A stretch of DNA of 64,000 nt from a bacterium. GTDB taxonomy: Bacteria; Patescibacteriota; Saccharimonadia; Saccharimonadales; UBA4665. Where the stretch lies: positions 1-64,000 of the forward strand of contig JAJXTN010000002.1 in assembly GCA_021783725.1 (NCBI GenBank). Direction: 5' to 3'. Shown piece by piece: positions 1-64,000 of the stretch. Within the stretch, counting starts at the first letter, position 1; the number at the start of each line of letters is the position of its first letter. The position numbers and the translations under genes were made by a program. Under the pieces are notes generated by a model. It saw only the letters and a list, made by a program, of their open reading frames with translations. It made no database searches and was not told the origin of the DNA.

Positions 1-71
1 TTTGCACGCTAAAAGTCTAGAGATCACATTACCGAGTCGTCAAAGAAAAGTCTTTGAGTCGAAAGTACCAG

Positions 72-947
72 ATGAATTTTCCAAACTCTATGAATAACTT
101 AGTCATTCATCCAACTACTAAATTGCATGTTGCTGGGTATCTATCTAGCCCGTCTCACGCTGTAACTTTAGTCGCTCCGGCCGGTAGTGGCAAACTCAGT
201 CTTGCGATAGCGATTGCATCTGAAATGCTGGCCGTCGATCATGACAAGGTTATGAACTATGCTTATCTGCGTTTAATTAGTCCTGAAGACGGAAAAGCTA
301 TTAGCATTGATTCTATTAGAGCGATTGAGAAGTTCTTGAGCCTTAAAGTACCGAATACTCAATCAGCAAATCGTGTGGTGATTGTTGAAAATGCCAATTT
401 GATGACGCTCGAAGCTCAAACCGCTTTATTGAAGACTCTCGAGGAACCACCCAGTGGTACGGTAATCATCTTAACAGCCTTTAATGAGCAGGACTTAATT
501 GATACTATTCGTTCGCGATCGATTAAACTATACGTCGCTAAGCCAGAGATTAGCCAAGTTAAGGCCCATTTTAGCGGTCTTGACTTTAAATCACAGGCTA
601 TCGACCAAGCTTTATCAGTCAGTGGCGGTTTACCTGGCCTAACAGCCGCAATATTGCAAAACAATCAAGATCATCCATTGCTTCAAGCGGTCGTTAAAGC
701 CAAATCCATATTGTCAGGTTCGCGTTATTCAAAAATGCTATTAGTTGATGAACTGTCCAAAGACAAACTGCTAGCCTTCAATGTCCTATCGATTATTCAA
801 CAAATGGCACAAATCAGTCTTTTGCGGTCTACTAGTAATGCTGGGCAGTGGCAGAATATTCTAGACAATAGCTATCAAGCGCAAGCGGCGTTGGTCAAAA
901 ATGCTCAATCAAAGCTGGCGCTTTCAAAATACATGCTTGATTTTTGA
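72..947 (+). CDS. holB: DNA polymerase III delta prime subunit-like clamp-loader ATPase
   Basis: Clamp-loader subunit of the AAA+ family that helps load the beta sliding clamp. The P-loop region APAGSGKLS (about residues 35-43 from this start) is degenerate: Lys is followed by Leu instead of Ser/Thr, as expected for a non-hydrolysing delta prime subunit. The segment LLKTLEEPP followed by SRS near residue 155 is the typical box VI and SRC-type region shared with DnaX. An in-frame TTG at 54 also exists, but ATG 72 gives a normal N-terminus; ATG 90 is a third option. Length fits the family. It is followed closely by a TPR gene. The function is inferred from motifs; a short DnaX paralogue is the main alternative. 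Confidence 0.85.
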   Translation: MNFPNSMNNLVIHPTTKLHVAGYLSSPSHAVTLVAPAGSGKLSLAIAIASEMLAVDHDKVMNYAYLRLISPEDGKAISIDSIRAIEKFLSLKVPNTQSANRVVIVENANLMTLEAQTALLKTLEEPPSGTVIILTAFNEQDLIDTIRSRSIKLYVAKPEISQVKAHFSGLDFKSQAIDQALSVSGGLPGLTAAILQNNQDHPLLQAVVKAKSILSGSRYSKMLLVDELSKDKLLAFNVLSIIQQMAQISLLRSTSNAGQWQNILDNSYQAQAALVKNAQSKLALSKYMLDF

Positions 948-972
948 CGTCATGGTACAATAGACATCACAA

Positions 973-1626
973 ATGTACGAACTATTGATAGTAGCAGTGT
1001 TCGCCGTTCTAGCTTATCGTAGCGCACATATTCATGATGACGAATTCGCTAATGTATCACGGCGCGTTGGGGATCGACTAGGTAAACTTTGGGATATAGC
1101 CCACCAAGGGATGCGCGAGAATCGTTTCCTAAGAGCCGAAAAGGCTTTACTCACGATACTAAAGATAGATGAAAAGAACGCCGCCGCCTACAACCGATTA
1201 GGCATCCTATACGCCAAACAGAAAGAATTTAGAGACGCAATAGACTGTTTCGAAATTGCTTCGAGTATTGAAGCTACGCCATCAAGCTTGCACAATCTGG
1301 GCTTGATATATTATGAAACAGAGAATTATGAGAAAGCCGCTGTGGCATTTGAGCAAGCTTTGAAATTAGAGGATAGCCTGGCCGCTAGACACGTAGCCTA
1401 CGCCAAAGTTCAAGAGAAACTTGGTAATGACAAGATGATGTTCCAAGAACTGGAAAAAGCCAGCGAACTGGAACCCAACAAAGAAACCTATAGCTTGCTA
1501 TACAAAGCTTATATGAGCCATGATATGCAAGTTGAGGCCGATATGGTGGCCGATCGACTGAAGAAATTGATTGTACCAGCTGGACGATCGAAGCGAATTC
1601 TGCGACCACGAAGAGTTGTAGTTTAA
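973..1626 (+). CDS. membrane-anchored TPR repeat protein
   Basis: A 217-residue protein with one N-terminal hydrophobic segment (about residues 3-16) followed by a helical region with about four tetratricopeptide repeats between residues 45 and 190; NAAAYNRLGILYAKQKEF and PSSLHNLGLIYYETENYEKA show the TPR consensus. The C-terminus is basic (RSKRILRPRR). It is probably an inner-membrane protein whose soluble part binds other proteins; no partner can be named. A TACAAT box lies 11 nt before the ATG, suggesting its own promoter and a very short leader. It lies 25 bp after the delta prime gene. Confidence 0.75.
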   Translation: MYELLIVAVFAVLAYRSAHIHDDEFANVSRRVGDRLGKLWDIAHQGMRENRFLRAEKALLTILKIDEKNAAAYNRLGILYAKQKEFRDAIDCFEIASSIEATPSSLHNLGLIYYETENYEKAAVAFEQALKLEDSLAARHVAYAKVQEKLGNDKMMFQELEKASELEPNKETYSLLYKAYMSHDMQVEADMVADRLKKLIVPAGRSKRILRPRRVVV

Positions 1627-1662
1627 CCTCTGTTTTGTTACACTATCATCTGTTATTCAATT

Positions 1663-1735
1663 GCCGATGTAGCTCAGTGGCCAGAGCGGCTGTTTTGTAA
1701 ACAGCGGGTCGTGGGTTCGACTCCCTCCATCGGCT
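1663..1735 (+). tRNA. tRNA-Thr(TGT)
   Basis: Full cloverleaf: acceptor stem GCCGATG paired with CATCGGC, a seven-base anticodon loop TTTGTAA giving anticodon TGT, T-arm GTGGGTTCGACTCCC, discriminator T. CCA is encoded at 1736-1738. A perfect 9-bp hairpin (GCTTTTTAC/GTAAAAAGC, 1740-1761) follows directly and may end or process the transcript. Confidence 0.95.
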
Positions 1736-1739
1736 CCAC

Positions 1740-1898
1740 GCTTTTTACTTTAGTAAAAAGCAGTTAACAATTTACAGGTAGCATTTAGCAGATATCGACA
1801 AAAGTCGTTGACTTTTGAATATATAATTCAGCGCAAGCTGGCCATAAATGATAAATGTAAAATGATACCTGAAAATTGCTTTTGCTACGCAAAAGCCT
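1740..1898. other. tRNA-Thr/tRNA-Tyr spacer with two hairpins
   Basis: No coding potential. Contains perfect hairpins at 1740-1761 and at 1878-1896 (GCTTTTGC/GCAAAAGC), the second ending two bases before tRNA-Tyr. Both could be transcript ends or processing signals; neither has a proper T-run after it. The sequence between them is AT-rich. Confidence 0.5.
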
Positions 1899-1980
1899 GC
1901 AGGGTTAGTGAAGCGGTCAAACACGGCTGACTGTAAATCAGCTCTCTTCGAGTTCGGGGGTTCGAATCCCTCACCCTGCA
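1899..1980 (+). tRNA. tRNA-Tyr(GTA)
   Basis: Class II tRNA with a long variable arm. Acceptor GCAGGGT pairs with ACCCTGC, the anticodon loop is CTGTAAA with anticodon GTA, the T-arm is GGGGGTTCGAATCCCTC, discriminator A. CCA is encoded at 1981-1983. The CCA is already part of the downstream terminator-like hairpin. Confidence 0.95.
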
Positions 1981-2020
1981 CCAAATAAACTACCGGCCAA
2001 AGCGCCGGTATTTTATTTGG
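1981..2020 (+). terminator. terminator-like hairpin after tRNA-Tyr
   Basis: Inner stem TACCGGC (1991-1997) pairs with GCCGGTA (2004-2010), extended by CCAAATAAA (1981-1989) pairing with TTTATTTGG (2012-2020). The T-rich stretch right after the GC-rich stem is typical of intrinsic termination. The outer stem includes the encoded CCA of tRNA-Tyr. Confidence 0.7.
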
Positions 2021-2300
2021 TCTGGGCTGATGGGCTACTAGAACCCCTTGACGCAGTCATTCGGGTTCGGCGCAATGAAGTCACGCGCAGAAGTTTACTT
2101 CGAGCATGACTGAATGAAGAAGTACGAAGTCCGCTATCCCTCACCCTATATCTTATTAAAATGAATTTATTAACGACTATGTTATATATTTAGTTTGGTA
2201 AGCCGGGGAGCACGCCGCAGTGGAAAAGGACCCTGAATCAAGTTCAGGGCAGGCTCCGTCCGCTATCCCTCATTGTCCTAATGGTTTCAATATGATCAAA
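2021..2300 (+). repeat. tRNA-Tyr-downstream repeat modules (two tandem units)
   Basis: A 280-bp gene-free stretch. The first unit ends with a 12-bp copy (2136-2147) of the tRNA-Tyr 3' region (1966-1977). The second ends with the 46-bp dispersed repeat at 2228-2273, whose end shares the 15-bp GTCCGCTATCCCTCA with the first unit (2129-2143 and 2258-2272). Both resemble modules found near tRNA-Gln at 40-41 kb. No ORF is supported. Confidence 0.6.
2228..2273 (+). repeat. 46-bp dispersed hairpin repeat, copy 1
   Basis: Contains the hairpin CCCTGAA-TCAAG-TTCAGGG and ends in GTCCGCTATCCCTCAT, which resembles a tRNA T-arm and acceptor 3' strand. An identical 46-bp copy is at 40361-40406 and a third, diverged at its end, at 40885-40930. 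All three lie in tRNA-associated intergenic DNA. Confidence 0.85.
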
Positions 2301-2319
2301 AAGTGATTACAATATCCAA

Positions 2320-2769
2320 ATGACAAAAACAGATAATTGTACATTCTGTAAAACTGAACTATTAGATTGGCGAACGATACTCGCCGATGACTTAATTCGA
2401 TCAGTAGTTTCAAGACCTTGGTTCAGAGAAGGACATTGTTTAGTCGTGCCCAATCGACATATCGAGGAAGTGTCTCAGCTTCGTGACGAGGAGTCTTCGG
2501 CAATCATGGCAGAATTGGGTCGGTTATCTTTGAAATTAGATAATGGTTTTGGCGCTGGAATGATGCAGAAGTTTCAACCAACTCAAGGTGAAAATGGGAT
2601 AAAAGTAAATCATTTGCATTTTCATATATTTCCAAGACTGGAAGAAGAATCTGGATTATTCCCAGTACCAGAACCAAATGATTTTCAAGATGGTTTTAGC
2701 TTTGCGCCAGACAAAACAATTGGCGATCTTGCCAATAAGCTAAGAGTTAATAAGTTTGAGCACCCCTGA
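2320..2769 (+). CDS. HIT family nucleotide hydrolase/transferase
   Basis: A 149-residue histidine-triad protein. The catalytic triad motif is in VNHLHFHIFPR (about residues 92-102), and the preceding GENGIKVNH matches the family. An N-terminal CTFC pair (residues 8-11) suggests a zinc site, as in many bacterial HIT proteins. Such enzymes act on nucleoside phosphoramidates or dinucleoside polyphosphates; the substrate is not predictable. TACAAT at 2308-2313 ends 6 nt before the ATG with TTCAAT 16 nt further upstream, so the mRNA is probably leaderless. It is monocistronic between tRNA genes. Confidence 0.88.
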   Translation: MTKTDNCTFCKTELLDWRTILADDLIRSVVSRPWFREGHCLVVPNRHIEEVSQLRDEESSAIMAELGRLSLKLDNGFGAGMMQKFQPTQGENGIKVNHLHFHIFPRLEEESGLFPVPEPNDFQDGFSFAPDKTIGDLANKLRVNKFEHP

Positions 2770-2800
2770 TAATTTTGGTACAATCTACTGGAGTATTTAT

Positions 2801-2873
2801 GCCGCGATAGCTCAGTTGGTAGAGCGCATCCATGGTAAGGATGAGGTCTCGGGTTCGAATCCCGATCGTGGCT
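2801..2873 (+). tRNA. tRNA-Thr(GGT)
   Basis: Acceptor GCCGCGA pairs with TCGTGGC (one G-U), anticodon stem CATCC/GGATG with loop ATGGTAA and anticodon GGT, T-arm CGGGTTCGAATCCCG, discriminator T. CCA is encoded at 2874-2876. Position 32 is A, which is less common. Its 3' 26 nt recur 53 bp downstream. Confidence 0.95.
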
Positions 2874-2928
2874 CCAAATTTTAACGACACTTTGTTAGAG
2901 TCGACATATTTATCTACTAGATACATAT

Positions 2929-2954
2929 GGGTTCAAATCCCGATCGTGGCTCCA
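2929..2954 (+). repeat. duplicated 3' end of tRNA-Thr(GGT)
   Basis: 26 bp identical to tRNA-Thr(GGT) 2851-2876 except one G-to-A change in the T-loop (TTCAAAT instead of TTCGAAT), including the encoded CCA. The 52 bp between the two copies have no ORF. This is the layout left by a small element that inserted at a tRNA 3' end, or by a tandem duplication that later diverged. Confidence 0.85.
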
Positions 2955-2989
2955 TATAGATATTAATTATTTAACAATTTGTGATTTAA

Positions 2990-3087
2990 CTTACAGTACT
3001 AATTATTTATAAGGTGTACTGTAAGTATGGTGCTGACATGCGGATTCGTCCGCGGGCGCTGAATCACACCCCAGAAGGGGTGTTTTT
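2990..3087 (+). ncRNA. candidate structured RNA with intrinsic terminator upstream of rpmG
   Basis: Three hairpins in series: CTTACAGTAC (2990-2999) with GTACTGTAAG (3016-3025), a perfect 10 bp; GCGGA-TTCG-TCCGC (3040-3053) with a stable UUCG loop; and terminator ACACCCC-AGAA-GGGGTGT-TTTT (3066-3087). No ORF overlaps. It may be a small RNA, the end of a tRNA-linked transcript, or a leader. I do not recognise a known RNA family. Confidence 0.5.
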
Positions 3088-3163
3088 AATAGTTTAAATT
3101 CATTTACAATTTCTGTCATATCTGTTAATATACGAGTAAGTTTAAATTCAAGGTATATATTTC

Positions 3164-3367
3164 ATGGCAAAAAAAGGCGATAAGCGTAAAATAATTGGTC
3201 TCGTTAGCGAAGAAAGCGGCGAGCGTATCTATTACACGACCAAAAACACCATGAATACACCTGAGAAATTAACTCTCAAGAAATACAGTCCTAAGCTCAG
3301 GCGTCACGTAACTTTCATCGAGACCAAGAAATCACTCGGTCGCAACGAAGTTAAGCCTAAGAAATAG
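3164..3367 (+). CDS. rpmG: 50S ribosomal protein L33
   Basis: 67 residues. The segments [21 protein letters not shown] and HVTFIETKK match the L33 core. The protein has a basic C-terminal tail of about 12 residues ([11 protein letters not shown]) beyond the usual end. No zinc cysteines, so it is the Cys-free L33 type. It is a structural protein of the large subunit near the E site. It stands alone here rather than beside secE, which is 12 kb away. Confidence 0.92.
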
Positions 3368-3369
3368 AT

Positions 3370-5295
3370 TTACGGCAGTTTGCTTAGATCGAGTAGCGTG
3401 TTAACCATTTCGGCATGACTCCACACTAAAGGTGCCACACTTAATGTCGCACCGGTTTCCGGATCGTACTGTTCACTTAAGATACCACTAGGTAATTTGC
3501 GGGCTAATGACCAGTCTAGTAGTTCTTTGGCTTTATCGGTTTGATTGGTGCTAGCATAATATTGAGCCAACCATAAGCTACAGACTATCCATGGATTACC
3601 TTTGTATTTCTTCTTAGTCAAAAAGTAGTTATCATTTTCGTACCTCAACACTCCACCGATGGGGCTAGTATTTAACAGCCGTCTCTCGACATGTTCAGCA
3701 GTGCTAACTAGTCGTTTATCATCCAAGGGAAGTCCAGCGTACATATACGGGCCATACAAACTTGATATATCAAGCGTATTATCGAAAACTAGCTGACCGT
3801 CATCACTGAGTAAGAAGCCTTTAATAAAGTAGCCTTCAATATGATATAGCTTGTCGAGGTTCTGTCGAATTGAATCAGCAGTTTGTTTCCATTTCAATGC
3901 ATCAGCCGGTGAGTCAACTAACGTGGCTAGGTGAGTGGCCGTGTCTAAGCCGGCGATGACTGTGCAAACGGTATAAGTTGAGGTAAGGAATTTTTCTTCC
4001 CATAAATCATAACTGGCGTGTGGTAAGCCGGTTTCCTCGTCAATGAAGCGGCACATAAAGTTAGCGCACGGCACAATAAAAGTATGAAACATGTTCTCGA
4101 TCAAAGTTTTGTCTTGGCTAGCGTCATAATATTCACCCATCATAAATAGCACGCCAGCCGTCTCATCCTCCTGAATGGCTAGTTCTTTGTTCCGTCCGTG
4201 AACTAAAGGATGCCAAGTACTACCGATTGATCGGTCTGGTTGATACTTGTGCATTAAGTAGCCATTTTTATGCATCGTATCTTGAGCGAATTCGAAGAAT
4301 TGTTTGGCTTCATCGAAATGCCCCAATCGAATCAGTGGCCACAGGGCATAGGCGGCGTCGCGCGGCCAGCAGTAACAATAATAATCACGACCGTAATTAA
4401 ATATACTAGAATCGCCGCTAGCCAGTACCGAGCCACGCTCATCGCAGTGAGCTTTAATAACTAGCAAGCTATTTTGTAATGTGCGACGTTCGAGATCCGG
4501 TAGTTTAACGTCTCCGCCACTGAGCCATTGTTGCCAATATTGTCTCACGAAGTTAAGTCTTTCTTCCATCGGTTGATGCTTGAAGCTGGCGTGAATGGTC
4601 TGAATATCCGATTGGCTATTGCCAGCGACTACCCAATAGTCGACGACAGCCGATTGGTTACCACGTATATTACGTTGAAATCGAATCACACTATCAACGC
4701 CGCCATGTTCGACAGGATTTTGTGACAGGTTGCCGTCCTCGGCATCAAAGTAGGTGCCAGCCTTGTCTTCTATAGCGTAAGTCCCGACGGCGTACTGATC
4801 AAAATCACCACCGTCGGCAAATTTACCAGCTATTAATAGTGAAGTACGGCCTTTATAGTCAAGTATGTAGTGTTCGTCGGGCACATACAGGGCAGTATCG
4901 GCCCGACCGCCACGTGATATTTCAAACACTTGATGCATGAATAAGCGGATGTCGCGCTCAACACTTGCTTCATTGGTGACGGTAATATGGCGAATTAAGG
5001 CGTTGTACTCAGTATCGATGAAATCTTGAAAAGTTAGGCTTATTTGAAGTTTATCGGAATGAAGTTTGACATTACTTATCAGCGCTCCTTCTTCAAAGTC
5101 TATCGATATATCCCATGTCCCGTCATCAGTCCAACTGAATGTTTTATCAACCCAAACACCGATTTTATGCTGACTACTGCGAGCATTAGTTAAGTTCTCT
5201 AGTCCTACATAAGGGTAATAGAAATCATGCACTAGACCACTTTCATCCAATCCAACGAACAACTGGCCGTTGCTTAGAACAACTGGTCTGCCCAT
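3370..5295 (-). CDS. glycoside hydrolase family 15 (glucoamylase-like)
   Basis: A 641-residue GH15 protein with an N-terminal beta-sandwich domain (about residues 1-260) and a C-terminal alpha/alpha barrel. Motif YYCYCWPRDAAYALWP (305-320) and the catalytic acid in QEDETAG (Glu 378) are present; the second catalytic Glu is in GILSEQYDPETG (Glu 608). The family removes glucose from alpha-glucans or acts on trehalose. No signal peptide, so it is likely cytoplasmic. Last gene of a minus-strand operon with GH57 (39-bp gap) and a glycosyltransferase. Together these suggest turnover of an intracellular alpha-glucan. Confidence 0.9.
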   Translation of the reverse strand: MGRPVVLSNGQLFVGLDESGLVHDFYYPYVGLENLTNARSSQHKIGVWVDKTFSWTDDGTWDISIDFEEGALISNVKLHSDKLQISLTFQDFIDTEYNALIRHITVTNEASVERDIRLFMHQVFEISRGGRADTALYVPDEHYILDYKGRTSLLIAGKFADGGDFDQYAVGTYAIEDKAGTYFDAEDGNLSQNPVEHGGVDSVIRFQRNIRGNQSAVVDYWVVAGNSQSDIQTIHASFKHQPMEERLNFVRQYWQQWLSGGDVKLPDLERRTLQNSLLVIKAHCDERGSVLASGDSSIFNYGRDYYCYCWPRDAAYALWPLIRLGHFDEAKQFFEFAQDTMHKNGYLMHKYQPDRSIGSTWHPLVHGRNKELAIQEDETAGVLFMMGEYYDASQDKTLIENMFHTFIVPCANFMCRFIDEETGLPHASYDLWEEKFLTSTYTVCTVIAGLDTATHLATLVDSPADALKWKQTADSIRQNLDKLYHIEGYFIKGFLLSDDGQLVFDNTLDISSLYGPYMYAGLPLDDKRLVSTAEHVERRLLNTSPIGGVLRYENDNYFLTKKKYKGNPWIVCSLWLAQYYASTNQTDKAKELLDWSLARKLPSGILSEQYDPETGATLSVAPLVWSHAEMVNTLLDLSKLP

Positions 5296-5334
5296 AATCC
5301 CACCCCTTTAGATTCAATATATATGCTAGACATA

Positions 5335-6543
5335 TTATACATCAACACCGTGGCCACTTAGCCGGAATTTAATGTCATGAAAAGAGTTCATGAAATTAAT
5401 GTAGGCTTCATAGGGCGTGTCGTACGGGCTAAAGTAAGCGTGAATATCGCCGTCGTTGAACCATTTGGTGCACATATAGTAGAAGTGGTCGGAAGTCTGC
5501 AGGCGTCGCCAATCGTCGATAAGCACTAGATCATTGGTACCTATAATTCGGTCCTCAAGGTCATACAGCGCTCGAATGGCCGTAGTTTGCATCGAATTAC
5601 CTAACCAGGCCGATAGATCGCGCTCGGTGTCGGCCCAAGTAATAGTGTCTTTGATGTCCAATTCGTCGACTGGTTCAAAGTTATCACAAGCTTCACTAAC
5701 AGTTAAGAAGCTATGGCCTTTGGTTTTGAGCCATTCGGTCGGCAGAAAATTTAGGAAGTCGAAAATACCCGACTCACTCCATTGATGTTCACCGAAAGTT
5801 TCGTAGTCCATGAACAAGTTGTAATTAGTGCCATTGGGGTCTTCGCTAATCCAGTGCGAGAATTTGTCGGCAGTCAACGGCCATTCGACCCAATCATGAT
5901 CACCGAAACGAAATGCGATATCATCGCTGAGCTTGTAGCTTTTAAGTAATAGCTTGATGTTATCGGTATAGGCCGGCCGGTAAACAAAGTTTGGACTACG
6001 CCAACCGAGGACTTTATCCCAACCTTCAGCTAGCACGCCCTTGTAGCCAGCGCGTTCAGCCCAGAGGGCCACGTCATTGTTGTAACTGAGTTCGGTGTTG
6101 CGGAAGACTTTTGGTGTTTGACCAAATATCTCTTCAACCTTACGGCGGTGCATGTCAACTTGCATCTCAAATTCTGGCATTGAGTAAAAGAAGGCAAGAC
6201 TATGGTGGTAAGTTTCGGCGACTATCTCAACCTGTCCAGTGGCGGTTAATGCCTGGAATGACTGCAAAGCCTCTGGTGCCCATTTTTGTAGCTGTTCGAT
6301 AACCGTACCGGTGATTGATAAACTTAACTTGAATTCCGAGTTAGCTTGAAGCAATTTCAATAGGTGTTCATTAGTCGGGATGTATGATTTCTCGGCCACT
6401 TTTTTAAGGATGCGTTCATTGCTTGTCTGGTCTTCAAACTTAGCGTCGAAATAATCGTGGTTAACCCCACTATCAAAGACCGTATAGTGTCTGATCCGAT
6501 AAGGTTGATGAACGTGTAGATAAAGGACGATCGCTTTATTCAT
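5335..6543 (-). CDS. glycoside hydrolase family 57 (alpha-amylase-like)
   Basis: 402 residues, retaining GH57 fold. N-terminal strand with YLHVHQPYR (8-16); nucleophile Glu 151 in FRNTELSYNN; acid/base Asp 246 in MDYETFGEHQ. Members cleave or transfer alpha-1,4 glucan chains. No signal peptide, so probably acts on internal glucan. Its start codon overlaps the stop of the upstream glycosyltransferase (ATGA, 6540-6543), indicating translational coupling. Confidence 0.92.
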   Translation of the reverse strand: MNKAIVLYLHVHQPYRIRHYTVFDSGVNHDYFDAKFEDQTSNERILKKVAEKSYIPTNEHLLKLLQANSEFKLSLSITGTVIEQLQKWAPEALQSFQALTATGQVEIVAETYHHSLAFFYSMPEFEMQVDMHRRKVEEIFGQTPKVFRNTELSYNNDVALWAERAGYKGVLAEGWDKVLGWRSPNFVYRPAYTDNIKLLLKSYKLSDDIAFRFGDHDWVEWPLTADKFSHWISEDPNGTNYNLFMDYETFGEHQWSESGIFDFLNFLPTEWLKTKGHSFLTVSEACDNFEPVDELDIKDTITWADTERDLSAWLGNSMQTTAIRALYDLEDRIIGTNDLVLIDDWRRLQTSDHFYYMCTKWFNDGDIHAYFSPYDTPYEAYINFMNSFHDIKFRLSGHGVDV

Positions 6544-7748
6544 ATCGTTGCTCCGGCGGTGTGCTGATTGTACAAATCGACTATCTTATCGCTGGCACCG
6601 TCCCAAGACATACGCTCGTACTCGACCCGGGCGTTTAGTAGTAGCTCGTCACGTAGCGGGTCATTTTGCATGACAGCTGTGATCTGATTGGCCATTTCGT
6701 TGATATCCCAATAGTCGACTTTCAAACAGTTCTGAAGTACTTCGCTAACACCTGATTGCTTGCTAACTAGCGACGCTGTGCCGTAACTAACCGCTTCTAG
6801 TGGGGTTAAGCCGAACGGTTCGGATACGGAAGGCATCACGAACAGGTCACCGATAGCGAAAGCATCACGCAAATTTTTACCACGCTGGAAGTCGGTGAAT
6901 AGGACATTTTGGCCAATACCTAGATCAGCAGCTAGATCAATTAATTCATAATACTGCTCGCCACTTCCGACGATTAAGAATAAAGTCTTGGGGTTGTGGT
7001 CGATAACAGCTCGAGCTGCCCTTAACAGATTCGGCAAACCTTTTTGGACTGTCAGACGACCAACATTCACTACTACTCGATAGCCGATAGCTTGCATAGA
7101 TTCCAAGTAACGATAGACATTGTCACCGTCTAACGGCTGAATATCACTAGGTTCGATGCTATTGTGCACTACCTCAATCTTGTCAGCCGGAATATCGTAG
7201 TCATGTATGATGGTCTTTTTGACGTGATGGCTGATGGCGATGATTCGGTCGGCCATCATGAAAGCCGTTTCTTCGATCTCGTGAACCAGCGGATTGCCAC
7301 GTTGGCCACCGGCTCTATCCGACTCAAGAGAGTGGACGTGTAAAATAATCGGGCAATTCTTCATCATCTTGACGCGCATAGCGGCCCGAAATGTTAACCA
7401 GTCATGAGCGTGGACAATATCAAACTCTTTATCAACAACTAAGCTGGCTACGGCGTGTTCGTATAATTCTTGTTGATCGTGGATGGTCAACCACTGTTCT
7501 GTGCCATCTTCTAAAGTATATTTGTAACTGTCATAAGCGATGCCGGAACGTAGTACACTGGCGACACCTTGGGGTTTAGCGGCGGTGATTTCCATAAAAT
7601 CGATTCCGTGATCAGCTTGGTAGGGCAGAATGAATTCTATATCGAGGTTTTTTTTGGAGAGGGCTTTACACATCTGGTAGCATGCAGTCCCCAGTCCACC
7701 GCTGTTGTGGGGAGGTAACTCCCATCCAAGCATCAGTATTTTCATCAC
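6540..7748 (-). CDS. glycosyltransferase family 4/5 (glycogen-synthase-like)
   Basis: 402 residues, GT-B fold. The N-terminus MLGWELPPHNSGGLGTA is typical of bacterial glycogen synthase-like GT4/GT5 enzymes that accept a nucleotide sugar at a Gly-rich loop. The C-terminal donor site holds VGRLTVQKGLPNLL (about 228-241) and SEPFGLTPLEAVSYGT (about 308-323). First gene of the operon with GH57 and GH15, so a role in making an alpha-glucan that the other two trim is likely. Substrate specificity cannot be settled by sequence alone. Confidence 0.88.
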   Translation of the reverse strand: MMKILMLGWELPPHNSGGLGTACYQMCKALSKKNLDIEFILPYQADHGIDFMEITAAKPQGVASVLRSGIAYDSYKYTLEDGTEQWLTIHDQQELYEHAVASLVVDKEFDIVHAHDWLTFRAAMRVKMMKNCPIILHVHSLESDRAGGQRGNPLVHEIEETAFMMADRIIAISHHVKKTIIHDYDIPADKIEVVHNSIEPSDIQPLDGDNVYRYLESMQAIGYRVVVNVGRLTVQKGLPNLLRAARAVIDHNPKTLFLIVGSGEQYYELIDLAADLGIGQNVLFTDFQRGKNLRDAFAIGDLFVMPSVSEPFGLTPLEAVSYGTASLVSKQSGVSEVLQNCLKVDYWDINEMANQITAVMQNDPLRDELLLNARVEYERMSWDGASDKIVDLYNQHTAGATI

Positions 7749-7790
7749 CCTCGACAGTATGTTAATTAGTTCTTTGTATTTATGTTGTTT

Positions 7791-7828
7791 ATTATAGGTG
7801 TTGATTACCTAAAGTACAACCGTTGTAC
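7791..7828 (-). promoter_or_regulatory. promoter of glycan operon with palindromic operator
   Basis: On the minus strand: -35 TTGTAC (7819-7814), 17-nt spacer, -10 TATAAT (7796-7791). The -35 lies inside the perfect inverted repeat GTACAAC-C-GTTGTAC (7814-7828), a position where a dimeric regulator would block or recruit polymerase. The regulator is unknown. Confidence 0.75.
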
Positions 7829-7971
7829 AAAGCTATTATTGCACACACATACATCTGTAATCAAATATATATTATAGCTATTTTGATTAGTTTTAATGAG
7901 CCAACACAGCAGTATATTACATACTAAATAATTTATCTATGACCTAAGGCTACTGTATAGTTAGATTAAGC

Positions 7972-9213
7972 ATGAGCAAATTTAGGGTTAACGGAGTTAA
8001 GAGTCATCGAAAACACTGGATAATAGTTTTTGGAATTTTATTTATATTTGGGTTAATTGGGTCTATCGGTGCCATTTATGCTCAACATTTATTTATATTT
8101 AAACCGCATAAAGTAGAAGCTGTAGCAACAAAATCTGTAGAAATTAAGCCAAAACCGGTTGTTAATACCCAAATAACTGGCCGATATCTATTTAACGGCT
8201 CAATCGCATGGGATAGAGCCATTGAGAGAGATGCCAAAGGTAATTATGACCGGCCATTTAGTAATCTTGACAGTTTCAATCCAGCTAAATACGATGCTTG
8301 GATAGCCGATCTGGAGTGTCCGGTGACTAATGCCGTGATTCCTTACCAAACTCAGGTAGATAAATTAGTATTCAATTGTCCGCCGGCCTTTGATGCCAGC
8401 GCTAGAAAATACTTCAGCATTTTGAATCTGGCTAACAATCATGCTTACGACCAAGGTCGGGACGGTTTTTTGTAAACTCAGAAACATTTAACGGCTGACG
8501 GTTTTCAAGTTTACGGTAGCTATGACCCAGCTGACACGCCGAATATCTGTGAAGTCATAAGTTTACCGATTCGGCTTCAAAAGTCCGACTCGCGTGAGGT
8601 CAAAGCCCGGCTGCCGGTCGCATTTTGTGCTTTTCACGCCCTGGCCAAGTTTCCAAATGCCGATGAATTAGCCGTGGTGTCAGCTTATGCCAAAGTTATG
8701 CCAGTGTTTGCTTTCGGTCACTTAGGTATTGAATATACGCCTACGGCTAGCGCTCAACAGCAAAGGCTGGCCCACGATATGATTGACGCCGGTGCTGAAT
8801 TCGTTATCATGAATCACCCGCATTGGGTGCAAAATACCGAAGTTTATAACCATAAATTGATTGTTTATTCGACCGGCAACTTCATTTATGACCAACTTAC
8901 CTATGAAGACCAACGTGGTGCAAGCATCGACGTTCTGATGTCGGCTCCCTATAGTGATAATTTAGCTAAATGGATAGCCTATGGTGCTAGTTGCGGTGCC
9001 ACTAACCTTAACGACAGTTGTTTAGCTAATGTACCAGCCGGGTTAACTAAACCTCACTTGAGCTTTATGTTTGATCTAGTAGCGAGTGATGAGCGCCCAC
9101 CTCAACGCTGGCTAACTCGTTTAGCTGACTCAACGCTTCAGTTCGATACCGAAAAGCGGGCTAATTGGACGCAGACTCTTGAACAGCTAGGCCAAAACCA
9201 GCGTTTAAACTAG
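7972..9213 (+). pseudogene. CapA-family protein interrupted by one TAA codon
   Basis: One reading frame covers 413 codons but has a TAA at 8473-8475. Upstream part: N-terminal membrane segment (about residues 20-42), then DLECPVTN and LNLANNHAYDQG. Downstream part in the same frame: TQKHLTADGFQVYG, FGHLGIEY, NHPHWVQNTEVYNHKLIVYSTGNFIYDQ-type region. These are the ordered motifs of the CapA (poly-gamma-glutamate biosynthesis, metallophosphatase-like) fold. One CAA-to-TAA change explains it. It could be a true pseudogene, a strain variant in a mixed assembly, or a sequencing error. The end overlaps the next minus-strand gene by 4 bp. Confidence 0.85.
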
Positions 9214-9755
9214 ATCGTAATTACGTTACCGCTTTGTCTGAGCAGTAAATTAGCGCCTAGCAGGCCGAGTTTGACGGTTTGTGGGCGAACTTCTTGTCTA
9301 ATTAGCTTTACGACATCAACGCGAGCGTCCGCGGATTGGTCGATCATTTTACCTAACCGCAAGCTGAAGTTGGGGACTGGTGGCAAATCGACATCTCGAC
9401 CGAGAACTTTATATAATAATTCACCGACTTCTTGCCGGTCTTTAGTTAATTTACCATTGGTTTCTAAGCCCAATAATAAATCGCCGTTCCTGACTCGTAC
9501 TTTATTGGTCGGCGCCGAGAAAGGCTTGTCTTGGCGTTCCTGCGCCAGATCACTAAATGCTTGGCGCAAATCGCTTATTTTGGGACCCTTGATGTCGCCG
9601 TATTTGATAAGCTCGCCAAAACTTAAGGCCATGGTCGCCAATTGTTCAATATGAAATAACTGTACAATATCAGCTATTTCCGGCTGAATGGCTTGAAGAT
9701 TAGCTGTCCATTCACTTTCGATAATCGGTCGACCGATGCGTTGCAGTAGGGCCAT
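9210..9755 (-). CDS. conserved hypothetical protein
   Basis: 181 residues, soluble, mostly helical by composition, no recognised motif. The C-terminus contains VVKLIRQEVRPQTVKLGLLGANLLLRQSG. The start ATG lies at the start of MALLQRIGRPIIESEW. It is convergent with the broken CapA gene (4-bp overlap) and sits 5 bp downstream of the broken membrane gene, so it may form an operon with it. No function is proposed. Confidence 0.6.
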   Translation of the reverse strand: MALLQRIGRPIIESEWTANLQAIQPEIADIVQLFHIEQLATMALSFGELIKYGDIKGPKISDLRQAFSDLAQERQDKPFSAPTNKVRVRNGDLLLGLETNGKLTKDRQEVGELLYKVLGRDVDLPPVPNFSLRLGKMIDQSADARVDVVKLIRQEVRPQTVKLGLLGANLLLRQSGNVITI

Positions 9756-9760
9756 ATCGC

Positions 9761-10353
9761 TTAAACCTCTGTATGTAATAAAGTATCTGTTGGCTTACGG
9801 ATTGAGAATATAGCCAACAGCCCATTCATTAATATTAAATAAGTTACAAAAGCAACATTTTCAAATGTGAATGATTGAATCGCTAGCATGGCTATACTGA
9901 AGCCTAGAGTACTTATTGCATAGGCAACCCAGCTTTCAGTTTCGGGGTGCTTGTACGATTTAATAAGTGTCGGTATGCCAGCCAATAAATCTGCTATCAA
10001 GGCAAAAAGTATGGCAATATTGGCATTATCAGTTAAAAACCATAATATTATCCCCAAAAACGCGGCTAGCATTAAAAAATAATCGCGAGGTGCTGTTTTC
10101 CAATAGGCTTTTTTATTAATAAATGAAGCTAGCAGAATAAGAAAAGGCGTAAATCCTGCGACAAAACTAACCCACGAAAGGCCTTTTACTCCTTGGGCTC
10201 TTTGGGCGACAAAAATTATCATCGGGAATAAACCCACAGTAGCCAGGTTATCCGATTGGGCTTAGACTTACCAACGATAGCTTCATAAAGGTAATAAAAG
10301 CCACCCAATGACGCGACAACCGCACCAACGACAGCAAAATATTCAGGAATCAT
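9761..10353 (-). pseudogene. multi-pass membrane protein with a frameshift near 10235
   Basis: The intact downstream frame (9761-10237, GTG start) encodes about five membrane segments. Directly upstream, a second frame starting at ATG 10353 encodes MIPEYFAVVGAVVASLGGF, then YLYEAIVGKSKPNRITWLLW, a membrane helix plus a loop. It joins the first frame smoothly if one G is added in the run at 10233-10235. The combined protein would be about 197 residues, with two similar halves (KPNRITWLLW and KHPETESWVAYA), resembling a transporter-like or PQ-loop-like repeat. Either a real 1-bp deletion or an assembly error in the G run. Confidence 0.7.
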
Positions 10354-10440
10354 GCGCTAATCATACCAAAACAGAAATATTTATGATGAAGGGTCTCGCA
10401 TTGACCGGTCTTGCCGGCCCCGAGTGGCCGCAATTCGAAA

Positions 10441-10719
10441 TTATTCAGCAGTCATTTCTGGTAAATTTTGTAAGTAAACTGCTGGTCCAACTTCCAAAAC
10501 TTTAGGCCAGATGTTGTTTAGGCGAGTGCGCACTTCGTCTCGTTCTAAACCAGAGTCATACGTAACTAAATCTGTTAATTGTGCTGCTGCTGATTCAACC
10601 CATGAACGATCGTGACAACCTATTCTACTTTGAACGACTAAATCAGCCACGGATCTTCCATAAAGTTGTTCAAAATCATCATAAACTCGTGCAGGCGTCT
10701 CAGGATTGGACATAAACAT
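10441..10719 (-). CDS. small hypothetical protein
   Basis: 92 residues, acidic, soluble, no recognised domain. Contains a central segment DRSWVESAAAQLTDLVTYDSG. The second Met (residue 3) is an alternative start. It lies alone between the broken membrane gene and the tRNA-Trp region. Coding status rests only on ORF length and typical composition. Confidence 0.45.
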   Translation of the reverse strand: MFMSNPETPARVYDDFEQLYGRSVADLVVQSRIGCHDRSWVESAAAQLTDLVTYDSGLERDEVRTRLNNIWPKVLEVGPAVYLQNLPEMTAE

Positions 10720-10760
10720 TACAATAACACTTAAATTAGAAATTGTAAATTATTTACGCT

Positions 10761-10886
10761 TGGCAGGGGTACGTGGAATACGTTGTATATCCGCTGTCGT
10801 TCTCGGAGCAAGCTCCTGCGGGCGACAGCCTGTTATCGAACCGCGTTCTACGAATCTTGCTAACGCAATCTTCTAGACCGTGGCTC
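10761..10886 (-). repeat. tRNA-Trp 3'-end module with inverted end
   Basis: 10761-10779 is an exact 19-bp copy of the tRNA-Trp 3' end including CCA (10944-10962). 10874-10886 is the inverted complement of the tRNA-Trp T-arm region 10964-10976 (12 of 13 bp). Between them is the hairpin GCTGTCG...CGACAGC enclosing GGAGC-AA-GCTCC. The unit lies directly downstream of the tRNA-Trp terminator in the transcription direction. No ORF. Confidence 0.75.
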
Positions 10887-10911
10887 AATTTCAAGTACCA
10901 ACAAAGAAAAT

Positions 10912-10940
10912 GAGTCTACTCTTTTGAGCAGACTCTTTTT
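10912..10940 (-). terminator. bidirectional intrinsic terminator of tRNA-Trp
   Basis: GAGTCTACTC (10912-10921), loop TTTT, GAGCAGACTC (10926-10935), then TTTTT on the plus strand; on the minus strand the hairpin is followed by ATTTTCTTTG. It follows tRNA-Trp by 4 nt in the direction of tRNA transcription. Confidence 0.8.
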
Positions 10941-10946
10941 CTTTGG

Positions 10947-11018
10947 CAGGGGTACGTGGAATCGAACCACGGTCTAAGGTTTTGGAGACCTTTATACTAA
11001 CCGCTGTACTATACCCCT
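10947..11018 (-). tRNA. tRNA-Trp(CCA)
   Basis: Minus strand. Acceptor AGGGGTA pairs with TACCCCT, anticodon stem AAGGT/ACCTT with loop CTCCAAA and anticodon CCA, T-arm CGTGGTTCGATTCCACG, discriminator G. The terminal CCA is encoded at 10944-10946. Confidence 0.95.
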
Positions 11019-11113
11019 ATATCAGAACACTGCTATATGATACGAGAAATATAACGAAATGTCATCTGTTGGTCTTCCCATAACAGGTTAAATCTGCTAT
11101 ACATATAGAATCA

Positions 11114-11779
11114 ATGGCTAAGATATATCCAGTTAAACCGTTTCTATTAATGTTCTATGGTTATCCAGGTTCTGGGAAAACCTACTTTTCGAGGCAGTTC
11201 TGCGAGAACGTCCAGGCCGCCCATATTCAAGCCGATCGAATCCGCTCAGAATTATTTGAAAGCCCCCGTTATGACAAGCAAGAAAACGATATCGTCGCTC
11301 AGATCATGCAGTACATGACCGAGGAATTCCTTAACGCCGGCCTGAGCGTGGCTTACGACATGAATGCCCTTAGGAGCTCACAGCGCCAGGAGTTACGGGC
11401 TTTGGCTCGACGTTGTCATGCTGAACCGATACTTGTTTGGCTACAGATGGATACCGACACGGCCTTCACTAGAAATAAACTGCGTGACAAGCGCCGCAGT
11501 GATGATAAATTTGCCGCCCAGCTCGATCGCACTAGCTTCGAAAAACAGTTAGCCGGTATGCAGAACCCGACACACGCCGAAAACTATGCTGTAGTTAGCG
11601 GTAAACACTTGTTTAATATGCAGTTAAGCGCCATATTGAGTAAAATGCGCAGTTCTGGGGTTCTGAGCGTCGACGATAATGACACTAGCTCACGCGTCAT
11701 CAAACCTGGACTGGTTAACTTGATTCCCAATCAAGGTCGAGTCGATATGACTAGGCGCAACATTTCTATTCGTCAATAA
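11114..11779 (+). CDS. P-loop kinase-like ATPase (AAA_33 type)
   Basis: 221 residues. Walker A is FYGYPGSGKTYFS (about 14-26). QADRIRSELF and YDMNALRSSQRQELRALA match small P-loop kinases of the AAA_33/zeta-like group that phosphorylate small molecules or sugars. The C-terminal 40 residues (from SSGVLSVDD) are polar and basic. It heads a run with the metallopeptidase and the histidine kinase (spacings +2 and overlap 1 bp), so these three are probably co-transcribed. Substrate unknown. Confidence 0.75.
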   Translation: MAKIYPVKPFLLMFYGYPGSGKTYFSRQFCENVQAAHIQADRIRSELFESPRYDKQENDIVAQIMQYMTEEFLNAGLSVAYDMNALRSSQRQELRALARRCHAEPILVWLQMDTDTAFTRNKLRDKRRSDDKFAAQLDRTSFEKQLAGMQNPTHAENYAVVSGKHLFNMQLSAILSKMRSSGVLSVDDNDTSSRVIKPGLVNLIPNQGRVDMTRRNISIRQ

Positions 11780-11781
11780 TC

Positions 11782-12501
11782 ATGGCTTTTAAGAAGTTTA
11801 CTCTTAACGAGCAGACATTGGTCATATATAAACGACGCAATAGTCGTAATCTAAAACTTAGTTTAACAGCCACTGGTGAAATACACGTCAGTATCCCGCT
11901 CTGGGCGCCATATGCTAGCGGACTTAAATTCGCCGAATCCCGTTATCAATGGATACAACAACAGTCCCATCAACGCCAATATCTTTATCAGGGACTAGCG
12001 ATCGGCAAAGCTCATCACCTAGTTTTTGTCCAAAAATCTGGCATAGCTAAGCCAACTTCACGGATATCGGGAACGGAAATCACCATCAGCTATCCCGACG
12101 AGCTATCAATTACATCTAACGAGGTTCAAAAACTGGCCGAAACCGCCAGTTTGCGAGCCATGCGCGCCCAAGCCGAAAGCCTGCTAGCTAGCCGGATGGC
12201 CATTTTAGCGAATCAACACGATTATCATTACACCAGTCTCGGTATCAAAAAACTCAAAGGTCGATGGGGAAGTTGCGATCATCAATCGAACATCATTTTG
12301 AACTTGTTTTTAATGCAATTACCTTGGGAGTGCATCGATTATGTCATTCTGCATGAACTGGTACACACCAAAGTCATGCGCCACGGACCAGATTTTTGGC
12401 AACTGCTAGAAGCTGAATTGCCCAATGCCAAAGCCTTGCGTAAACAAATTAAACAATATCAGCCAGTCCTGAATGGCTCTCCAGCACCAGCTGTGGCATA
12501 A
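11782..12501 (+). CDS. YgjP-like (DUF45) zinc metallopeptidase
   Basis: 239 residues. Contains LKGRWGSCDHQSNIILN followed by YVILHELVHTKVMRHGPDFW, the HExxH...H zinc site of the YgjP/DUF45 group (about residues 188-207). No signal peptide or membrane helix, so cytoplasmic. Starts 2 bp after the P-loop kinase; its stop overlaps the next start (TAATG). Physiological substrate unknown. Confidence 0.88.
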   Translation: MAFKKFTLNEQTLVIYKRRNSRNLKLSLTATGEIHVSIPLWAPYASGLKFAESRYQWIQQQSHQRQYLYQGLAIGKAHHLVFVQKSGIAKPTSRISGTEITISYPDELSITSNEVQKLAETASLRAMRAQAESLLASRMAILANQHDYHYTSLGIKKLKGRWGSCDHQSNIILNLFLMQLPWECIDYVILHELVHTKVMRHGPDFWQLLEAELPNAKALRKQIKQYQPVLNGSPAPAVA

Positions 12502-13622
12502 TGACCTATATGTCGCTTTCGCTTAAAAAAACCGCCAAATCTAGCCTGATAAACGAACAGATTGAACATCAACGCCTAACCAGCCTGATCAATAGCATGG
12601 CCGATGCCGTCATTGCGGTTGATGTTAAAGGTCGAGTGGTGTTGTATAACGGTGCCACTTTGAACATATTGGATATCAACACTCTCAAAACCAACACGTC
12701 TTTATCCCGAATATTTAAGCCAGTTGACAAGGATAATCAGCCGGTTGACATATTGCACATGGTTCAGTCGACGCTAATACCTACGACTAATCGTGATTTG
12801 AGACTACAGTATGCTGATGGCAGTCTAATCAACCTATATTTGAGTATTGCACCGGTCCACTTGGGCTATGGTCAAGAAGGTCAAAGTGGTTATGTATTAT
12901 TGCTCAGGGATATCACCCGCGAAAAATCACTAGAGGAAGAACGTGATGAATTCATTAGTGTCGTCAGCCATGAACTAAGAACACCGATAACCATCAGCGA
13001 GGGCAATATCAGTAACGCTCAAATGATTGTTGACCGTTCGGGCGACATCGATATGGTTAAGAAAGCCCTCAAAGACGCCCACACTCAAGTTCTATTTTTG
13101 GCCGATATGATTAATGACTTGAGTACTCTCAGCCGCGCCGAACGCGGAACTTTAGAAGTAAAAGTTGAGACCATCAATGTCCACGACCTGTTCATGGAAT
13201 TGGTCAGAGACTATACCCCGCAAGCTAAAGCCCGTGGACTTGAAATCAAAACGGTTTTGGACCCGAAACTTGAAGTTGTTTACTCGACTAAGTTGTACGT
13301 TCGTGAAATTCTACAGAACTTTATCACCAACGCTATTAAATACACCGAGAAGGGCGGTGTCACGTTGTCCGCCAAGCCAGTAGCTAAAGGTGTTGAGTTT
13401 GCCGTATCTGATACCGGTATTGGCATCAGCAAGAGTGATCAAGAAAGAGTATTTGACAAGTTCTTCCGCTCAGAAGACTATCGTACTCGGCAGTCTAATG
13501 GTACCGGTCTGGGGCTATACGTAACGATGAAATTAGCCCGGTTAATCCACGCCGAAATTTCTATGGAAAGCGAACTAAATGTCGGCTCGACATTTAAAAT
13601 CTTTGTTCCAAATCTGCAATAA
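12501..13622 (+). CDS. PAS-domain sensor histidine kinase
   Basis: 373 residues. PAS domain at about 25-140 (INSMADAVIAVDVKGRVVLYN), H-box FISVVSHELRTPI with phospho-acceptor His 157, N-box NFITNAIKYTEKGG (Asn 276), G1 DTGIGIS (304-310), G2 GTGLGL near 338. No membrane helices, so it senses a cytoplasmic signal through PAS. No response regulator is next to it, so it is an orphan kinase here. It is coupled to the metallopeptidase gene by a 1-bp overlap. Confidence 0.92.
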   Translation: MTYMSLSLKKTAKSSLINEQIEHQRLTSLINSMADAVIAVDVKGRVVLYNGATLNILDINTLKTNTSLSRIFKPVDKDNQPVDILHMVQSTLIPTTNRDLRLQYADGSLINLYLSIAPVHLGYGQEGQSGYVLLLRDITREKSLEEERDEFISVVSHELRTPITISEGNISNAQMIVDRSGDIDMVKKALKDAHTQVLFLADMINDLSTLSRAERGTLEVKVETINVHDLFMELVRDYTPQAKARGLEIKTVLDPKLEVVYSTKLYVREILQNFITNAIKYTEKGGVTLSAKPVAKGVEFAVSDTGIGISKSDQERVFDKFFRSEDYRTRQSNGTGLGLYVTMKLARLIHAEISMESELNVGSTFKIFVPNLQ

Positions 13623-13627
13623 CTGAC

Positions 13628-15124
13628 TTAGCGATAATCGACATACTGCATCAGGGGGAGACAGATATTACGATCTTTCCAGACGACCGTGCCGAATTCA
13701 TACTGCCACATTGAGTACAGCAACATATAGACGTCGTATACTGCCGCGACTGGGAATAACCACAGGCTTCGGAACTGAAATTTACGGTAGGTAAAACGGG
13801 CAATAGCACTGTAAGCATAAGCTTGAAGCAAGTAACTAACCAAACTAATTAACAATAGCGTCCAATCAGCGGTAATTAAGCTGATTACAGTCATTAATAG
13901 TGGTAGGACCAAAAACAGCAGTTCGCTTAAAGCCACAGTAGCTGTCACTTCTGGCTGACGATGCAATTGAGGATAACGCGTTCTGATAGCTGTTTGTTGC
14001 TGTTCGTATAGCAGTTTATGACTGTAGACAGCTCCGAAATTAGAACTAGCGACAAAAGCGTAAGAGTCATTATGTTTGATAGCTTGTCTGGCGAAGTAAC
14101 TTTCTGGGCTAATCGAGCCGGCTATAGCGTCAAACCCACCGAACTGCTGGAGCGTATCATGTTTGATTAGCCAACAGGTGCTTAGAATTGCTGGCCGATT
14201 GACTAATTTGCGTGGCAGAGCCAATTCCCAAGCGTAACGATTGGTCTGCAGTATTAGTGATTCTGCCCTATGGCTGTCTGGCAAGCGGTTGATCGGTATG
14301 ACGCTGATCATGTCTTTGTGGCGATCCAACATGTCTTCAATTATTAACCTGATGCTGTCTCGATCAAATCGAGCGTCTACTCCGCAGAACAGAATGAATT
14401 CACCGCTAGATGCTGTGACCAACTGTTTATAGGCATAGTTTTTAGCCAGCCAGTGTTCTGGAGGAGTTTCACCAGCTACAAACTTAACACCACTTTGGGC
14501 AAAACTACGGATAGTTTCTGGCGTTTTACGAAGTTGAGAACAGTCATCCAGAACGATAATTTCTAATTTTGGGTAATCCGACTCAATCAGCGACTGTAGA
14601 CATAATTTAAGATCATCGGTTTCGTTACGGGCTGGGATGGCGACTGTCACGGTCGGCAAATCCCGATCAGATGTAGTTTTGATGATTTCACGCGATCGTG
14701 AGTGTTTAATATGCCTTAAAGTCGACAGGACGACGATAATAGCCGCTATTAACTGCAAGCCACCGATAACGTAGAGCCAATAATGTTGGCTTATCAGCAA
14801 CTGACTATTGATATAAGCCACCAGAATTACACTCAATTGGCTTAATATTAATGTTAAACTCGTTCGTTGGGTCGAAAAGTACAAATGATCACCGGTTATC
14901 CGGTTTTCAATCAACTTCAGTAAATTGATCACCCTAAACAACGTTATATAGACGATTACCGCCGTCCACAAACTAGCATGTACCCCAAACAGATAACCGC
15001 TGATTAAAGCTAAACTGACTAGAACCAAGCCGCTAAGATATTTTCGGGCTGACCATAACCAGCCAGTCCAAATCATGACTTCGACTAGACTTATCAGCCC
15101 GAACAGGCTAAGCGCTAACATCAT
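13628..15124 (-). CDS. membrane glycosyltransferase family 2
   Basis: 498 residues. About four N-terminal membrane helices (1-135), a GT-A domain starting at TVTVAIPARNETDDLKLCL (about 162-180) with donor motif VLDDCS and metal/acceptor region FCGVDARFD, then three or four C-terminal helices. Such enzymes add sugars to lipid carriers or elongate surface polysaccharides. It is convergent with the histidine kinase gene (5-bp gap) and monocistronic. Confidence 0.85.
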   Translation of the reverse strand: MMLALSLFGLISLVEVMIWTGWLWSARKYLSGLVLVSLALISGYLFGVHASLWTAVIVYITLFRVINLLKLIENRITGDHLYFSTQRTSLTLILSQLSVILVAYINSQLLISQHYWLYVIGGLQLIAAIIVVLSTLRHIKHSRSREIIKTTSDRDLPTVTVAIPARNETDDLKLCLQSLIESDYPKLEIIVLDDCSQLRKTPETIRSFAQSGVKFVAGETPPEHWLAKNYAYKQLVTASSGEFILFCGVDARFDRDSIRLIIEDMLDRHKDMISVIPINRLPDSHRAESLILQTNRYAWELALPRKLVNRPAILSTCWLIKHDTLQQFGGFDAIAGSISPESYFARQAIKHNDSYAFVASSNFGAVYSHKLLYEQQQTAIRTRYPQLHRQPEVTATVALSELLFLVLPLLMTVISLITADWTLLLISLVSYLLQAYAYSAIARFTYRKFQFRSLWLFPVAAVYDVYMLLYSMWQYEFGTVVWKDRNICLPLMQYVDYR

Positions 15125-15176
15125 GCTTTAACTATATATGACTTTGGTTGATAAAGAACCTTATTGTTAATCATTA

Positions 15177-15241
15177 TTGACCGAAGTCGGGTCATCTGCT
15201 AGACTTGACTTCAGTGGCCTACAAATAATGTAGGCTTTTTG
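15177..15241 (+). promoter_or_regulatory. secE-nusG promoter and 5'-end hairpin
   Basis: TTGACC (15177-15182), 17-nt spacer, TAGACT (15200-15205). The predicted start lies near 15212, and the hairpin GCCTACA-AATAA-TGTAGGC with TTTTT (15217-15240) starts almost at the RNA 5' end. It looks like a terminator but is too close to the start to work as an ordinary one; it may stabilise the mRNA or end a transcript coming from upstream. Confidence 0.6.
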
Positions 15242-15278
15242 TTTGGCTGAAGAATAATCAAAGTGGGGAAGTAACCAA

Positions 15279-15698
15279 ATGGCAGAACAACCAAGTCGAA
15301 GTCCGAAACGTAGATTGAAGAACCCAGAAACTTTCCGAGAGCGGAGCCTTAAAGCTGTAGAGGCTAATGACAAGCCCAGCCGTTATAAGAAAATCACGGG
15401 GTGGATAGCTAAGCTATTTCGTCCAATCCTTACACCAATTGGTGGTTTCTTCCATAGGCTCGGTAAAGTTCAGCCATTTAAAACGATCTACCTGCTATTA
15501 CATTGGATAGGTTTGGTGTTATTACCACCCTATATTCGTAAGAGCTGGAAAGAGCTTAAACTTGTCACCTGGCCAAATCGCAAACAATCACGCCAGTTAA
15601 CTTTCGCCGTTTTGGTATTCGCATTTGTATTCGGAGCAGCTGTGGCAGTCCTTGATTACGGCTTAGACAAAATATTTAAACAGATTCTACTTAAGTAA
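15279..15698 (+). CDS. secE: preprotein translocase subunit SecE
   Basis: 139 residues. The conserved SecE motif is in SWKELKLVTWPNRKQS (about 90-105) and is followed by one strong membrane helix (FAVLVFAFVFGAAVAVLDYG). The N-terminal 60 residues are basic and longer than in E. coli-type short SecE. Position directly before nusG confirms the call. It stabilises SecY in the inner membrane. Confidence 0.92.
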   Translation: MAEQPSRSPKRRLKNPETFRERSLKAVEANDKPSRYKKITGWIAKLFRPILTPIGGFFHRLGKVQPFKTIYLLLHWIGLVLLPPYIRKSWKELKLVTWPNRKQSRQLTFAVLVFAFVFGAAVAVLDYGLDKIFKQILLK

Positions 15699-15714
15699 AG
15701 GAACGAGGATATAT

Positions 15715-16260
15715 ATGACTAACAAACGCTATGATACAACCAAACAATGGTATGCCATCCACACTTACAGTGGATATGAAGAAAAAGTTGCCGAAAGTAT
15801 TCGACAGCGCGCCGATTCATTAGATATGGGCGACAAAATTTTTGCCGTATTAGTGCCTAAAGAAAAAATGATTGAAATCAAGAATGGAAAGCGCCGCGTA
15901 GTTGAGAAGCGTATTTTCCAGGGCTATGTACTAGTTCAAATGAAGCTCAGCGAAGATGCGTGGTATATCGTTCGTAACACGCCATCTGTTACTGGTTTCG
16001 TCGGTAGTGGCACCGATCCAACCCCGATTGAGCAAGATGAAATCGAAAAAATCCAGAAGCGCATGGGCCTCGAGCAACCTAAGCACAAAATTGATTTCAA
16101 TATTGGTGAAGTGGTCAATATCATTGATGGTCCTTTCAAAGGCTTCGACGGTAGCATCAACGAAATCGACGCCGCTAAAGGTAAGCTTAAAGTTTTGGTC
16201 AACATGTTTGGTCGCGAAACTCCGGTTGAGCTCGATGGTCTTCAAGTTAAGCGCGTTTAG
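15715..16260 (+). CDS. nusG: transcription termination/antitermination factor NusG
   Basis: 181 residues. NGN domain begins QWYAIHTYSGYEEKVAESI; C-terminal KOW domain contains GEVVNIIDGPFKGFDGSI. Preceded by a good Shine-Dalgarno region (AAAGGAACGAGG). Binds RNA polymerase and couples transcription to translation. Part of secE-nusG-rplK-rplA. Confidence 0.97.
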   Translation: MTNKRYDTTKQWYAIHTYSGYEEKVAESIRQRADSLDMGDKIFAVLVPKEKMIEIKNGKRRVVEKRIFQGYVLVQMKLSEDAWYIVRNTPSVTGFVGSGTDPTPIEQDEIEKIQKRMGLEQPKHKIDFNIGEVVNIIDGPFKGFDGSINEIDAAKGKLKVLVNMFGRETPVELDGLQVKRV

Positions 16261-16265
16261 TTAAC

Positions 16266-16490
16266 GTGAATAATAGTGAAAACAACTTAAATCAAGAGAT
16301 TAATGAACAACGCAGCTACCGACGCTTTTCGCCTACCAGTGAAGCTTTAACGTATCTCGGGGCCAGCGCAACGTCATTTTTTATTTCTGGTGTCGAACTC
16401 GCAGAAGGTGGGTACAGTGCTTCAACGATCGCATTTATCGCAGGTATTAGCGTAGGTGCGCTAGGTGCCCTTCAATTAAAGCAACTCTAA
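16266..16490 (+). CDS. small membrane protein between nusG and rplK
   Basis: 74 residues from a GTG start 5 bp after nusG. A polar N-terminus (about 1-27) is followed by two short hydrophobic segments (ALTYLGASATSFFISGVEL and ASTIAFIAGISVGALGAL). No known family. Tight spacing suggests co-transcription with nusG. Not part of the usual gene order in bacteria. Confidence 0.6.
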   Translation: MNNSENNLNQEINEQRSYRRFSPTSEALTYLGASATSFFISGVELAEGGYSASTIAFIAGISVGALGALQLKQL

Positions 16491-16516
16491 TACATAGCAT
16501 TCTGCGTCATCTGCAG

Positions 16517-16545
16517 TAGACAAAGCGCTCCGATTCTGTTACAAT
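16517..16545 (+). promoter_or_regulatory. rplK promoter
   Basis: TAGACA (16517-16522), 17-nt spacer, TACAAT (16540-16545), with rplK starting at 16604. A leader of about 50 nt results. Confidence 0.65.
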
Positions 16546-16603
16546 CAATCTGTTACGCACATGGTCAAAAGCTTCGTGACCTAATGCAAGAAAGAGATTA
16601 AAT

Positions 16604-17032
16604 ATGGCAAAGACAGTTAAAGCTAATTTAAAGATGAAATTAAAAGGCGGCCAGGCCAACGCGTCGCCACCAGTCGGTAGTACTCTTGGTCAGTACGGTG
16701 TCAACATGATGGATTTTATTAATCCTTTTAATGAAGCCACCAAGGACATGATGGGCCAAAATGTTACCGTTCATATCGCTGTCTACGAAGACAAAACTAT
16801 GGACTTCCGAGTAGTCGGCATCCCAACTGATGATCGTATCCGAGCTGAGCTCGGTATTCAAAAAGGCTCAGGCAAACCTAATAGCGAAAAGCTGGATAAG
16901 AAGCTTACTCAAGCTCAACTTACCAAAATCGCTGAAGAAAAAGCCAAAGACATGAACGCTGACGATATTGAGTCTATCAAGCGCATGGTAGCCGGCACGG
17001 CTCGCAGTATGGGTGTAGAAATCGCAGGCTAA
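16604..17032 (+). CDS. rplK: 50S ribosomal protein L11
   Basis: 142 residues; KLKGGQANASPPVGSTLGQYGVNM-type N-terminus and KRMVAGTARSMGVEI at the C-terminus are diagnostic. Binds the GTPase-associated centre of 23S rRNA. Followed by two small non-ribosomal genes before rplA, which is unusual. Confidence 0.97.
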   Translation: MAKTVKANLKMKLKGGQANASPPVGSTLGQYGVNMMDFINPFNEATKDMMGQNVTVHIAVYEDKTMDFRVVGIPTDDRIRAELGIQKGSGKPNSEKLDKKLTQAQLTKIAEEKAKDMNADDIESIKRMVAGTARSMGVEIAG

Positions 17033-17034
17033 CA

Positions 17035-17268
17035 ATGGATTCAGATTCTGGCAAAGAACGACTTTTTGATACAGCCATGGCCGCAAAGAATGCATTACTG
17101 ACCACTGGGGCTATGCTTACCGCTATAGCTGTTGAGCTTAAAACTTCAGTCATGCCAGCTATCGACCTCGATGTTTCAGCTGGTGCAATTTACCGAAGAG
17201 CTCTAGACAGACGATTAGCGGCCAAAAGTGCCTTACCGAGCCTAAACAACCCAGACATAGAAGAATAA
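17035..17268 (+). CDS. small hypothetical protein between rplK and rplA (1)
   Basis: 77 residues, starting 2 bp after the rplK stop, so translationally coupled. Contains a weakly hydrophobic centre (NALLTTGAMLTAIAVELKTSVMP-like) and an acidic end. No family recognised. Its position inside a ribosomal operon suggests co-expression with L11 and L1. Confidence 0.55.
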   Translation: MDSDSGKERLFDTAMAAKNALLTTGAMLTAIAVELKTSVMPAIDLDVSAGAIYRRALDRRLAAKSALPSLNNPDIEE

Positions 17269-17271
17269 TTT

Positions 17272-17308
17272 GTGGGAGGCCTTGTAAGCCGCTAACACCA
17301 CGAAAGGA
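17272..17308 (+). promoter_or_regulatory. L1-type mRNA leader motif, copy 1
   Basis: 37 bp with outer stem GTGG/CCAC, an internal GGC/GCC helix and a purine-rich asymmetric loop, ending in the Shine-Dalgarno AAAGGA before the ORF at 17314. It resembles the rplK-rplA intergenic element at which ribosomal protein L1 represses its own mRNA. A near-identical copy precedes rplA. Confidence 0.6.
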
Positions 17309-17313
17309 TTACA

Positions 17314-17505
17314 ATGACACAAGAAACTGGAATACAAGCATCCTGGGATGCGCTTTACCCTCCGATCAAACAGTTTTTGATCGAGGAAGCTATAGCTAGC
17401 CACCTAACTACACTTTCGCCTGAATTGGTTGACGCAATCGGTCAGTTATCTTTAACCGAATTACTAGCGACCGTTGATAACGTTAGGGAATTAAACATCA
17501 ATTAA
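17314..17505 (+). CDS. small hypothetical protein between rplK and rplA (2)
   Basis: 63 residues, acidic, helical (YPPIKQFLIEEAIASHL; LSLTELLATVDNVREL). Preceded by its own L1-type leader motif and Shine-Dalgarno sequence, so it is probably translated and regulated like L1. No family recognised. Confidence 0.6.
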   Translation: MTQETGIQASWDALYPPIKQFLIEEAIASHLTTLSPELVDAIGQLSLTELLATVDNVRELNIN

Positions 17506-17508
17506 TTT

Positions 17509-17545
17509 GTGGGAGGCCTGAACCGCCGATAACACCACGAAAGGA
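17509..17545 (+). promoter_or_regulatory. L1-type mRNA leader motif, copy 2 (before rplA)
   Basis: Same 37-bp length as copy 1, sharing GTGGGAGGCCT at the start and AACACCACGAAAGGA at the end, with changes only in the middle. ATG of rplA follows after 6 nt. Its place directly before rplA fits L1 autoregulation. Confidence 0.65.
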
Positions 17546-17551
17546 TCAATT

Positions 17552-18502
17552 ATGGCAACTGCCAAGAAAACCACTACCAAAAAGACTAAAACCACTGAGG
17601 TTGCAGAAACCCCAACCGAAATTATCAAAACTACTGAAGTGGTAGCTGAGCAAACTACTAAGGAAGTTGAAACACCCATTCTTGCCAAAGCTGGCAAGCG
17701 CAGTGCTAAAGCATTGAAAGAAGTAGAAGCCAAAGTCGCCAAAGAAGAACGCAAAGAATCTCAAGCCGAGGAAGCTGAAAAACCCCACGTACCAGTTGTT
17801 GCTACGCGAACGCGCCTAGAGCGTCGAGCTAAAGGTTTCCGCAAAAGCGCCGAGCATATCGAAGCCAACAAGCTATACAGCCTAGATGAAGCCCTGAAGC
17901 TAGCCAAAGTCACTAGCCACGTCAAATTCGACGCCACTGTTGAATTACATGTTAATTTGAATGTTGATCCGAAGTATGCCGATCAAAACATTCGTGACAA
18001 CCTCCAGCTACCGGCTGGTACAGGCAAGAATGTTCGAGTCGCTGTTCTGACCGAAGATGCCGCTGGTGCCATCAAAGCTGGCGCCGATTTAGCCGGTACC
18101 GACGAACTGTTAGCCAAACTAGAGTCCGGAACCATCGATTTCGATATATTGATCTCTACTCCGGCTCTAATGGCCAAATTGGGTAAATATGCTCGCATCC
18201 TTGGCCCCCGTGGTCTTATGCCTAACCCTAAGAGTGGCACTGTAACTGTCGATGTTAATCGAGCGATAGCTGAATCTAAAGCGGGTAAAGTAGAATACCG
18301 CGTCGATTCGACCGGAATTGTTCACTTAGGCGTTGGAAAAGTAAGTTTTACCCAAAAGCAGTTACTCGATAACACCTTAGCTGTTTTAGCTAGCATCAAA
18401 TCTAACAAGCCAGGTAGCGTTAAAAGCAATTACATCAAAGCCGTTCATTTGAGCACATCGATGGGTCCATCAGTTGCCGTTGAACTAAGTAGCGTTAACT
18501 AG
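17552..18502 (+). CDS. rplA: 50S ribosomal protein L1 with long N-terminal extension
   Basis: 316 residues; the L1 core begins near residue 85 (RAKGFRKSAEHIEANKLYSLDEALKLAK-like region) and includes GPRGLMPNPKSGTVT. The first 80 residues are a low-complexity Lys/Glu/Thr/Ala stretch absent from typical L1 (about 230 aa). L1 forms the mobile stalk at the E site and represses its own operon; two candidate binding motifs lie upstream. Confidence 0.96.
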   Translation: MATAKKTTTKKTKTTEVAETPTEIIKTTEVVAEQTTKEVETPILAKAGKRSAKALKEVEAKVAKEERKESQAEEAEKPHVPVVATRTRLERRAKGFRKSAEHIEANKLYSLDEALKLAKVTSHVKFDATVELHVNLNVDPKYADQNIRDNLQLPAGTGKNVRVAVLTEDAAGAIKAGADLAGTDELLAKLESGTIDFDILISTPALMAKLGKYARILGPRGLMPNPKSGTVTVDVNRAIAESKAGKVEYRVDSTGIVHLGVGKVSFTQKQLLDNTLAVLASIKSNKPGSVKSNYIKAVHLSTSMGPSVAVELSSVN

Positions 18503-18503
18503 T

Positions 18504-20207
18504 TTATTTAACTTTCATTGTCCGCATCAAGGCATTAGTAGTGCGGGTGAAACCACGAATACCAGCCTGATAAGCGATGTACCGATCGCGCCATTCCGGC
18601 TCATATTTGACTTTGAATTTATATAGACCACTAAAAGAGTAGAAGCGATCGCCATTAGCATAAGCAAAACTTAAAACTCCGTCTATCAGCGTTTTGCGAT
18701 CTTTGTCTTGTTCGTCTAGACCGACAAGCGGGCATAAACCTAAGTTCAGCTTCTGGTAATTCTTGGTTTTCAGCTCATCGATAAAACACATTAACAAGTA
18801 ATCGTTGATGTTACCCAAGCTACTTCTGGTGTGCCGTAACAAATCATAAGTAGCTTCTATGGTATCGAACTCAGCCGGAATCTGATTGATAAAAGCTTGA
18901 ATTGTGCCCGCTGCATCACGCACCACCATAATCGGACACATCTGCATGTAATCTTTAGTGAAATACCCCATAGCAAAGCCACGTTCATCACGATCGCCAT
19001 CATTCAACCACTCTCGAGATATCACCTCAAGTCGCTCTAGTACAGCATTATGATGCGGAGGTAGTAACATTTCTGAGGTAAAATCTTGTTTTGTGAATTT
19101 GTTGCGAATATGTCGGAAATACTTGTTGTTGGCAACATTATTTTGAAAATACTCAATATCTACTACCGCTTCTTGACCAATTTTTTGCAAGCTATAGTTG
19201 TGTTTTTCGAACAATTTACGATTAGTGTTCTGGATATGTATAAAAGCTGGCAACCAGTCATTACCAAAACATAGACTTTCAAACTCCGATAACAAATGAT
19301 CATAACTGGCTTTACTACCGGCTGGGTCGCCCAAGCATAGCGCTACACCCCGATTGACGTGAAACGCCAGCCCGGCACGATTATGATCGTCAAAAAAGTA
19401 AGCTTTGTCGTGAGGCCATAGTTTGAAAAAATCTTCGCTAGGACTAGGATGGGCGTTCAACAGATCACGCATTTTCTGACGATTCGCAGACTGATCAATT
19501 AATCTTAGTCGCAATGGCTGGAACATCGCCAAAATTACATAACCTACAGCCAATACACTAACGACGCTCAGCGAATTGACGAATATCTCCGCTCGCTTGG
19601 TATAAGTCTGCAACGGTTTGGCGGTCGTCAAATCAAATTGATCGATAGTGTAGTGAATAGCTGACATTGTGCTAATTTCTTGATGAAAATCGTGATTATC
19701 TAACAGTGAAAACCCAGTCACACCATAGACGAAAGCGACGATTAATACCAAAGCCGAAAACCGCGCCGCGCTTCGGAATCCTTGAATATCACTATGAACT
19801 ACGAATTCTTTCTGATTAATAAACAGTAGTCCGAGAACTAAGGCCGGCAATATGCAAACGCGTATTAGCTGTAATAAAAATAATTCATCGAAACTAGTAC
19901 GCAAACCTAGGTTGGCAATTCCCAGCCCCATATATACAGAGTAGGCGATGACTGTTACCAACCAGGCCGTCCGTTTGTGGCTACGTAGTTGAGTACTCAA
20001 ATACAACAAGCTCAAACCGATAAACAATGGCAAGTAGATGACTACCGCATCAGCCCGTAGATTGTGCCGGTCAGCCGTTTGGAGGATCAACGATGAAGCT
20101 AAAATGAATATGGCGTGAGCGGCAACTACTAAGCCGACAAATTGTACACCAAACCGGCGATTAACTCGCAATCGACCTTTAAGACTATCGGAATTACGTT
20201 GTCTCAT
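18504..20207 (-). CDS. MprF-like lysyltransferase domain protein (DUF2156)
   Basis: 567 residues. N-terminal half has about seven membrane helices (25-240); the C-terminal half (about 260-560) has the GNAT-like fold of phosphatidylglycerol lysyltransferases (DKAYFFDDHNRAGLAFHVNRG, LCLGDPAG, LNLGLCPLVGL). Members transfer an amino acid from tRNA to a membrane lipid and change surface charge. tRNA-dependent activity is not proven by the sequence. Convergent with rplA (1-bp gap) and divergent from dcd. An LPG-synthase-type TM protein lies at the end of this window. Confidence 0.8.
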   Translation of the reverse strand: MRQRNSDSLKGRLRVNRRFGVQFVGLVVAAHAIFILASSLILQTADRHNLRADAVVIYLPLFIGLSLLYLSTQLRSHKRTAWLVTVIAYSVYMGLGIANLGLRTSFDELFLLQLIRVCILPALVLGLLFINQKEFVVHSDIQGFRSAARFSALVLIVAFVYGVTGFSLLDNHDFHQEISTMSAIHYTIDQFDLTTAKPLQTYTKRAEIFVNSLSVVSVLAVGYVILAMFQPLRLRLIDQSANRQKMRDLLNAHPSPSEDFFKLWPHDKAYFFDDHNRAGLAFHVNRGVALCLGDPAGSKASYDHLLSEFESLCFGNDWLPAFIHIQNTNRKLFEKHNYSLQKIGQEAVVDIEYFQNNVANNKYFRHIRNKFTKQDFTSEMLLPPHHNAVLERLEVISREWLNDGDRDERGFAMGYFTKDYMQMCPIMVVRDAAGTIQAFINQIPAEFDTIEATYDLLRHTRSSLGNINDYLLMCFIDELKTKNYQKLNLGLCPLVGLDEQDKDRKTLIDGVLSFAYANGDRFYSFSGLYKFKVKYEPEWRDRYIAYQAGIRGFTRTTNALMRTMKVK

Positions 20208-20357
20208 GTATATAGTGTTTATATTGTACTAAACAATCGACCTAATATTATTAACTTAAGCGTTATCAACATCTATTTGCGTAAAAATCACACTATTATT
20301 GTACTTGCCTTTATTTAGGGCAATCACATAGAATACTAGGTAAGAAAAGGGGTAACA

Positions 20358-21071
20358 ATGTCGGTATACAGTAATATCCAAATTCGTCAGGCCGTCGAAG
20401 AAGGTCATATATTATGCCACCCGTTCAACCCTAAACATGTTAGCCACGCCAGCCTCGACATTACTCTCGGCTATTACTTCTATCGAATTGAAAAAATGAA
20501 TGAACGGACCATTTATAATCCGTTTGATAAGGAAGACGTTGAGCGCTACTTCGACGGACCTCACAAAGCCATGCCACATGGCGAATGGTGTAAACTGAAT
20601 GGCTTTAAACCAGTCAATAACATTCCGCTCGATCATCCAGTTATCAGTCTTAAGCCAGGCGAACGTATTCTGGCTCATACCCACGAGTTTTTCGGCATTT
20701 TACCACCAGGAGCCTGCGAAGTAAGGTCACGATCGAGTTGGGGTCGAAATGGTATCGCTGTCTGTTTTGACGCCGGTTGGATTGACCCTGGCTATATTAA
20801 TCGCTTGACCCTCGAAATATTCAACCTGAATGACCGAGAAACTGTACTGTTACCGGTTGGTGAACGAACCGCCCAGATTATATTCCACGAAACTGGCGAA
20901 GTCGAAGGTAATTATGGTGCCGGCCGGGACTCCCAGTTCAGTGGCAAATACCAGCAAGGCACTGATCTAGATACCATAATCAAAACATGGTCGCCAGATA
21001 TGATGCTACCTAAAGCCTACAAAGACCAAAGGGCCATGCCCCAAAATATCGAAGGTCTATCTTATGATTAA
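20358..21071 (+). CDS. dcd: dCTP deaminase (dUTPase fold)
   Basis: 237 residues, longer than E. coli Dcd (193). Motifs: VSHASLDITLGYYFY, VRSRSSWGRNGI, AGWIDPGYINRLTLEIFN and GAGRDSQFSGKYQ. Converts dCTP to dUTP (or dUMP if bifunctional), feeding thymidylate synthesis. Overlaps the Tmk-ThyX fusion gene by 8 bp, which links the two steps of one pathway. Promoter-like TTGCCT-18-TAGAAT lies just upstream. Confidence 0.9.
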   Translation: MSVYSNIQIRQAVEEGHILCHPFNPKHVSHASLDITLGYYFYRIEKMNERTIYNPFDKEDVERYFDGPHKAMPHGEWCKLNGFKPVNNIPLDHPVISLKPGERILAHTHEFFGILPPGACEVRSRSSWGRNGIAVCFDAGWIDPGYINRLTLEIFNLNDRETVLLPVGERTAQIIFHETGEVEGNYGAGRDSQFSGKYQQGTDLDTIIKTWSPDMMLPKAYKDQRAMPQNIEGLSYD

Positions 21072-23418
21072 AGGTAAATATATTGTATTAGAAGGGCCAG
21101 AGGGTGTCGGTAAGACCACTCAACTGCTGGAGTTAGCCCGTCGTCTACAAGCCGCCGGTCTACCTGTCAGGACACTTCGAGAACCAGATAGCCAAAGTGA
21201 CATAACCGCCCGAGCTATTCGCCATCTAACCCAAGATCCACGCTACCCAATGAATACTCGTACTGAAGTGCTACTCTACAATGCCGCCCGTTCCCAGAGC
21301 CTGCAAGTCATCAAGCACAGCGTCGAGCACGGTGTTATCTGTCTAGTTGACCGAAATTATCTTACAACGCTAGCCATTCAATACTATGGACGAGGCGATG
21401 TCCCCGACTACAACACTATCAACAGCATCATCAATTTTGCGGTAGACGGGGTCGAACCAGATCTATGTATCGTATTGGACGCGCCGGCCAATATGCTTAA
21501 AGCGAGGGTCAGCAACCGCTATAGTGGCGAGCGGTTTGATGATTTAGACGAGAATTTTCTGGAACGGGTTCGAGCTGGATACCTTTGGGAAGCCAAACAG
21601 CGCAATTTACCGGTTGTTTTTGCCACCGACAGCGCCGATAAGGTGAGTGACACTATATGGAAATTAGTCGCCGGCGAACTCGCCATCAGGGATACAGCTT
21701 CGCCAGTTAAAGTTGCCGCTCCTTCTTCTATAAAAGAAATTATCGATAATAAGCCGATTGCCCCACCGATGGTAGGTGTCAATGCTGTCAAAACTGAGCA
21801 ACCAACCACTCCAGACGAAACGTCAGACATCGACGAAGATTATGTCAATAAAACTGATGGCCGAACCGAAATAACTAAAGCCGGGGAAAACTATCTAGCT
21901 CAAGCTGTCACTAACGTTAACGGCAACGTCTATGCTTTCACCGATAAACTCAGCCCAGTTACGATAGCCGCCGCTATGGCTAGATTGAGTCGACGCGGTG
22001 ACGACATGCGGATCACTATATTGGATGAGTTTGCCGGTAAAGCTGGCAAAGACGTCAATCTACTACAACGGATTATCACTGCTTACGGCGACGATTCGGT
22101 TCAACAACTCGGTGGGTTACATTTCGTCATCGAAAACGCTTCCAATATTTTGACTAAAAAACTGGAATGGGGACGCCTGGCGTCGTATCTCGAACAATCG
22201 ACTAGATACATCTACTTCGACCAGAAAGACAAGACCGGCAAATATCGCTACCACACTCCAGAACACTTCAAACCGAGCGTTAAAAAACAATACGAACAAT
22301 CAATCGATATGATATTCGATTTGTATTCGACGATGGTGCATCATTTAACCGATTATGTGCGGGCTAAATCGACAACCCCCGAAGCCGAACGTGATATAGC
22401 TTGGCAGGGTGCGACACGAGCCCAAGCTTGTGACGCCATTAGAGCAGTTTTACCGACAGCCACAACTTCTACGGTTGGTATATTCGCATCTGGACAAGCC
22501 GTCGAAAGCCTGATCATGCATTTACTAAGCGATGAGCTCCCTGAAGCGCAAGCTACTGGCAAACAGTTACTAGCAGAAGCCCGGAAAGTCATCCCGATGT
22601 TCTTGGAGCGAGCTGACAAGCCAGAACGTGGTGGCGCAACGATTGCTTACCGAGCCAATACCGCCAAAGATGTTGCCAAATTAGCTAAAGACTATCTGCC
22701 GGCTAGCCACGCCAACTCCGATACCACCCCAGTCACGTTAGTTGATTATTGGCCCAAGAACGAAATGTTATTAGTGCCTGATATGTTATATGAGCACAGC
22801 AATCTATCGCTTGAAGATTTACAAGCCGAAGTCGGGGGCTGGCCATATAACCAAAAATCCGAAATATTCAAGGCTTATATCGGCGAACGCTTGAATCGAC
22901 GACACAGACCTGGCCGGGCATTAGAAAAAGCTCATTATAGCTGGGACCTCGTCTGCGACTATGGTATTTTCCGCGATTTACAACGTCATCGGATGGTTGA
23001 CGACCTAAATTGGCAACAACTAACACCCCGCTACGGCTATGAAATACCCCCACTTGTTGAAGAAGCCGGTTTAGCCGAGCAATTTGAAGCATGTTTTGAT
23101 ATCAGTCTTAAACTTCATAGTTTACTCGTCCAATCAGGCTACGCCCTAGAAGCCCAGTACGCCACGCTCTTGGGTCACCGCATGCGCTGGAAAGTCACTT
23201 ATAATGCCCGAGAAGCTTTCCACTTACACGAATTACGCACCAGCCCTCAAGGCCACCCTGGTTATCGTAAACTGGTGCTCGAGATGCACGACAAGTTAGC
23301 TGAAGTCCACCCGATGCTGGCTGAAGCCATGAAATTCGTCAACAAAGCCGAAGACGAAGAACTAACCCGCCTAGCGGCCGAACGTTATACGCAGTTTAAA
23401 CTGTCACAATTAAACTAA
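21064..23418 (+). CDS. fused dTMP kinase and duplicated ThyX-like protein
   Basis: 784 residues. Residues 1-207 are thymidylate kinase: P-loop EGPEGVGKTT (10-19), DR motif in CLVDRNYL, lid region RYSGERFDD. After a flexible linker (208-275) come two ThyX-like halves. Half 1 has EQSTRYIYFD near 376; half 2 has RHRMVDDLNWQQLTPRY at 641-657, a variant of the ThyX RHR...S...SxRY signature with Asp/Asn/Gln where Ser is usual. If active, it would make dTMP from dUMP with FAD and then dTDP. The variant motif leaves catalysis uncertain. It overlaps dcd by 8 bp. Confidence 0.88.
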   Translation: MIKGKYIVLEGPEGVGKTTQLLELARRLQAAGLPVRTLREPDSQSDITARAIRHLTQDPRYPMNTRTEVLLYNAARSQSLQVIKHSVEHGVICLVDRNYLTTLAIQYYGRGDVPDYNTINSIINFAVDGVEPDLCIVLDAPANMLKARVSNRYSGERFDDLDENFLERVRAGYLWEAKQRNLPVVFATDSADKVSDTIWKLVAGELAIRDTASPVKVAAPSSIKEIIDNKPIAPPMVGVNAVKTEQPTTPDETSDIDEDYVNKTDGRTEITKAGENYLAQAVTNVNGNVYAFTDKLSPVTIAAAMARLSRRGDDMRITILDEFAGKAGKDVNLLQRIITAYGDDSVQQLGGLHFVIENASNILTKKLEWGRLASYLEQSTRYIYFDQKDKTGKYRYHTPEHFKPSVKKQYEQSIDMIFDLYSTMVHHLTDYVRAKSTTPEAERDIAWQGATRAQACDAIRAVLPTATTSTVGIFASGQAVESLIMHLLSDELPEAQATGKQLLAEARKVIPMFLERADKPERGGATIAYRANTAKDVAKLAKDYLPASHANSDTTPVTLVDYWPKNEMLLVPDMLYEHSNLSLEDLQAEVGGWPYNQKSEIFKAYIGERLNRRHRPGRALEKAHYSWDLVCDYGIFRDLQRHRMVDDLNWQQLTPRYGYEIPPLVEEAGLAEQFEACFDISLKLHSLLVQSGYALEAQYATLLGHRMRWKVTYNAREAFHLHELRTSPQGHPGYRKLVLEMHDKLAEVHPMLAEAMKFVNKAEDEELTRLAAERYTQFKLSQLN

Positions 23419-24089
23419 TAAGCTTGGTGAAGTTCTGGATCGTGTGACATGTGCAACACCAAAGCGTCGTTCAACGTGCCGCTGAAATCGGTGCTCTTGT
23501 AGCCACTGGCCGATATTTGAACACTGCCGAGCGTTACAATAGGTAATTCATCACCGCGTGACGGTTTGATATGTTCCAAGATATCTTCGTAATCTAAATC
23601 AATAGTCTCTTCGCTACCGCTTATAAGGGCTCCGAATCGGGCAATATGGCCTATCAAACGATAGCCAGCATCTTTCCCAATAGCACCACCAATCGGTAAA
23701 CCGACAAAATCACTAGCGTCTTTATCATTGGTGCGGATAAATTCGGCGACGCCGAGGGCCCGCTCCAAACTTAATAAGTTGGCGACCTTACCATGAGCTA
23801 ATTCCATCTCTTGAGCAGCGTTTGAAGCTAAATCACCGGCATAGTGGGCTACTGAAGCATATTTAGCTTCAGTACGAGCGACATCCTTGCAAAGGCTATC
23901 ATGTATTCGGCTAATTCGCTTTCGGCGGGGTAGACTTCGGAACTGTTGCTCGGCAAGTGAATCCCCTCCAAAAGTGTTTTGATGTAATGATTCGAGCGCC
24001 GATAAACGGTGCTCAATATCAACATAAGGTACGTGCAATAAGCCCACGTCCGCCTTAATTTGTCGACTAATTACTTGATTCTCACTCAT
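23415..24089 (-). CDS. hypothetical protein
   Basis: 224 residues, soluble. N-terminal half helical and charged (RFRSLPRRKRISRIHD-like region), C-terminal half with DLDYEDILEHIKPSRGDELPIVTLGSVQI. No family recognised. Convergent with the Tmk-ThyX gene (4-bp overlap). Confidence 0.6.
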   Translation of the reverse strand: MSENQVISRQIKADVGLLHVPYVDIEHRLSALESLHQNTFGGDSLAEQQFRSLPRRKRISRIHDSLCKDVARTEAKYASVAHYAGDLASNAAQEMELAHGKVANLLSLERALGVAEFIRTNDKDASDFVGLPIGGAIGKDAGYRLIGHIARFGALISGSEETIDLDYEDILEHIKPSRGDELPIVTLGSVQISASGYKSTDFSGTLNDALVLHMSHDPELHQAY

Positions 24090-24174
24090 GTTTATAAACC
24101 GGTCGTGATTATACTCCTTTTTATCTTATCCTGCAATATTGGAACTATGTCAAGTCATTCCGTATGCATACGTA

Positions 24175-24202
24175 TTGACAACGATTTTAGGGAGCGTATA
24201 AA
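24175..24202 (+). promoter_or_regulatory. promoter of leader and four-gene operon
   Basis: TTGACA (24175-24180), 16-nt spacer, TATAAA (24197-24202). One of the best -35/-10 pairs in the window; transcription would start near 24209. Confidence 0.75.
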
Positions 24203-24242
24203 TAGTAGACATGAGTTTCAACAATAGCTATAAGCACGTGAT

Positions 24243-24353
24243 GATTATTCTCGGCCGTCAAGGGCAGTGCTTCAGCATGGTTGAAGCCTCGCGATAATAA
24301 TCGCCAGCACTGTCCAGTAAACCAAGAAGGCTTCAACCAGAAGCCTTCTTTTA
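24243..24353 (+). promoter_or_regulatory. riboswitch-like transcription attenuator
   Basis: Between promoter and first gene. Long-range helix GGGCAGTGCT (24262-24271) with AGCACTGTCC (24306-24315); GATTATT (24243-24249) pairs with AATAATC (24296-24302), giving a pseudoknot; inner hairpin GCTTCA/TGAAGC. Terminator AAGAAGGCTTC-AACCA-GAAGCCTTCTT-TT (24324-24352). TGGTTGAAGCC (24278-24288) is a perfect complement of GGCTTCAACCA (24329-24339), so pairing there would break both the inner hairpin and the terminator. This is the layout of a ligand- or factor-controlled switch. I do not recognise a known class. Confidence 0.7.
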
Positions 24354-24381
24354 ATTTATTAGCAGTATAGGATCAAATAAA

Positions 24382-24645
24382 ATGGGACATAGAAAAAGTT
24401 TTAGTTCAGCTCGACGCCGGGCTTTATCCCAACAGTTAGAGTTAATTGGCGGACGAGAAATGTGGGGTGAATTAGCTCACCCCGAGTGCACGTCTGATCA
24501 GGCAAACGTTGCCAATGAATTATACGGAGTTGTTTATCGAGATGGAAGTGTCCGCCAACTATCACGCCGAGCAGAATTAATAATTCACAATACGGCACAA
24601 CGTATTGTTGAAGCACAAATCGAAACAAAAGGATATGTATCATGA
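24382..24645 (+). CDS. hypothetical protein, first gene of attenuated operon
   Basis: 87 residues, basic N-terminus (HRKSFSSARRRALS), helical C-terminus. No known domain. Start 29 nt after the terminator hairpin. Its stop overlaps the next start by 4 bp (ATGA). Confidence 0.65.
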   Translation: MGHRKSFSSARRRALSQQLELIGGREMWGELAHPECTSDQANVANELYGVVYRDGSVRQLSRRAELIIHNTAQRIVEAQIETKGYVS

Positions 24646-24980
24646 CTAGCACACTCCTAACTGAATCTATCCGCGAACCAGAATTCACAGTTCCTCAACA
24701 GCAGCGTCAACTAGGTTCAACCGCACTTAAGCATGAAGCCCAACAACGGTCTAGACGTTGTTTCGAGGAAACACGAATTGGCTGGACCATATTCTTAAAC
24801 AACAAGGCTGACGATATCGTTAACTTTAATATGGCAAAAACTGATTTTGAAGCAGCTTCAGAAGTTAATCTAATTCGTGAGGCCGTCTATCTCTATTTCG
24901 AAGATGAAATTCCTGAATCGCACCAATCTGTACTATCAAATGAATTTATTCAATTTGAAGACAATCAGGCAGTAGCATGA
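24642..24980 (+). CDS. hypothetical protein, second gene of attenuated operon
   Basis: 112 residues, soluble; LREAVYLYFEDEIPESHQ-like acidic C-terminus. No family recognised. Overlaps both neighbours by 4 bp, so translation is coupled. Confidence 0.65.
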   Translation: MTSTLLTESIREPEFTVPQQQRQLGSTALKHEAQQRSRRCFEETRIGWTIFLNNKADDIVNFNMAKTDFEAASEVNLIREAVYLYFEDEIPESHQSVLSNEFIQFEDNQAVA

Positions 24981-25324
24981 GTATTCCATTTCCACCTCGA
25001 TCAGGCCACAAACCTACAAGCGAATACTCTGGTGGGCGTGAGCGCTTTTCATTAAAAATAGACCGGCAGGCTCACATCCTAAGTCCAGATGCTAGCTATA
25101 CAGAAGCATTTGAATATTATGCTGATGACCGAAACCAGACTTGGGTGGCGGCATTACTACTATGTGGTGAATACGACGAACCAGACCAACAAAGCCAGAT
25201 TGTCCACCAGGCCGCTGTCGAGCATCAACACGAACAAGCCTTAAGGATGAACGAAACTCGTAGTTGTTTTCAGATGATTACAACTTTTTTAATGAATAAC
25301 GCAGTGGGGGCGGAAAATGACTAA
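24977..25324 (+). CDS. hypothetical protein, third gene of attenuated operon
   Basis: 115 residues, soluble, acidic (AFEYYADDRNQTWVAALLLCGEYDEP). Overlaps the previous gene by 4 bp and the next by 8 bp. No family recognised. Confidence 0.65.
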   Translation: MSIPFPPRSGHKPTSEYSGGRERFSLKIDRQAHILSPDASYTEAFEYYADDRNQTWVAALLLCGEYDEPDQQSQIVHQAAVEHQHEQALRMNETRSCFQMITTFLMNNAVGAEND

Positions 25325-25619
25325 ATCCGTGGTCGAGGCTAGTTCATTATTGGCCTATTATTGGGACCGGAATCGAAAGACTTTTATTGAAATAGTTGCA
25401 GACAATGATCCCATGGATCTACTGAAGGGCTTCGTTAAACACATACCGCTTGATAGTCCTAAAGTTGGGGAATACGCCGAAGCTTTACAGATTTTGCAAG
25501 CACAACTACCTGAAGGCGAACAGCGCACAGCTTTGGAAACTGTCTTAAAGCCTTATATTGAAAATATCGGCGGGGTAGCTATTGAAGCGGTAACAGTCGA
25601 GCAACAGGTTGATTTTTAA
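25317..25619 (+). CDS. hypothetical protein, fourth gene of attenuated operon
   Basis: 100 residues, helical, acidic (LLAYYWDRNRKTFIEIVADND). No family recognised. Last gene of the operon; the L10 promoter overlaps its 3' end (TTGATT at 25609). Confidence 0.65.
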   Translation: MTKSVVEASSLLAYYWDRNRKTFIEIVADNDPMDLLKGFVKHIPLDSPKVGEYAEALQILQAQLPEGEQRTALETVLKPYIENIGGVAIEAVTVEQQVDF

Positions 25620-25637
25620 GATTGTTTGCAGTATAAT
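25609..25637 (+). promoter_or_regulatory. rplJ-rplL promoter
   Basis: TTGATT (25609-25614), 17-nt spacer, TATAAT (25632-25637). The -35 lies inside the end of the preceding gene. Confidence 0.65.
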
Positions 25638-25644
25638 TACTCGT

Positions 25645-25778
25645 AAGTTGCCAGAGACAGCGACGACCTACGTAGCTTTTAGCCAAGTAGGTTTGATAAG
25701 GTCGCCGAGGTACAAACAATCTATCTTGATAGTTTGAACGTCTTTGGATAAACACCATAGGCGTTTTTGTTTGGCAAC
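25645..25778 (+). promoter_or_regulatory. ribosomal L10 leader with attenuator
   Basis: The region CAGAGACAGCGACGACCT...AGGTCGCCGAGGT (25652-25711) has the order and motifs of the bacterial L10 leader that binds L10(L12)4. It is followed by hairpin AACGTCTTTGG/CCATAGGCGTT and TTTG (25737-25768), a terminator-like attenuator. GTTGCC (25647-25652) can pair with GGCAAC (25773-25778) around the whole element. This fits autoregulation of rplJ-rplL. Confidence 0.75.
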
Positions 25779-25831
25779 CAAGGGCGGAATAGGTCGATAA
25801 CCGCACTATCAATCATTAATGGAGATAATCC

Positions 25832-26356
25832 ATGGCACTAACCAAAGTTCAGAAAGACGAAGTTGTCGCAGAAGTCAGTCAATTATTGGCCGACTCTAAA
25901 TTAACCGTCGTCGCTAAGTATGAAGGCACCACGGTTAAAGCCCTCCAAGGCTTACGTCGCGATGCAAAAGCTAAAGGCACTAAAGTCAAAGTGGTCAAAA
26001 ACCGCTTAGTTATTAAGGCCATCCAAGCAGTAACGTCGCTCAAAGATGTTGAAACCAGCGCTTTAGAAGGTATGCTATTGTATGCTTTCAATGCCGAAGA
26101 TGAAGTTGCACCAGCTAAAAGCTTGAACGATTTCTCAAAGCTAAATCCTAGCCTTGAGTTCGTTGGAGCGATTACAGCCGACGGTAAATTCATCGACGCC
26201 GCAAGTGTTAAAGCTTTGGCTGTATTGCCAAGCAAACAACAATTGATCGCTGGTATCATCAACACTCTAAATTCACCTGTAATGGGTGTTATGGGTGGTT
26301 TGAACGGCAACCTACACGGTTTATTACTAGCTCTAGAAGCCAAAGCCGCCAATTAA
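25832..26356 (+). CDS. rplJ: 50S ribosomal protein L10
   Basis: 174 residues; KVQKDEVVAEVSQLL N-terminus, VKVVKNRLVIKAI and the C-terminal helix that anchors L7/L12 dimers. Autoregulates through the leader upstream. Followed 18 bp later by rplL. Confidence 0.95.
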   Translation: MALTKVQKDEVVAEVSQLLADSKLTVVAKYEGTTVKALQGLRRDAKAKGTKVKVVKNRLVIKAIQAVTSLKDVETSALEGMLLYAFNAEDEVAPAKSLNDFSKLNPSLEFVGAITADGKFIDAASVKALAVLPSKQQLIAGIINTLNSPVMGVMGGLNGNLHGLLLALEAKAAN

Positions 26357-26374
26357 TTTTAAGAAAGGGATAAA

Positions 26375-26752
26375 ATGGCAGATTTAAAGAAAATCGCAGA
26401 ACAGTTAGTTGGACTTACAGTCCTAGAAGTTAACGAATTAGGAACTATCCTAAAAGACGAATATGGCATTGAACCAGCCGCTGCTGCTGTAGCCGTAGCT
26501 ACTGCCCCAGCTGGCGATGCCGCTCCAGCCGCAGAAGAGAAGAGCGAATACGATGTCATCCTTAAGGATGCTGGTGCTCAAAAAGTTGCCGTTATTAAGG
26601 CTGTCAAAGACATCACTGGACTTGGTCTTGGTGAAGCTAAGGCAATCGTTGATGGCGCTCCAAAGCCAGTTCTAGAAAAAGCTAAGAAAGACGACGCTGA
26701 ATCAGCTAAGAAAAAGCTTGAAGACGCCGGTGCTACAGTCGAATTAGGTTAA
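26375..26752 (+). CDS. rplL: 50S ribosomal protein L7/L12
   Basis: 125 residues; N-terminal dimerisation helix, Ala/Pro-rich hinge (about 36-52), C-terminal domain with [18 protein letters not shown]. Recruits translation factors. Strong Shine-Dalgarno AAGAAAGGGA. Confidence 0.97.
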
Positions 26753-26771
26753 TTTAACTAGTCGACTAAGT

Positions 26772-26815
26772 CTACCGAACCGATTTTAACTTAAACATTT
26801 CCATCGGTTCGGTAG
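26772..26815 (+). terminator. long hairpin after rplL
   Basis: CTACCGAACCGAT (26772-26784) pairs perfectly with ATCGGTTCGGTAG (26803-26815), 18-nt loop. There is no T-run, so it may be a processing or stabilising hairpin instead of a classical terminator. Confidence 0.55.
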
Positions 26816-26941
26816 GCAAATTAGTTGTATTACAGTTAATAACTTTATCCACAGAAAAATACTAAATTTTGACTTGACCTTTTAAACATGGTAGTTTAAT
26901 GAGGAAAGTGTACCAAACTAAACACTTATCGAGAGACAGAC

Positions 26942-27451
26942 ATGCCAGACGTACCAGACAAACAAGTAAAACGCTTACGGGCACTTATCCAGGAAGCTGA
27001 AACTAATTTAGCAGCCGCTACTGAGCTGTTAATTAGTCTAGTGGGAGACGACGAAATGGTCGCCCCTGTTGCTCGCGAAGAAACACTTGGCAAGATTATC
27101 GAAGGTGTGTTTGACGGTCAGAATATGGTCGGTAGTGACGGCAAGATGTATCCAGTACCTGCCAACTACGCCAGCAAGTCCAAATTAGTCCAAGGTGATA
27201 TCCTCAAGCTAACCATCGCCGAAGATGGCGCTTTCTTATACAAGCAAATCGGCCCGATTCCTCGCAAACAGTTAGTTGGCACTCTAGTCCTAGAGGCTGG
27301 CCATTACTTTGTAGATGTTAACGGCAAGAAATTACGCGTATTGCTGGCTAGCGTAACCTATTTCAAAGCCAAGCCTGGTGATCAAGTCAGCGTCAACGTT
27401 CCAGAAGACGACAGCAACGCCGAATGGGCCGCTCTCGAAGCCGCTCTTTAG
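26942..27451 (+). CDS. conserved hypothetical protein (coiled-coil plus beta domain)
   Basis: 169 residues. N-terminal helical stretch (VKRLRALIQEAETNLAAATELLISL), then a beta-rich domain (GKIIEGVFDGQNMVGSDGKMYPVPANYASKSKLVQGDILKL region) resembling a small OB- or barrel-like fold. Conserved-looking composition and strong coding signal; no function can be assigned. A promoter with TTGACT and TAGTTT spaced by 17 nt precedes it. Confidence 0.7.
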   Translation: MPDVPDKQVKRLRALIQEAETNLAAATELLISLVGDDEMVAPVAREETLGKIIEGVFDGQNMVGSDGKMYPVPANYASKSKLVQGDILKLTIAEDGAFLYKQIGPIPRKQLVGTLVLEAGHYFVDVNGKKLRVLLASVTYFKAKPGDQVSVNVPEDDSNAEWAALEAAL

Positions 27452-27507
27452 TGTCTGACAAATAAACAACAGACCTTTTAGACGTTTATCGTTATACTAA
27501 TACGTAC

Positions 27508-28989
27508 ATGGGGCAGGCATTATATCGAAAGTATCGTTCGAAGTCGCTTGATGAAATCATCGGCCAAGAACATATCACTCAAACACTTCGGCAAGCGCTG
27601 AAAAGTGGTCGAATTAGCCACGCCTATCTATTAACTGGTCCACGCGGCGTTGGTAAAACATCGGTTGCTAGGATATTGGCCCACGAGATTAATGATTTAC
27701 CGTACACCGACGATTCAATGCACATCGATATTATCGAAATTGACGCCGCTAGTAACCGTCGGATTGATGAAATCCGAGAATTACGAGACAAAGTATATAT
27801 TGCTCCGACATCGGCGAAATATAAGGTTTACATCATCGATGAAGTCCACATGCTAACCAAAGAAGCTTTCAATGCTTTACTTAAAACCCTAGAAGAACCT
27901 CCAGCTCACGTAGTTTTCATCTTAGCCACAACTGACGCTCATAAACTTCCAGAAACCATTGTTAGTCGTACCCAGCGCTTTACTTTCAAACCGGTCGACA
28001 AATCGGCCGTAATAGACCATTTGAAAAATATTGCCAGTAAGGAAAACATAAATATCAGCGAGCCGGCTTTAGGTCTTCTGGCTGAACACGGCGAGGGTAG
28101 CTTTAGAGACAGTATTAGCCTGTTCGATCAAGCTAGTAATGGTAATAAGAAAATCGAGATTGAAGACGTCCGACAGCTTTTGGGCATTCCACCCGATACC
28201 GCCATCAATCAATTGATTAGTTATTTAAATGGCGATAATTCATTGTCGGATATCGCCACCAATTTAACTAAGCTTTACGATCAGGGCTTCCAAGCTTCAG
28301 CCATCGCCAAACAAATATCAAAAACCATTCGCCGGTCATTAATCAACAATCAGCCAATTATCAATGAAGACGATAGCTTATTATTATTGACTAAGCTTCT
28401 TGAGATACCAGTTTCGCATGACCCTGAACGTTATCTCGAGATAATACTACTATCGTTCGCTAAGCCAACTACTGCTAAACCACAGCCAGCTGTGGTTGAA
28501 ACCGAAATTCCGAAGATAGCACCTCCAGTAATCGCCAAAGCTCCAGTACCGATCAAACCGATGGTTGAAACTGTTAAACAACCAGTCAAATCAGCGGTTG
28601 TCGACGCTGTACCAGTAGAAAATAATGAATCAAACGAATTTAACGATACGTTGTGGCCAGAAATATTACTAAAGCTCAAGAAAAGCCATAACACGCTTTA
28701 CGGAGTCGTACGTATGGCTAAACCAAAATTCGATACTAAAATACTCGAACTGTCTTTTGCTTTTGCTTTCCATCAGAAACGGATAAATGAAGCCAAAAAT
28801 ACTAAGATTCTGGCTGATATAGTTAAACAGCTAACCGGCAAAAACATTCAAATAGTCTGTATCGTCGACAAAAATGCCAGCCCACCAAAAGTCCAAATAC
28901 CAACAGTTGCCGCTAAAGTTGAAACTTCTAATAAGAATTTAACAACCGTAAGCAATATTTTTGGTGGCGGTGAACTGCTAGAATCATAG
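27508..28989 (+). CDS. dnaX: DNA polymerase III gamma/tau subunit
   Basis: 493 residues. Walker A GPRGVGKTS (about 44-52), Walker B region YIIDEVHML, sensor ATTDAHKLP. The zinc module with four Cys that normally lies between Walker A and B in DnaX is missing (the loop is HEINDLPYTDDSMH). A Pro/Val-rich linker (about 325-375) leads to a C-terminal domain. TATACT ends 9 nt before the ATG. Followed by dnaB. Confidence 0.95.
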   Translation: MGQALYRKYRSKSLDEIIGQEHITQTLRQALKSGRISHAYLLTGPRGVGKTSVARILAHEINDLPYTDDSMHIDIIEIDAASNRRIDEIRELRDKVYIAPTSAKYKVYIIDEVHMLTKEAFNALLKTLEEPPAHVVFILATTDAHKLPETIVSRTQRFTFKPVDKSAVIDHLKNIASKENINISEPALGLLAEHGEGSFRDSISLFDQASNGNKKIEIEDVRQLLGIPPDTAINQLISYLNGDNSLSDIATNLTKLYDQGFQASAIAKQISKTIRRSLINNQPIINEDDSLLLLTKLLEIPVSHDPERYLEIILLSFAKPTTAKPQPAVVETEIPKIAPPVIAKAPVPIKPMVETVKQPVKSAVVDAVPVENNESNEFNDTLWPEILLKLKKSHNTLYGVVRMAKPKFDTKILELSFAFAFHQKRINEAKNTKILADIVKQLTGKNIQIVCIVDKNASPPKVQIPTVAAKVETSNKNLTTVSNIFGGGELLES

Positions 28990-29010
28990 TACTAGAGGAA
29001 AGAGCAATAT

Positions 29011-30369
29011 ATGGAACCAGCAACTCGTATGCAACCACCCCAAAACTCCGAAGCCGAAGCCTCTCTGCTCGGCGCCTTATTAATTGACAGCGATGCCATT
29101 GTTAAAGTTGCCGACACATTAACCGCTCAGGACTTCTACGAAAAGCGCCACGAACGTATTTATGAAGCTATGAACCAGTTGTATGAACGTCATGACGCGC
29201 TTGATGTTTTAACTTTATCTGATCAGCTTAAAAACAATGGTTATTTGGACATGGTCGGTGGCGCCAGTTATCTTACTGAACTAACTAACTTTGTACCAAC
29301 AGCCGCTCATGTTGAACAATATGCCGAGATAGTTGCCCAAAAAGCTATGCGTCGGCGCTTGATTGGCGCATCTCAAGACATGGTCAACCTAGGCTTTGAC
29401 GAAACTCGGCAGTTAAGCGATTTGATCGAAGAAGCCGAAACTCGGTTATTTGAAGTTAGTCAGAAACATATCAAACAAAATGTCATTAGCCTAGAGGCCA
29501 TCCTAGCCGAGAGTTTTGATCGACTCGACGACTTACACAAAGACAAGAAGAAAATCCGTGGCATTCCAACTGGTTTCAAAGACTTAGACAACACGCTAGC
29601 TGGTTTTCAACGGTCTGACCTAGTCATTTTAGCTGCTCGACCATCAATGGGTAAAACTGCTCTGGCCTTAAACTTTGCTCACAACATCGCTATCCAGTCC
29701 AATCAGCCGGTGCTAATCTTCAGCCTGGAAATGAGCAAAGAACAACTAGTGGATCGATTATTATCGATGGAATCGGGTGTCGATGCTTGGGCCCTGCGTA
29801 CCGGCAACTTGACCGATGCCGATTTCGAGAAAATTGGTCAAGCCATGGGAACTTTGAGTGAAGCGCCAATCTACATCGATGACACTCCTGGGATTACGGT
29901 TAGCGATTTACGCACCAAAGCCCGACGCGAAGCCCACCAACGCGAACTGGGCTTAATTATCGTCGATTATTTGCAGTTAATGAGCGGTGGTAGTCGTTAT
30001 GGTGGTGATGGCAACCGAGTTCAGGAAATATCCGAGATATCGCGTGGCCTTAAAGGTATCGCCAGGGAACTGAATGTCCCTGTTCTGGCGCTTAGTCAGT
30101 TAAGCCGATCGGTGGAAAGTCGCAGTCCACAAATACCGCAACTGGCCGATTTACGTGAGTCAGGTTCTATCGAGCAGGATGCTGACGTCGTAGCTTTCAT
30201 TTATCGAGAAGAGTACTACAACCCCGATACCGACCGTAAAAAGATCACCGACATATTCATCAAAAAACATCGAAACGGACCAACAGGCGGCGTAGAATTA
30301 TACTTTGATAATGAAAAACAACGTTTTCGTTCGATAGATAATCGTCATCAAGATCCGTTTAATAAATAA
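29011..30369 (+). CDS. dnaB: replicative DNA helicase DnaB
   Basis: 452 residues. N-terminal domain PPQNSEAEASLLGALLID; RecA-like domain with Walker A AARPSMGKTAL, Walker B LIIVDYLQLM and DLRESGSIEQDAD. Hexameric 5'-3' helicase of the replication fork. Strong Shine-Dalgarno (AGAGGAAAG), 21 bp after dnaX, so a replication operon. Confidence 0.97.
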   Translation: MEPATRMQPPQNSEAEASLLGALLIDSDAIVKVADTLTAQDFYEKRHERIYEAMNQLYERHDALDVLTLSDQLKNNGYLDMVGGASYLTELTNFVPTAAHVEQYAEIVAQKAMRRRLIGASQDMVNLGFDETRQLSDLIEEAETRLFEVSQKHIKQNVISLEAILAESFDRLDDLHKDKKKIRGIPTGFKDLDNTLAGFQRSDLVILAARPSMGKTALALNFAHNIAIQSNQPVLIFSLEMSKEQLVDRLLSMESGVDAWALRTGNLTDADFEKIGQAMGTLSEAPIYIDDTPGITVSDLRTKARREAHQRELGLIIVDYLQLMSGGSRYGGDGNRVQEISEISRGLKGIARELNVPVLALSQLSRSVESRSPQIPQLADLRESGSIEQDADVVAFIYREEYYNPDTDRKKITDIFIKKHRNGPTGGVELYFDNEKQRFRSIDNRHQDPFNK

Positions 30370-30392
30370 AACTCTGTATAATAAACATAAAC

Positions 30393-31580
30393 ATGAAGAA
30401 GTTTAGGCGATTCCTCAAGACCAATGTCCGTGTAATTACTACGGTTACTTTTGCTGGTGTCGCCATAACGGGACTATTGCTATACCGTTTGGGTAGTTTG
30501 GTGAAAGGTCTAAGTTGGAGCGAATATCAAACCACCACCGCGGTATATGGTTGGCACGGTATGTACCACCAGCCACTCTATTTGCCACTAGATTTTCTCC
30601 GGTCGATCGCTTATTTCGTTACAACCAATCATAGTCAGTTAGTCGCCAGATTACCGAATGTTTTAATCGGTGCCGTCACGATACTATGTTTCAGTCTGTT
30701 GATCAGACTATGGTACGGAAACCGCACGGCAATATTCGCGACCGCCCTATTCGCCTCTAGTGCCTATGTACTCCACGTCAGTCGACTAGCCAGTTACGAC
30801 GCCCTGTATTTAATGATTGTGCCGACATTATTATTATCAATCGTAGCTTTGCAACGCAAACCCGACACTATTAGCTTCTACTATTTAACCGTTCTGCTAT
30901 GGGGAATGCTGATCTATATTCCAGGCGCAATATGGTTGGTCTTACTGGCGATATTCTGGCAAAGAAAGTCTATGAAATACGGATGGAGAATACTCCATAT
31001 TTGGTGGCAGAAATTACTGCTGGTATTAGCCGGCCTTATTTGGTTGCCATTGTTAATAACCGATTTAACCAAATTGACTAATCTACGTTTATGGCTAGGC
31101 ATGCCGCAAGATTTCGCTGGACCACTGACTATAGCCCGACAATTGGCTGATGTTTTTGGTCATTTATTGATTAGAGGTCAGTCCAATCCGGCTCTATGGG
31201 TGGATCGGGCTCCGATATTTGACATATTCGGTTTAGCAATGATTGCTATTGGTGTATATTTCTTTGCTGCCAACTGGCGCAACGGTCGTGCCCGCCTGCT
31301 TACTAGTTTCTTGATAGTCAGCGCCATCCTAGTCTGTTTAGGCGGACCGGTTAGTCTTGGCCTCCTGGTCCCAATAGCCTATATCTTAGCCGCTACCGGC
31401 ATCGCTTACTTACTACGGGAATGGATGCAAGTATTCCCATTTAATCCGATTGCCAGAAGTCTAGGCGTCGGCATGATAGTCATAGTCGTGTCACTAAGTT
31501 GCTTATACAACGTTCGGGCCTACTTCGTAGCTTGGCCCCACAACCTTGACACCCAGAAAACATTCATTCACCGTATATAA
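30393..31580 (+). CDS. polytopic membrane protein, ArnT/PMT-like
   Basis: 395 residues with about ten membrane helices. The first periplasmic loop (GLSWSEYQTTTAVYGWHGMYHQPLYL) and YGNRTAIFATALFASSAYVLHVSRLASYD resemble the GT-C fold of dolichol-phosphate-mannose-type or ArnT-type glycosyltransferases. A lipid-linked sugar transferase is likely, acceptor unknown. TATAAT at 30377-30382 ends 10 nt before the ATG. Confidence 0.7.
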   Translation: MKKFRRFLKTNVRVITTVTFAGVAITGLLLYRLGSLVKGLSWSEYQTTTAVYGWHGMYHQPLYLPLDFLRSIAYFVTTNHSQLVARLPNVLIGAVTILCFSLLIRLWYGNRTAIFATALFASSAYVLHVSRLASYDALYLMIVPTLLLSIVALQRKPDTISFYYLTVLLWGMLIYIPGAIWLVLLAIFWQRKSMKYGWRILHIWWQKLLLVLAGLIWLPLLITDLTKLTNLRLWLGMPQDFAGPLTIARQLADVFGHLLIRGQSNPALWVDRAPIFDIFGLAMIAIGVYFFAANWRNGRARLLTSFLIVSAILVCLGGPVSLGLLVPIAYILAATGIAYLLREWMQVFPFNPIARSLGVGMIVIVVSLSCLYNVRAYFVAWPHNLDTQKTFIHRI

Positions 31581-31614
31581 ATTTGCTATAATAGACTGAT
31601 AACGAGGAGACATT

Positions 31615-31908
31615 ATGAGTCGGTTTGACCAAGCTAAAATGCTGATGAAAGTCAAGAAAATCCAGAAAGAATTGCAGAAACAAATTATCACTGTCGAAAA
31701 AGGTGACGGTGCTGTCAGGGTTGAAATCAGTGGTGAACAGAAAATCAAGAAAATCCACATCGATCCTGAATACGTCGATCTAGAAGACATCGGTCAATTA
31801 GAACGCTGGGTAGAAGACGCCGTCAAAGAAGCCATCGGCGAAAGCCAACGGATTGCCGCTGAAAAAATGCAACCGATGATGGGAGCGCTGGGCGACCTAG
31901 GACTATAG
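31615..31908 (+). CDS. YbaB/EbfC nucleoid-associated protein
   Basis: 97 residues; AKMLMKVKKIQKELQKQIITVEKGDGAVRVEISGEQKI-type order of helix and beta strands and C-terminal AEKMQPMMGALGDLGL match YbaB. DNA-binding dimer often encoded between dnaX and recR; recR follows 254 bp later. Shine-Dalgarno GAGGAG. Confidence 0.92.
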   Translation: MSRFDQAKMLMKVKKIQKELQKQIITVEKGDGAVRVEISGEQKIKKIHIDPEYVDLEDIGQLERWVEDAVKEAIGESQRIAAEKMQPMMGALGDLGL

Positions 31909-32162
31909 GCGTTGACCACTAACGATTAGCGATTAGCAAATTCCAAATTACAATGAATTATCAATTAACATTTAGCAATATTAGAACAACTGGAACTATT
32001 AGCGATTAGCTAGTAGCAATTTACTATGAATTATCAATTAGCTATTAACCAAGAACGGTCCAATTGCCAATGGCCAACTGCCAATTCATTGCCATTAGCT
32101 AATTGTCAATTGCTAATCACCAGTCGCTTGTCCTTTGCTAATAGCAAATTGGTAATTGCCCC
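31909..32162. repeat. AT-rich stretch with imperfect tandem repeats before recR
   Basis: 254 bp without a gene. ATTAGCGATTAGC occurs near 31925 and 31998, and ATGAATTATCAATTA at 31953-31967 and 32026-32040, giving an imperfect repeat of about 73-75 bp. The rest is made of short words such as CAATTGCCAATGGCCA and ATTAGCTAATTG with inverted symmetry. No promoter box or ORF is clear. Confidence 0.65.
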
Positions 32163-32768
32163 ATGAACATCTTGCCCCCGGTACTAGCTGACTTGATAGA
32201 CGCTTTTGGGTTATTGCCCGGCGTCGGTCCGCGCACGGCTGAGCGTTTTGCTTACTATCTAATCAGACACAGTAATGGTTCACCGGAAAAGCTAGCCGGT
32301 GCTTTAATGGCTTTACCAGACGGTGTCGGCTATTGTCAGAAAACTTTTGCTTTAGTGCCAGCTGGTCAAGAACTGTCTGATTTATATACCGATCCACGGC
32401 GTGATAAAAAAGTCGTGGCCATCGTTGCCGAACCATTTGACGTCGTAGCTTTAGAAAAAACTAATCAGTTTAATGGAACATATCATGTTTTGGGCGGTTT
32501 AGTATCGCCGATTGATGGTATCGGGCCAGAGCAGTTGCATATCAAAGAGCTTATCAAGCGCATCGATGAAGATGCCGTGGAAGAACTGATATTGGCCACC
32601 AACGCTAGTGTAGAAGGTGAATCGACTGCCTTATACATTCAGCAACAGATTGGCACGCGACCAATTAAAATATCAAGATTAGCCCGCGGACTGCCGATAG
32701 GCGTCGATCTTGAATACGCCGACCAGATTACCCTGGGTCGAGCTTTAGAAGGCCGCCAGACCATTTAA
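32163..32768 (+). CDS. recR: recombination protein RecR
   Basis: 201 residues. Helix-hairpin-helix LLPGVGPRTAERFAYYL (about 17-33), Toprim region VVAIVAEPFDVVAL, and C-terminal LARGLPIGVDLEYADQITLGRALEGR. The zinc finger of RecR normally has four Cys; only Cys 58 in GYCQKTF remains and the others are replaced, so the metal site is lost. Acts in RecFOR gap repair. Confidence 0.94.
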   Translation: MNILPPVLADLIDAFGLLPGVGPRTAERFAYYLIRHSNGSPEKLAGALMALPDGVGYCQKTFALVPAGQELSDLYTDPRRDKKVVAIVAEPFDVVALEKTNQFNGTYHVLGGLVSPIDGIGPEQLHIKELIKRIDEDAVEELILATNASVEGESTALYIQQQIGTRPIKISRLARGLPIGVDLEYADQITLGRALEGRQTI

Positions 32769-32807
32769 TTTGAGCCTGGGGCTTAAGACAACTACAATAG
32801 ACCCTAT

Positions 32808-33836
32808 ATGAATAAACAAACTGAACAAATATACGCTTTAGTTAAAGAAGCCACCAAAATCGTCATAATTCAGGCCGACAATCCCGATGCCGATAGTTTA
32901 GGCAGTGCTCTGGCGCTTGAAGACATCATTGGCGATATGGGCAAACAACCCTATCTGTACTGCGCAGTCGATATGCCCGGTTATTTACACTACCTAAAAG
33001 GTTGGGACCGAGTTCAGAAAGATTTGCCATCGACCTTTGATATCAGCATCATTGTCGATGCTTCAACTATGACCCTGTTCGAGCGACTGGCTAATAGTGG
33101 TCAGCAAGGTTGGCTAGCTAGTCGCCCGTGTATCGTCCTCGATCATCACGATACCGTCGACAATCTGATACCTTTCGCCAACATAACGATCAATGATTCT
33201 AAGCGAGCCTCAACTGGGGAACTTATATACGTAATACTGCGCGATCTGAAAATGCCTATATCGCTAACCGCCCAAGAGTACATCATGACTTCAATACTCG
33301 GTGACACTCAAGGTCTGTCCAACCAATTAGCTTCCAGCGAAACTTATCGGATCATGGCTGAAATGATTGATGCCGGGGTCGATCGTCCAAAACTCGAAGA
33401 TTTGCGTCGCGAACTGAGTAAAATGCCACCAGAAATATTCAAGTACAAAGCTCTGCTCATCGACCACAGCGAATTGCATAATGACGGTACGATTGCCACG
33501 GTAACCGTGCCTCAGCCAGAAATTAATAAATTTAGCCCCTTGTACAACCCAGGCCCATTGATTCAGAACGATATGCTCCAAACTCTTGGCGTCAAAGTCG
33601 CTATCGTATTCAAAACTTACGATGACGGACGAGTTACCGCCGCTATTCGTTGTAACCCCGGTTCGCCGATTGCCGCCGATCTGGCCAGCCACTTCGATGG
33701 CGGTGGACACGAATACGCCAGCGGTTTCAAACAACAAAATGGTAAGGCTTACGACCAAATAAAATCCGACTGCATAGCTTACGCCAGCGACTTACTTGCT
33801 AAACTTGAGCCAGGGAATAATCATGAAACTATATAA
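32808..33836 (+). CDS. DHH/DHHA1 phosphoesterase (NrnA-like)
   Basis: 342 residues. ADNPDADSLGSALAL is the first metal motif, VLDHHDTVD the DHH motif, GGGHEYASGF the DHHA1 motif near the C-terminus. Family members degrade nanoRNA, pAp or cyclic dinucleotides. TTGAGC-17-TACAAT ends 9 nt before the ATG. Its end overlaps cysS by 14 bp. Confidence 0.9.
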   Translation: MNKQTEQIYALVKEATKIVIIQADNPDADSLGSALALEDIIGDMGKQPYLYCAVDMPGYLHYLKGWDRVQKDLPSTFDISIIVDASTMTLFERLANSGQQGWLASRPCIVLDHHDTVDNLIPFANITINDSKRASTGELIYVILRDLKMPISLTAQEYIMTSILGDTQGLSNQLASSETYRIMAEMIDAGVDRPKLEDLRRELSKMPPEIFKYKALLIDHSELHNDGTIATVTVPQPEINKFSPLYNPGPLIQNDMLQTLGVKVAIVFKTYDDGRVTAAIRCNPGSPIAADLASHFDGGGHEYASGFKQQNGKAYDQIKSDCIAYASDLLAKLEPGNNHETI

Positions 33837-35220
33837 TACGCTCACCAAACAGCTTGAAGATATAAAACCGCTAGCCGCCCCAAAAGTTACAGTTTATACC
33901 TGTGGCCCGACGGTCTATGACTACCCTCACATTGGTAACTGGTTTACATTCATCAGATACGACTTATTAATTCGTAGCCTCAAGATCGCCGATTACCAAC
34001 CACTTTGGGTCATGAATATCACCGATGTAGGCCACTTAGTAAGCGATGCCGACGAAGGTGAAGATAAGCTAGAAAAAGGCGCTAAACGTGAAGGCAAAAC
34101 CGCCTGGGACGTAGCTAAATTCTATGGTGACTACTTTACTGACGGCCTAGACCGACTTAATTTCTCCAAACCCGATTATTTACCGAAAGCCACTGATCAT
34201 ATTCAAGAACAAATAGACTTAATCCAGCGCTTGGAAACCAAAGGTTTTACTTATGTAATTGACGACGGTGTCTATTACGATACCGCCAAATTTCCCAAAT
34301 ATGCCAATTTTGCCCAACTCGATCTCGACGAACAACAAGCTGGCGCTCGAGTTGAAGTTAATGCCCAAAAGCGTAACCCGACAGATTTTGCATTATGGAA
34401 ATTATCACCAGCCGATCACCAGCGCGATATGGAGTGGGATAGCCCGTGGGGCAGGGGTTTCCCCGGTTGGCATATCGAATGTTCAGCCATGAGTATCAAA
34501 TATTTAGGCGAAACTCTCGATATCCACTCTGGTGGTATTGATCACATCCCAGTTCACCACACCAATGAGATTGCTCAATCAGAGGCCGCTACCGGTAAAC
34601 CTTTCGCGAATATTTGGATGCACACCAATCACATCCTGATAAACGACGAGAAAATCGCCAAAAGCGCTGGTAACGGTATAACTCTCGAAGAAATTGAAGC
34701 CAAAGGTTATAGCCTGGAAGCTTTTAGATTACATGTCCTAGAATCGCACTACCGCAGTCAATCTAAATTCAGCTGGGACAGTCTGATGGCCGCTCAAAAC
34801 CGACTGCAAGCTTACCGAGCATTCGCTGATCTTATCTGGCAATTACCCGAGAAAGCCGTTAAACCAGGTACGATTCTAGCCGATGCCAAAAAAGTTATAA
34901 CTGATTACCTACAGAACGATTTAGATACGCCGTCAGTTTTAGCTCACTTAAGTAGTATTGAATCGGAATCACTGGCTTTATTCGAGTCAGAATCAGCCGA
35001 TAGCTTTAAAGCTTTCGTTCAATTCATTGATGACAGTTTAGGCCTTAAGTTAGGTGCATCACAACCACTCGACGAGAACTTAAAGCAGTTAATCTCCGAT
35101 CGCGAACAAGCTCGAAAAGCCCAAAACTGGGTCAAATCCGATGAACTCCGTGATGAACTAGCAGCTGCCGGCATTGGCCTCCGCGACTCGGCTATCGTAA
35201 CTATTTGGTTTCGGTTGTAG
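33823..35220 (+). CDS. cysS: cysteinyl-tRNA synthetase
   Basis: 465 residues from ATG 33823 (the frame is open from 33796, but [14 protein letters not shown] is the standard N-terminus). Class I signature [13 protein letters not shown] with zinc Cys, WHIECSAMS, and KIAKSAGN in place of KMSKS. C-terminal DALR-like domain with [19 protein letters not shown]. Overlaps the phosphoesterase gene by 14 bp and is convergent with the next gene. Confidence 0.96.
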
Positions 35221-36319
35221 CGGTTACGAACTCTGGAGTGTCGATAATTCGCTTGGAGCGTAAGTATTCCAGCACAGCGATTCGAAGACAGCCACCGATT
35301 GGAATCGCCACTAGACCACCGATTAGACCGCCGAAGCTAACGCCAATCACTACCGATACAAAAACCAGTAAAGGTGACATATTGGTAGTATTAGCTTGGA
35401 TTCGAGGCTGAACCAGATAATTCTCAATCTGTTGATACAGAATGTAATAAGCCAGGATAATGGCTGCCGAACTTGCTGAGTGGAATAAAGCCACTGTGGT
35501 CACAATTACTGCCCCAATCGTGTGACCAACCATCGGGATTAGGCCACAAACAAAAACTATCACAAATAGAGCGGCCGGATAGCCGATGTGCAGCATCAAA
35601 ATGGCTGGCAAGATCAAGATGGCCGCCAGTAAAGCCAAGATTACTTGTCCATTGACGAATCCTTTAACCACACGATACATATCGCCGGCCATTCGTCCGG
35701 CCATTTCGTGATGACGATCAGGCATTATCTCCTTAGCAATCGCCAACCAGCGTGGTCCTTCAGTTAACATCATGAACGTCAGAACCAAGATGGTCAGTAA
35801 TGAAAATACGCTGCTACCGATGCGCTGGGCAGTCGAGAAAGCTGTACCACCGACATTCTTAAGTCGTTCTGACAATTGAGTCGATACCGTATTGACTTGT
35901 CCTTCTAGATGATAACGGCGGATAGTCTGACCGATGGCACTATCTTGATTGCGAAAATCACTTACCAAGCTCGGAGCGGCATTGATGAAGCTTTCTGTCT
36001 GTCTGACTAGCGGCGGCACTAGGCTGGCGATAAACGCTCCTAGCAAAACGATAACTATCAAATAAGACAAACTAGTAGCCAGCGATCGACTGCCACGCCA
36101 ACGTTTAGGTAAATGCACTGATATCCAGTGAACCGGTGAGTTTAAGGCTAAAGCCAAGAAAAAGGCCATGAAAATCAGTAGTATGGCATGCGACGCTTTA
36201 CGCAAAGCCGTCAGCAAGATCAGCGTAGCCACAATCATTAAAGCTACTCGTATATAGGTTTCAGTCGAAATTGTTATGCTAACTTCTTTGGGCGAATGAT
36301 CTTTTTTGAGTCCAAACAT
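35201..36319 (-). CDS. AI-2E family transporter (permease)
   Basis: 372 residues, about eight membrane helices; ASHAILLIFMAFFLALALNSPVHW near the start and GLIGGLVAIPIGGCLRI near the end are typical of the TqsA/PerM family. Transported compound unknown. Convergent overlap of 20 bp with cysS; follows a glycosyltransferase gene. Confidence 0.85.
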   Translation of the reverse strand: MFGLKKDHSPKEVSITISTETYIRVALMIVATLILLTALRKASHAILLIFMAFFLALALNSPVHWISVHLPKRWRGSRSLATSLSYLIVIVLLGAFIASLVPPLVRQTESFINAAPSLVSDFRNQDSAIGQTIRRYHLEGQVNTVSTQLSERLKNVGGTAFSTAQRIGSSVFSLLTILVLTFMMLTEGPRWLAIAKEIMPDRHHEMAGRMAGDMYRVVKGFVNGQVILALLAAILILPAILMLHIGYPAALFVIVFVCGLIPMVGHTIGAVIVTTVALFHSASSAAIILAYYILYQQIENYLVQPRIQANTTNMSPLLVFVSVVIGVSFGGLIGGLVAIPIGGCLRIAVLEYLRSKRIIDTPEFVTATTETK

Positions 36320-36330
36320 AATGCCATTAT

Positions 36331-37482
36331 CTACTGCTGGCGACGATTTCGCAATGCCTGAGCGTAGATATAGATTAGTTTATTACCTATTTTAGCGGTG
36401 TCGAAATCAGCTGTGAAAGCCCGTCCCCAGTTCGCTAGTTGTTGTCTTTTGACTTCATCTAATAGTAACTTTCGAATTTTATCGGCTAAAGCCTGTTCGC
36501 TAAGTGGCTTGAACAGTAGTTCAGGCTGGTCGGACATAACTGACCGATAACCAGGGTTATCACCAGCCAAAACAGCTGATTGGCCGCTAGCCATAGCTTC
36601 TAGTAAAACAATGCCGAAACTTTCACCACCACTACTCGGGAATACGGAAATGTCAGCTGAAGCATAGTAACTAGGCTTGTCGGCCTCGCTGACAAAGCCG
36701 ACGAATTCAACCATTGACTGCAATTGGTTATCTTGACTATATTTCTGGAGTTTATCGAGCAGTGGACCTTTGCCACAGATAATTACTCGGAACTTTGGCA
36801 GTTCAGCATCATTTTTAAGCAAATTGATGGCTGATAATAATGTCTGGCAACCTTTGCGGGGCACAAGTCGGCCCAAGAACAATATATTCAATTTATCATC
36901 GTTATATTTGGCAATTTTCGGCGCGGTGCTGAAGCGTTCGAAATCTACGACATTCGGTAAAACAATCGGATCGACTTTATAACTAGACTTAGCGAAATCG
37001 GCGGCGGCGGCCGAAACGGCCAACATTTGATCAAACCGCTTAAGTGATTGCTTAGACCAGCGACCGAGGGCTTTTGCCCCGAGCGTGACGATTTTGCCAT
37101 AAGGCAAGATATGGAAAGTGCCGATAACGGCTGTCGTCGGGCTGAGTGCCAAAATCAAGCGGTGAGCCATGTATGGACTGTAAGGTACTTGGACGTGGAT
37201 GACGTCGAAGCGTTGGTCATCAAGGAACTGCTTTAAACGGCGCCGTGAAGTTGGCAGAGGCATTGATAGGCGGTTGCCATTAAATCGGACTTTCATGTTG
37301 CGGCTCAGACTATGGATATTGGCAATGTCTGATCGACTCGATTGGCCGACTAGGTAGTGAACATCGTGACCTTGAGTCCGCAACCATTCACCAATAGCGA
37401 TAACGTATTGTTGGATGCCGTCTGGCGTATCGAGCGTATCGTCGAGGACTAGGCCAACTTTGAGAGATTTACTGGTGGCCAT
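36331..37482 (-). CDS. glycosyltransferase family 4 (second of a pair)
   Basis: 383 residues, GT-B fold: N-terminal VGLVLDDTLDTPDGIQQYV, donor site GRLVPRKGCQTLLSAI and GGESFGIVLLEAMASG. Probably an alpha-mannosyl- or glucosyltransferase acting on lipids. Overlaps the upstream GT4 by 14 bp, so the pair is co-translated and likely adds successive sugars. Confidence 0.88.
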   Translation of the reverse strand: MATSKSLKVGLVLDDTLDTPDGIQQYVIAIGEWLRTQGHDVHYLVGQSSRSDIANIHSLSRNMKVRFNGNRLSMPLPTSRRRLKQFLDDQRFDVIHVQVPYSPYMAHRLILALSPTTAVIGTFHILPYGKIVTLGAKALGRWSKQSLKRFDQMLAVSAAAADFAKSSYKVDPIVLPNVVDFERFSTAPKIAKYNDDKLNILFLGRLVPRKGCQTLLSAINLLKNDAELPKFRVIICGKGPLLDKLQKYSQDNQLQSMVEFVGFVSEADKPSYYASADISVFPSSGGESFGIVLLEAMASGQSAVLAGDNPGYRSVMSDQPELLFKPLSEQALADKIRKLLLDEVKRQQLANWGRAFTADFDTAKIGNKLIYIYAQALRNRRQQ

Positions 37483-38593
37483 GTCGCTTCAGAGCCTCGA
37501 CATATAATTCTTCGTACTGATCGACTATTTTTGGATAGCTAAACTGCTGGACATAATCTTTGGCCCAATCGCGCCACAAAGCTCGCAGAGGCTCTTCAGT
37601 CAACAGAATACGTAAGCGACGGGCGAACTCGACGGTATCTTGGGGATTAACTAACGACAGTGCCCCGACGTCTTGCATCAATCCGCTATAACCGGAATTA
37701 TTACCGGCGACTACGACCGTACCAACCGCCATAGCCTCGAGCAAAACAATCCCGAAACTTTCGCCAAATATCGCCGGTGAGCAAAACAGATCAGCTTCAC
37801 TCAGTAAATCTAACTTCAAATCATCGCTGATATAACCGAGAAAACTAACATTGGTCAGCTTGAGGTCTTCGGCCAGCAATTCGAGCTTTTCACGGTCGGG
37901 TCCGTCACCAGCAATGATTAATTTAGCCTCTGGCTCTTCCTGCAGTAAAAATTGGAAAGCCATCAGCAAGTATTTAACACCTTTACGGCGTTCCAACCGC
38001 CCAACATATAAGATTGTTCGACCATTAGTCCGATGATGAGTATTCCACTTAAACTTGGTTAAATCGATACCGTTAGGGATTATCGTCACCGGTTCATCAG
38101 TTAGGCTTGTCACATATTCGGCCCCAGCCTCAGACACGGCCGTCAGCTCGTGCAGGTATTTCAGCACTGACTTCAGGTACGGCGTGACGGCTTTAGCCAG
38201 ACTGCGACTCATGATCGTTTCCGGTACTTGAGCATGGAATGTCGCGATATTAACACTAGTCGACTTGAGTAATATCTGGCGACTAATCATTGGTACCCAC
38301 GGTTCATGGAAGTGCAAGATATCGAATTGCTCTTCAGCCAGCATATCTTCGATTTTGTCGCTATCGGAAGTAGCTGACACTTGGACACTAGTGTGGGTTG
38401 GCGACCGGAAATCAGTCGACGAACCAATGAATATAACGTCCGGTAGATCGACATCAGCCATTTCGCGATGCAGGGGAGTAATGATTTTGACGTCGTGGCC
38501 CCGATTGATTAACTCGGCTTTAGTCGCCAAGACAATCTCTAGCACACCGCCACTTTTGGCTATGTTATAAGGACATACTAAGCCTATTTTCAT
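37469..38593 (-). CDS. glycosyltransferase family 4, PimA/PimB-like
   Basis: 374 residues: N-terminal GLVCPYNIAKSGGVLEIVLA, donor motif GRLERRKGVKYLL and FGESFGIVLLEAMAVG. This N-terminal pattern is typical of phosphatidylinositol mannosyltransferase-like enzymes. Likely first sugar transfer onto a membrane lipid. Operon with the next GT4, after an alpha/beta hydrolase gene 18 bp upstream. Confidence 0.88.
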   Translation of the reverse strand: MKIGLVCPYNIAKSGGVLEIVLATKAELINRGHDVKIITPLHREMADVDLPDVIFIGSSTDFRSPTHTSVQVSATSDSDKIEDMLAEEQFDILHFHEPWVPMISRQILLKSTSVNIATFHAQVPETIMSRSLAKAVTPYLKSVLKYLHELTAVSEAGAEYVTSLTDEPVTIIPNGIDLTKFKWNTHHRTNGRTILYVGRLERRKGVKYLLMAFQFLLQEEPEAKLIIAGDGPDREKLELLAEDLKLTNVSFLGYISDDLKLDLLSEADLFCSPAIFGESFGIVLLEAMAVGTVVVAGNNSGYSGLMQDVGALSLVNPQDTVEFARRLRILLTEEPLRALWRDWAKDYVQQFSYPKIVDQYEELYVEALKRHGHQ

Positions 38594-38611
38594 CTTAAAT
38601 TAAGTATAACA

Positions 38612-39538
38612 TTAGTTTAATTTGGTTAGCCTTCTTCGTAGCGCCGGAGGCAAGAATGGCGCCGCCATTGATTCATCGGCCATGACGCTTGGGGCGTGGG
38701 TATCAATCTTGGCAGTCACGCTATGAAAATCTTTGAATATAATCCGCAGGTGCTGTTCGACGATGTTGTGGTCAAAGTAGTTATCAGCCGCCACCGACAC
38801 ATGCCACAACGGCACATTGACTCGACTGCCACAATTATCGATTTTTAAGAACTGGCGGGTGGTAAACATGTAAGTCCGAACATCGTTGTCGTGCCATAGC
38901 CCAATCTCAACTTTCATCATATAATCGAACTCCTGCTTGTCACTAGCTTGGGCAAACTTATGCTTAGCATTACTCGTCCGATGGTAAGCTAGACGTAGCA
39001 ACAATGGGTTCAAAGCTATATAGCGAAACAGCCGTGCTGTCAGACGACCAGAAAAGAATCGGGCCGTCCATAAGTAAAGGTTGTAGCGTGGTTTAGAGAA
39101 AGTGAAGTCATCATGATGAGCGAAACCGACGACGCTTATCATTAGCGTGACTTTGGATGACAATTCCGGATAACGTTGGAGCATACGGGTGGCCACCACG
39201 AAACCGAAACTCATACCGGCGATGACAACCTTTTTGCGCTTATAGCGCAGTTTGACGAACGATGCCAGATAGTCGGCCATATTATCAATAGTCGGCTTTT
39301 TACCAATCGTATAGAAGCTATCCATACCGCCGAAGCCCGGCAGATCGGGCATGGTCACGGCGCCGTACTTATTCATGGCCTGGACTAAACCCCACCAGCG
39401 CTCCAAACTAGAATGGTGACCATAGACAAACAGAAACTCGGTTTTTTTGCCAGCCGGCGGCGGCATATGCAACATCCGGCCTTCGAGGCCGTTGATGTTC
39501 AAAGGCACAATATAGTCAGCTGGGCTAGGTGTATCCAT
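38612..39538 (-). CDS. alpha/beta hydrolase
   Basis: 308 residues. Oxyanion/entry region FVYGHHSSLERW, DLPGFGGMDSF, nucleophile elbow GMSFGFVVA (Ser near 108), a helical cap region, and a candidate acid in WHVSVAADNYFDH. Substrate unknown. First gene of the run with the two GT4 genes. Confidence 0.85.
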   Translation of the reverse strand: MDTPSPADYIVPLNINGLEGRMLHMPPPAGKKTEFLFVYGHHSSLERWWGLVQAMNKYGAVTMPDLPGFGGMDSFYTIGKKPTIDNMADYLASFVKLRYKRKKVVIAGMSFGFVVATRMLQRYPELSSKVTLMISVVGFAHHDDFTFSKPRYNLYLWTARFFSGRLTARLFRYIALNPLLLRLAYHRTSNAKHKFAQASDKQEFDYMMKVEIGLWHDNDVRTYMFTTRQFLKIDNCGSRVNVPLWHVSVAADNYFDHNIVEQHLRIIFKDFHSVTAKIDTHAPSVMADESMAAPFLPPALRRRLTKLN

Positions 39539-39676
39539 GATTTTTCACCATTATACCCTATAAATCGACTAATCTGACAGGCCTAGCAGTTGTACAACAC
39601 CCAAAAATACGCTAAAATTCAATCTGTTTGACGCAGTCGGCAGACTATAAAATGCCCTAGATTCAACAATTTATAT

Positions 39677-39924
39677 TGGGGATTGGCCAAGTGGTAAGGC
39701 ACCACCCTTAGTTGCTTGCAACTAAAAAGTTATATGTGGTACTGATCAGTACCAAAAACAGTCGTCATACTATAATATGTAACAGATTAACAATCTACGT
39801 TGGGGATTGGCCAAGTGGTAAGGCACCACCCTTAGTTGCTTGCAACTAAAAAGTTATATGTGGTACTGATCAGTACCAAAAACAGTCGTCATACTATAAT
39901 ATGTAACAGATTAACAATCTACGT
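39677..39924 (+). repeat. two exact 124-bp tandem copies of the tRNA-Gln 5' region
   Basis: 39677-39800 and 39801-39924 are identical. Each starts with 27-28 nt of tRNA-Gln (acceptor 5' strand and D-arm), then hairpin TTAGTTG-CTTG-CAACTAA, the perfect palindrome GGTACTGATCAGTACC, and a stretch with TATAAT resembling the upstream tRNA promoter region. The real tRNA-Gln follows at 39925. Each copy therefore makes a tRNA-Gln 5' fragment joined to new hairpins. Confidence 0.9.
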
Positions 39925-39996
39925 TGGGGATTGGCCAAGTGGTAAGGCACCAGTTTTTGGTACTGGCATTCGGGGGTTCGAATCCCTCATCCCCAG
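39925..39996 (+). tRNA. tRNA-Gln(TTG)
   Basis: Acceptor TGGGGAT pairs with ATCCCCA, anticodon stem CCAGT/ACTGG with loop TTTTGGT and anticodon TTG, T-arm GGGGGTTCGAATCCCTC, discriminator G; CCA encoded at 39997-39999. Preceded by two partial copies of its own 5' part. Confidence 0.95.
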
Positions 39997-40036
39997 CCAT
40001 GAAAAAACCTCGGCGAAAGTCGGGGTTTTTTCATGG
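39997..40036 (+). terminator. intrinsic terminator of tRNA-Gln
   Basis: CCATGAAAAAACC pairs perfectly with GGTTTTTTCATGG, continued inward by a GC-rich stem with a GAAA tetraloop. Outer arm includes the encoded CCA. Works in both orientations by symmetry of the A/T runs. Confidence 0.85.
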
Positions 40037-40044
40037 CTCAGAGT

Positions 40045-40181
40045 GGTTCAAACTCCCGAGTGAGCATTCGGGGTGAAGATTGCCGGTGGCAATCTGCAGG
40101 GGAGCCAACTCTTGCAAACTAGTTTGCAAAGATGTTGCGACGGGCCTGCCAAAGGTAGGTCGAATCCCTCATCCCCAGCCA
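40045..40181 (+). ncRNA. structured RNA module with tRNA-like 3' end, copy 1
   Basis: 137 bp folding into four hairpins: CCCGA/TCGGG; AGATTGCC-GGT-GGCAATCT; TTGCAAAC-TA-GTTTGCAA; CCTGCC-AAA-GGTAGG. It ends with a 21-nt exact copy of the tRNA-Gln 3' end including CCA (40161-40181). A hairpin with a T-run follows. Copy 2 at 44125-44268 keeps the hairpins with different sequences. No ORF. Confidence 0.65.
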
Positions 40182-40182
40182 T

Positions 40183-40229
40183 CCTCCGTCGCAGACCTCT
40201 TTATGAGGTCAGCTATGGAGGATTTTTTG
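40183..40229 (+). terminator. terminator-like module after structured RNA, copy 1
   Basis: CCTCC...GGAGG encloses GACCTC-TTTAT-GAGGTC and is followed by ATTTTTT. Directly follows the tRNA-like CCA end. A related copy lies at 44073-44117. Confidence 0.75.
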
Positions 40230-40345
40230 TGATGAGGGATACGAACCCGTAGGGTTCGGCAGATGAGCCACAGAAACATAATTATGTTAAGTAACAAATA
40301 CGGTGTGTGGCGAAGCCTCGCGATATCCCTCACCATCTCCGAACA
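40230..40345 (+). repeat. inverted/direct tRNA-end module
   Basis: Starts with GATGAGGGATACGAACCC, close to the inverted complement of the tRNA-Gln T-arm and acceptor, and ends with GATATCCCTCACC. Inside: CGAACCC-GTA-GGGTTCG, GCCACA/TGTGTGGC and ACATAATTATGT. No ORF. Confidence 0.55.
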
Positions 40346-40360
40346 CGCCAAAGCAGAGAA

Positions 40361-40406
40361 GGACCCTGAATCAAGTTCAGGGCAGGCTCCGTCCGCTATC
40401 CCTCAT
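40361..40406 (+). repeat. 46-bp dispersed hairpin repeat, copy 2
   Basis: Identical to 2228-2273. Hairpin CCCTGAA/TTCAGGG followed by GTCCGCTATCCCTCAT; the bases after it (TCCCAGC) resemble a tRNA acceptor end again. Confidence 0.9.
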
Positions 40407-40450
40407 TCCCAGCAAGCAAATAACAAAGATTATTCTGATATAATACCGGC

Positions 40451-40699
40451 ATGAACGACGATCAATTCACAAGACTATTCAAATATATTGAAGAATTCCG
40501 TACAGAGGTGAATATTAAACTTGATCAAAAAGCATCGCAAGATAGTATGGAACGCTTGATAAGTACTCTTGATGGTTTCTTAAAACGTCTTGATGATATT
40601 GAATCCGAACAGTCAGCACGTGATTTGCAGTTTGAGCGCCTACTTGAGTGGGCTCGTGAAGTTTCCAAGAAAACCGGTATTCCTCTCAAGGACTTGTAG
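40451..40699 (+). CDS. small coiled-coil protein
   Basis: 82 residues, charged, helical, likely coiled coil (ERLISTLDGFLKRLDDIESEQ). TATAAT at 40439-40444 ends 6 nt before the ATG, so probably leaderless. Related in its core to the minus-strand protein at 40981-41187 (LISTLDGFLKRLDDIE against LINTIDDFLSRIDKYE). Flanked on both sides by tRNA-end modules. Function unknown. Confidence 0.65.
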   Translation: MNDDQFTRLFKYIEEFRTEVNIKLDQKASQDSMERLISTLDGFLKRLDDIESEQSARDLQFERLLEWAREVSKKTGIPLKDL

Positions 40700-40779
40700 A
40701 TATAAAGTTCTAACTTTGTTCACTTTTTCCAGCCATGCTAGAAGCTCATCGCAAGAAGAGCTTCTATGTGGCGGAGACT

Positions 40780-40936
40780 AGGGGGGTATAGAACCCATTG
40801 CATAGCAATTTGGGGTACGGTACAGCGAGTACGCACGCACCCGGCCTCCTAGCAGGAAGTCGGAGGACACTCTGACGCGGAAATGGACCCTGAATCAAGT
40901 TCAGGGCAGGCTCCGTCCACTATCCCTAACCCCCAT
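40780..40936. repeat. tRNA-end module with 46-bp repeat, copy 3
   Basis: Left end (from about 40771) reads on the minus strand as a tRNA 3' end with T-arm GGTTCTATACC and final CCGCCA. Right end is the third 46-bp repeat (40885-40930, diverged to ACTATCCCTAAC). The right end ATCCCTAACCCCC partly matches the inverse of the left end. No ORF. Confidence 0.55.
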
Positions 40937-40980
40937 TAAATATACGGAGTAAGTTTTCGAATTCGCATTTTCGCTATCTG

Positions 40981-41187
40981 CTAAAGGACGGACCTCGGGT
41001 TTTCAGTTTCATATTTATCGATTCTGGACAAGAAGTCATCAATTGTATTTATTAGATATTCGCATTTCCGATCTAAGGTGTCTAGTATTTTATTTACTTC
41101 TGTAAATTGATTGGAGCCCTCACTCATGAACTCTTTAACAATGCCTATGACTCCATCAATGTCTGTCAGTCTTGCCGCTTCGCTCAT
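40981..41187 (-). CDS. small coiled-coil protein, paralogue
   Basis: 68 residues, charged, helical. Core EYLINTIDDFLSRIDKYETEN aligns with the plus-strand protein at 40451-40699. Its gene sits between two tRNA-end modules. Start at ATG 41187. Function unknown; could be an adaptor or regulator. Confidence 0.55.
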   Translation of the reverse strand: MSEAARLTDIDGVIGIVKEFMSEGSNQFTEVNKILDTLDRKCEYLINTIDDFLSRIDKYETENPRSVL

Positions 41188-41204
41188 GCCGAAATTGTAG
41201 CATC

Positions 41205-41264
41205 ACTCGCCGCCCAAAGTTTTCGGGCGTCCGAAGGACGAGGCGAATCCCTCCGTTCCAGCCA
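41205..41264 (+). repeat. orphan tRNA 3'-end module
   Basis: Hairpins CGCCC/GGGCG and GTCC-GAA-GGAC precede CGAATCCCTCCGTTCCAGCCA (41244-41264), which looks like a tRNA T-arm, acceptor 3' strand and CCA without any tRNA 5' half. Confidence 0.6.
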
Positions 41265-41419
41265 TATAGAACGCAAAGGGTCTTCTAATTCATTGTAGCT
41301 CTTGTATAGGGTCGTTAATATTAATTTGGTCTTTAGTATTGCACGCACACCTCATTAAGTTACGAGTTTATTAAAGTTTTTTCAGCTATCGCTAGCATAA
41401 GCCCTATAATAGATCTTGT

Positions 41420-43921
41420 ATGATTTGGTACAAAGAAGACACAGAACGACTATATGAAATACTGGAAACGTCAGAAGAGGGGCTTTCAAGGCAAGAAGCT
41501 TCAAGCCGCCTGAAAAAATACGGCCAAAACCAGCTAGCTATCAAAAAGGACTCGTTTTGGAAGATACTTTTAGAACCTTTCAGGAATATTTTCGTAGTTG
41601 TTCTTGTTGCGGCCGCAATAGTCAGTCTATTAAGCCATGAGTACTTAGACGCAGTTATTATTGGGATTATTATAGCCGTAAACACCTGTATTTATTATTC
41701 CCAGCAATACGCCACCACAAGAGTCCTGAGGACTCTCAGGGAACATAGCGTTCAGCCGGTTACAGTAATCAGGGGCGCTAAAGAACATTCCATTTCTTCC
41801 GTTAATCTTGTGCCAGGAGATATTATCGTATTGAACGAAGGCGAAAGAGTTCCTGCTGACGCGCGCGTTGTTCATACGGATAATCTACAAGCCAATGAAT
41901 CGTCACTTACTGGTGAGTCCGTCCCCGTTCATAAGCATGCTTCAACGCTTGAATCATTAAAACAAATCTACAAGCAAGATAATATGGTGTTTCAAGGAAC
42001 ATACATACTGGCAGGATCGGCTAAAGCGTTGGTGGTCGAGACGGGCGGCAGGACAGAATTTGGCAAGATTGCCGAACTGGCCTCTGACGATCATTCAAAA
42101 AGTCCCGTTCAGGCAAAGACTGATCAACTTATAGCGCTTCTGGTAAAAGTAGTTGGAGTGCTCTCCAGCTTAGTGTTTGTGTTGTCATTAGCTAGAGGGA
42201 TTCCCCCGGGAGAAGCATTGCGCTTTGTGCTTTCACTAACTGTGTCGGCGGTTCCCGAAGGGCTGCCAGTTGCGATGACGGTCATCATAGTTTTAGGGAT
42301 GAGGCGCATGGCGAAGCAAAAAGCCTTGGTTCGGAACTTTAAAGCAATAGAAGACATCGGTCTAGTGACTACTATTGCGACTGACAAAACCGGCACACTC
42401 ACAAAAAATCACCTTACCATCGTGGATAGCTGGTCATTGGATGGCACCGACGTTATGAATGTAGCAGAGCAAACTATAGATACAGAGGCGACGCTCGCCG
42501 ATCCGCTCGATGAAGCAATTAAAGAAAACACCAGCAAGCACTCCGACTATAAGATAGACGAAATATATCCTTTTGACATAGCTCTTCGAATGAGCGGAGC
42601 GTATATTAAGCGCGACGGGGTCGTCTATATCAAGGGTTCGCCGGAACATGTCTTAGCCAAGTCCCGCGTTACAAAAGAACAACATCATGCCGCTGAATCT
42701 GCCATGCATGAGCTCGCATCAAAGGGCTACCGAGTTATTGCATTCGGGAAATATGAACCCTCTGGCATGCCGCCTAAAGACCTGAGCGTTATAAAAAATA
42801 ATGAGATAGCCTTTGTAGGCTATCTGGCGTTCGCTGACGAGCTGCGCCCTGAAGTGGCACGGGCAATTAGTGCCGCGCATGAGGCCGGTATTAGTGTTCG
42901 GCTAATCACTGGCGACCATTATGAAACTGCCTACAACATAGGAAGACAAATCGGACTAGCAAATCTCCCCAACCAAGTCATACAGGGTACCGAACTACCC
43001 GAAGAGACACGCGCTCTAGCTCTAGCAATACAGAACAAGTCAATTTTCGCTCGAATATTACCCGAAGATAAATTTAGAATCCTAAAAGCCCTAAAGCAAA
43101 CAGAGATTACGGCAATGACTGGCGACGGCGTGAATGACGTCCCCGCTCTTGCAAACGCACATGTCGGCATAGCCATGGGGTCAGGGAGTGATATAGCCAA
43201 AGATGCGGGAGGTATTGTACTGCTTGACGACAACTTTGCCACCATAATTAAGGCCATAGCCGAAGGACGTAAAATTTTTGATAATATCCGACGAATGCTG
43301 TTTTATCTACTATCTTCGTCACTTGGTGAAGTACTTACAATGATTGGCGCCTTACTATTTGGGTTACCCCTACCTGTGACCGCCATTCAGATTTTATGGA
43401 TTAATCTTGTTGCAGACACCGCAATGGTATTACCCCTAGGCCTAGAGCCCGAAGAAGATGGACACATGAAGCGACCGCCAAGACGACCTAAAGACCCGCT
43501 ACTTAACAAAATGCTGCTTAGCAGAATGGCGATCATTGCACTCACCATGGCCGCTGTTACACTTGCTGTCGTGTTCGTGCTTAAGCAACAAGGCCACGAC
43601 ACCGCCTACATACAAACGGTTGCTTTCATGACGTTGATTGCCGCCCAATGGATGAATGCATTCAATGCCAGAAGCGAATACAATTCATCCTTCAGTAGAA
43701 TTAAGAAAATTAATCACGGGTTGATAGTCGGTTTTGCTCTCGCATTTGGGTTGCAAATGCTCGTCATTTTTGGGCCGCTAATGGCTGCCTTTGACATTCA
43801 AAGTGTTCCTGTACTGACCTTAATTTGGTGCTCAGGTGCCATGGCACTGGCTATTTTGGCCGCCTCAGAACTGCATAAATCGATAGTTCGATCTGTTTTA
43901 AGAAGAAGCCTTAGAACATAA
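41420..43921 (+). CDS. P-type cation-transporting ATPase (P2-type)
   Basis: 833 residues. N-terminal cation-ATPase domain (SRQEASSRLKKYGQNQL), TGES (164-167), PEGLP in M4 (279-283, as in calcium-type pumps), phosphorylation site DKTGT (Asp 322), hinge TGDGVNDVPAL, about ten membrane helices. PEGL plus no CPC motif points to Ca2+ or another light cation, not copper. TATAAT ends 9 nt before the ATG. Sits between tRNA-end modules, which fits horizontal gain, but this is inference. Confidence 0.9.
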   Translation: MIWYKEDTERLYEILETSEEGLSRQEASSRLKKYGQNQLAIKKDSFWKILLEPFRNIFVVVLVAAAIVSLLSHEYLDAVIIGIIIAVNTCIYYSQQYATTRVLRTLREHSVQPVTVIRGAKEHSISSVNLVPGDIIVLNEGERVPADARVVHTDNLQANESSLTGESVPVHKHASTLESLKQIYKQDNMVFQGTYILAGSAKALVVETGGRTEFGKIAELASDDHSKSPVQAKTDQLIALLVKVVGVLSSLVFVLSLARGIPPGEALRFVLSLTVSAVPEGLPVAMTVIIVLGMRRMAKQKALVRNFKAIEDIGLVTTIATDKTGTLTKNHLTIVDSWSLDGTDVMNVAEQTIDTEATLADPLDEAIKENTSKHSDYKIDEIYPFDIALRMSGAYIKRDGVVYIKGSPEHVLAKSRVTKEQHHAAESAMHELASKGYRVIAFGKYEPSGMPPKDLSVIKNNEIAFVGYLAFADELRPEVARAISAAHEAGISVRLITGDHYETAYNIGRQIGLANLPNQVIQGTELPEETRALALAIQNKSIFARILPEDKFRILKALKQTEITAMTGDGVNDVPALANAHVGIAMGSGSDIAKDAGGIVLLDDNFATIIKAIAEGRKIFDNIRRMLFYLLSSSLGEVLTMIGALLFGLPLPVTAIQILWINLVADTAMVLPLGLEPEEDGHMKRPPRRPKDPLLNKMLLSRMAIIALTMAAVTLAVVFVLKQQGHDTAYIQTVAFMTLIAAQWMNAFNARSEYNSSFSRIKKINHGLIVGFALAFGLQMLVIFGPLMAAFDIQSVPVLTLIWCSGAMALAILAASELHKSIVRSVLRRSLRT

Positions 43922-44072
43922 AGGCTAGACTAAAGAACTGTCACCAACAGCACAGAGCTATAAATAACGAAGTTTATCCAACAAAAAGCGAGACATCCGC
44001 TACATAGTTATTCCCAATCTCATTCGTCTCATTTAGTCCTTAAAAAGGTTTCTGACCCGTATGCTCAGCCAG
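43922..44072. other. gene-free spacer before structured module copy 2
   Basis: About 150 bp with no ORF. The last bases (GCTCAGCCAG) again look like a truncated tRNA acceptor end just before the terminator-like module. Confidence 0.4.
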
Positions 44073-44117
44073 CCTCCGTCGCAGACCTTTTATCAGATCA
44101 GCTATGGAGGATTTTTA
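44073..44117 (+). terminator. terminator-like module, copy 2
   Basis: CCTCCGTCGCAGACC and AGCTATGGAGGATTTTT match 40183-40229; the inner stem has lost part of its pairing. Preceded by AGCCA, followed by structured module copy 2. Confidence 0.65.
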
Positions 44118-44124
44118 TTGTGAA

Positions 44125-44268
44125 GGGTTAAACTCCCGAGTGAGCATTCGGGGTGATCCGGCTTTCATCCTGAAGGCCGGAGCAAGGCAATCTTCTCTTG
44201 AAAGCTATGCTTTCAAAGATGAACTCGCGGGCCTGCAGAAGGTAGGTTGAACCTCTAATCCCCAGCCA
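44125..44268 (+). ncRNA. structured RNA module with tRNA-like 3' end, copy 2
   Basis: 144 bp. Hairpins: CCCGA/TCGGG (identical to copy 1); CCGGCTTTCA-TCC-TGAAGGCCGG (unrelated sequence, same place); TTGAAAGC-TAT-GCTTTCAA; CCTGC-AGAAG-GTAGG. Ends in GAACCTCTAATCCCCAGCCA, a diverged tRNA-Gln-like 3' end with CCA. The helices differ from copy 1 by compensating changes. Confidence 0.65.
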
Positions 44269-44320
44269 CAACAATTCACATTTTTGATATTTGTATCGAT
44301 TCAAATTATAGTATTGATTA

Positions 44321-44809
44321 ATGAAGAGAATTGTTGGTGAAGAGTTAGAAGCTATTAGACCTTTCTTTGAACAAGCCGCGGCTGCTGCAAATAGAGCCAC
44401 GTGTTTGCGTGCACATTGTGGATCGGTAATCATCAAGGACAATGTCGTAATCGGCACAGGCTTCAATTCTCCTCCATTAGATGATGAGACTCGACGTACC
44501 TGTAACAACCAATGGGATTTTGATAAGAAACCCAAGTATGACAAGACATGTTGTGTCCACGCCGAATGGCGTGCGGTAATCGACGCCTGCAAAAATAACC
44601 CCGATAAAATAGGTGGCTCAGTACTTTACTTCATGCGCCTTGATGAAGACGGCAATTTCACAGACGCCGGTGAACCAAACTGCACAACCTGCAGTCGCTT
44701 TACGATGGAGTCTGGTGTAAGCGAATTTGCATTATGGAATGATAACGGTGCGGATGTGTACACCCTACCTGAATACGATCAAAAATCGTATGAATTTTAC
44801 GTCAAGTAA
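44321..44809 (+). CDS. dCMP/cytidine deaminase family zinc protein
   Basis: 162 residues. Zinc and catalytic motifs CCVHAEWRAV (about 83-92) and PNCTTCSRF (about 123-131) define the cytidine/deoxycytidylate deaminase fold. Likely makes dUMP from dCMP; a role in nucleotide salvage is inferred. TATAGT box ends 8 nt before the ATG. Confidence 0.85.
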   Translation: MKRIVGEELEAIRPFFEQAAAAANRATCLRAHCGSVIIKDNVVIGTGFNSPPLDDETRRTCNNQWDFDKKPKYDKTCCVHAEWRAVIDACKNNPDKIGGSVLYFMRLDEDGNFTDAGEPNCTTCSRFTMESGVSEFALWNDNGADVYTLPEYDQKSYEFYVK

Positions 44810-44929
44810 ATTGCCAATTTATCAACTGTTTTAAGATATAAGCTCAAAGAAAATTCCAAAGTACGTCCACTAGGGTCAGACGAGCATGAGTGGTTTACGG
44901 ATTGGCGATAATATGGTATTCTATGGTTT

Positions 44930-45451
44930 ATGAGTTTTCGCGAGCATGAGTTAACAGTTGACAAAGTTATCTTGCCAATTGGGGTAGAAGTCCCTTGGGG
45001 TGAATGGCGACAAGCCACGTCTCCAACGGCTCTTTTTACTACCGGCATAAGAGAGTGTATAGCGGTCGCTACATTTGATCCGATTAAACGGGTTGGACAT
45101 ATGGCGCATATACTAGCCAACACCCCTTCGCAAGAAGATTTGCTGCCCACTTTTGTAGAATCAATCGTCGATAAGTGTGATGGACAGACCAGTCGGCTAG
45201 AGGTTTGCATTTCTGGAGGCAGAGCCGATGAAGATTCATTACGTCATTTCAGCGCAGCGCTCGGCAGGCGGTCGGCCGTCGTAAGAACCTTCACCGAGCT
45301 GGGCATACCCGACCCTTGGCACATCGCATGGGATGAAGAATATTTACCACAGAACTTACAGTTGGACTGTTCAACTGGCGACTTCTCACTAACTCGCGTC
45401 AGACCAATCCCGCGCTGGACACAGAACCCGGCTACCGATAAGGACGCCTAA
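44930..45451 (+). CDS. CheD-like protein
   Basis: 173 residues. TTGIRECIAVATFDPIKRVGHMAHIL aligns with the CheD signature around its catalytic Cys and His (here Cys 43-region and His in HMAHIL); LEVCISGGRADEDS matches the second CheD segment. CheD deamidates glutamines of chemoreceptors, but no chemotaxis genes are visible, so another protein target is likely. Ends 3 bp before the P-loop kinase gene. Confidence 0.65.
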   Translation: MSFREHELTVDKVILPIGVEVPWGEWRQATSPTALFTTGIRECIAVATFDPIKRVGHMAHILANTPSQEDLLPTFVESIVDKCDGQTSRLEVCISGGRADEDSLRHFSAALGRRSAVVRTFTELGIPDPWHIAWDEEYLPQNLQLDCSTGDFSLTRVRPIPRWTQNPATDKDA

Positions 45452-45454
45452 GAT

Positions 45455-46006
45455 ATGTATCTAGCAATGATAAATGGACCGTGTGGAGCCGGTAAAAGCA
45501 CCATAGCTGAGCTTCTAGCTGAGCGACTCCCAGAATCCGTGTTATTGAGCACTGACGCACTTAGGGACACTATGCCCGAACCGCTCATAGCCGATGTATT
45601 AGACCGTGATGAGCGATACGCTTTGATGAAAGATGTCAGCTTTGTCGGGCGGCAAATTGCTCAAAAAGCCCTTCTGGAAGGCCGAAGTGTCATCTTGGAT
45701 TCCATTATGTACGATGATGAGTGGGTAGACCCTTGGGTCAAGATTGGTCAAGCTAGTGGAGCGCTAGTTGCCGATATCTGCGTAATCGCTCCCAAAGCTA
45801 TTGTTACCGAACGAGTACTAGCTAGAGACGCCGGTGAAGACAGTCGACTAACACCGGCAAAAATATCTGACCTGTATGATAAAGTGGCCCACTTCTATTC
45901 TAATCGACCGCGGTCTTTGGTCGTTAGAACCGACGAGCTCACACCAGTCCAAGCCATGCGTACGATTGCATATTATCTAGAGAATCAACTTCCAGACTTA
46001 GCCTAA
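45455..46006 (+). CDS. P-loop small-molecule kinase (AAA_33/Cpt-like)
   Basis: 183 residues. Walker A NGPCGAGKSTIAELL (about 7-21), LLSTDALRDTMP, VILDSIMYDDEW. Resembles AAA_33 kinases and chloramphenicol-phosphotransferase-like proteins. Likely co-transcribed with the CheD-like gene. Substrate unknown. Confidence 0.75.
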   Translation: MYLAMINGPCGAGKSTIAELLAERLPESVLLSTDALRDTMPEPLIADVLDRDERYALMKDVSFVGRQIAQKALLEGRSVILDSIMYDDEWVDPWVKIGQASGALVADICVIAPKAIVTERVLARDAGEDSRLTPAKISDLYDKVAHFYSNRPRSLVVRTDELTPVQAMRTIAYYLENQLPDLA

Positions 46007-46088
46007 AACTTCAAAGTGCATGCATTCAGGCAACCATGTGTAAGTACCCCGAAAGACTTCTTAAAATGTTTTTTGATATGATAGGGCC

Positions 46089-46526
46089 ATGGATGAATTC
46101 TTCATATACGATCCGTTAACCGCAGGCTCAAAAGGTCTAGTTTTTATCGGTGACGAAATACTTGTATATAGGCGTGACCAAAATACTAAATTATATCCAC
46201 TCTCAATTGACATCCCAGGCGGAGGGCCTGAAACTAATGAAACACCATTTGATACGTTTCAAAGAGAAGTAAAAGAAGAATTTGGACTCGATGTTGTCCG
46301 GTCCGACATAATATATGTCAAGAAATACCCAAGCACACTTGAGCTAAATAAATTCGCATACTTTCCGGTTGCGAAATTAGAAAGCCATCATAAAGACGAC
46401 ATCAAGTTCGGAAACGAAGGCACGGAATATATGTTAATCTCACTGAATGATTTTCTGGAACTTAAGGATGCCTGGCCCGTCTTCCAAAATCGTGCGCGCG
46501 ATTATGCTAAAACTCTAAACTCATAA
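46089..46526 (+). CDS. Nudix hydrolase
   Basis: 145 residues. Complete Nudix box: GGGPETNETPFDTFQREVKEEFGL fits Gx5Ex7REUxEExGU (written here as its parts GGGPETNE and REVKEEFGL). Hydrolyses nucleoside diphosphate derivatives. TATGAT ends 6 nt before the ATG. Confidence 0.9.
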   Translation: MDEFFIYDPLTAGSKGLVFIGDEILVYRRDQNTKLYPLSIDIPGGGPETNETPFDTFQREVKEEFGLDVVRSDIIYVKKYPSTLELNKFAYFPVAKLESHHKDDIKFGNEGTEYMLISLNDFLELKDAWPVFQNRARDYAKTLNS

Positions 46527-46616
46527 TTAAGAAATGCGTCGACTACGGATAGCTATAAGCATACTTAATGACTGTTACCGACAAGTCTTTTAAAAATTCT
46601 GCGCTATAATCTAGTG

Positions 46617-47141
46617 ATGAATGAGAGGCCTAAGGTATATGCTTTCATAGACAGTCAAAACCTAAATCTAGGCGTTAGATCACTTGGCTGGCAGATTGAT
46701 TACAAAAAATTTCGTTTATACCTCAAAAATAAGTACGGCGTCGTGCAAGCTTTTATGTTTATCGGCTTAATGCCAAACAATCAAAAACTATACACACAGC
46801 TACAGTCCGCCGGCTTTATTCTAATATTCAAGCCGACAGTGCGCTACTTTGAGAACGGTAAAGAAACTGTTAAAGGAAATGTGGATGCAGAACTAGTGCT
46901 TCACGCAGCGGCTATTGAGTATTCAAACTACGATAAAGCTATTATCGTAAGTGGTGATGGCGACTTTGCTTGATTGATAGAATATCTAGATGATAAAGAT
47001 AAACTTCTTCATGTTTTTACTCCTAACAGCAAATATTCAAAATTATTAAGACCTTTCGCTAGATATATTATAGAAATAAGTCAGCTAAAATCATCGCTTA
47101 AATATAAAAAGACCGGCATTGGCGGTCGGTCGAAACCTTAG
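46617..47141 (+). pseudogene. NYN-domain (LabA/PIN-like) protein interrupted by TGA
   Basis: N-terminal AFIDSQNLNLG, KGNVDAELVLHAA and SGDGDF give the three acidic motifs of NYN ribonucleases. TGA at 46971-46973 stops the frame right after SGDGDFA, then the same frame continues LIEYLDDKDKLLHVFTPNSKYS... to TAG at 47141, exactly as the family would. Other genes here use TGA as stop, so this is a nonsense mutation (or sequence error), not a code change. TATAAT ends 6 nt before ATG 46617. Confidence 0.85.
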
Positions 47142-47221
47142 GCCTATCCGGTCATGGTGATACATAAATTATAGCAAAAAAATCCTATACTTGTCAATAT
47201 CTGTAAGTTATTGTTTAGTAA

Positions 47222-47325
47222 TATATGGGATTAACTAGATGGGTCTGGTGATCATGGAACTTTCGCACCAAACTATTATCAACAAGCACTTGAACCTTAT
47301 CTCTGAATTTATTCAGCATCGTTAA
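47222..47325 (+). pseudogene. possible gene remnant
   Basis: A frame reads DGSGDHGTFAPNYYQQALEPYL and, after a one-base shift, SEFIQHR and a stop (47316-47325). The reading looks protein-like, but stops and a frameshift break it and no start is seen. Identity unknown. Could be chance. Confidence 0.3.
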
Positions 47326-47364
47326 TGCTTGCATATGAAGTAGTTATCGCCCAGAATATGATAC

Positions 47365-47781
47365 ATGAAATCTGCAATCGCCCATGAGCGGTTCATAATA
47401 TCTATCAATCACGACGAAACCCTACGCTTAATGGACGGGCAAACCATCGGCGACCGCAATAGCCCCTTTTACCCAGAGGCTAAAACAGAAGTGCGCCCTT
47501 TATCCGATCTAGATCCATTTTACGAACCGGTCAGGGAACTCGGATCGGTTGCATTTGCTGAAAATTTGCGTAAATATCGATACATCGTACAAATGTTCAG
47601 CGATATGGATATTGTGGTCTACGTACCTCGAGAAGTACCAACTTTTTGGGCAATCGCATCTGAGGATATCGAGCGAGACAATGTTCAAATTATGGTTGCA
47701 GAAGCTGAAGCTCAAGGCTACCGAGATGCTCTACCTTTAGGTGGAGTCCAAATTCGTTTTGACGGTATGATCCCAAACTAA
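47365..47781 (+). CDS. hypothetical protein
   Basis: 138 residues, acidic, soluble. Contains FSDMDIVVYVPREVPTFWAIASEDIERDN. No recognised family. Isolated gene in an accessory region. Confidence 0.55.
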   Translation: MKSAIAHERFIISINHDETLRLMDGQTIGDRNSPFYPEAKTEVRPLSDLDPFYEPVRELGSVAFAENLRKYRYIVQMFSDMDIVVYVPREVPTFWAIASEDIERDNVQIMVAEAEAQGYRDALPLGGVQIRFDGMIPN

Positions 47782-47848
47782 AAAGTCGAGGGGCGTCTGC
47801 TAGTGACTACAATCTCAGATTATTATCGTAATCTGATATAATCGGGCC

Positions 47849-48121
47849 ATGTGTGAATACAATAGACCTTTTGACGTTCCGTACGGCCAGCATCCGGATG
47901 ATTATTATGGACCGGCGCCGATTACCGTACTGCCACCAGACGCTTGGGCCCGACGAGCGTCCGAATTAACGCCAGATGAAGCAACAATTATCGAACAAGT
48001 AGTTCAAGACGCGGCTAGTATCGCGGCTGACGTGCATCTGTATCGGTCACTAGCCTCACCACTGCTCGGCATCGCACTCCAGCCCGGCGACGGCCCAACC
48101 GTGAAAATCTGGGAACATTAA
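47849..48121 (+). CDS. hypothetical protein
   Basis: 90 residues, acidic; N-terminus PFDVPYGQHPDDYYGPAP is Pro/Tyr-rich, the rest helical. TATAAT at 47837-47842 ends 6 nt before the ATG, supporting expression as a leaderless mRNA. No family recognised. Confidence 0.6.
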   Translation: MCEYNRPFDVPYGQHPDDYYGPAPITVLPPDAWARRASELTPDEATIIEQVVQDAASIAADVHLYRSLASPLLGIALQPGDGPTVKIWEH

Positions 48122-48182
48122 ATCACTATCCTATTTGTATACTAATAATTTAATACTTCACTACCTGTTAGGTGATTAACAA

Positions 48183-50519
48183 CTAGCGCATACCGATTCG
48201 GGCGAAGCCAAAGAAAATAGCCCCAAATACAAACGCTATAATAATTGGCGCGATAGTAGATAGCCAGTTACGTTTTCCGGGTCTGAAATATCGTAGAGTT
48301 AGTGAATTAGTAACGACTGAGACCGAGCTTAGGGCCATCGCCAGACCAGCTAGCTCTGGTTTTAGAATCAGCCCAAAGCCAGCAAACGCTCGAGCGGCAA
48401 TCGGTATGCCGACGACATTGTAGAACAACGCAAAAAACAAGTTTTGATGAATCTTGCCGACGGTTTCGCGAGATAGCTGAATGGCTGTTATAACGTCCTT
48501 AAGATCACTCTTCATGAGCACTATCCCACCGGTCTCCATGGCAATATCTGTGCCATTACCCATGGCGATGCCTAAATCAGCTTGAGCCAGTGCTGGTGCG
48601 TCATTTATGCCGTCGCCAACCATCGCCACGTTATGACCGGCCAATTGTAATTGCTTAATTTTTGTCGCCTTATCCTTTGGCAAGACTTCAGCTATAACAT
48701 TTTTAATACCGAGTTCACTAGCAATCGCTTGGGCTGTGCGTTGATTATCACCGGTGATCATATAGACAGTCAGGCCCATTCCAGCCAGCGTGCTTATGAC
48801 AAGTTTTGAACTTGGCTTAAGCGTGTCAGCCACGGCAATTGCTCCAAGTAGTTCATTTTTGTTAGCCAATAACATCACAGTTTTACCCTGCGACTCAAGT
48901 TCTTCAATACGTTCAGTTACAGTTACCGGCAATTTTGTACCTAAGGTTTCTGACACTAAAAGACGATTGCCGAAATAGTAAGCAATATTATTAACTACTC
49001 CAGACACGCCTTTACCAGATATTGATTGAAAATCTTTTAAGTCTAATGCGTCGAAATGCTCAGTCCGAGCTGATTCGACGATTGCGTTAGCTAGTGGGTG
49101 TTCACTATCACGCTCTAGCGATGAAGTGATTGTAAGTAAGGCTTGTCTATCACTAGCGCCGAAGCCGATCACATCGGTAACGCTAGGCTTACCATTGGTC
49201 AGTGTGCCTGTTTTATCAAAAATAATCGTATCGATCGATCGTGTAGCCTCAAGAGGCTCGCCACCTTTTACTAGCACTCCCAATTCGGCGGCCTTGCCAG
49301 TACCGACCATAATCGCTGTTGGTGTCGCCAAGCCAAGGGCGCAAGGACAAGCGATAACTAGTACAGAAGTAAAAGCCATTAGGGCGTAGGTGAAGCTACC
49401 ACCAAAAACAAAAAACCAGACCAAAAAAGTTAACACCGCGATAGCGATAACCGCTGGCACAAACCAGCTCGATATCCTATCGGCCATATCTTGAATCGGA
49501 GCTCGCGAGCTTTGGGCATCGTCAATCATTTTAATTATTTGGGCCAACATCGTTTCTTGGCCAATTCGGGTTACCTGGAATTCAAAACTGCCGGTCTGAT
49601 TGATTGTTGCACCGACTACCGTATCACCAATATGTTTCGTGACCGGCATGCTTTCTCCAGTCACCATAGACTCATCAATGCTTGAATCGCCCTTACAGAT
49701 GACGCCATCGAGGGGCACCGTTTCACCAGGCCGAACCAGTAGAATATCATCATGCTTAATCTGGGCAATCGGCTTATCAATGATAGCCCCTTTGACAATT
49801 ACGTGCGCCGACTTAACTTGAAGGCTCATCAGTTTATGTATAGCTTCGTTCGATTTATTCTTGGCTCTAGCCTCCAACCATTTTCCGAGCAATACGAAAG
49901 TGATCAAGAACGCCGCTGTTTCAAAATATAATTCCGGTATTTTTTGGTCATTAATGCCGACCAAACTGTGGTTATGGACAACATACTTGATATAGAAAGC
50001 CAGACTGTAAAAATAAGCCGCCGAAGTCCCAATAGCGATCAGACTATCCATATTAAAACTACGAATTTTGAGTCCCGACCACATACCCTTGTAGAAACCT
50101 GCTCCTAGATAGAATTGAATGATCGTCGTTAAAATCAGTGAGATGATGCCGATATACGGCGGTATAAACTTAGCCCCAGGCAACCAAAGCAAAAAATCCA
50201 GTAACATAAAGTAGAGTAGGGGCAATGTAAGACTTAGACTGAGCATAAACTTGCGCTTGTAGTCATCCCCTGAACCACCATGGTTCATATGATTAGTCAT
50301 GTCATTGGGGTCGATCAGCTGAGCCGAATAGCCAGCTTTTTTAACGGCCGCTAACAAGTTATCGACCATAATTGCGTCTGTATGATCAACTACAGCTTTT
50401 TCGTTAGCGTAATTCACCGTAGCGTCACTAACTCCACCCAGTTTCTTGAGCTCTTTCTGGATGACAACGGCGCACGAACTACAGTGCATACCTTGAATTG
50501 CAAGTTTGGTTTTAGTCAT
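48183..50519 (-). CDS. copA: copper-translocating P-type ATPase
   Basis: 778 residues. N-terminal HMA domain with GMHCSSC (10-16), TGES (287-290), metal-binding CPC in [11 protein letters not shown] (391-393), DKTGTLT (Asp 435), SEHPLA and [14 protein letters not shown]. These are P1B-1 (Cu+) features. Exports copper. Starts 1 bp after the stop of the HMA-TauE/SafE fusion gene, so they form an operon. Confidence 0.95.
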
Positions 50520-50520
50520 A

Positions 50521-51918
50521 TTAGTTGACTCCAGAAGACGCGATTATTGAACCTCTAGGTATACCCATGGCGCAAGTTATTTTGTAGGTCCCTGGTTTGG
50601 TGATAGTGAATGGCAGTTCGATCGTGCCTTTAGTAATAAGCAGTGGAGTGGTATATATTCCCGGAATCATGATCGTGCTCATGCATCCGACGCCGGTTTC
50701 GGTAGCGTTTACTCTTAAAATGTAAGCTTTTCCGACTTCCACATTGAAAGTATTTGGGCGAATGTCGTCAGTATTGTTGAAGGTTGTTTCTAGGATTTTG
50801 CCATCTTCTGTTTGGGTCACCGTACCTTGGACTGGTTTCTTGCCGGTAATCGCCGGTGTGGAGTTAGACGAGTTGGAAGATTTCGGAATACTGAACGCTA
50901 GATTGTAGCCCATAAGCGTTACGCCATTAGAAATGTTGTACACTGCCAGTAGTACGACGGCGACGCCCACGAATCGGAAAAAAGTTTTTGCAAACGAGCC
51001 GCGAACCGCTGACGTAAGTGCGCCTATTCCTAGCAAACCAGGAGTTGTTCCAATCGCAAATAATCCCATGACTAACGCACCAGTTACGAAACTTCCGCTA
51101 CTTATAGCTACAAGTTGCATTGCTTGAGTGAATCCGCAAGGCAAGAAGAACGACACGGCACCGAGAGCCATGGCATTTTTATGGCTATACTCTTTGGCAC
51201 CGTGTTTTTTTAAACCCAAAGCTTTGGCTAAGCCAGTTGGTAAAGCCAAGCCTTTATTGGACAGCCTGGGGAAGAGTTCAGTTAGCTGAAGGCCGAGTAT
51301 AACCATTACTAGTCCAACTCCAATCGTTAACATGCCGGTAATCGTACTGTTGATCCTAAACATCGAGCCGAATACGCCAAGCAGACCGCCCAAAATAAAG
51401 AAGGTAATTATGCGCCCAGCATTAAAAAATAGATGCGGCCTAAACTTCTGCATCGTCGTAGCTTGAGGGTGCTTTTCAGAGAATCGAGCCGACATACCCA
51501 GTACTAGACCGCCGATCATCGCCATACAAGTTGAAAAGCCAGCCGTTAGACCTATCACCAAGGCCATCAGTAAACTACTGCCGGTCAGACTACGAAGATT
51601 CAGTCCAGTAACGCCGATACGCTGTAAACCAAAAATAATTACAGCTACAATTAATATACTCATAATGAATTGTTCGATAATCGATTTATCGGTTGTGAAC
51701 AACGGCTTAGTGTCGGTGCCGATATCATAACCGGCGGCTTTTACGGCTCGAATCAGTTGACCATCAGTCGGCTCTGTAGTGTAGGTATAAGTCGCTGAAT
51801 CTGTTTTCAGACTAGCCTTAGCACTAGTAATGCCTGGGATACGTTCTAATTCATCAGCCACAACTATTGTGCAGGCTTTACAGTGCATTCCTTTGATTGA
51901 AATTTCTTGTTTGTGCAT
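50521..51918 (-). CDS. HMA-TauE/SafE-cupredoxin fusion protein
   Basis: 465 residues. Residues 1-70: heavy-metal-associated domain with GMHCKAC. Residues about 85-345: six or more membrane helices of the sulfite exporter TauE/SafE or DsbD-like type ([33 protein letters not shown]). C-terminal about 370-465: cupredoxin-like domain with copper ligand candidates in GCMSTIMIP and [10 protein letters not shown]. The combination suggests copper binding and transfer at the membrane. Upstream of copA, divergent from the ArsR-YHS gene. Confidence 0.85.
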
Positions 51919-51998
51919 AGTTGCCAGCTCCTCATCACGTTTAAGACTTTTAATTGTTTTAGCTTTTTACTAAGCGCATCATATCAGTCATTGAAAAC

Positions 51999-52018
51999 AT
52001 ATTCAAGTATTCGAATAT
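51999..52018. promoter_or_regulatory. ArsR-type operator between copper genes
   Basis: Imperfect palindrome ATATTCAA-GTAT-TCGAATAT (one mismatch), the size and style of ArsR/SmtB operators. It overlaps the promoter of the regulator (TTATACTT at 52032-52039 region) and lies upstream of both divergent transcripts. Confidence 0.65.
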
Positions 52019-52044
52019 ATAATACTTTATGTTATACTTGTGGC

Positions 52045-52518
52045 ATGTATAGCCACGTATTTGAATTAGAAGAAGACGTATTTAAAATTATTGCCAATCA
52101 AAAACGTCTAGAAATAATTCAACTTCTGTCAAAGAAGGAGCTCAATGTATCTGAAATGATTACAATGCTTGGTTTACGTCAGTCCAACTTATCGCAACAC
52201 TTGTCATTACTCAGGCAACACAAGATAGTCTCGGTGTCCAAGCGGGGACGCGAAGCATACTACAAACTAGCTGATAATAACATCGCCGAAGCCGTAAAGC
52301 TGATCTATGTATTTCTACAGAAACAGTATGGGGTAGGTGAATTAGGCAACGACGAGTCAATCTTCCCAATAGTAGTCGATCCGGTATGTGAAATGCGCAT
52401 CAGTGCTTCTGAAGCATTCGACAGCATCACATACAAAGATACCGCCCACTATTTCTGCGCCAGTGGTTGCAGGGACAGCTTCAAGAGTAATCCCGAACTA
52501 TATTCTAAGTCGATTTGA
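52045..52518 (+). CDS. ArsR-family regulator with C-terminal YHS domain
   Basis: 157 residues from ATG 52045; the open frame upstream of it (from 51907) is not translated, because the -10 TATACT (52033-52038) ends 6 nt before this ATG. Winged helix: KLEIIQLLSKKELNVSEMITMLGLRQSNLSQHLSLLRQHKIV. C-terminal YHS domain DPVCEMRISASEAF...FCASGCRDSF carries metal-binding cysteines. It probably represses the divergent copper operon through the palindrome at 51999 and senses the metal with the YHS domain. Confidence 0.88.
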   Translation: MYSHVFELEEDVFKIIANQKRLEIIQLLSKKELNVSEMITMLGLRQSNLSQHLSLLRQHKIVSVSKRGREAYYKLADNNIAEAVKLIYVFLQKQYGVGELGNDESIFPIVVDPVCEMRISASEAFDSITYKDTAHYFCASGCRDSFKSNPELYSKSI

Positions 52519-52566
52519 AATGTGTACTATACAGACTCATCGTTTAACGCTTGAGTGACTTTAAAG

Positions 52567-53244
52567 CTAGCTAAGTGATTCGCGTAGCTTGGGCAGATCT
52601 AGAATCGTGAAAAGATGATCGGTTTGGCCCAAAAGTTTCTCTTCAAAAAGTATTTCTAGAGCTCTACTAGCCGTCTCACGGTTCATATTTATTGAGTCAG
52701 CAATATCTTGGTGGGTTATCGGAGCATCTATCAGCACAGTATTACCATGTTTAACTCCAAACCTCTCGGACAGAGCCAGTAACTCGGCAATAATTCTACC
52801 TCTTGCTGATCTAAATTCTAAAGTCTGAATTCTCTGAGTGTAGGCGGTTATGATAGTTACGTCTTGTTTTAGTATCTCCTGTGACAGCCAAGTATTATTA
52901 CCCATAGCCATGCGCAGATCATCCTTAGAGGCTCTAAGTACAGTCACATCATTCATTGCTTCGTAGAACAATCCCGTGGTATGGGCCCCATCTAGGGCCC
53001 AAGGCAAGGGTATGAACTCGTTGACGTTGTGAATTAATAATAGATTTCCGTGTCCATCATCTGATACAGAGTAGGCCTTAACGAATCCTTTTTTGATAAG
53101 ATATATACCTTGAGGCTCATTTATACCATCAATGATAGTTTCTCCACTAGTGAAATGCATCAGCACTCCATTACTAAAGTGGGCGATGATACTTTCATCA
53201 GAAGTATCTGAAGTCGGAATACCAGACTTAATATTCGTTGACAT
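52567..53244 (-). CDS. Crp/Fnr-family transcription regulator
   Basis: 225 residues. N-terminal cyclic-nucleotide-binding-like beta barrel (about 20-120), C-terminal HTH_Crp with ITHQDIADSINMNRETASRALEIL (about 170-192). No N-terminal or other Fe-S cysteines are visible, so it is not a classical FNR oxygen sensor. Neighbouring small membrane genes may be targets, but this is speculation. Confidence 0.9.
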   Translation of the reverse strand: MSTNIKSGIPTSDTSDESIIAHFSNGVLMHFTSGETIIDGINEPQGIYLIKKGFVKAYSVSDDGHGNLLLIHNVNEFIPLPWALDGAHTTGLFYEAMNDVTVLRASKDDLRMAMGNNTWLSQEILKQDVTIITAYTQRIQTLEFRSARGRIIAELLALSERFGVKHGNTVLIDAPITHQDIADSINMNRETASRALEILFEEKLLGQTDHLFTILDLPKLRESLS

Positions 53245-53417
53245 AATATAATTATATACTCTTATAGATATATATCCGTGATACAGCGCACATACTCACC
53301 AGCCAACTACCGCTATCCTAGAGATAGTAAGCTATCATTTAACGCACAACATTAGGAGAGTGGGGTGTCACGTAACTGCTAGGCTTTGTTCTGTAAGCTA
53401 ACTATAGGGGGCGTAAT

Positions 53418-53621
53418 ATGTCACAAACATATTCGGCAATAAAGAACAAAAACCAAAAGCACCCAAAAGTACACTACCAAGCGTACCTATATAATTCTAA
53501 TGAGCCACGGGAGAATATATCCAGTAGCACACCAGCCGAACTCGAGGCTGAGCAGTTGGAAGACAGTGGCCCAATGCGCCAAGAATTCCGAGACTTGGCT
53601 AATGGATTAAACAACTATTAA
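53418..53621 (+). CDS. small hypothetical protein
   Basis: 67 residues, polar, no membrane segment; acidic end (ELEAEQLEDSGPMRQEFRDLANGL). Followed by a strong intrinsic terminator, supporting a single-gene transcript. Confidence 0.55.
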   Translation: MSQTYSAIKNKNQKHPKVHYQAYLYNSNEPRENISSSTPAELEAEQLEDSGPMRQEFRDLANGLNNY

Positions 53622-53635
53622 ACATAAACCTCACT

Positions 53636-53665
53636 AAAAAGACCTCCAACGATGGAGGTCTTTTT
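53636..53665 (+). terminator. intrinsic terminator
   Basis: AAAAAGACCTCCA-ACGA-TGGAGGTCTTTTT, 13-bp stem with flanking A and T runs; works in both directions, for the small gene upstream and for the minus-strand membrane gene downstream. Confidence 0.9.
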
Positions 53666-53702
53666 GATTCGCAATGACTATATGAGGGGAATTATGTTAC
53701 TT

Positions 53703-54266
53703 TCATGGAGGCACATTGATGAGTATCGAAAAGCTATTAACTAGTTGCTTAGGTGCCGGTAAATCGGTCTGGCTGTTAAGTCTATAGCTAGATAACATAC
53801 CGTCTCGTATAACTTCCTTAGCTGACAGCACGTAAGCCACTTCTTCTGACGGACGAGCAAATAGCGACTGGATACTGGTAAAACCATTGGCAATATAGCT
53901 AGATCGTTCGGCCGATAGTTCGGCGCTAAAGACGATAGAGAAGATACCTATTTCAATAAGCGTGAATGAATCACCGAGTAGCATCCAAGGATTCATATAT
54001 CCGAGTAGGGAAGGCGAGGCTATGCTCATAAACCCAAGTGCTAACATCAAAAAACCGCTAACGCTAAGCAAGGCTCTAGTAGTATATATTCGGAAACTAG
54101 GAACAAAAACGTAAGTTAGTAGAATGGCAACTAGCGCTAGGCGAATATAGATAAATAATACGCTTAGGTTCAGGAATATATGGACGTAATACGAATTAGT
54201 AGATAATCCGTATAAACTGATAGCCAGTATTCCAATACTAAATAATAGAACGCTAAACTGTTTCAT
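53703..54266 (-). CDS. membrane protein of unknown function
   Basis: 187 residues, four membrane helices in the N-terminal 120 residues, then a soluble C-terminus (ARPSEEVAYVLSAKEVIRDG). No family recognised. In the neighbourhood of Crp/Fnr and lmo0937-type genes. Confidence 0.6.
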   Translation of the reverse strand: MKQFSVLLFSIGILAISLYGLSTNSYYVHIFLNLSVLFIYIRLALVAILLTYVFVPSFRIYTTRALLSVSGFLMLALGFMSIASPSLLGYMNPWMLLGDSFTLIEIGIFSIVFSAELSAERSSYIANGFTSIQSLFARPSEEVAYVLSAKEVIRDGMLSSYRLNSQTDLPAPKQLVNSFSILINVPP

Positions 54267-54399
54267 ATATCTATATCCTTTCTCTCAAAACTTCGTTTGA
54301 GTCTTTTGCTAATCTAAATCTCAAATATTTTTGATTACTTCAATTCACCTCCCTAATAAGGCTAGGGCCTAGCGACTCTAATAATGGACACTTCTAGCG

Positions 54400-54582
54400 T
54401 TAAGTGCTTCGTCTACCAACAAATACGTTATAGATAAATACGATTAGAGCGATCACCAATATAATGTGAATCAAGTCACCGCCAATATGTACTGCAAAAA
54501 ATCCAAGTGCCCATAGAATTAATAATACGATTGCGATTACCATTAACATCAGAAACCTTTCGGTTATTAATTCTCCCAGCAA
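54400..54582 (-). CDS. lmo0937-family small membrane protein
   Basis: 60 residues, or about 49 from the internal Met before VIAIVLLILWALGFF. Two hydrophobic segments separated by HIGGDLIHI match the lmo0937 family seen with stress-response genes. Function unknown. Confidence 0.75.
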   Translation of the reverse strand: MLGELITERFLMLMVIAIVLLILWALGFFAVHIGGDLIHIILVIALIVFIYNVFVGRRST

Positions 54583-54713
54583 TACTTACCAGTTTCTGCA
54601 AATCCATCATTCACTATGATGTGCTCCATAAGTAGCTTACCGTATCTATAATAGCTCTACAGCATCACATAGTCTGTGCGCCACAGCACAAACTTTATAG
54701 TTATAATTCTGCC

Positions 54714-55220
54714 CTAGACGATTGGTACAGCCGTCAGATTAGCCGAATACATCGGGTGGCCGGGAATCGGTGGGTCGGACGATACTAGCATTCGATTAGC
54801 GATGTCTTCGACCGAAACGACACCTTGTAGAGCGCGTGGCACATGCGTGCTAACCGGTGTGAAGTAGTCTTTTTGAACTGGGATTAAACCAACACCGTGC
54901 GGAATCGGATCTTTAGCCGGGGCGCCGTAACTTATGTCGACAACGACGCTGTAACCGGCCGAAATAAGTTCGCGGGTTATTCGAGTCAGAGCAGGTATGT
55001 TTAGAGCTCGTTTAAATACGACATTCTGAAAAGCCAAGCCGCCGAGCGGTTGAACCAAATTTTCGATAACATCTTCATAATAATCAATATATGATCGTCG
55101 ATCTTTTTCGCTAAGCTCGTTATACCACTCGCCAAACGCCGAATATTCTTCATACAAGTGTGGCTTATAGCCATAACCTTCGGCCATTTGTTCGAGCGCG
55201 GCCGGGAAGCAAGTCGACAA
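54714..55220 (-). CDS. papain/C39-fold-like protein, uncertain
   Basis: 168 residues from a TTG start. TCFPAALEQMAEGYGYKP near the start and HGVGLIPVQKDYFTPVSTHVPRALQGV resemble the Cys- and His-containing segments of C39- or transglutaminase-like folds. Protein-like sequence continues upstream of the TTG (RNVERGVAGPHL) with no ATG, so the N-terminus may be wrong or damaged. Function is a guess. Confidence 0.5.
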   Translation of the reverse strand: MSTCFPAALEQMAEGYGYKPHLYEEYSAFGEWYNELSEKDRRSYIDYYEDVIENLVQPLGGLAFQNVVFKRALNIPALTRITRELISAGYSVVVDISYGAPAKDPIPHGVGLIPVQKDYFTPVSTHVPRALQGVVSVEDIANRMLVSSDPPIPGHPMYSANLTAVPIV

Positions 55221-55387
55221 ATGCGGTCCAGCTACACCTCGCTCAACATTCCTTTGATAGCTTTTTATGCTAATTGCTAATACTAAATGTAAAACTTTTT
55301 TAAATAATGTAAATAGATAATTTGGCCAGCTAACTATATTCCAATCAATCGAGCACTCATGCTATTAGATTTTGTTATATTAATAAC

Positions 55388-55945
55388 ATGGCGACATTTA
55401 AACACCAGAACGTTAATGAACTTATTGAATTATCGAGGCTCTTAGGTGAGTTTGGACAAATTAAACGAGCCACGCTACTACCTAATGGAGAAGAGGAATC
55501 CGATTCCCACCACTCGTTCTCTTTAGCGCTTATTGCTTATGAGCTCGCCTGCCAATATGCGCCCGAACTCAATACCCAGAAAATCTTACTTTATGCCCTA
55601 GTCCATGATTTGCCCGAATTAATAACTGGTGATGTCGTTACGCTTACCGTATCCGTCAAAGAGCTCGAGCAAAAGGCCCGGTCGGATTCACAAGCGCTTG
55701 TCGCTACAGCGGAAAAATTAACTTCGGCACCTCATATTGTTAAGGCCCTAAAAAGCTACGAAAATAAAACTGATGACGAATCTATGTTCGTATATTGGAT
55801 CGATAAAATGGTCACAATCCCGACACATTTTTATGATGGCGGTACTAATTTACAAAAATTAGGTATACATAATCACCAAGACATCCAGCAGTGGTACGAA
55901 CGAACACTTGCAAAACTGCAAAAGCAAAAAACAGCAACCGCATAG
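55388..55945 (+). CDS. HD-domain phosphohydrolase (YfbR-like)
   Basis: 185 residues. Metal motif: His in SDSHHSFSLALIA, HD in ALVHDLPELITGD, Asp in WIDKMV. Resembles 5'-deoxynucleotidase YfbR and related HD hydrolases. Likely dNMP phosphatase or related; not certain. Confidence 0.8.
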   Translation: MATFKHQNVNELIELSRLLGEFGQIKRATLLPNGEEESDSHHSFSLALIAYELACQYAPELNTQKILLYALVHDLPELITGDVVTLTVSVKELEQKARSDSQALVATAEKLTSAPHIVKALKSYENKTDDESMFVYWIDKMVTIPTHFYDGGTNLQKLGIHNHQDIQQWYERTLAKLQKQKTATA

Positions 55946-56061
55946 TTCAGCAGTCACAATCTTAGAGCTTGCCTACAAAAAAATGCACGATGAGTTAGTT
56001 AACGCTTAAAGCGCAAATCCTTAAGAAAGTTCTAATGGTCGCATTTTGAGAGATAAGGGTC

Positions 56062-56337
56062 TTGAATATTGATATGACTATACCAGATTGGGAAACTAGA
56101 ACTGCGCCAGATTATAACGCTGGGGTGACGCCAGAGATGGTCGCTAGTTATATAGTTGAACACCCTTACTATGGCCGTGACCAACAGCTAGCTGAAGGCT
56201 GGCTAGTCATGCTTGACGCCGTAAAAGTCGGTGATGATCCAGTCGCTAAGCTTCAACAATTTGTATCTAAAGTTTTCTTGCATGGCAACAACAACGGTGT
56301 CCCACTGACCGAGGCCGACTATCGACAACCGGAATAA
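56062..56337 (+). CDS. hypothetical protein
   Basis: 91 residues from TTG 56062 (or 87 from ATG 56074). Soluble, acidic, includes VASYIVEHPYYGRDQQLAEGWLVML. No family recognised. Confidence 0.5.
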   Translation: MNIDMTIPDWETRTAPDYNAGVTPEMVASYIVEHPYYGRDQQLAEGWLVMLDAVKVGDDPVAKLQQFVSKVFLHGNNNGVPLTEADYRQPE

Positions 56338-56387
56338 CCTAATAAGCTAGGTTAGATTACTGTCTAATAAAGTTTGAACATCGAGCG

Positions 56388-56654
56388 TTGACACCAAAAC
56401 ACAAGGAAGCCCTGGCGATTGGTGCCACTCTGGGTCGCTTGCTGATAGCCCAAAAATTGGTCAAGAATATCGAGAAGCGTCAGAGCATCGCCTCTTCACT
56501 TGGCATATTCCTAGCGGCCGATCTGGCAGATGGCGTCATCGCACACCAGTACAATGTCGACACCCCACTGCGTAGATTTGCCGATGCGGCAGTTGATAGA
56601 ATTTCAATTTTCAGAGTCGGCTGGGCCATGAGCCAAGTTTACCCGATAATCTGA
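56388..56654 (+). CDS. short protein with CDP-alcohol transferase-like motif, possibly truncated
   Basis: 88 residues from a TTG start. The stretch LADGVIAHQYNVDTPLRRFADAAVDRIS resembles DG...A...D...D spacing of CDP-alcohol phosphatidyltransferases, but Arg and Gly positions differ and the protein is less than half the usual size. It may be a fragment. Next to another gene remnant. Confidence 0.4.
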   Translation: MTPKHKEALAIGATLGRLLIAQKLVKNIEKRQSIASSLGIFLAADLADGVIAHQYNVDTPLRRFADAAVDRISIFRVGWAMSQVYPII

Positions 56655-56837
56655 CATAATCAACAATCAATTAGTTTGTTTTACGGCACCGTTGATCCAT
56701 TCATACCGCAGACCGAATTCAGCTATATCGCCAACCAATTCAAACCTTCAATTCACGCCATTAAGCGTGGCCGGCATTTCATCGAGCGCCAAACTTTTCC
56801 TGAATTGCTCGATTACATCCAACAGAAATACGCGTGA
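56655..56837 (+). pseudogene. C-terminal fragment of an alpha/beta hydrolase
   Basis: Frame without a proper start reads FYGTVDPFIPQTEFSYIANQ, then FKPSIHAIKRGRHFIERQ and TFPELLDYIQQKYA before TGA at 56835-56837. GTVDPFIP and RGRHFIE mark the acid Asp and catalytic His of the fold. The nucleophile half is absent. A decayed gene. Confidence 0.75.
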
Positions 56838-56922
56838 GATTTCGTAATCAGGCTATTGTGTTGCAGGTTATAGCCGCGCATAATTAAAACCATAATTAGC
56901 TAACTTGAATGGGGGGTTGATT

Positions 56923-57096
56923 ATGAACGGCATATCTATCAGCGGTCTTATATACTTTATTATCGGGCTGGTCGTCGCTAGTAACCGCGGTTATCTCGGC
57001 GATTTAAGTACCATAGCTCATATTCTGTCGGCGCTACTAGCCATCGTACTTTGGCCGTTATTACTACTTGGTGTGAACCTGCACTTAGTTTTCTAG
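56923..57096 (+). CDS. small membrane protein
   Basis: 57 residues from ATG 56923, preceded by the purine-rich GGGGGGTTGATT. Two hydrophobic segments (ISISGLIYFIIGLVVASN and HILSALLAIVLWPLLLLGV). No family recognised. Confidence 0.6.
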   Translation: MNGISISGLIYFIIGLVVASNRGYLGDLSTIAHILSALLAIVLWPLLLLGVNLHLVF

Positions 57097-57149
57097 ACCA
57101 AACTAGATAAAAAGCTTAATTGGAGTTTATCTTTGCTATACTGCGCTTG

Positions 57150-57878
57150 ATGGCTAAAAACTCCGGTACTCAGTTTAATTGCTTCTCCCCTCCAGTGATG
57201 ATTGCCACTATAATTGTTGAATCGGGTTTACTAATATATACGCTGTGGCGTTATAAGCTGACTACTTTATCTCGGCTAGTGGCGTTGTGTCTGCTAGCCT
57301 TAGCCGTGTTTCAGATAAGTGAATATAATGTCTGCACCTACAGCGGGCTTGGTTTAGTCAACTGGTCTAGAATTGGTTACGTAGCCATTACTCTACTACC
57401 ACCACTCGGTCTGCATATCCTGCACGTACTGGCCGATAAGCCCAAACGGCGGCTAGTCATCGCGTCATATATATCAATGTTAGGTTTTATAGCTTATTTT
57501 CTGAACTACCATTCGGCCTTTATCGGCTATCAATGCACCGGTAATTACGTCATCTTCCAGATCGGCTTAAAATCGTCACTAGCTTACGGTCTGTACTACT
57601 ATGGCTGGTTATTAACCGCCATGGTGTACGGCGCCATATGGGCTAGGCAATTAGCCAAACAGGGCAGTGCCGAGTTCCGCCGGCTCAAAACTATTCGAGC
57701 ATTAATCTTAGGTTATTTAGTTTTTCTGGTTCCAACAGCTCTGGTTTACAGTGTTAACCCCTCGTCGAGGCGGGGGATTCCTAGTATCATGTGTGGTTTT
57801 GCGGTGTTGTTTGCGGTCATTTTGACGGTTTATATATTGCCGTTGGCGGCTGGCACGCGGCAGAACAAGATAATTTGA
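57150..57878 (+). CDS. seven-helix membrane protein
   Basis: 242 residues from ATG 57150; TATACT (57137-57142) ends 7 nt before it, which is why this start is preferred over TTG 57120. About seven membrane helices with a Cys-containing loop (YNVCTYSGLGLVNWSR). Resembles the N-terminal sensor part of 7TM histidine kinases, but no kinase domain is present. Function unknown. Confidence 0.6.
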   Translation: MAKNSGTQFNCFSPPVMIATIIVESGLLIYTLWRYKLTTLSRLVALCLLALAVFQISEYNVCTYSGLGLVNWSRIGYVAITLLPPLGLHILHVLADKPKRRLVIASYISMLGFIAYFLNYHSAFIGYQCTGNYVIFQIGLKSSLAYGLYYYGWLLTAMVYGAIWARQLAKQGSAEFRRLKTIRALILGYLVFLVPTALVYSVNPSSRRGIPSIMCGFAVLFAVILTVYILPLAAGTRQNKII

Positions 57879-57882
57879 TAGT

Positions 57883-57950
57883 TGAATAGTGGGATAGTTA
57901 GATAGTTATAAAGTTATAAAGTTGGGTAGCTGAGATAGTGGGGGGAGTAG
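57883..57950 (+). repeat. GATAGTT-type simple repeat
   Basis: A short stretch made of variants of (G)ATAGTT and TATAAAGT words. It is not coding and separates the membrane gene from the next ORF. Confidence 0.6.
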
Positions 57951-57964
57951 TAATATGGGGGTGT

Positions 57965-58576
57965 ATGGCTAAATTATTTGGGCATCGTTCGAATAAACAG
58001 ATCGCTAAACCTAATCCTGGTGGGTTGTTGGGTGATTTCCAGTTGGCTTGGTCGATTATCGAGACGGTCGAAACCTCAAAAATTATCGCCAATCAGACAG
58101 AATCCGAAACGTTGCGCAAACTAGCGTCTTTCAATCAAGCCAACGGCATCTATGTCACTCCGACCGATATTGCCTCCAACAGCCACGATCAGCTGACTCA
58201 CGCCAGTCTCGATGCCCATCTCCAAAAAGTTCAATCTCAACAGATTGAACAATATGGCTATCAACAGCTTATAGGGTTGCAATCAACGGTAGATAAATTG
58301 TACTTACGCCGAAAAGTCCGCCTGCGAGTAATCGACAGCAAACATCATCCGATTCATAGCTGTCGACAAGATAAAACTAATGGCCAATATTATTACGCCG
58401 ACAACCGTAGCCGATCGGTAACTGGTAAAATTAAACTTATTAATCTTACTGATAATTATCTAATCATCCAGCCATCATTAGGCCGTCGATTAGCCAACAA
58501 GACTATCGAATATTACCTAGTAGAAATCATCAACCCGCTGACCAATTTACCGTTAATACATCTTGATTTGGTCTAA
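57965..58576 (+). CDS. hypothetical protein
   Basis: 203 residues from ATG 57965 (TTG/ATG options upstream at 57938). N-terminal polar, centre HASLDAHLQKVQSQQIEQYGYQQL, C-terminal beta-rich (TGKIKLINLTDNYLIIQPSLG). No family recognised. Confidence 0.55.
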   Translation: MAKLFGHRSNKQIAKPNPGGLLGDFQLAWSIIETVETSKIIANQTESETLRKLASFNQANGIYVTPTDIASNSHDQLTHASLDAHLQKVQSQQIEQYGYQQLIGLQSTVDKLYLRRKVRLRVIDSKHHPIHSCRQDKTNGQYYYADNRSRSVTGKIKLINLTDNYLIIQPSLGRRLANKTIEYYLVEIINPLTNLPLIHLDLV

Positions 58577-58617
58577 TATAGGTGATTTAGCTTTACAGCT
58601 TATGCTAATCTAATATT

Positions 58618-58986
58618 ATGGTAATTGGTGAAATTACTTTAGCTAAGACTGAAGTAGACACAAAAATCGATACAACAGATACCAAAATATCAGATCTGTT
58701 AGGTACTTTTGGCGCTGAAGTAATTCTCGATAGACCAAGTCTGATTGGGCCATACATAGGCCAGCTTTCGACTGCCACCGTCGACCGACCAGTCACTGAA
58801 GCCCCAGCTGTTGACCCGACTATCGTCCAGCTAGAAAGCTTATACCAAACCGATAATACTCTAGACATTATAGATGCCGAAATACGTGACTTGCAGGCTA
58901 CTGCCAGAGCCAATCAAGTCTTCACTGGGACTAGACTACTTCGCCATATTGCACCTAAAATCAGCTGGGGCATCGATACCATCTAA
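58618..58986 (+). CDS. hypothetical protein
   Basis: 122 residues, soluble, acidic. Helical end (DIIDAEIRDLQATARANQVF). No family recognised. Upstream of the lipoprotein gene. Confidence 0.55.
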   Translation: MVIGEITLAKTEVDTKIDTTDTKISDLLGTFGAEVILDRPSLIGPYIGQLSTATVDRPVTEAPAVDPTIVQLESLYQTDNTLDIIDAEIRDLQATARANQVFTGTRLLRHIAPKISWGIDTI

Positions 58987-58988
58987 TA

Positions 58989-59017
58989 TTGACGTTTTGG
59001 CCGTTGTGAGTTATAAT
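58989..59017 (+). promoter_or_regulatory. lipoprotein promoter, leaderless
   Basis: TTGACG (58989-58994), 17-nt spacer, TATAAT (59012-59017), then 7 nt to ATG 59025. The clearest leaderless promoter of the window. Confidence 0.8.
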
Positions 59018-59024
59018 ATGTCTA

Positions 59025-59639
59025 ATGAATCAGTCCCGTGAACTAATTACAGGCGTGAGTTTGGTCTTGGCTGTCGGCCTTGGCACCACAGCATGTAGCG
59101 CCGAACCTCAACCAACCGAAACCGGCAAGCCTAGCCCAGCAAGCTACTCAGCTCAGCTTCAACAGCTAGCCGGCAATATTATCAAACTCAGCAATAAAGC
59201 TGTAAATAAATCTGAGGGGAAGCCACCACACAGTCTCGGTTTCGAACTGCCAATTAATGACGGTGGAACTATGTCATTCGATGTCCAATCCGCTACCAGC
59301 CCGATTAATGCTGGCAATATCGAGACGATTGATATCGGACAAACTTTAGCCTCAGGAAAATCTTCTATGCTATCGTTTTATATCAGAGACGATGGCACTT
59401 GGAGCGCTAACTGCCTAGACACTATCACGCCTGAAACAATTAGCGTGTCTGAAGCCGGAGAATCAGACTATACCCTCGGTCACAAGATGACAGTTACTAG
59501 CCCCGGTCTTGCTGGCGATATCTTATCCAGCTTAATAGATAATGCCGACCGTGTAGTTACTGTGGCTGAACATATAACAGCCGGATCAGCGATTGAGCCG
59601 GTAAATAATACCTGCTCGGTGATAATCGGCGACGATTGA
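59025..59639 (+). CDS. lipoprotein
   Basis: 204 residues. Signal segment ITGVSLVLAVGLGTTACSAEP with lipobox-like GTTAC (Cys 24). The mature part is soluble, with a Ser/Pro/Thr-rich start and a beta-rich domain. Likely anchored at the outer face of the membrane. No family recognised. Confidence 0.8.
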   Translation: MNQSRELITGVSLVLAVGLGTTACSAEPQPTETGKPSPASYSAQLQQLAGNIIKLSNKAVNKSEGKPPHSLGFELPINDGGTMSFDVQSATSPINAGNIETIDIGQTLASGKSSMLSFYIRDDGTWSANCLDTITPETISVSEAGESDYTLGHKMTVTSPGLAGDILSSLIDNADRVVTVAEHITAGSAIEPVNNTCSVIIGDD

Positions 59640-59724
59640 TCATTCCGATCGTCAATGCATCCCCGGACAACTACTCGTAAACGACCCGAAGCGAATTGGC
59701 TTAAAATTTGCTAGTATATAAAAC

Positions 59725-60441
59725 ATGAAGCCGTATAAACTATCAGACAAAACCAAGAAACAAGAAATAACTGAGATGTTTGATAATATCTCGCCGAAGT
59801 ATGACTTCTTGAATCACTTCATGTCAGCCGGTATCGATATATTGTGGCGACGGAAATTAATCCGGATGCTAGCTAAAGATAAGCCGTTAACTATTCTTGA
59901 TATTGCTACTGGAACTGGAGATCTGGCTTTCGCGGCCGTAAAACTAAAACCTCAGCATATTACCGGCGTTGATATATCATCGAAAATGATTGAAATCGCC
60001 AAAACAAAAGTAACTAAACGTGGTTTCAAAGATATTATTGACATGCAGGTCGGCGATTCCGAAAAGTTAAACTTTAAAGATAATAGCTTCGATGCCGTAA
60101 CCGTTGGTTTCGGTGTTAGGAACTTTGAGGATTTGAATTTAGGCCTAACTGAAATGCTACGAGTCACCAAACCAAAAGGCTGTGCTTTGATTCTAGAATT
60201 CTCTAAACCGCATGTATTTCCAGTCAAACAATTGTTTAGATTATATTCAAAGTATGGCATACCTTTGATAGGTAGGTCGATTTCCAAAGATGATTTTGCT
60301 TACAAATATTTGCCAGAATCGGTGGCCGAATTCCCAGAAGCAACAGCTTTTGAGAAAATAATGTTAGACGTTGGCTACACAAATGTTAGCTCGACTAGAC
60401 TAACATTTGGTGTAGCGACTATCTACCGTGGTTATAAATAA
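59725..60441 (+). CDS. UbiE/MenG-type methyltransferase
   Basis: 238 residues. MFDNISPKYDFLNHFMSAGIDILWRRK is the UbiE/MenG N-terminal signature; SAM motif I ILDIATGTGDLAF (about 52-64), motif II AVTVGFGVRNFEDLN, and FSKPHVFPVKQLF. Would methylate demethylmenaquinone or a related compound. No other quinone genes are visible in the window. Call to family is firm, substrate is not. Confidence 0.88.
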   Translation: MKPYKLSDKTKKQEITEMFDNISPKYDFLNHFMSAGIDILWRRKLIRMLAKDKPLTILDIATGTGDLAFAAVKLKPQHITGVDISSKMIEIAKTKVTKRGFKDIIDMQVGDSEKLNFKDNSFDAVTVGFGVRNFEDLNLGLTEMLRVTKPKGCALILEFSKPHVFPVKQLFRLYSKYGIPLIGRSISKDDFAYKYLPESVAEFPEATAFEKIMLDVGYTNVSSTRLTFGVATIYRGYK

Positions 60442-60575
60442 GTATCTAACCGAAACTTCCTAGATATTTAGATATAAATTACTTGTTGGACTTCCATACA
60501 TATAGGGAGTATAAGAAGGTTAAGGTTAACTAATATTTTATATATGTCGTCAAACACAAATAATCTAACCCGACT

Positions 60576-61667
60576 ATGACTTATGAGACTGGCGGAACCG
60601 TGATTGATGAACGAATATCAGCCCTGCCATCAGTTTCGATGGCTAAATTAGCCCACCAAGCTGTTGCTGGTAGCCTTGAACCATTATTAGAATCAGCTTT
60701 AACAATCAGGGAAATCCCAGGGACCGAAAAGTTCTATAACGCCGCAGCTTGGGAAGATGAACAAGGTAATACTTTATTACTAGGTCGCAAAATTGAAAAA
60801 GCCGGTGAAGAAGGCGAGCCCGACGTCGGCTCGCTAGTTTTGCTAACTCTCAAAAACGGCAACATAGATTCATCGAAAGAAATCTGGAAACCTTCCGACG
60901 ATGCTGATTATTCGCTGGAAGATGCCAGAGCCTTACCACTCAATGATGGCAAAATCATGTTCGGACTGACGGCAGTCGATCGTAACAAAACACCCCATCC
61001 GGCAGTGATCATTGTGTCGACCGCCGAATTAGCCAATGGCGATAGTTTTAAACCCAAAGTCATTGAAGCTATGGGGCAGGGTAGGCAGACAACTCCTTTA
61101 GCCGAAATTATTGATACTGTTGATGGCAAGAATGGTACACCAATCAGTTCCAGTCTCGTAGCTTTTAGACCAGAAGGTGAAGCCAACAACCATCAGTTAC
61201 GTATATTTGAATATCGAGAAGATGGCTCAGTCGACCACAAACAGTACATAATTTTTCCGAAAGATATACCTTGGGCTAGTTGGCGTATTGGCACAACCAT
61301 ACCCCCTATATGGCTAGATGATAATCAAGCAATATTCCCAATCCACGGCATCACTATCGTCGATGAAAAATATATCTATTCAATCGGTGGCGCCCGCTTA
61401 CACAAAGATTCAGAAGGTATCTTGTCGATTGATAATATCAGTCAAAAATCGTTAATTGATCCTGACACTTTTGTAGGTATTATTGATGACGACGATGTAG
61501 AGTTGCATTCAGAACGACGAGTTGTATATTGTTGCGGCGGCATCGCCGTCAAGGCCGAAACTGGTGAAATCGATAGTCTCAAATTATTTGTTAATGTTGG
61601 TGATAAACGGACGGTTGAAGTCACTGTGCCAATTGATCAACTAACTAGAGATTGGGATACTACCTAG
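60576..61667 (+). CDS. GH130-like beta-propeller protein
   Basis: 363 residues. NAAAWEDEQGNTLLLGRKI, SLEDARALPLNDGKIMFGLTAV and later blade repeats resemble five-bladed propellers of the GH130/DUF1861 type (mannoside phosphorylases), where LEDAR corresponds to the usual EDPR. No signal peptide. Catalytic status unclear. Confidence 0.65.
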   Translation: MTYETGGTVIDERISALPSVSMAKLAHQAVAGSLEPLLESALTIREIPGTEKFYNAAAWEDEQGNTLLLGRKIEKAGEEGEPDVGSLVLLTLKNGNIDSSKEIWKPSDDADYSLEDARALPLNDGKIMFGLTAVDRNKTPHPAVIIVSTAELANGDSFKPKVIEAMGQGRQTTPLAEIIDTVDGKNGTPISSSLVAFRPEGEANNHQLRIFEYREDGSVDHKQYIIFPKDIPWASWRIGTTIPPIWLDDNQAIFPIHGITIVDEKYIYSIGGARLHKDSEGILSIDNISQKSLIDPDTFVGIIDDDDVELHSERRVVYCCGGIAVKAETGEIDSLKLFVNVGDKRTVEVTVPIDQLTRDWDTT

Positions 61668-61743
61668 GAATATCGCTGAATATCGACAATGGCCACAATA
61701 AATAGTCAGGTGACGTTAGTTTTAAGGGTGTTGTGCTGTCCTA

Positions 61744-61791
61744 ATTATGATTTCATAATACCTTGACACCTCTATGAAATGGGCGTATAGC
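61744..61791 (+). promoter_or_regulatory. promoter with palindrome before HdeD-like gene
   Basis: Perfect inverted repeat ATTATGA-TT-TCATAAT (61744-61759) just before TTGACA (61763-61768), 17-nt spacer, TATAGC (61786-61791). ATG of the HdeD-like gene follows at 61810 or 61822. An operator is likely; the regulator is unknown. Confidence 0.65.
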
Positions 61792-61809
61792 AATAAGTAC
61801 TATTAATGC

Positions 61810-62361
61810 ATGGAGGTAACTATGCAAGACGACGCCGTGTGGGGTTCAGCCCTAATGGCAGGAATGTTAGCTACAGTTTTTGGTGTGGCTGCAGTTTTCT
61901 GGCCAAACATAACATTATTAACTTTGCTGTATCTGTTTTCAGCATACGTATTAGTTGACGGTTTAGTTAACTTCTTTGGTGGTATATCTAGCCTCAGTCG
62001 AAAAGGATCTAGTTGGTTCCTACAGACTATCCTAGGAGTGTTAGAAATTGGCGTTGGTGTCTACTTACTCCGGCACCCGCATGTCACCTTCGCGACCTTC
62101 ATCCTATTGATTGGCTTTACGCTAATATTCCGGGGCGTATTCGCGATAGTTGGAGCTTTCTTAGACCAAGCTACTACTACTCAGCGCACGCTAATGGTAA
62201 TTAGCGGACTACTAGCCTTGGTCGTCGGTATTGTCATACTATTCCAACCAGTCAGCAGTGGCGTTGCCTTTGTATGGTTGCTGGGGCTATATGCCTTAAT
62301 TGCTGGGCCGCTTAGTATTTCCTTGGCATTTGAAGCCCGCAAAGCTGACTCCAAACGCTAA
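61810..62361 (+). CDS. HdeD/DUF308-family membrane protein
   Basis: 183 residues, six membrane helices in an internal repeat (GMLATVFGVAAVFWPNITL and GVLEIGVGVYLLRHPHVTF). HdeD proteins relate to acid and stress response. ATG 61810 or 61822 both fit; the Shine-Dalgarno GGAGG at 61812-61816 favours the latter. Downstream terminator at 62385. Confidence 0.85.
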   Translation: MEVTMQDDAVWGSALMAGMLATVFGVAAVFWPNITLLTLLYLFSAYVLVDGLVNFFGGISSLSRKGSSWFLQTILGVLEIGVGVYLLRHPHVTFATFILLIGFTLIFRGVFAIVGAFLDQATTTQRTLMVISGLLALVVGIVILFQPVSSGVAFVWLLGLYALIAGPLSISLAFEARKADSKR

Positions 62362-62384
62362 AACAGATGGCTGTTTAGACAATT

Positions 62385-62411
62385 ACAGAGGTCATAGATG
62401 GCCTCTGTTTT
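62385..62411 (+). terminator. intrinsic terminator
   Basis: ACAGAGGTC-ATAGAT-GGCCTCTGT then TTT; 9-bp stem with one G-U, right after the HdeD-like gene. Confidence 0.8.
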
Positions 62412-62448
62412 GATGACAGACGATATAGTACAATGACAGTTAATAGCT

Positions 62449-63111
62449 ATGCGAACATTCCTGAGAAACAAACACTACGCCACCGAACCGGTCTGGCATG
62501 TCCAGGCCGCCATGTTGGTAGCTATAGCTCTACAGCTGTTGCTACCCGATCGTTATGTTTTCGCTTCGCGTTATCTATTAATCATCATAGAAGTTCTGTT
62601 ATTGGTAGGCCTGTCATTCACCACTCCTAAACAGCCGATTTTCAAATCTTTAAGTCGCCGAATTAACGTCCTGTTATTGATCTTTCTGACCAGTCTAGCT
62701 AACAGCTACGCTCTCATTCAAGTAGCTAGAGGCCTGTTGGAATCCGGTCACATCAGTAACGGCCGTCTGCTGATATTTACCGCCCTCAACATCTATATCA
62801 CCAATATTATCATCTTCGGTTTGTGGTATTGGGAAATGGACGGTGGCGGTCCGGGTGAACGGCGCCGAGCCAATGATCACTACAAGGACTTCTTGTTCCC
62901 GCAAGATCAGAACCCAAGCTATCGACATCCAGATTGGCAACCAACTTTTGCCGATTACCTATATCTATCATCGACTAACGGTATGGCCTTCAGCCCAACC
63001 GATACTCTACCAATGAGCCGCCGCGCCAAACTATTGATGTTAGCCCAGGCGACAATTTCACTAGTAGCTATTGCCTTAGTTGCCGCCCGAGCCGTAAATA
63101 TTTTAGGCTAA
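62449..63111 (+). CDS. DUF1345-like membrane protein
   Basis: 220 residues, five membrane helices. The C-terminal ADYLYLSSTNGMAFSPTDTLPMSRRAKLLMLAQATISLV is typical of DUF1345. Convergent with the final gene (4-bp overlap). Function unknown. Confidence 0.7.
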   Translation: MRTFLRNKHYATEPVWHVQAAMLVAIALQLLLPDRYVFASRYLLIIIEVLLLVGLSFTTPKQPIFKSLSRRINVLLLIFLTSLANSYALIQVARGLLESGHISNGRLLIFTALNIYITNIIIFGLWYWEMDGGGPGERRRANDHYKDFLFPQDQNPSYRHPDWQPTFADYLYLSSTNGMAFSPTDTLPMSRRAKLLMLAQATISLVAIALVAARAVNILG

Positions 63112-63995
63112 AACTTCAAATAGCCGCGTCGTTCAGCGATAACAAAAGCCACGCCACCTATTAAAGCCGGAAACCAGGTGCTCAATAATCTAAAAACCAG
63201 CACTACAGCCAACGCTTGGGCGGCTGGGGTACCGTAAGCAATTAAACCAATAACCATACCAGCTTCAACCCCGCCAACCCCACCAGGAGTAGGCGTAGCG
63301 ACGCCTAGAGCAATACCTAGAGTGAATACGATGAGTGTCACCGCTAAACTTAAGTCTATGTTCAGCCCACGGCTAACAAAATACAAACCAACCACATTAC
63401 ATAACGTTAAAGCCATCGAGCTCAACAGTGCTAGACCAACTTTCACCGGTCGCTTTCGATAATTATATAGATCTTTTAGAACACGCTTAACGCCAGTTAT
63501 CAAACGATTCTTATAATATAAACTAAGCCCCAAAACAGTCATAACCACTGCTAAGATTATTAGTAACTCAGAATCATTAAATTTCAGGCCACGATTAAGG
63601 TTCAAACCAACTATTTGATGGCTGAAAATTGTCAATACCAAAATTGCTAGGATGAAGTGTCCAAGCATACCCAGCAAATCATTGGCCGTCACTACAGCGG
63701 CAGCTTGCGAGTTAGTGTGTTTATTATTCTTTAAATATAAGAAGCTAACTCCGATACCACCGATACCGGCCGGAAGCAAGCGATTGGCAAAATTATTTGC
63801 AAATTGAATTAAAACCGTGCGACTGAATATAATTGGCTCAATTGCCAACAAATAATAGGTCATGGCGGCAATCGGGAAAGTCAGCAGTACCCAACCGCTA
63901 GCAATATATACATAGCCCCAATTAGCTCTGGTCAATTGGTTTAGACTAAAGTGGAAGTAACTTATTTGTGGGACTAAGCCATATACAGCAATCAA
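63108..63995 (-). CDS. LPG synthase-type membrane protein (UPF0104), partial at window end
   Basis: At least 295 residues, about eight membrane helices. NRLLPAGIGGIGVSFLYLKN and LGIALGVATPTPGGVGGVEAGMV are hallmarks of the lysylphosphatidylglycerol synthase TM region family (GG...G and PTPGGVGG). The apparent start is only 5 bp from the window edge, so the gene may extend further. Pairs in theme with the MprF-like gene at 18.5-20.2 kb. Confidence 0.85.
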   Translation of the reverse strand: MIAVYGLVPQISYFHFSLNQLTRANWGYVYIASGWVLLTFPIAAMTYYLLAIEPIIFSRTVLIQFANNFANRLLPAGIGGIGVSFLYLKNNKHTNSQAAAVVTANDLLGMLGHFILAILVLTIFSHQIVGLNLNRGLKFNDSELLIILAVVMTVLGLSLYYKNRLITGVKRVLKDLYNYRKRPVKVGLALLSSMALTLCNVVGLYFVSRGLNIDLSLAVTLIVFTLGIALGVATPTPGGVGGVEAGMVIGLIAYGTPAAQALAVVLVFRLLSTWFPALIGGVAFVIAERRGYLKF

Positions 63996-64000
63996 AATTA

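Follow-up and report, generated by a model that had tools for sequence, protein, structure and literature searches.

An open reading frame in a Saccharibacteria-like genome encodes a single 784-residue chain in which a dTMP kinase (Tmk) is followed by two ThyX domains, and the residues of the ThyX active site are divided between these two halves in a complementary manner. We consider it likely that this protein is a bifunctional enzyme whose ThyX portion is a split-site, fused-heterodimer synthase, carrying dUMP through dTMP to dTDP. Judged by its residues, the protein encoded in the window (the whole stretch of 64,000 nucleotides that was analysed) is very probably active. The relevant features are as follows, with active-site residues assigned by mapping onto Thermotoga maritima (Tm) ThyX.

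20358–21071, plus strand: dcd, dCTP deaminase, 237 aa (TIGR02274, 93.8 bits versus a cut-off of 92.8); the final 8 bp are shared with the fused gene
21064–23418, plus strand: fused gene, dTMP kinase, linker, ThyX N-half and ThyX C-half; ATG start, one 784-codon ORF
21064–21678, plus strand: dTMP kinase domain, residues 1–205 (TIGR00041, PF02223), with motifs GPEGVGKTT (P-loop), REPD, VDRNY and ERFD
21679–21846, plus strand: linker, residues 206–261, a predicted flexible tether (low pLDDT in the full-length model)
21904–22632, plus strand: ThyX N-half, residues 281–523 (VIA-align to Mycobacterium tuberculosis ThyX 2af6)
22096–22098, plus strand: S345, Tm position 55; Ser in 58 of 58 Saccharibacteria N-halves
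22192–22209, plus strand: dUMP loop E377-Q-S379-T-R381-Y382, Tm E86, S88, R90 and Y91; conserved in 58 of 58 N-halves
22441–22443, plus strand: R460, Tm R147
22720–23349, plus strand: ThyX C-half, residues 553–762 (VIA-align to T. maritima ThyX 1o26)
22984–22992, plus strand: R641-H642-R643, Tm R78-H79-R80, the FAD clamp; the N-half has W369-G370-R371 here
23203–23211, plus strand: N714-A-R716, Tm N163 and R165
23236–23238, plus strand: R725, Tm R174, which activates dUMP; L487 in the N-half

The first-pass annotation had described a Tmk fused to a doubled ThyX in one 784-residue chain, with an 8-bp overlap between this gene and dcd. The reading frame and its domain matches confirm the fusion, and the coordinates of the two genes (20358–21071 and 21064–23418) confirm the overlap. 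Thymidylate_kin (PF02223) matches residues 9–198 with 85.8 bits in Pfam, and Thy1 matches the 784-residue chain in two stretches totalling 115.4 bits against a cut-off of 24.8, the best being residues 558–750. A profile search of the genome locates the two Thy1 matches at 21958–22596 and 22735–23313, and the protein therefore counts as a doubled ThyX, defined by two Thy1 domains per chain. In NCBIfam, the kinase part passes TIGR00041 (100 bits versus a cut-off of 83.25) with its P-loop and DR motif aligned, and the ThyX part falls short of the equivalog TIGR02170 (49.6 bits versus a cut-off of 87.9). On the latter score, the ThyX part is filed as a variant, without the status of a canonical single-domain ThyX. 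Residues 262–784 are covered to 90–93% by matches with doubled ThyX proteins from three other phyla. The same architecture recurs at about 60 Saccharibacteria loci with 49–77% identity, which rules out a chance reading frame and an assembly artefact alike.

Each active site of the ThyX tetramer is built from three subunits (PMC6514825; also PMC3498832). In the M. tuberculosis enzyme, subunit A provides RHR 95–97 and Arg199, subunit B provides Ser71 and Arg190 and subunit C provides Ser105, Arg107 and the lid residue Tyr108 (PMC6514825); the Ser equivalent to Tm position 55 contacts the FAD phosphate. The partition between the two halves of the window protein matches these published subunit roles (PMC6514825, PMC3498832). 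In T. maritima numbering, the N-half keeps S345 (55), R371 (80), E377 (86), S379 (88), R381 (90), Y382 (91) and R460 (147), with W369/G370 replacing R78/H79 and L487 replacing R174. The C-half keeps E621 (58), R641-H642-R643 (78–80), N714 (163), R716 (165) and R725 (174), with R618 at the position of Ser/Thr55, T654 at that of Ser88 and Q698 at that of R147. To judge from the mapped residues, the C-half retains role A, and the N-half retains role C together with the Ser of role B.

The textbook motif RHRx7S is consequently found in neither domain by itself: RHR is present in the C-half only and the intact Ser loop in the N-half only. It had been noted that the RHR motif is altered and lacks its usual Ser. 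This holds for the second half, where RHRMVDDLNWQQLTPRY is present, but the Ser is kept by the protein, as S379 of LASYLEQSTRYIYF in the first half, which itself lacks RHR. The missing Ser of the C-half thus appears as one side of a reciprocal loss between the halves. Nor have the FAD and dUMP residues disappeared from both halves, a finding that had been named as one that would count against an enzyme. Tm positions 55, 78, 79, 80, 86, 88, 90, 91, 147, 163, 165 and 174 are each found in at least one half, and the sole exception among the active-site positions checked is H53, replaced in both (D343 and P616); T. maritima ThyX carrying H53D was crystallised with FAD and dUMP (4kas).

The same division is seen across 58 N-halves and 55 C-halves from Saccharibacteria. 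R78, H79 and R174 are confined to the C-half and S55 and R147 to the N-half; all N-halves have Ser at position 88 and Glu at position 86, and the C-halves mostly have neither. The dUMP loop is likewise conserved in all doubled ThyX proteins read from outside the phylum. When positions were taken without hand-picking, as those with conservation of 90% or more among 20 single-domain ThyX proteins, the resulting 18 comprised six kept in the N-half only, three in the C-half only and three in both; the rest are partly kept, and no position has disappeared completely from the two halves together. In the window's clade, the N-half carries Gln at position 165 where the C-half carries Arg, which indicates that the third-subunit role is split, without a clean assignment to one half. 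The Ser and Arg of this role are both on the N-half in a series of CPR lineages (L086–L094) and in the Bacillus plasmid forms.

Predicted structures agree with this domain assignment. An AlphaFold2 model of residues 262–784 has a pLDDT of 83.5 and a pTM of 0.78. Compared by VIA-align with solved chains, the predicted C-half matches T. maritima ThyX 1o26 with a Z score of 14.7 (190 residues, 2.6 Å) and the predicted N-half matches M. tuberculosis ThyX 2af6 with a Z score of 12.9 over 209 residues, at 14–21% identity of the halves to solved ThyX chains. The structure comparison that had been suggested thus finds the ThyX fold in each half, for predicted single-chain models set against solved chains. 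In the full-length model, pLDDT drops below 50 at residues 209–218 and 231–256, and these low values suggest that the kinase is probably tethered to the ThyX part rather than docked on it; the pTM of this model, 0.50, says nothing on domain arrangement.

We infer catalysis, assembly from two chains and a benefit of the tethered kinase along the following lines. The ThyX part would perform flavin-dependent conversion of dUMP to dTMP and the kinase part would convert dTMP to dTDP. The C-half would contribute the RHR clamp on FAD and the dUMP-activating Arg, and the N-half the dUMP loop and the Ser that contacts the FAD phosphate. In the simplest arrangement, two chains would then form a pseudo-tetramer whose positions A and D are taken by the C-halves. 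Of the four sites of an ordinary ThyX tetramer, such an assembly would have two as complete, composite sites, and the other two would be vacant. The flexible linker would hold the kinase beside the site that makes its substrate, and the gain may be local hand-off of dTMP or a fixed stoichiometry.

The genome content fits ThyX as the cell's route to thymidylate. The assembly is Saccharibacteria-like, 843 kb in size and 97.8% complete, and profile searches of it find the fused gene as the sole match to Thy1 and the sole match to PF02223. These searches of the 97.8% complete assembly revealed no ThyA, dihydrofolate reductase (DHFR) or thymidine kinase, and the normal thyA or thyX elsewhere in the genome that the first-pass annotation had named as a possible refutation did not turn up either. 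Contig 11 encodes serine hydroxymethyltransferase (SHMT) and a separate dUTPase. ThyX releases tetrahydrofolate rather than dihydrofolate, and the presence of SHMT without a detected ThyA or DHFR therefore fits thymidylate from ThyX, which returns tetrahydrofolate.

In 69 of 80 related loci, dcd was detected in the vicinity of the fused gene, beside ThyX remnants (see below) as well, and for the kinase type of the window it mostly touches or overlaps the fused gene. The proposal that dcd, thyX and tmk link three steps toward dTDP stands as far as the overlap of dcd and the joining of ThyX and Tmk in one chain are concerned, but the dUTPase step intervenes: Dcd makes dUTP and the dUTPase is encoded on another contig, so the steps are not consecutive unless Dcd is bifunctional. 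Upstream of dcd, an MprF-like protein with a lysyl-phosphatidylglycerol synthase C-terminal domain is encoded on the minus strand (18504–20207); 19 of 80 loci were found to have it close to the fused gene. A 224-aa ORF on the minus strand (23415–24089) converges on the end of the fused gene with a 4-bp overlap; it has no Pfam or NCBIfam match and was seen at none of the 80 related loci. By eye, dcd and the fused gene lie between nusG-rplK-rplA-like and rplJ-rplL-like genes (15715–26752), a region that is usually a tight cluster of ribosomal protein genes.

Among 148 sampled genomes of the order, 75 have the fused gene, counted as a dTMP kinase match together with Thy1 in a frame that is 700 aa or longer. 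Strong matches to ThyX occur in 99 of these genomes and to ThyA in 43, with both in only four (Fisher p 8e-22, a value overstated because the genomes are related). In four genomes, ThyA coexists with a fused gene that is still intact, and one of these fused proteins (L118) forms the longest intact branch among those from Saccharibacteria. Weak partial ThyA matches (profile positions about 100–236) were seen in frames of about 211–252 aa in four genomes (G298, G330, G376 and G236). Two genomes of the same order (L071 and L073) encode a single-domain ThyX of the canonical kind, which contains RHRIASYNEESGRY; among solved chains, Streptomyces 4p5a is the nearest, and the gene was possibly acquired from actinobacteria.

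The fused genes carry two types of kinase, one TIGR00041-like (the set to which the window belongs) and the other closest to NF005923. The two types are 21–28% identical to each other, and the ThyX parts to which they are attached are 66–75% identical. Repeated swapping of kinases, which the ThyX tree suggests, was set aside because a single clade for the kinase type of the window is not rejected by an AU test (p 0.36). Our claim is accordingly limited to two kinase types on one ThyX trunk. A second, standalone PF02223 kinase is present in 16 of the 75 genomes with the fused gene, often nearby (for example at 601–1230 of L108 and 3148–3753 of L109).

In 14 homologues (L099–L104, L112, L113, L115, L116 and L127–L130), the kinase is followed by a ThyX remnant. 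Ten of these were aligned: the dUMP loop is deleted and RHR, N163 and R174 are all gone, and most still show PRNEFDLLADSLY, TPRYGYEVP and LLGHRxRW. The remaining four, among them L127, which is truncated by a contig boundary, were inspected by eye. Thirteen of the 14 genomes have a second synthase: ThyA in 11 and a separate intact doubled ThyX in two, where it stands alone beside the Tmk–remnant fusion (L104, 503–2440; L114, 430–2175). The one remnant case in which no second synthase was found is L128, in a genome 92% complete. ThyX motifs are thus often lost where a backup enzyme exists, and the remnants appear to be worn-down, non-catalytic ThyX domains in relatives that mostly have another synthase. 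The remnants span both kinase types and at least three families, which points to more than one decay, and the ThyX part has likely decayed more than once; the C-half tree groups the ten aligned remnants together with a support of 85, on very long branches, and gives no sign of separate decays. In the single close pair among the remnants, L112 and L113, the C-half remnant has a pN of 0.22 against a pS of 0.77, a rough bound only, since synonymous sites are saturated, and these values suggest that the remnant is constrained rather than junk.

These remnants bear directly on the two readings offered by the first-pass annotation, a pseudosymmetric enzyme and an inactive scaffold. For the window protein, the ThyX fold of both halves and their complementary active-site residues support the pseudosymmetric enzyme. 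A doubled ThyX that only oligomerises or regulates the kinase, with thymidylate drawn from another source, would be compatible with the lack of essential residues in either half by itself; it clearly describes the 14 homologues in related genomes, and the constraint on the L112/L113 remnant fits it. As an account of the window protein we regard it as very unlikely. Nearly all catalytic positions survive in one half or the other, the dUMP loop and RHR that are lost in the remnants are invariant in the intact proteins, and searches of the window genome turned up neither ThyA nor another ThyX or a thymidine kinase, in contrast to the second synthase of 13 of the 14 remnant genomes. On these residues and on the genome content, we reject a dead ThyX in the window. 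The structural match to PolB, a UMP/dUMP methylase (4p5a, 4p5b), raises the alternative that the ThyX part (hydroxy)methylates another uridine nucleotide and is not the source of dTMP in the cell. To this we give even less credence, in view of the fusion to a dTMP kinase, the adjacent dcd, the near-exclusivity with ThyA and the failure to find another synthase in the genome.

Closer to our preferred explanation, and a variant of it, is an active fusion without hand-off, which in a reduced genome would only ensure that two essential enzymes are expressed together and in fixed stoichiometry. The predicted disorder of the linker, the linkage of dcd through operon overlap rather than fusion and the standalone second kinase retained by 16 of 75 related genomes are in its favor, but kinases as divergent as the two types described above sit on similar ThyX parts, and the kinase is still fused to dead ThyX remnants. 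Two kinase types on similar ThyX parts and a kinase kept on remnants suggest selection for the link itself, without proving hand-off. We rate the variant without hand-off at slightly below an even chance.

Returning to the split-site bifunctional enzyme, the partition extends well beyond Saccharibacteria. It is also found in doubled ThyX proteins of other CPR lineages, of Euzebya, Miltoncostaea and Parabacteroides, of Bacillus and Paenibacillus plasmids, of a Tunturiibacter phage and of an IMG/VR contig, with 21–39% identity for those outside CPR. By residue alignment, it is common to every intact doubled ThyX examined (CPR, Actinomycetota, Bacteroidota, Bacillus plasmids and phages). In a tree, the N-halves separate from the C-halves as two clades with supports of 100 and 99, which indicates an early origin of the doubled protein, either by duplication or from two different ThyX proteins. 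Two neighborhoods are of interest in themselves. On a Euzebya pacifica plasmid, dcd is directly upstream of the doubled ThyX (L121, 195–3018), an arrangement that thus occurs outside CPR too. In a Giovannonibacteria locus (L061, minus strand), a chain matching PF00383 and PF02223 (dCMP deaminase–dTMP kinase) is encoded upstream of a standalone doubled ThyX, joining the steps before and after ThyX. As a history, we tentatively suggest, with a little less than half of our confidence, that the split-site, obligate synthase is ancient, that a dUMP-to-dTDP assembly with two recruited kinases formed around it in Saccharibacteria and that in more than one lineage, once another synthase had taken over, catalysis decayed and the ThyX body persisted as a module with a structural or regulatory role for the kinase.

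The protein would be a natural and testable example of an active site split across duplicated domains in an essential enzyme of DNA precursor synthesis; ThyX is not present in humans. The partition explains how doubled ThyX proteins, which occur in many phyla and are annotated as plain thymidylate synthase, can function although they lack the textbook motif. Intact enzymes, genomes that have both enzymes and conserved remnants devoid of motifs form a series that offers a rare view of an enzyme becoming a non-catalytic partner and raises the question of what the kinase needs the ThyX body for. To our knowledge, no enzyme activity is known for any doubled ThyX; the ThyX of Chlamydia may be a doubled ThyX. 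Our search of the literature, mostly outside subscription journals, found no paper on a Tmk–ThyX fusion, the site partition, the remnants or doubled ThyX in CPR. Doubled ThyX was known before; the kinase fusion, the partition and the remnants appear unreported in the literature searched.

Compared with ThyX of T. maritima (TM0449) and M. tuberculosis (PF02511), the window protein has the same fold in each half, the same active-site residues when the halves are pooled and the same expected reaction, and its genome likewise yielded no ThyA or DHFR. It differs in having two domains with complementary losses in one chain, a fused kinase and, in our proposal, two composite sites rather than four. 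Duplicated ThyX proteins have been described in Chloroflexi and 'a few other species' and called not characterised (Valas and Bourne 2009, PMC3224940). The doubled domain in one chain is the same there, and by that description the two are probably members of one family; the passage in PMC3224940 that deals with them contains neither the site partition nor a kinase fusion. Relative to dTMP kinase (Tmk, TIGR00041), the window protein has a full-length domain with P-loop, DR and LID motifs that scores above the cut-off, but here it is the N-terminal domain of a larger chain, and other Saccharibacteria have an NF005923-like Tmk in this place. The ThyX–MsrB fusion of Thaumarchaeota is predicted not to make dTMP (PMC6211008). 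Both fusions join a ThyX-like domain to another enzyme and lack Ser88 in a ThyX domain, but the window protein has this Ser in its other half.

Follow-up and report, generated by a model that had tools for sequence, protein, structure and literature searches.

tRNA genes are classic insertion targets of mobile DNA, and the segment at their 3' end is the usual attachment segment of tRNA-targeting integrases. Here we describe a set of tRNA-associated cassettes in the bacterial order Saccharimonadales that share with such integrative elements the targeting of a tRNA gene, the working tRNA that is left in place and a direct repeat of the tRNA 3' end; however, the cassettes carry no integrase or cargo, they also repeat 5' parts of the tRNA and they are interrupted at several sites within it. 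Their main module, a structured insert that we call INS, resembles MITEs and other small non-autonomous elements in that it is about 90–110 bp long, has sharp ends, moves, nests within itself and lacks coding capacity. Unlike MITEs, INS showed no target-site duplication and has no terminal inverted repeats, and it is almost strictly associated with tRNA genes, where it is accompanied by a partial duplication of the tRNA. REP/BIME sequences with RAYT (REPtrons) are comparable in being short, folded, multi-copy and non-coding, in their strand-specific folding and in that RAYT co-occurs genome-wise with INS. INS differs from them in being longer, with three hairpins, and in being tied to pieces of tRNA, while the RAYT genes found here have other flanking palindromes and are missing from some INS-rich genomes.

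Insertions have been described in the rRNA genes of CPR bacteria (PMC11270868). Together with group I and group II introns, insertions in the tRNA and rRNA genes of CPR bacteria are akin to the cassettes, in which a structured insert lies in an RNA gene within the same bacterial radiation. However, at 86–112 nt INS is too short for an intron core, and an intact gene adjoins the interrupted copy. An identity of INS as a group I or II intron was rejected, since Rfam gave no intron match and, in most copies, excision would not restore the tRNA copy in full, about 2 nt being lost. Pseudo-tRNAs such as tRNA-Other of Bacillus cereus, which has a phenotype (PMC3399842), are likewise extra tRNA-like genes that are not used in translation, whereas the cassettes, which occur at many tRNA genes of an entire order, combine partial tRNA with a conserved insert. 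Neither INS nor the cassettes had a match in Rfam or in the open-access papers searched, which dealt with non-coding RNA of Saccharibacteria, tRNA repeats, riboswitches and RAYT; as far as Rfam and these papers extend, this is a widespread and previously undescribed set in Saccharibacteria.

The window, by which we mean the whole analysed stretch of 64,000 nucleotides from contig JAJXTN010000002.1, belongs to a genome of 843 kb in 19 contigs that is 97.8% complete. The features around its tRNA-Gln(TTG) gene are collected in Table 1. The first-pass annotation of this DNA had reported an exact 124-bp tandem repeat ahead of the true tRNA-Gln, and both parts of that description hold, with the two copies being 100% identical and the intact gene following them directly. 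Chance was ruled out as the source of the tandem, and its exact identity points to the recent duplication or gene conversion that had been proposed; we infer that recombination recently produced the second copy as a tandem duplicate. Each unit opens with nucleotides 1–28 of tRNA-Gln, which reach into the anticodon stem, and what had been called the 5' half of the tRNA is thus a 5' part slightly shorter than half. A module with a 7-bp hairpin, referred to here as M, stands where the anticodon loop would be, and after this hairpin the 3' strand of the anticodon stem is joined to its own reverse complement, producing a palindrome. The hairpin and perfect palindrome described for each unit were recovered, the palindrome being TGGTACTGATCAGTACCA at 39737–39754 in copy 1, and it extends to CAGTACCAAAAAC (39747–39759), the reverse complement of the anticodon arm. 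Both copies have a TATAAT box, and the stretch before copy 1, to which the units had been likened, is indeed a diverged version of the unit but reads TATAAA at this position.

Table 1. Features at and near the tRNA-Gln(TTG) gene of the window, with the evidence for each.
Feature	Position	Strand	Evidence
Promoter region before unit 1, diverged version of the in-unit promoter region	39634–39676	+	85% identity to unit over 71 bp (39634–39704); start of the tandem array
Upstream cassette (U-type), copy 1	39677–39800	+	Repeat identity; homologues in G085, G113 and G101
Copy 1, tRNA-Gln nt 1–28	39677–39704	+	
Copy 1, module M hairpin (7 bp)	39708–39725	+	
Copy 1, anticodon-stem 3' strand and reverse complement	39737–39759	+	
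Copy 1, -10-like box	39771–39776	+	
Upstream cassette, copy 2, same sequence as copy 1 (-10-like box at 39895–39900)	39801–39924	+	
Intact tRNA-Gln(TTG), anticodon UUG	39925–39999	+	ARAGORN; Rfam RF00005, 62.9 bits
Terminator-like hairpin, stem extending into the tRNA 3' end	39995–40038	+	Inverted repeat I6, 94% complementary
Degenerate T-arm reverse complement, then 10-nt tRNA copy GCATTCGGGG	40045–40073	+	Sequence; same layout in G101 and other D cassettes
INS with hairpins P1, P2 and P3, at the T-loop position of the tRNA 3' copy, starting after G	40074–40159	+	R1 77.4 bits, 2.6e-18 within the window; covariation
Last 22 nt of tRNA-Gln, repeated exactly	40160–40181	+	22/22 match; chance expectation none
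Second terminator-like hairpin, which closes off the downstream cassette	40180–40229	+	Sequence; same block after tRNA-Gln(CTG), contig C5
More degenerate downstream cassettes, other modules between T-arm pieces	40230–40416	+	Repeats D3, D4, I5 and I7
Orphan tRNA-Gln downstream cassette 4 kb off, degenerate INS at 44171–44233	44090–44260	+	R1 21.5 bits, E 0.001; tRNA-Gln 3' pieces on both sides

The exact 124-bp sequence had no match in 257 Gb of genomes, and the neighbouring hydrolase gene had no relatives among viral contigs. Homologous units were nevertheless found in three other genera, each with a single unit, so that with the source genome three families are represented. A family-wide search recovered one homologue with 124-nt spacing before tRNA-Gln in G085; the same module M is present in another family (G113), there with an INS in the D-loop; and a covariance model of M, R2, run on 392 genomes of the order, found a match in a third family (G101, E 1.4e-11) and no other convincing one. 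In all four genomes the unit with M lies directly before tRNA-Gln(TTG), and G101 mirrors the entire layout of the window: a single M unit precedes the tRNA, which is followed by a terminator and then by an INS cassette. Within the two hairpins of M, five pairs have changed on both sides among three sequences, a number matched by only 3 of 500 shuffles. In the 124-bp tandem a conserved upstream cassette is present twice, the second copy being recent, and we read the unit as the conserved, recently re-duplicated Gln member of a class of tRNA-targeting modules. M is known only at tRNA-Gln(TTG), and thus mobility has been demonstrated for INS, described below, and not for M.

In the downstream cassette of the window (40045–40181) the last 22 nt of the tRNA stand behind an 86-nt INS. 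A covariance model, R1, was made from an alignment of 14 INS copies; of the 392 genomes sampled from the order, 115 match it, often with 5–14 copies each, and a phylum-wide sample of 314 genomes gave nine positive genomes, all from this order and none from outside it. A pattern scan of 257 Gb found INS in tRNA context only in Saccharibacteria/Patescibacteria records, and the one match in viral contigs was not at a tRNA and is attributed to chance. INS has a strongly covarying fold: across 127 distinct copies 94.6% of paired cells hold standard pairs, and the covariation score is 0.595, compared with 0.176 after shuffling and at most 0.132 in slid controls. In P1, 8 of 8 pairs have changed on both sides, and the excess of G-U over A-C pairs (36 vs 6) implies that the folding constraint acts on one strand as a single strand, either RNA or single-stranded DNA; this could equally mean that the product is a useful RNA. 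Rfam covariance models run on the inserts at permissive thresholds returned only tRNA and chance matches, with no other family at or near its gathering score.

INS recurs within extra, interrupted tRNA copies that adjoin intact tRNAs, an arrangement seen for almost all copies inspected. A tight offset from an intact same-strand tRNA was seen for 68 of 92 INS copies, with upstream copies starting mostly 110–160 nt before the tRNA and downstream ones 68–92 nt past its end, and the rest are mostly further array units or lie at contig ends. In a genome assembled as a single contig (G126), a tRNA adjoins 13 of the 14 copies, and the other copy is an orphan 3' piece. At two loci (L142 and L152, in G167 and G360) the partial copy that holds INS runs antisense to tRNA-Phe and keeps the usual hairpin arrangement, which suggests that the tRNA sense strand is not strictly needed. 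INS cassettes were found at Pro, Ser, Trp, Lys, Gln, Leu, Gly, Arg, Val and Glu tRNAs and also at Ala, Phe, Met, Tyr, His and Ile tRNAs, with Asn less certain. Almost every tRNA species of the order is represented in the class. The insert occupies D-loop, 25/26, anticodon-loop or T-loop positions of the tRNA copy. Upstream cassettes run from tRNA nucleotide 1 to about 17, 24, 37 or 53, up to the insert edge (5' parts of 17–67 nt), downstream cassettes hold the last 20–22 nt of the tRNA, mostly mismatch-free, and in most copies the tRNA pieces are exact up to the edge of the insert. Nearly all inserts read are preceded by G, and about two nucleotides of target seem to have been replaced, with the boundaries judged by eye; at those inspected no target-site duplication was seen, about 2 nt of target being missing instead, and INS has no terminal inverted repeats, its ends being TGA...GTGAC. 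In many cassettes the tRNA pieces have decayed while INS is intact, and thus the constraint sits on the insert. In our reading of these sequences, the insert would lie between a helix of the preceding tRNA bases and a helix of the following ones, both completed by short reverse complements, and the upstream and downstream cassettes may be circular permutations of one junction.

INS also moves as a unit with defined ends. In G105 two copies that are 99% identical occupy different tRNA-Glu sites with unrelated flanks on both sides, and a similar pair in G154 is 98% identical. INS was also found inside INS at three loci (L256 626–800, L114 1501–1650 and L173 518–660), always at the CGGG linker before P3. 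Similarity between INS copies is 0.778 within a genome, 0.731 at the same tRNA in other genomes and 0.712 elsewhere. The sharp ends, the self-nesting and the 99% identity between unrelated flanks indicate that INS is, or was, mobile. Assemblies often break at or near cassettes (for example G172:C30, G103:C12, G158:C1 and G158:C32), and thus the copy numbers are probably underestimated.

On balance, and with modest confidence in the explanation as a whole, we consider it probable that the 124-bp units are upstream tRNA cassettes of a selfish class of tRNA-targeting modules. In a cassette, part of the adjacent tRNA is copied and joined to a compact folded module, as well as to a short stretch that is the reverse complement of the copied piece; the upstream form has the tRNA 5' part with its own promoter, the downstream form the last ~21 nt, often with its own terminator, and an intact copy of the same tRNA lies beside either. 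The modules would be selfish elements with a preference for tRNA genes as insertion sites, and the only survivors would be arrangements that keep an intact tRNA. Those cassette promoters that remain would probably give, as a by-product, short chimeric tRNA-module RNAs or extra transcription into the tRNA. A selfish origin is the simplest reading, given that INS is patchily distributed, nests and has jumped between sites. The suggestion in the first-pass annotation of a tiny element that rebuilds the tRNA comes close to this comparative picture and is partly supported, while the conservation of the unit in other genera, the structured insert 3' of the tRNA and the cassettes flanking most tRNA species across the order go beyond that annotation. 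A more far-reaching proposal, which we put forward tentatively, is that the modules represent a new mobile class of structured RNA. Their niche would be the tRNA gene: they would insert into tRNA copies as arms of a junction whose several helices consist of tRNA sequence and its reverse complement, with circularly permuted upstream and downstream forms; the RNA, as a ribozyme or bound by protein, would drive its own copying, and the chimeric RNAs might regulate the neighbouring tRNA in some lineages.

The alternative that survives best, and that we regard as rather unlikely, is that cassettes are kept for function, as tRNA-like small RNAs or as leader or trailer switches that would tune the neighbouring tRNA, with possible roles as decoys for tRNA-binding proteins or nucleases or through alternative pairing with tRNA halves. 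The best argument for function is that M, with its compensated hairpins, is conserved at the same place, tRNA-Gln, in three families, and the covariation and G-U bias of INS point in the same direction. A good -10 box is present in 12 of 23 unit promoters, compared with 19 of 23 intact tRNAs and 7 of 65 random sites, although this partial retention fits half-decayed promoters as well as weak selection. Downstream terminators are likewise above random, in counts that are lower bounds since the strict terminator finder missed several obvious ones. In a transcript of the window's tRNA and downstream cassette, the 5' strand of the tRNA is predicted to pair with the 3' copy in the cassette, which would favour a function. 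The downstream cassettes are themselves sited behind a terminator, with no promoter seen, and this argues against a function. The side of the tRNA on which a cassette lies shows a preference per isoacceptor, concordant between families in 141 of 230 pairs against 114 expected (18 of 5000 shuffles), and some exact INS sites recur in different families; both hot spots and long retention are possible causes. By contrast, INS is present in only about 30% of the genomes of the order, the carrier tRNAs differ between related species, tRNA pieces are often decayed beside an intact INS, and INS nests and jumps between sites, all of which sit poorly with a maintained function. The narrower suggestion that the units would deliberately make tRNA-Gln 5' fragments as decoys is neither supported nor excluded. 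A copied promoter in the upstream units was also considered and rejected, since the similarity of unit promoters to tRNA promoters is on average no higher than that between unrelated loci (0.384 vs 0.369), although it is clear in the window.

With regard to how the selfish modules that we favour might move, one candidate would make INS a REP-like hairpin moved by RAYT (Y1) transposases, which we consider improbable. RAYT-like Y1 proteins are encoded by 26 of 40 INS carriers and 4 of 40 non-carriers (Fisher p 5e-7), in sets hand-picked from the R1 search of the order and with statistics that ignore phylogeny; a few RAYT genes adjoin tRNA cassettes (L278 and L281), and folding as a single strand would fit. 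However, in 20 regions the RAYT genes have flanking palindromes other than INS, such as CCAAGACCTGGTCTTGG, with INS near only some of them, at tRNAs, and INS has no short REP form. Furthermore, a RAYT match is absent from the INS-rich genomes G193, G099 and G130, and the near-complete G193 lacks any Y1 candidate. RAYT as the mobiliser was therefore rejected, as a genome-level association without the REPtron layout and with counter-example genomes, and it is kept as a lead only. The source genome contains three RAYT-like genes (L275 2304–2918, L276 on the minus strand and L277 1946–2593), with short flanking palindromes such as CAAGGTGAGACCTTG. Reverse transcriptase was also rejected as the mobiliser, with RVT_1 found in 8 of 40 carriers and 10 of 40 non-carriers (p 0.79).

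It is very improbable that the cassettes are remnants of phage or integrative-element attachment sites, that is, tRNA 3' direct repeats left by integrations and deletions. Such an origin would account for the exact repetition of the tRNA 3' end in downstream cassettes, but the upstream cassettes repeat 5' parts of varying length, the same INS occupies all four positions across all tRNA species, and the window repeats, 182 bp apart, enclose only INS, hairpins and tRNA pieces, with no integrase or cargo, which already disfavours this origin. Least credible is an assembly artefact or plain pseudogene, in which broken tRNA copies from unequal crossing-over would have no meaning, for although the two units are exactly identical and their copy number of two rests on one assembly, identical or near-identical tandem cassettes recur at other tRNAs in other assemblies (L127, L132, L168, L068 and L209/L221), homologous single units with compensatory changes occur in three other genera and covariation extends over 127 distinct INS copies, so that this alternative is largely refuted except as regards the copy number.

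The interest of the 124-bp tandem lies in the class to which it belongs, namely a structured element of under 120 bases that is almost confined to partial tRNA copies and that flanks, on one side or the other, nearly all tRNA species of a bacterial order. The cassettes provide small, testable cases of how an element uses essential genes without killing its host, and they may explain assembly breaks and pseudo-tRNAs at Saccharibacteria tRNA loci. If the RNAs are expressed, bacteria that live on other bacteria would have a novel type of tRNA-linked RNA.

Further modules were observed within the window. Besides a terminator-like hairpin and a reverse T-arm, the block at 40230–40335 contains a GGGTTCG hairpin and an insert of another kind, GCAGATGAGCCAC...GTGTGTGGC, and the same type of block recurs after tRNA-Gln(CTG) on contig C5 (L118), and hence after both tRNA-Gln genes; this seems to be a second module type with the same architecture. 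A 69-nt repeat (84%) at 40343–40411 and 40867–40935 has a hairpin, CCCTGAATCAAGTTCAGGG, with a tRNA-Gln 3'-like piece at its end, and modules of the form GAGAAG...CCGCTATCCC by tRNA-Gln in G078 (L018) resemble it, which perhaps points to a third module family. Finally, an imperfect 25-bp tandem repeat in two copies lies at 32063–32111 and is unrelated to the tRNA cassettes.

Follow-up and report, generated by a model that had tools for sequence, protein, structure and literature searches.

A putatively mobile three-hairpin element in half-tRNA units of Saccharibacteria

Two modules around a tRNA-Gln gene

The window, i.e. the whole stretch of 64,000 nucleotides that was analysed, contains an intact tRNA-Gln gene that is accompanied on either side by units built from partial copies of the same tRNA. 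Two types of such half-tRNA units are distinguished: in the R type, a structured core lies downstream of the intact tRNA and precedes a copy of that tRNA's 3' half, while in the L type the 5' part of the same tRNA is followed by the core, upstream of the intact gene. The features of the locus are the following.

39665..39912, + strand: two tandem L-type units of 124 bp each (repeats D1, D2, I2-I4)
39925..39999, + strand: intact tRNA-Gln (TTG), which R-type units adjoin (ARAGORN, Rfam)
40000..40038, + strand: terminator-like hairpin of the tRNA-Gln, 5' arm from the CCA end on (inverted repeat I6)
40045..40073, + strand: T-arm of tRNA-Gln in antisense (40045-40059), a small loop, then in sense the variable region and the 5' strand of the T-stem
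40074..40159, + strand: putatively mobile structured core, copy 1 (TGA...GTAGG; covariance-model match 40068-40169, 109.7 bits, E 2.4e-33)
40160..40181, + strand: second tRNA-Gln 3' half, from T-loop to CCA (repeat D3, 100%)
40181..40228, + strand: terminator-like hairpin after copy 1 (fold z -6.9; related hairpins elsewhere in the genome)
44056..44123, + strand: decayed tRNA 3' end and terminator-like hairpin ahead of copy 2 (repeats D6, D7; z -2.6)
44125..44153, + strand: 5' flank of copy 2, with T-arm in antisense, loop and 5' strand of the T-stem (repeat D8, 94% to copy 1)
44154..44246, + strand: putatively mobile structured core, copy 2 (covariance-model match 44148-44256, 82.4 bits, E 2.9e-24)
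44247..44268, + strand: decayed tRNA-Gln 3' half after copy 2 (repeat D3, 78%)

The first-pass annotation had placed two modules of common order and common ends at 40045-40181 and 44125-44268, and both were found there, with 73% identity over 143 nt (repeats D5, D7, D8). The helix changes it described were seen as well, AGATTGCC/GGCAATCT standing against CCGGCTTTCA/TGAAGGCCGG in one helix and TTGCAAAC/GTTTGCAA against TTGAAAGC/GCTTTCAA in a further one, as was the terminator-like hairpin after copy 1. The tRNA-Gln-like 3' end with CCA is indeed present in both modules, but it is part of the flanking tRNA-Gln and not of the element. The 5' end common to both modules, GGTTCAAACTCCCGAGTGAGCATTCGGGG, is also tRNA-derived: since the element proper begins only at 40074 and 44154, this motif lies in the tRNA-derived flank.

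The limits of the core were set from pairwise alignments and from a two-base gap relative to the tRNA. The segment 40045..40073, whose sense part reaches the insertion point, was assigned by comparing its sequence with the tRNA-Gln and with 47 R-type copies. The segment 40160..40181 is a direct repeat of 39978-39999, and two bases (GT) are absent relative to the tRNA. Copy 1 of the core comprises an S1 hairpin, an S2/S3 hairpin with two single-base bulges and an S4 hairpin; S1 is longer in copy 2. The tandem L-type units are devoid of the core and hold the 5' part of tRNA-Gln with its anticodon arm broken by an unrelated hairpin; they also contain an anticodon arm in antisense and a TATAAT that resembles a -10 box. 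Four of the five tRNA genes in the window are followed by a second 3' end or a T-loop remnant, where most inserts bear no relation to the core. In total, eight copies of the core were found in the source genome by covariance-model search.

Fold and covariation of the core

The two cores belong to a family of non-coding elements of ~86-95 nt, which fold into three hairpins and contain no open reading frame. The element starts with a TGA that follows a G and stops where the S4 hairpin ends (GTGAC, GTAGG or similar), the recorded 3' ends being GTAGG, GTGAC, GTGAG, GTGGG and others. S1 consists of 8 bp and is bordered by GTGA/GCAAGG, which is invariant; the long S2/S3 hairpin carries two single-base bulges, and S4 mostly features a GAA or AAA triloop with a closing base pair of several kinds. 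Together with the stem in which it lands, the core is proposed to form a four-way junction. A likeness to the twister-sister ribozyme (GCAAGG) was considered and rejected, because strand order and conserved bases differ.

Measured against dinucleotide shuffles, the single modules yielded z-scores of -2.4 and -2.6, which is modest for one sequence. When 31 copies were aligned with MAFFT without structural information, 94% of the cells were paired, as opposed to 31-48% when the partners were slid by 1-3 columns; changes on both sides occurred in 28 of 36 pairs, and double-change cells numbered 201 versus 54 in shuffles. The same fold was obtained from 108 copies in a model-fitted alignment, which leans towards the model by construction. 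In alignment A1, copy L029 stands minus one A near its 3' end and the final three rows carry displaced labels, with the fold counts unaffected in both respects. Hence, selection on the folded form, as claimed from the two initial copies, is strongly supported by covariation in both the 31- and the 108-copy alignments, and it withstood a test for additional copies that lose the helices. Moreover, a G-U pair in S4 is retained in 88 of 98 scored copies, a wobble which suggests that it is the sense strand that folds.

Distribution, tRNA neighbourhood and two-base replacement

A BLAST search of 99 relatives returned many more copies, and the covariance-model search proposed in the first-pass annotation detected the family in 97 of the 295 genomes of the order (Saccharibacteria), with a maximum of 36 copies per genome, 21 in genome G065 and 17 in the closed chromosome G093. 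The named hosts are Saccharibacteria nearly throughout, and a survey of 380 phylum-wide genomes gave just two weak matches outside the order. No core was found in IMG/VR with a degenerate pattern; scans of GTDB and IMG/VR with the exact 5' motif gave nothing, since this motif is specific to tRNA-Gln. The earlier statement that no matching family is known holds for Rfam 15, where even a permissive threshold returned only tRNA and clearly sub-threshold or chance matches, as well as for the literature searched, which held no description of such an element. Likewise, a search for an autonomous version revealed 9 of 233 5' halves without a 3' part in reach and no gene in between, and no integrase-bearing element bounded by cores was found.

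The copies are closely tied to tRNA genes. A same-strand tRNA gene lies within 150 nt of 125 of the 172 distinct copies, although the seed of the first search, a module containing tRNA 3' sequence, may favour tRNA-linked copies; 78 lie downstream of the tRNA, at a median distance of 73 nt, and 47 lie upstream, at a median of 40 nt. Only two of the 172 are near an opposite-strand tRNA alone, so that the orientation is almost always that of the tRNA sense strand, and many of the remainder are outer members of arrays or copies at contig edges. In the closed chromosome G093, 15 of 17 copies are found near a tRNA, the chance being about 1% per copy.

Half-tRNA units are nearly constant in length (about 150-300 nt) and carry, beside the struck arm, a short copy of it in antisense, which is present in nearly all R units. 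The antisense copy is closer to its own tRNA than to other tRNAs (mean score 12.2 versus 7.6 in R units, 8.7 versus 6.6 in L units) and, by inspection, mirrors the intact arm minus the core, while in some units the T-stem 5' strand fits its 3' strand. One of the two explanations offered at first, a small RNA making use of tRNA 3' processing, finds no support in these units: the CCA end changes according to which tRNA lies next to it (Gln, Lys, Arg, Val, Ser, Leu and others), L copies lack a CCA end, and the 5' acceptor strand is missing from R copies.

When both flanks were aligned to the neighbouring intact tRNA, exactly two tRNA bases proved to be replaced in 84 of 86 scorable copies, a count that leaves a one-base choice at the S4 end. 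The missing bases lie between a G and the 3' flank, and their identity varies (GT, TT, CA, CG, AA, AG, GG, TG). Insertions are mostly situated in the T-loop but also in the anticodon loop, the D-loop and at position 26; nested copies, in turn, carry cores inserted in the S4 of other cores. In two of the 172 copies the core breaks an otherwise whole tRNA gene, namely a tRNA-Gly (G078, L145) and a tRNA-Pro (L109), and G078 has an intact tRNA-Gly elsewhere in its genome.

Cores that are 95-99% identical occur at different tRNAs, on either side of them and in different bacterial families, with homology stopping at the element ends; for instance, the cores at a tRNA-Gln in G067 and at a tRNA-Arg in G079 share 98% identity, which ends at TGA...GTAGG/GTGAC. 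Near-identical cores beside different tRNAs, together with nesting, argue that the element is mobile. The nearest core resides in the same genome in 25 of 117 cases versus 3.1 expected, while across genomes it shares tRNA and side in 12 of 113 cases versus 4.8 expected, a weak vertical signal. Judged by these comparisons, the core appears to spread inside genomes as well as from one genome to another, and little of its distribution looks vertical. A comparison of filled with empty sites among relatives of genus g130 caught no insertion, in collections that comprise one genome per species and with same-genus neighbours about 68% identical. The initial suggestion of a mobile element read as folded single-strand DNA is thereby borne out with regard to mobility (multicopy, patchy, nested, near-identical at different tRNAs), while transfer as a folded single DNA strand is a best guess.

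Movement of the core and rival readings

On the whole, the data are probably best explained by a non-autonomous three-hairpin element that enters tRNA loops in sense orientation and replaces two bases. The core would enter a tRNA loop, or the S4 of its own kind, beside a G and in exchange for two bases, and the insertions visible today would be those that left a working tRNA. It would thus come to sit within a partial tRNA copy, next to a short stretch antisense to the struck arm and adjoining the intact gene; candidate sources of such sense-antisense-sense copies are fold-back template switching at hairpins or the insertion step itself. The conserved fold would be the entity that is recognised and moved, presumably as a folded single sense strand, most likely of DNA, by an enzyme acting in trans.

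RAYT-type Y1 transposases act on folded single-stranded DNA. They are encoded in 15 of 32 genomes with the element versus 6 of 67 without it (p 4e-5, with no phylogenetic correction), the best match of the RAYT-like genes being NF047646, albeit below threshold. No RAYT was found in G065 or in the closed G093, despite their 21 and 17 copies. Among 20 RAYT neighbourhoods, four contained cores, none of which flanked the gene as a pair, and other palindromes flank the RAYT genes. If a RAYT or IS200-type enzyme proves to be the mover, the element would constitute a variant within an already known class. More tentatively, the core may represent a mobile structured nucleic acid that recognises tRNA hairpin loops as such, in one orientation and with two loop bases swapped, the struck tRNA gene being regenerated alongside; this would imply an undescribed transposition chemistry, possibly at the RNA level.

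Several unrelated insert families share the half-tRNA architecture, which makes the units a broader feature than the core, and the units might even be primary with the core merely one passenger. They could be host regulatory structures of tRNA operons, in which an antisense arm is set against a sense arm and the core serves as one of several exchangeable apical domains kept for function. The tight spacing to the tRNA, the antisense arms, the several insert families and the adaptation of the T-stem 5' strand to the 3' strand in some units speak for this proposal, but patchy occurrence, nesting, the 98% identity of cores from different families and the decay of copies far from tRNAs, such as copy 2 in the window, render it unlikely.

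Improbable as well is an RNA-level process, in which the core enters tRNA transcripts by reverse splicing or RNA repair and is copied back into DNA. It would account for the almost uniform sense orientation, for the conserved G-U pair and for target sites that are, without exception, single-stranded in the folded tRNA. However, a reverse transcriptase (PF00078) turned up in just 8 of 40 genomes rich in the element, and none of 63 genomes yielded RtcB; hence an RNA route via these enzymes is not general, although other RNA ligases or a reverse transcriptase from outside are possible.

Very little probability is assigned to the units being att-site remnants of tRNA-targeting integrative elements with tyrosine integrases. 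Like such phages and ICEs, the units place a second tRNA 3' end next to an intact tRNA, and about 4 kb of cargo separates copies 1 and 2; yet the units measure a near-constant few hundred bases, enclose no integrase gene, duplicate 5' parts too, and use several loop positions, with insertion points in the D-loop, the anticodon loop and the core itself. Moreover, inspection of the open reading frames between copies 1 and 2 revealed no integrase, and there was no IMG/VR match.

A spliced tRNA-gene intron, to which location in tRNA loops and the rare complete interrupted genes (L145, L109) would lend themselves, was rejected as highly improbable, because the loss of two bases of varying identity and tests of joined flanks mean that excision could not restore the tRNA, both tRNA halves are found in only 2 of 172 copies, and G078 retains an intact tRNA-Gly. 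In Thermoproteales, similar intervening sequences do occupy several positions in different tRNA genes (PMC4090602), but these archaeal introns undergo cleavage at a bulge-helix-bulge motif, and their interrupted gene yields the mature tRNA, whereas the present element costs two tRNA bases, adjoins an intact gene and has no shared sequence on record in Rfam.

The favoured account, a non-autonomous element that enters tRNA loops, likewise departs from the known classes of small mobile sequences. With MITEs and other non-autonomous DNA transposons it shares short length, lack of coding capacity and, presumably, movement in trans, but it has neither terminal inverted repeats (its ends being TGA... 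and ...GTGAC/GTAGG) nor a target duplication, and two bases are lost. IS200/IS605 elements are similarly without terminal inverted repeats and target duplication, carry subterminal hairpins and act on folded single-stranded DNA (PMC6006769); unlike them, the element has no internal transposase, strikes hairpin-loop targets that share only a G, and replaces two bases. REP or GTAG palindromes mobilised by RAYT are also small, non-coding, hairpin-forming and multicopy, some element copies have a GTAG end, and RAYT-like genes are commoner in element-bearing genomes. Yet a REP is a single palindrome of 20-40 bp (PMC3733652), while the element has 86-95 nt with three hairpins, shows the GTAG end in a subset only and lies sense-oriented in tRNA loops.

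Every known family tested (intron, MITE, REP, integrative element, Rfam RNAs) lacks a match in at least one defining feature. If the account is correct, the tiny genomes of Saccharibacteria harbour a bacterial mobile element that targets tRNA hairpin loops with base-exact replacement. The covariance model together with the sharp insertion signature makes the movement of small, gene-less folded sequences testable. More broadly, a habit of these genomes comes to light in which half-tRNA units, with structured inserts of several unrelated kinds, lie next to tRNA genes.

A second structured insert in tRNA T-loops

The T-loops of tRNAs also hold a second structured insert (GGTTCG-GCA...GAAGGAC..GTCCGCTATCCC), unrelated to the core, the mobile three-hairpin element. 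It is carried by other genomes too, besides the following copies in the window:

40229-40413, copy of the second insert type
about 40780-40935, copy of the second insert type
about 2029-2185, second insert type downstream of tRNA-Tyr
below 10944, second insert type downstream of tRNA-Trp (minus strand)

The palindrome CCTGAATCAAGTTCAGG, located at 40377-40410 and 40887-40920, lies within the terminal hairpin of this insert in both copies there, as though nested.

Partial tRNA copies and the intervening gene

Upstream of the intact tRNA-Gln gene, at 39665-39912, a 124-bp unit occurs twice in tandem, each copy featuring a 5' part of tRNA-Gln with a hairpin insert in the anticodon arm as well as a TATAAT motif. 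At 2877-2955, tRNA-Thr(GGT) has its T-arm and 3' half repeated after it, uninterrupted and without an antisense part. A P-type ATPase gene (41420-43921) is located between the two core-bearing modules and resembles cargo enclosed by two tRNA-Gln 3' ends.

Unusual arrangements and RAYT-like genes

Among the compared loci, the neighbourhood of L110 comprises a single pseudo-tRNA part holding multiple cores, in the D-loop and the anticodon loop, and near L257 a plain hairpin is the insert of an R unit, in which an insert precedes a tRNA 3' half. The core downstream of tRNA-Phe at L112 represents a rare departure from the sense rule: it is oriented antisense to the tRNA beside it. One core is contained in contig JAGRJD01 (L129), the Thiothrix label of which is probably a binning error. 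Genome G000 harbours three RAYT-like transposase genes (L217-L219, at C11:33989, C12:35836 and C17:32137), each flanked by a palindrome of its own, for instance GCTCAAGGTCCGACCTTGAGC.
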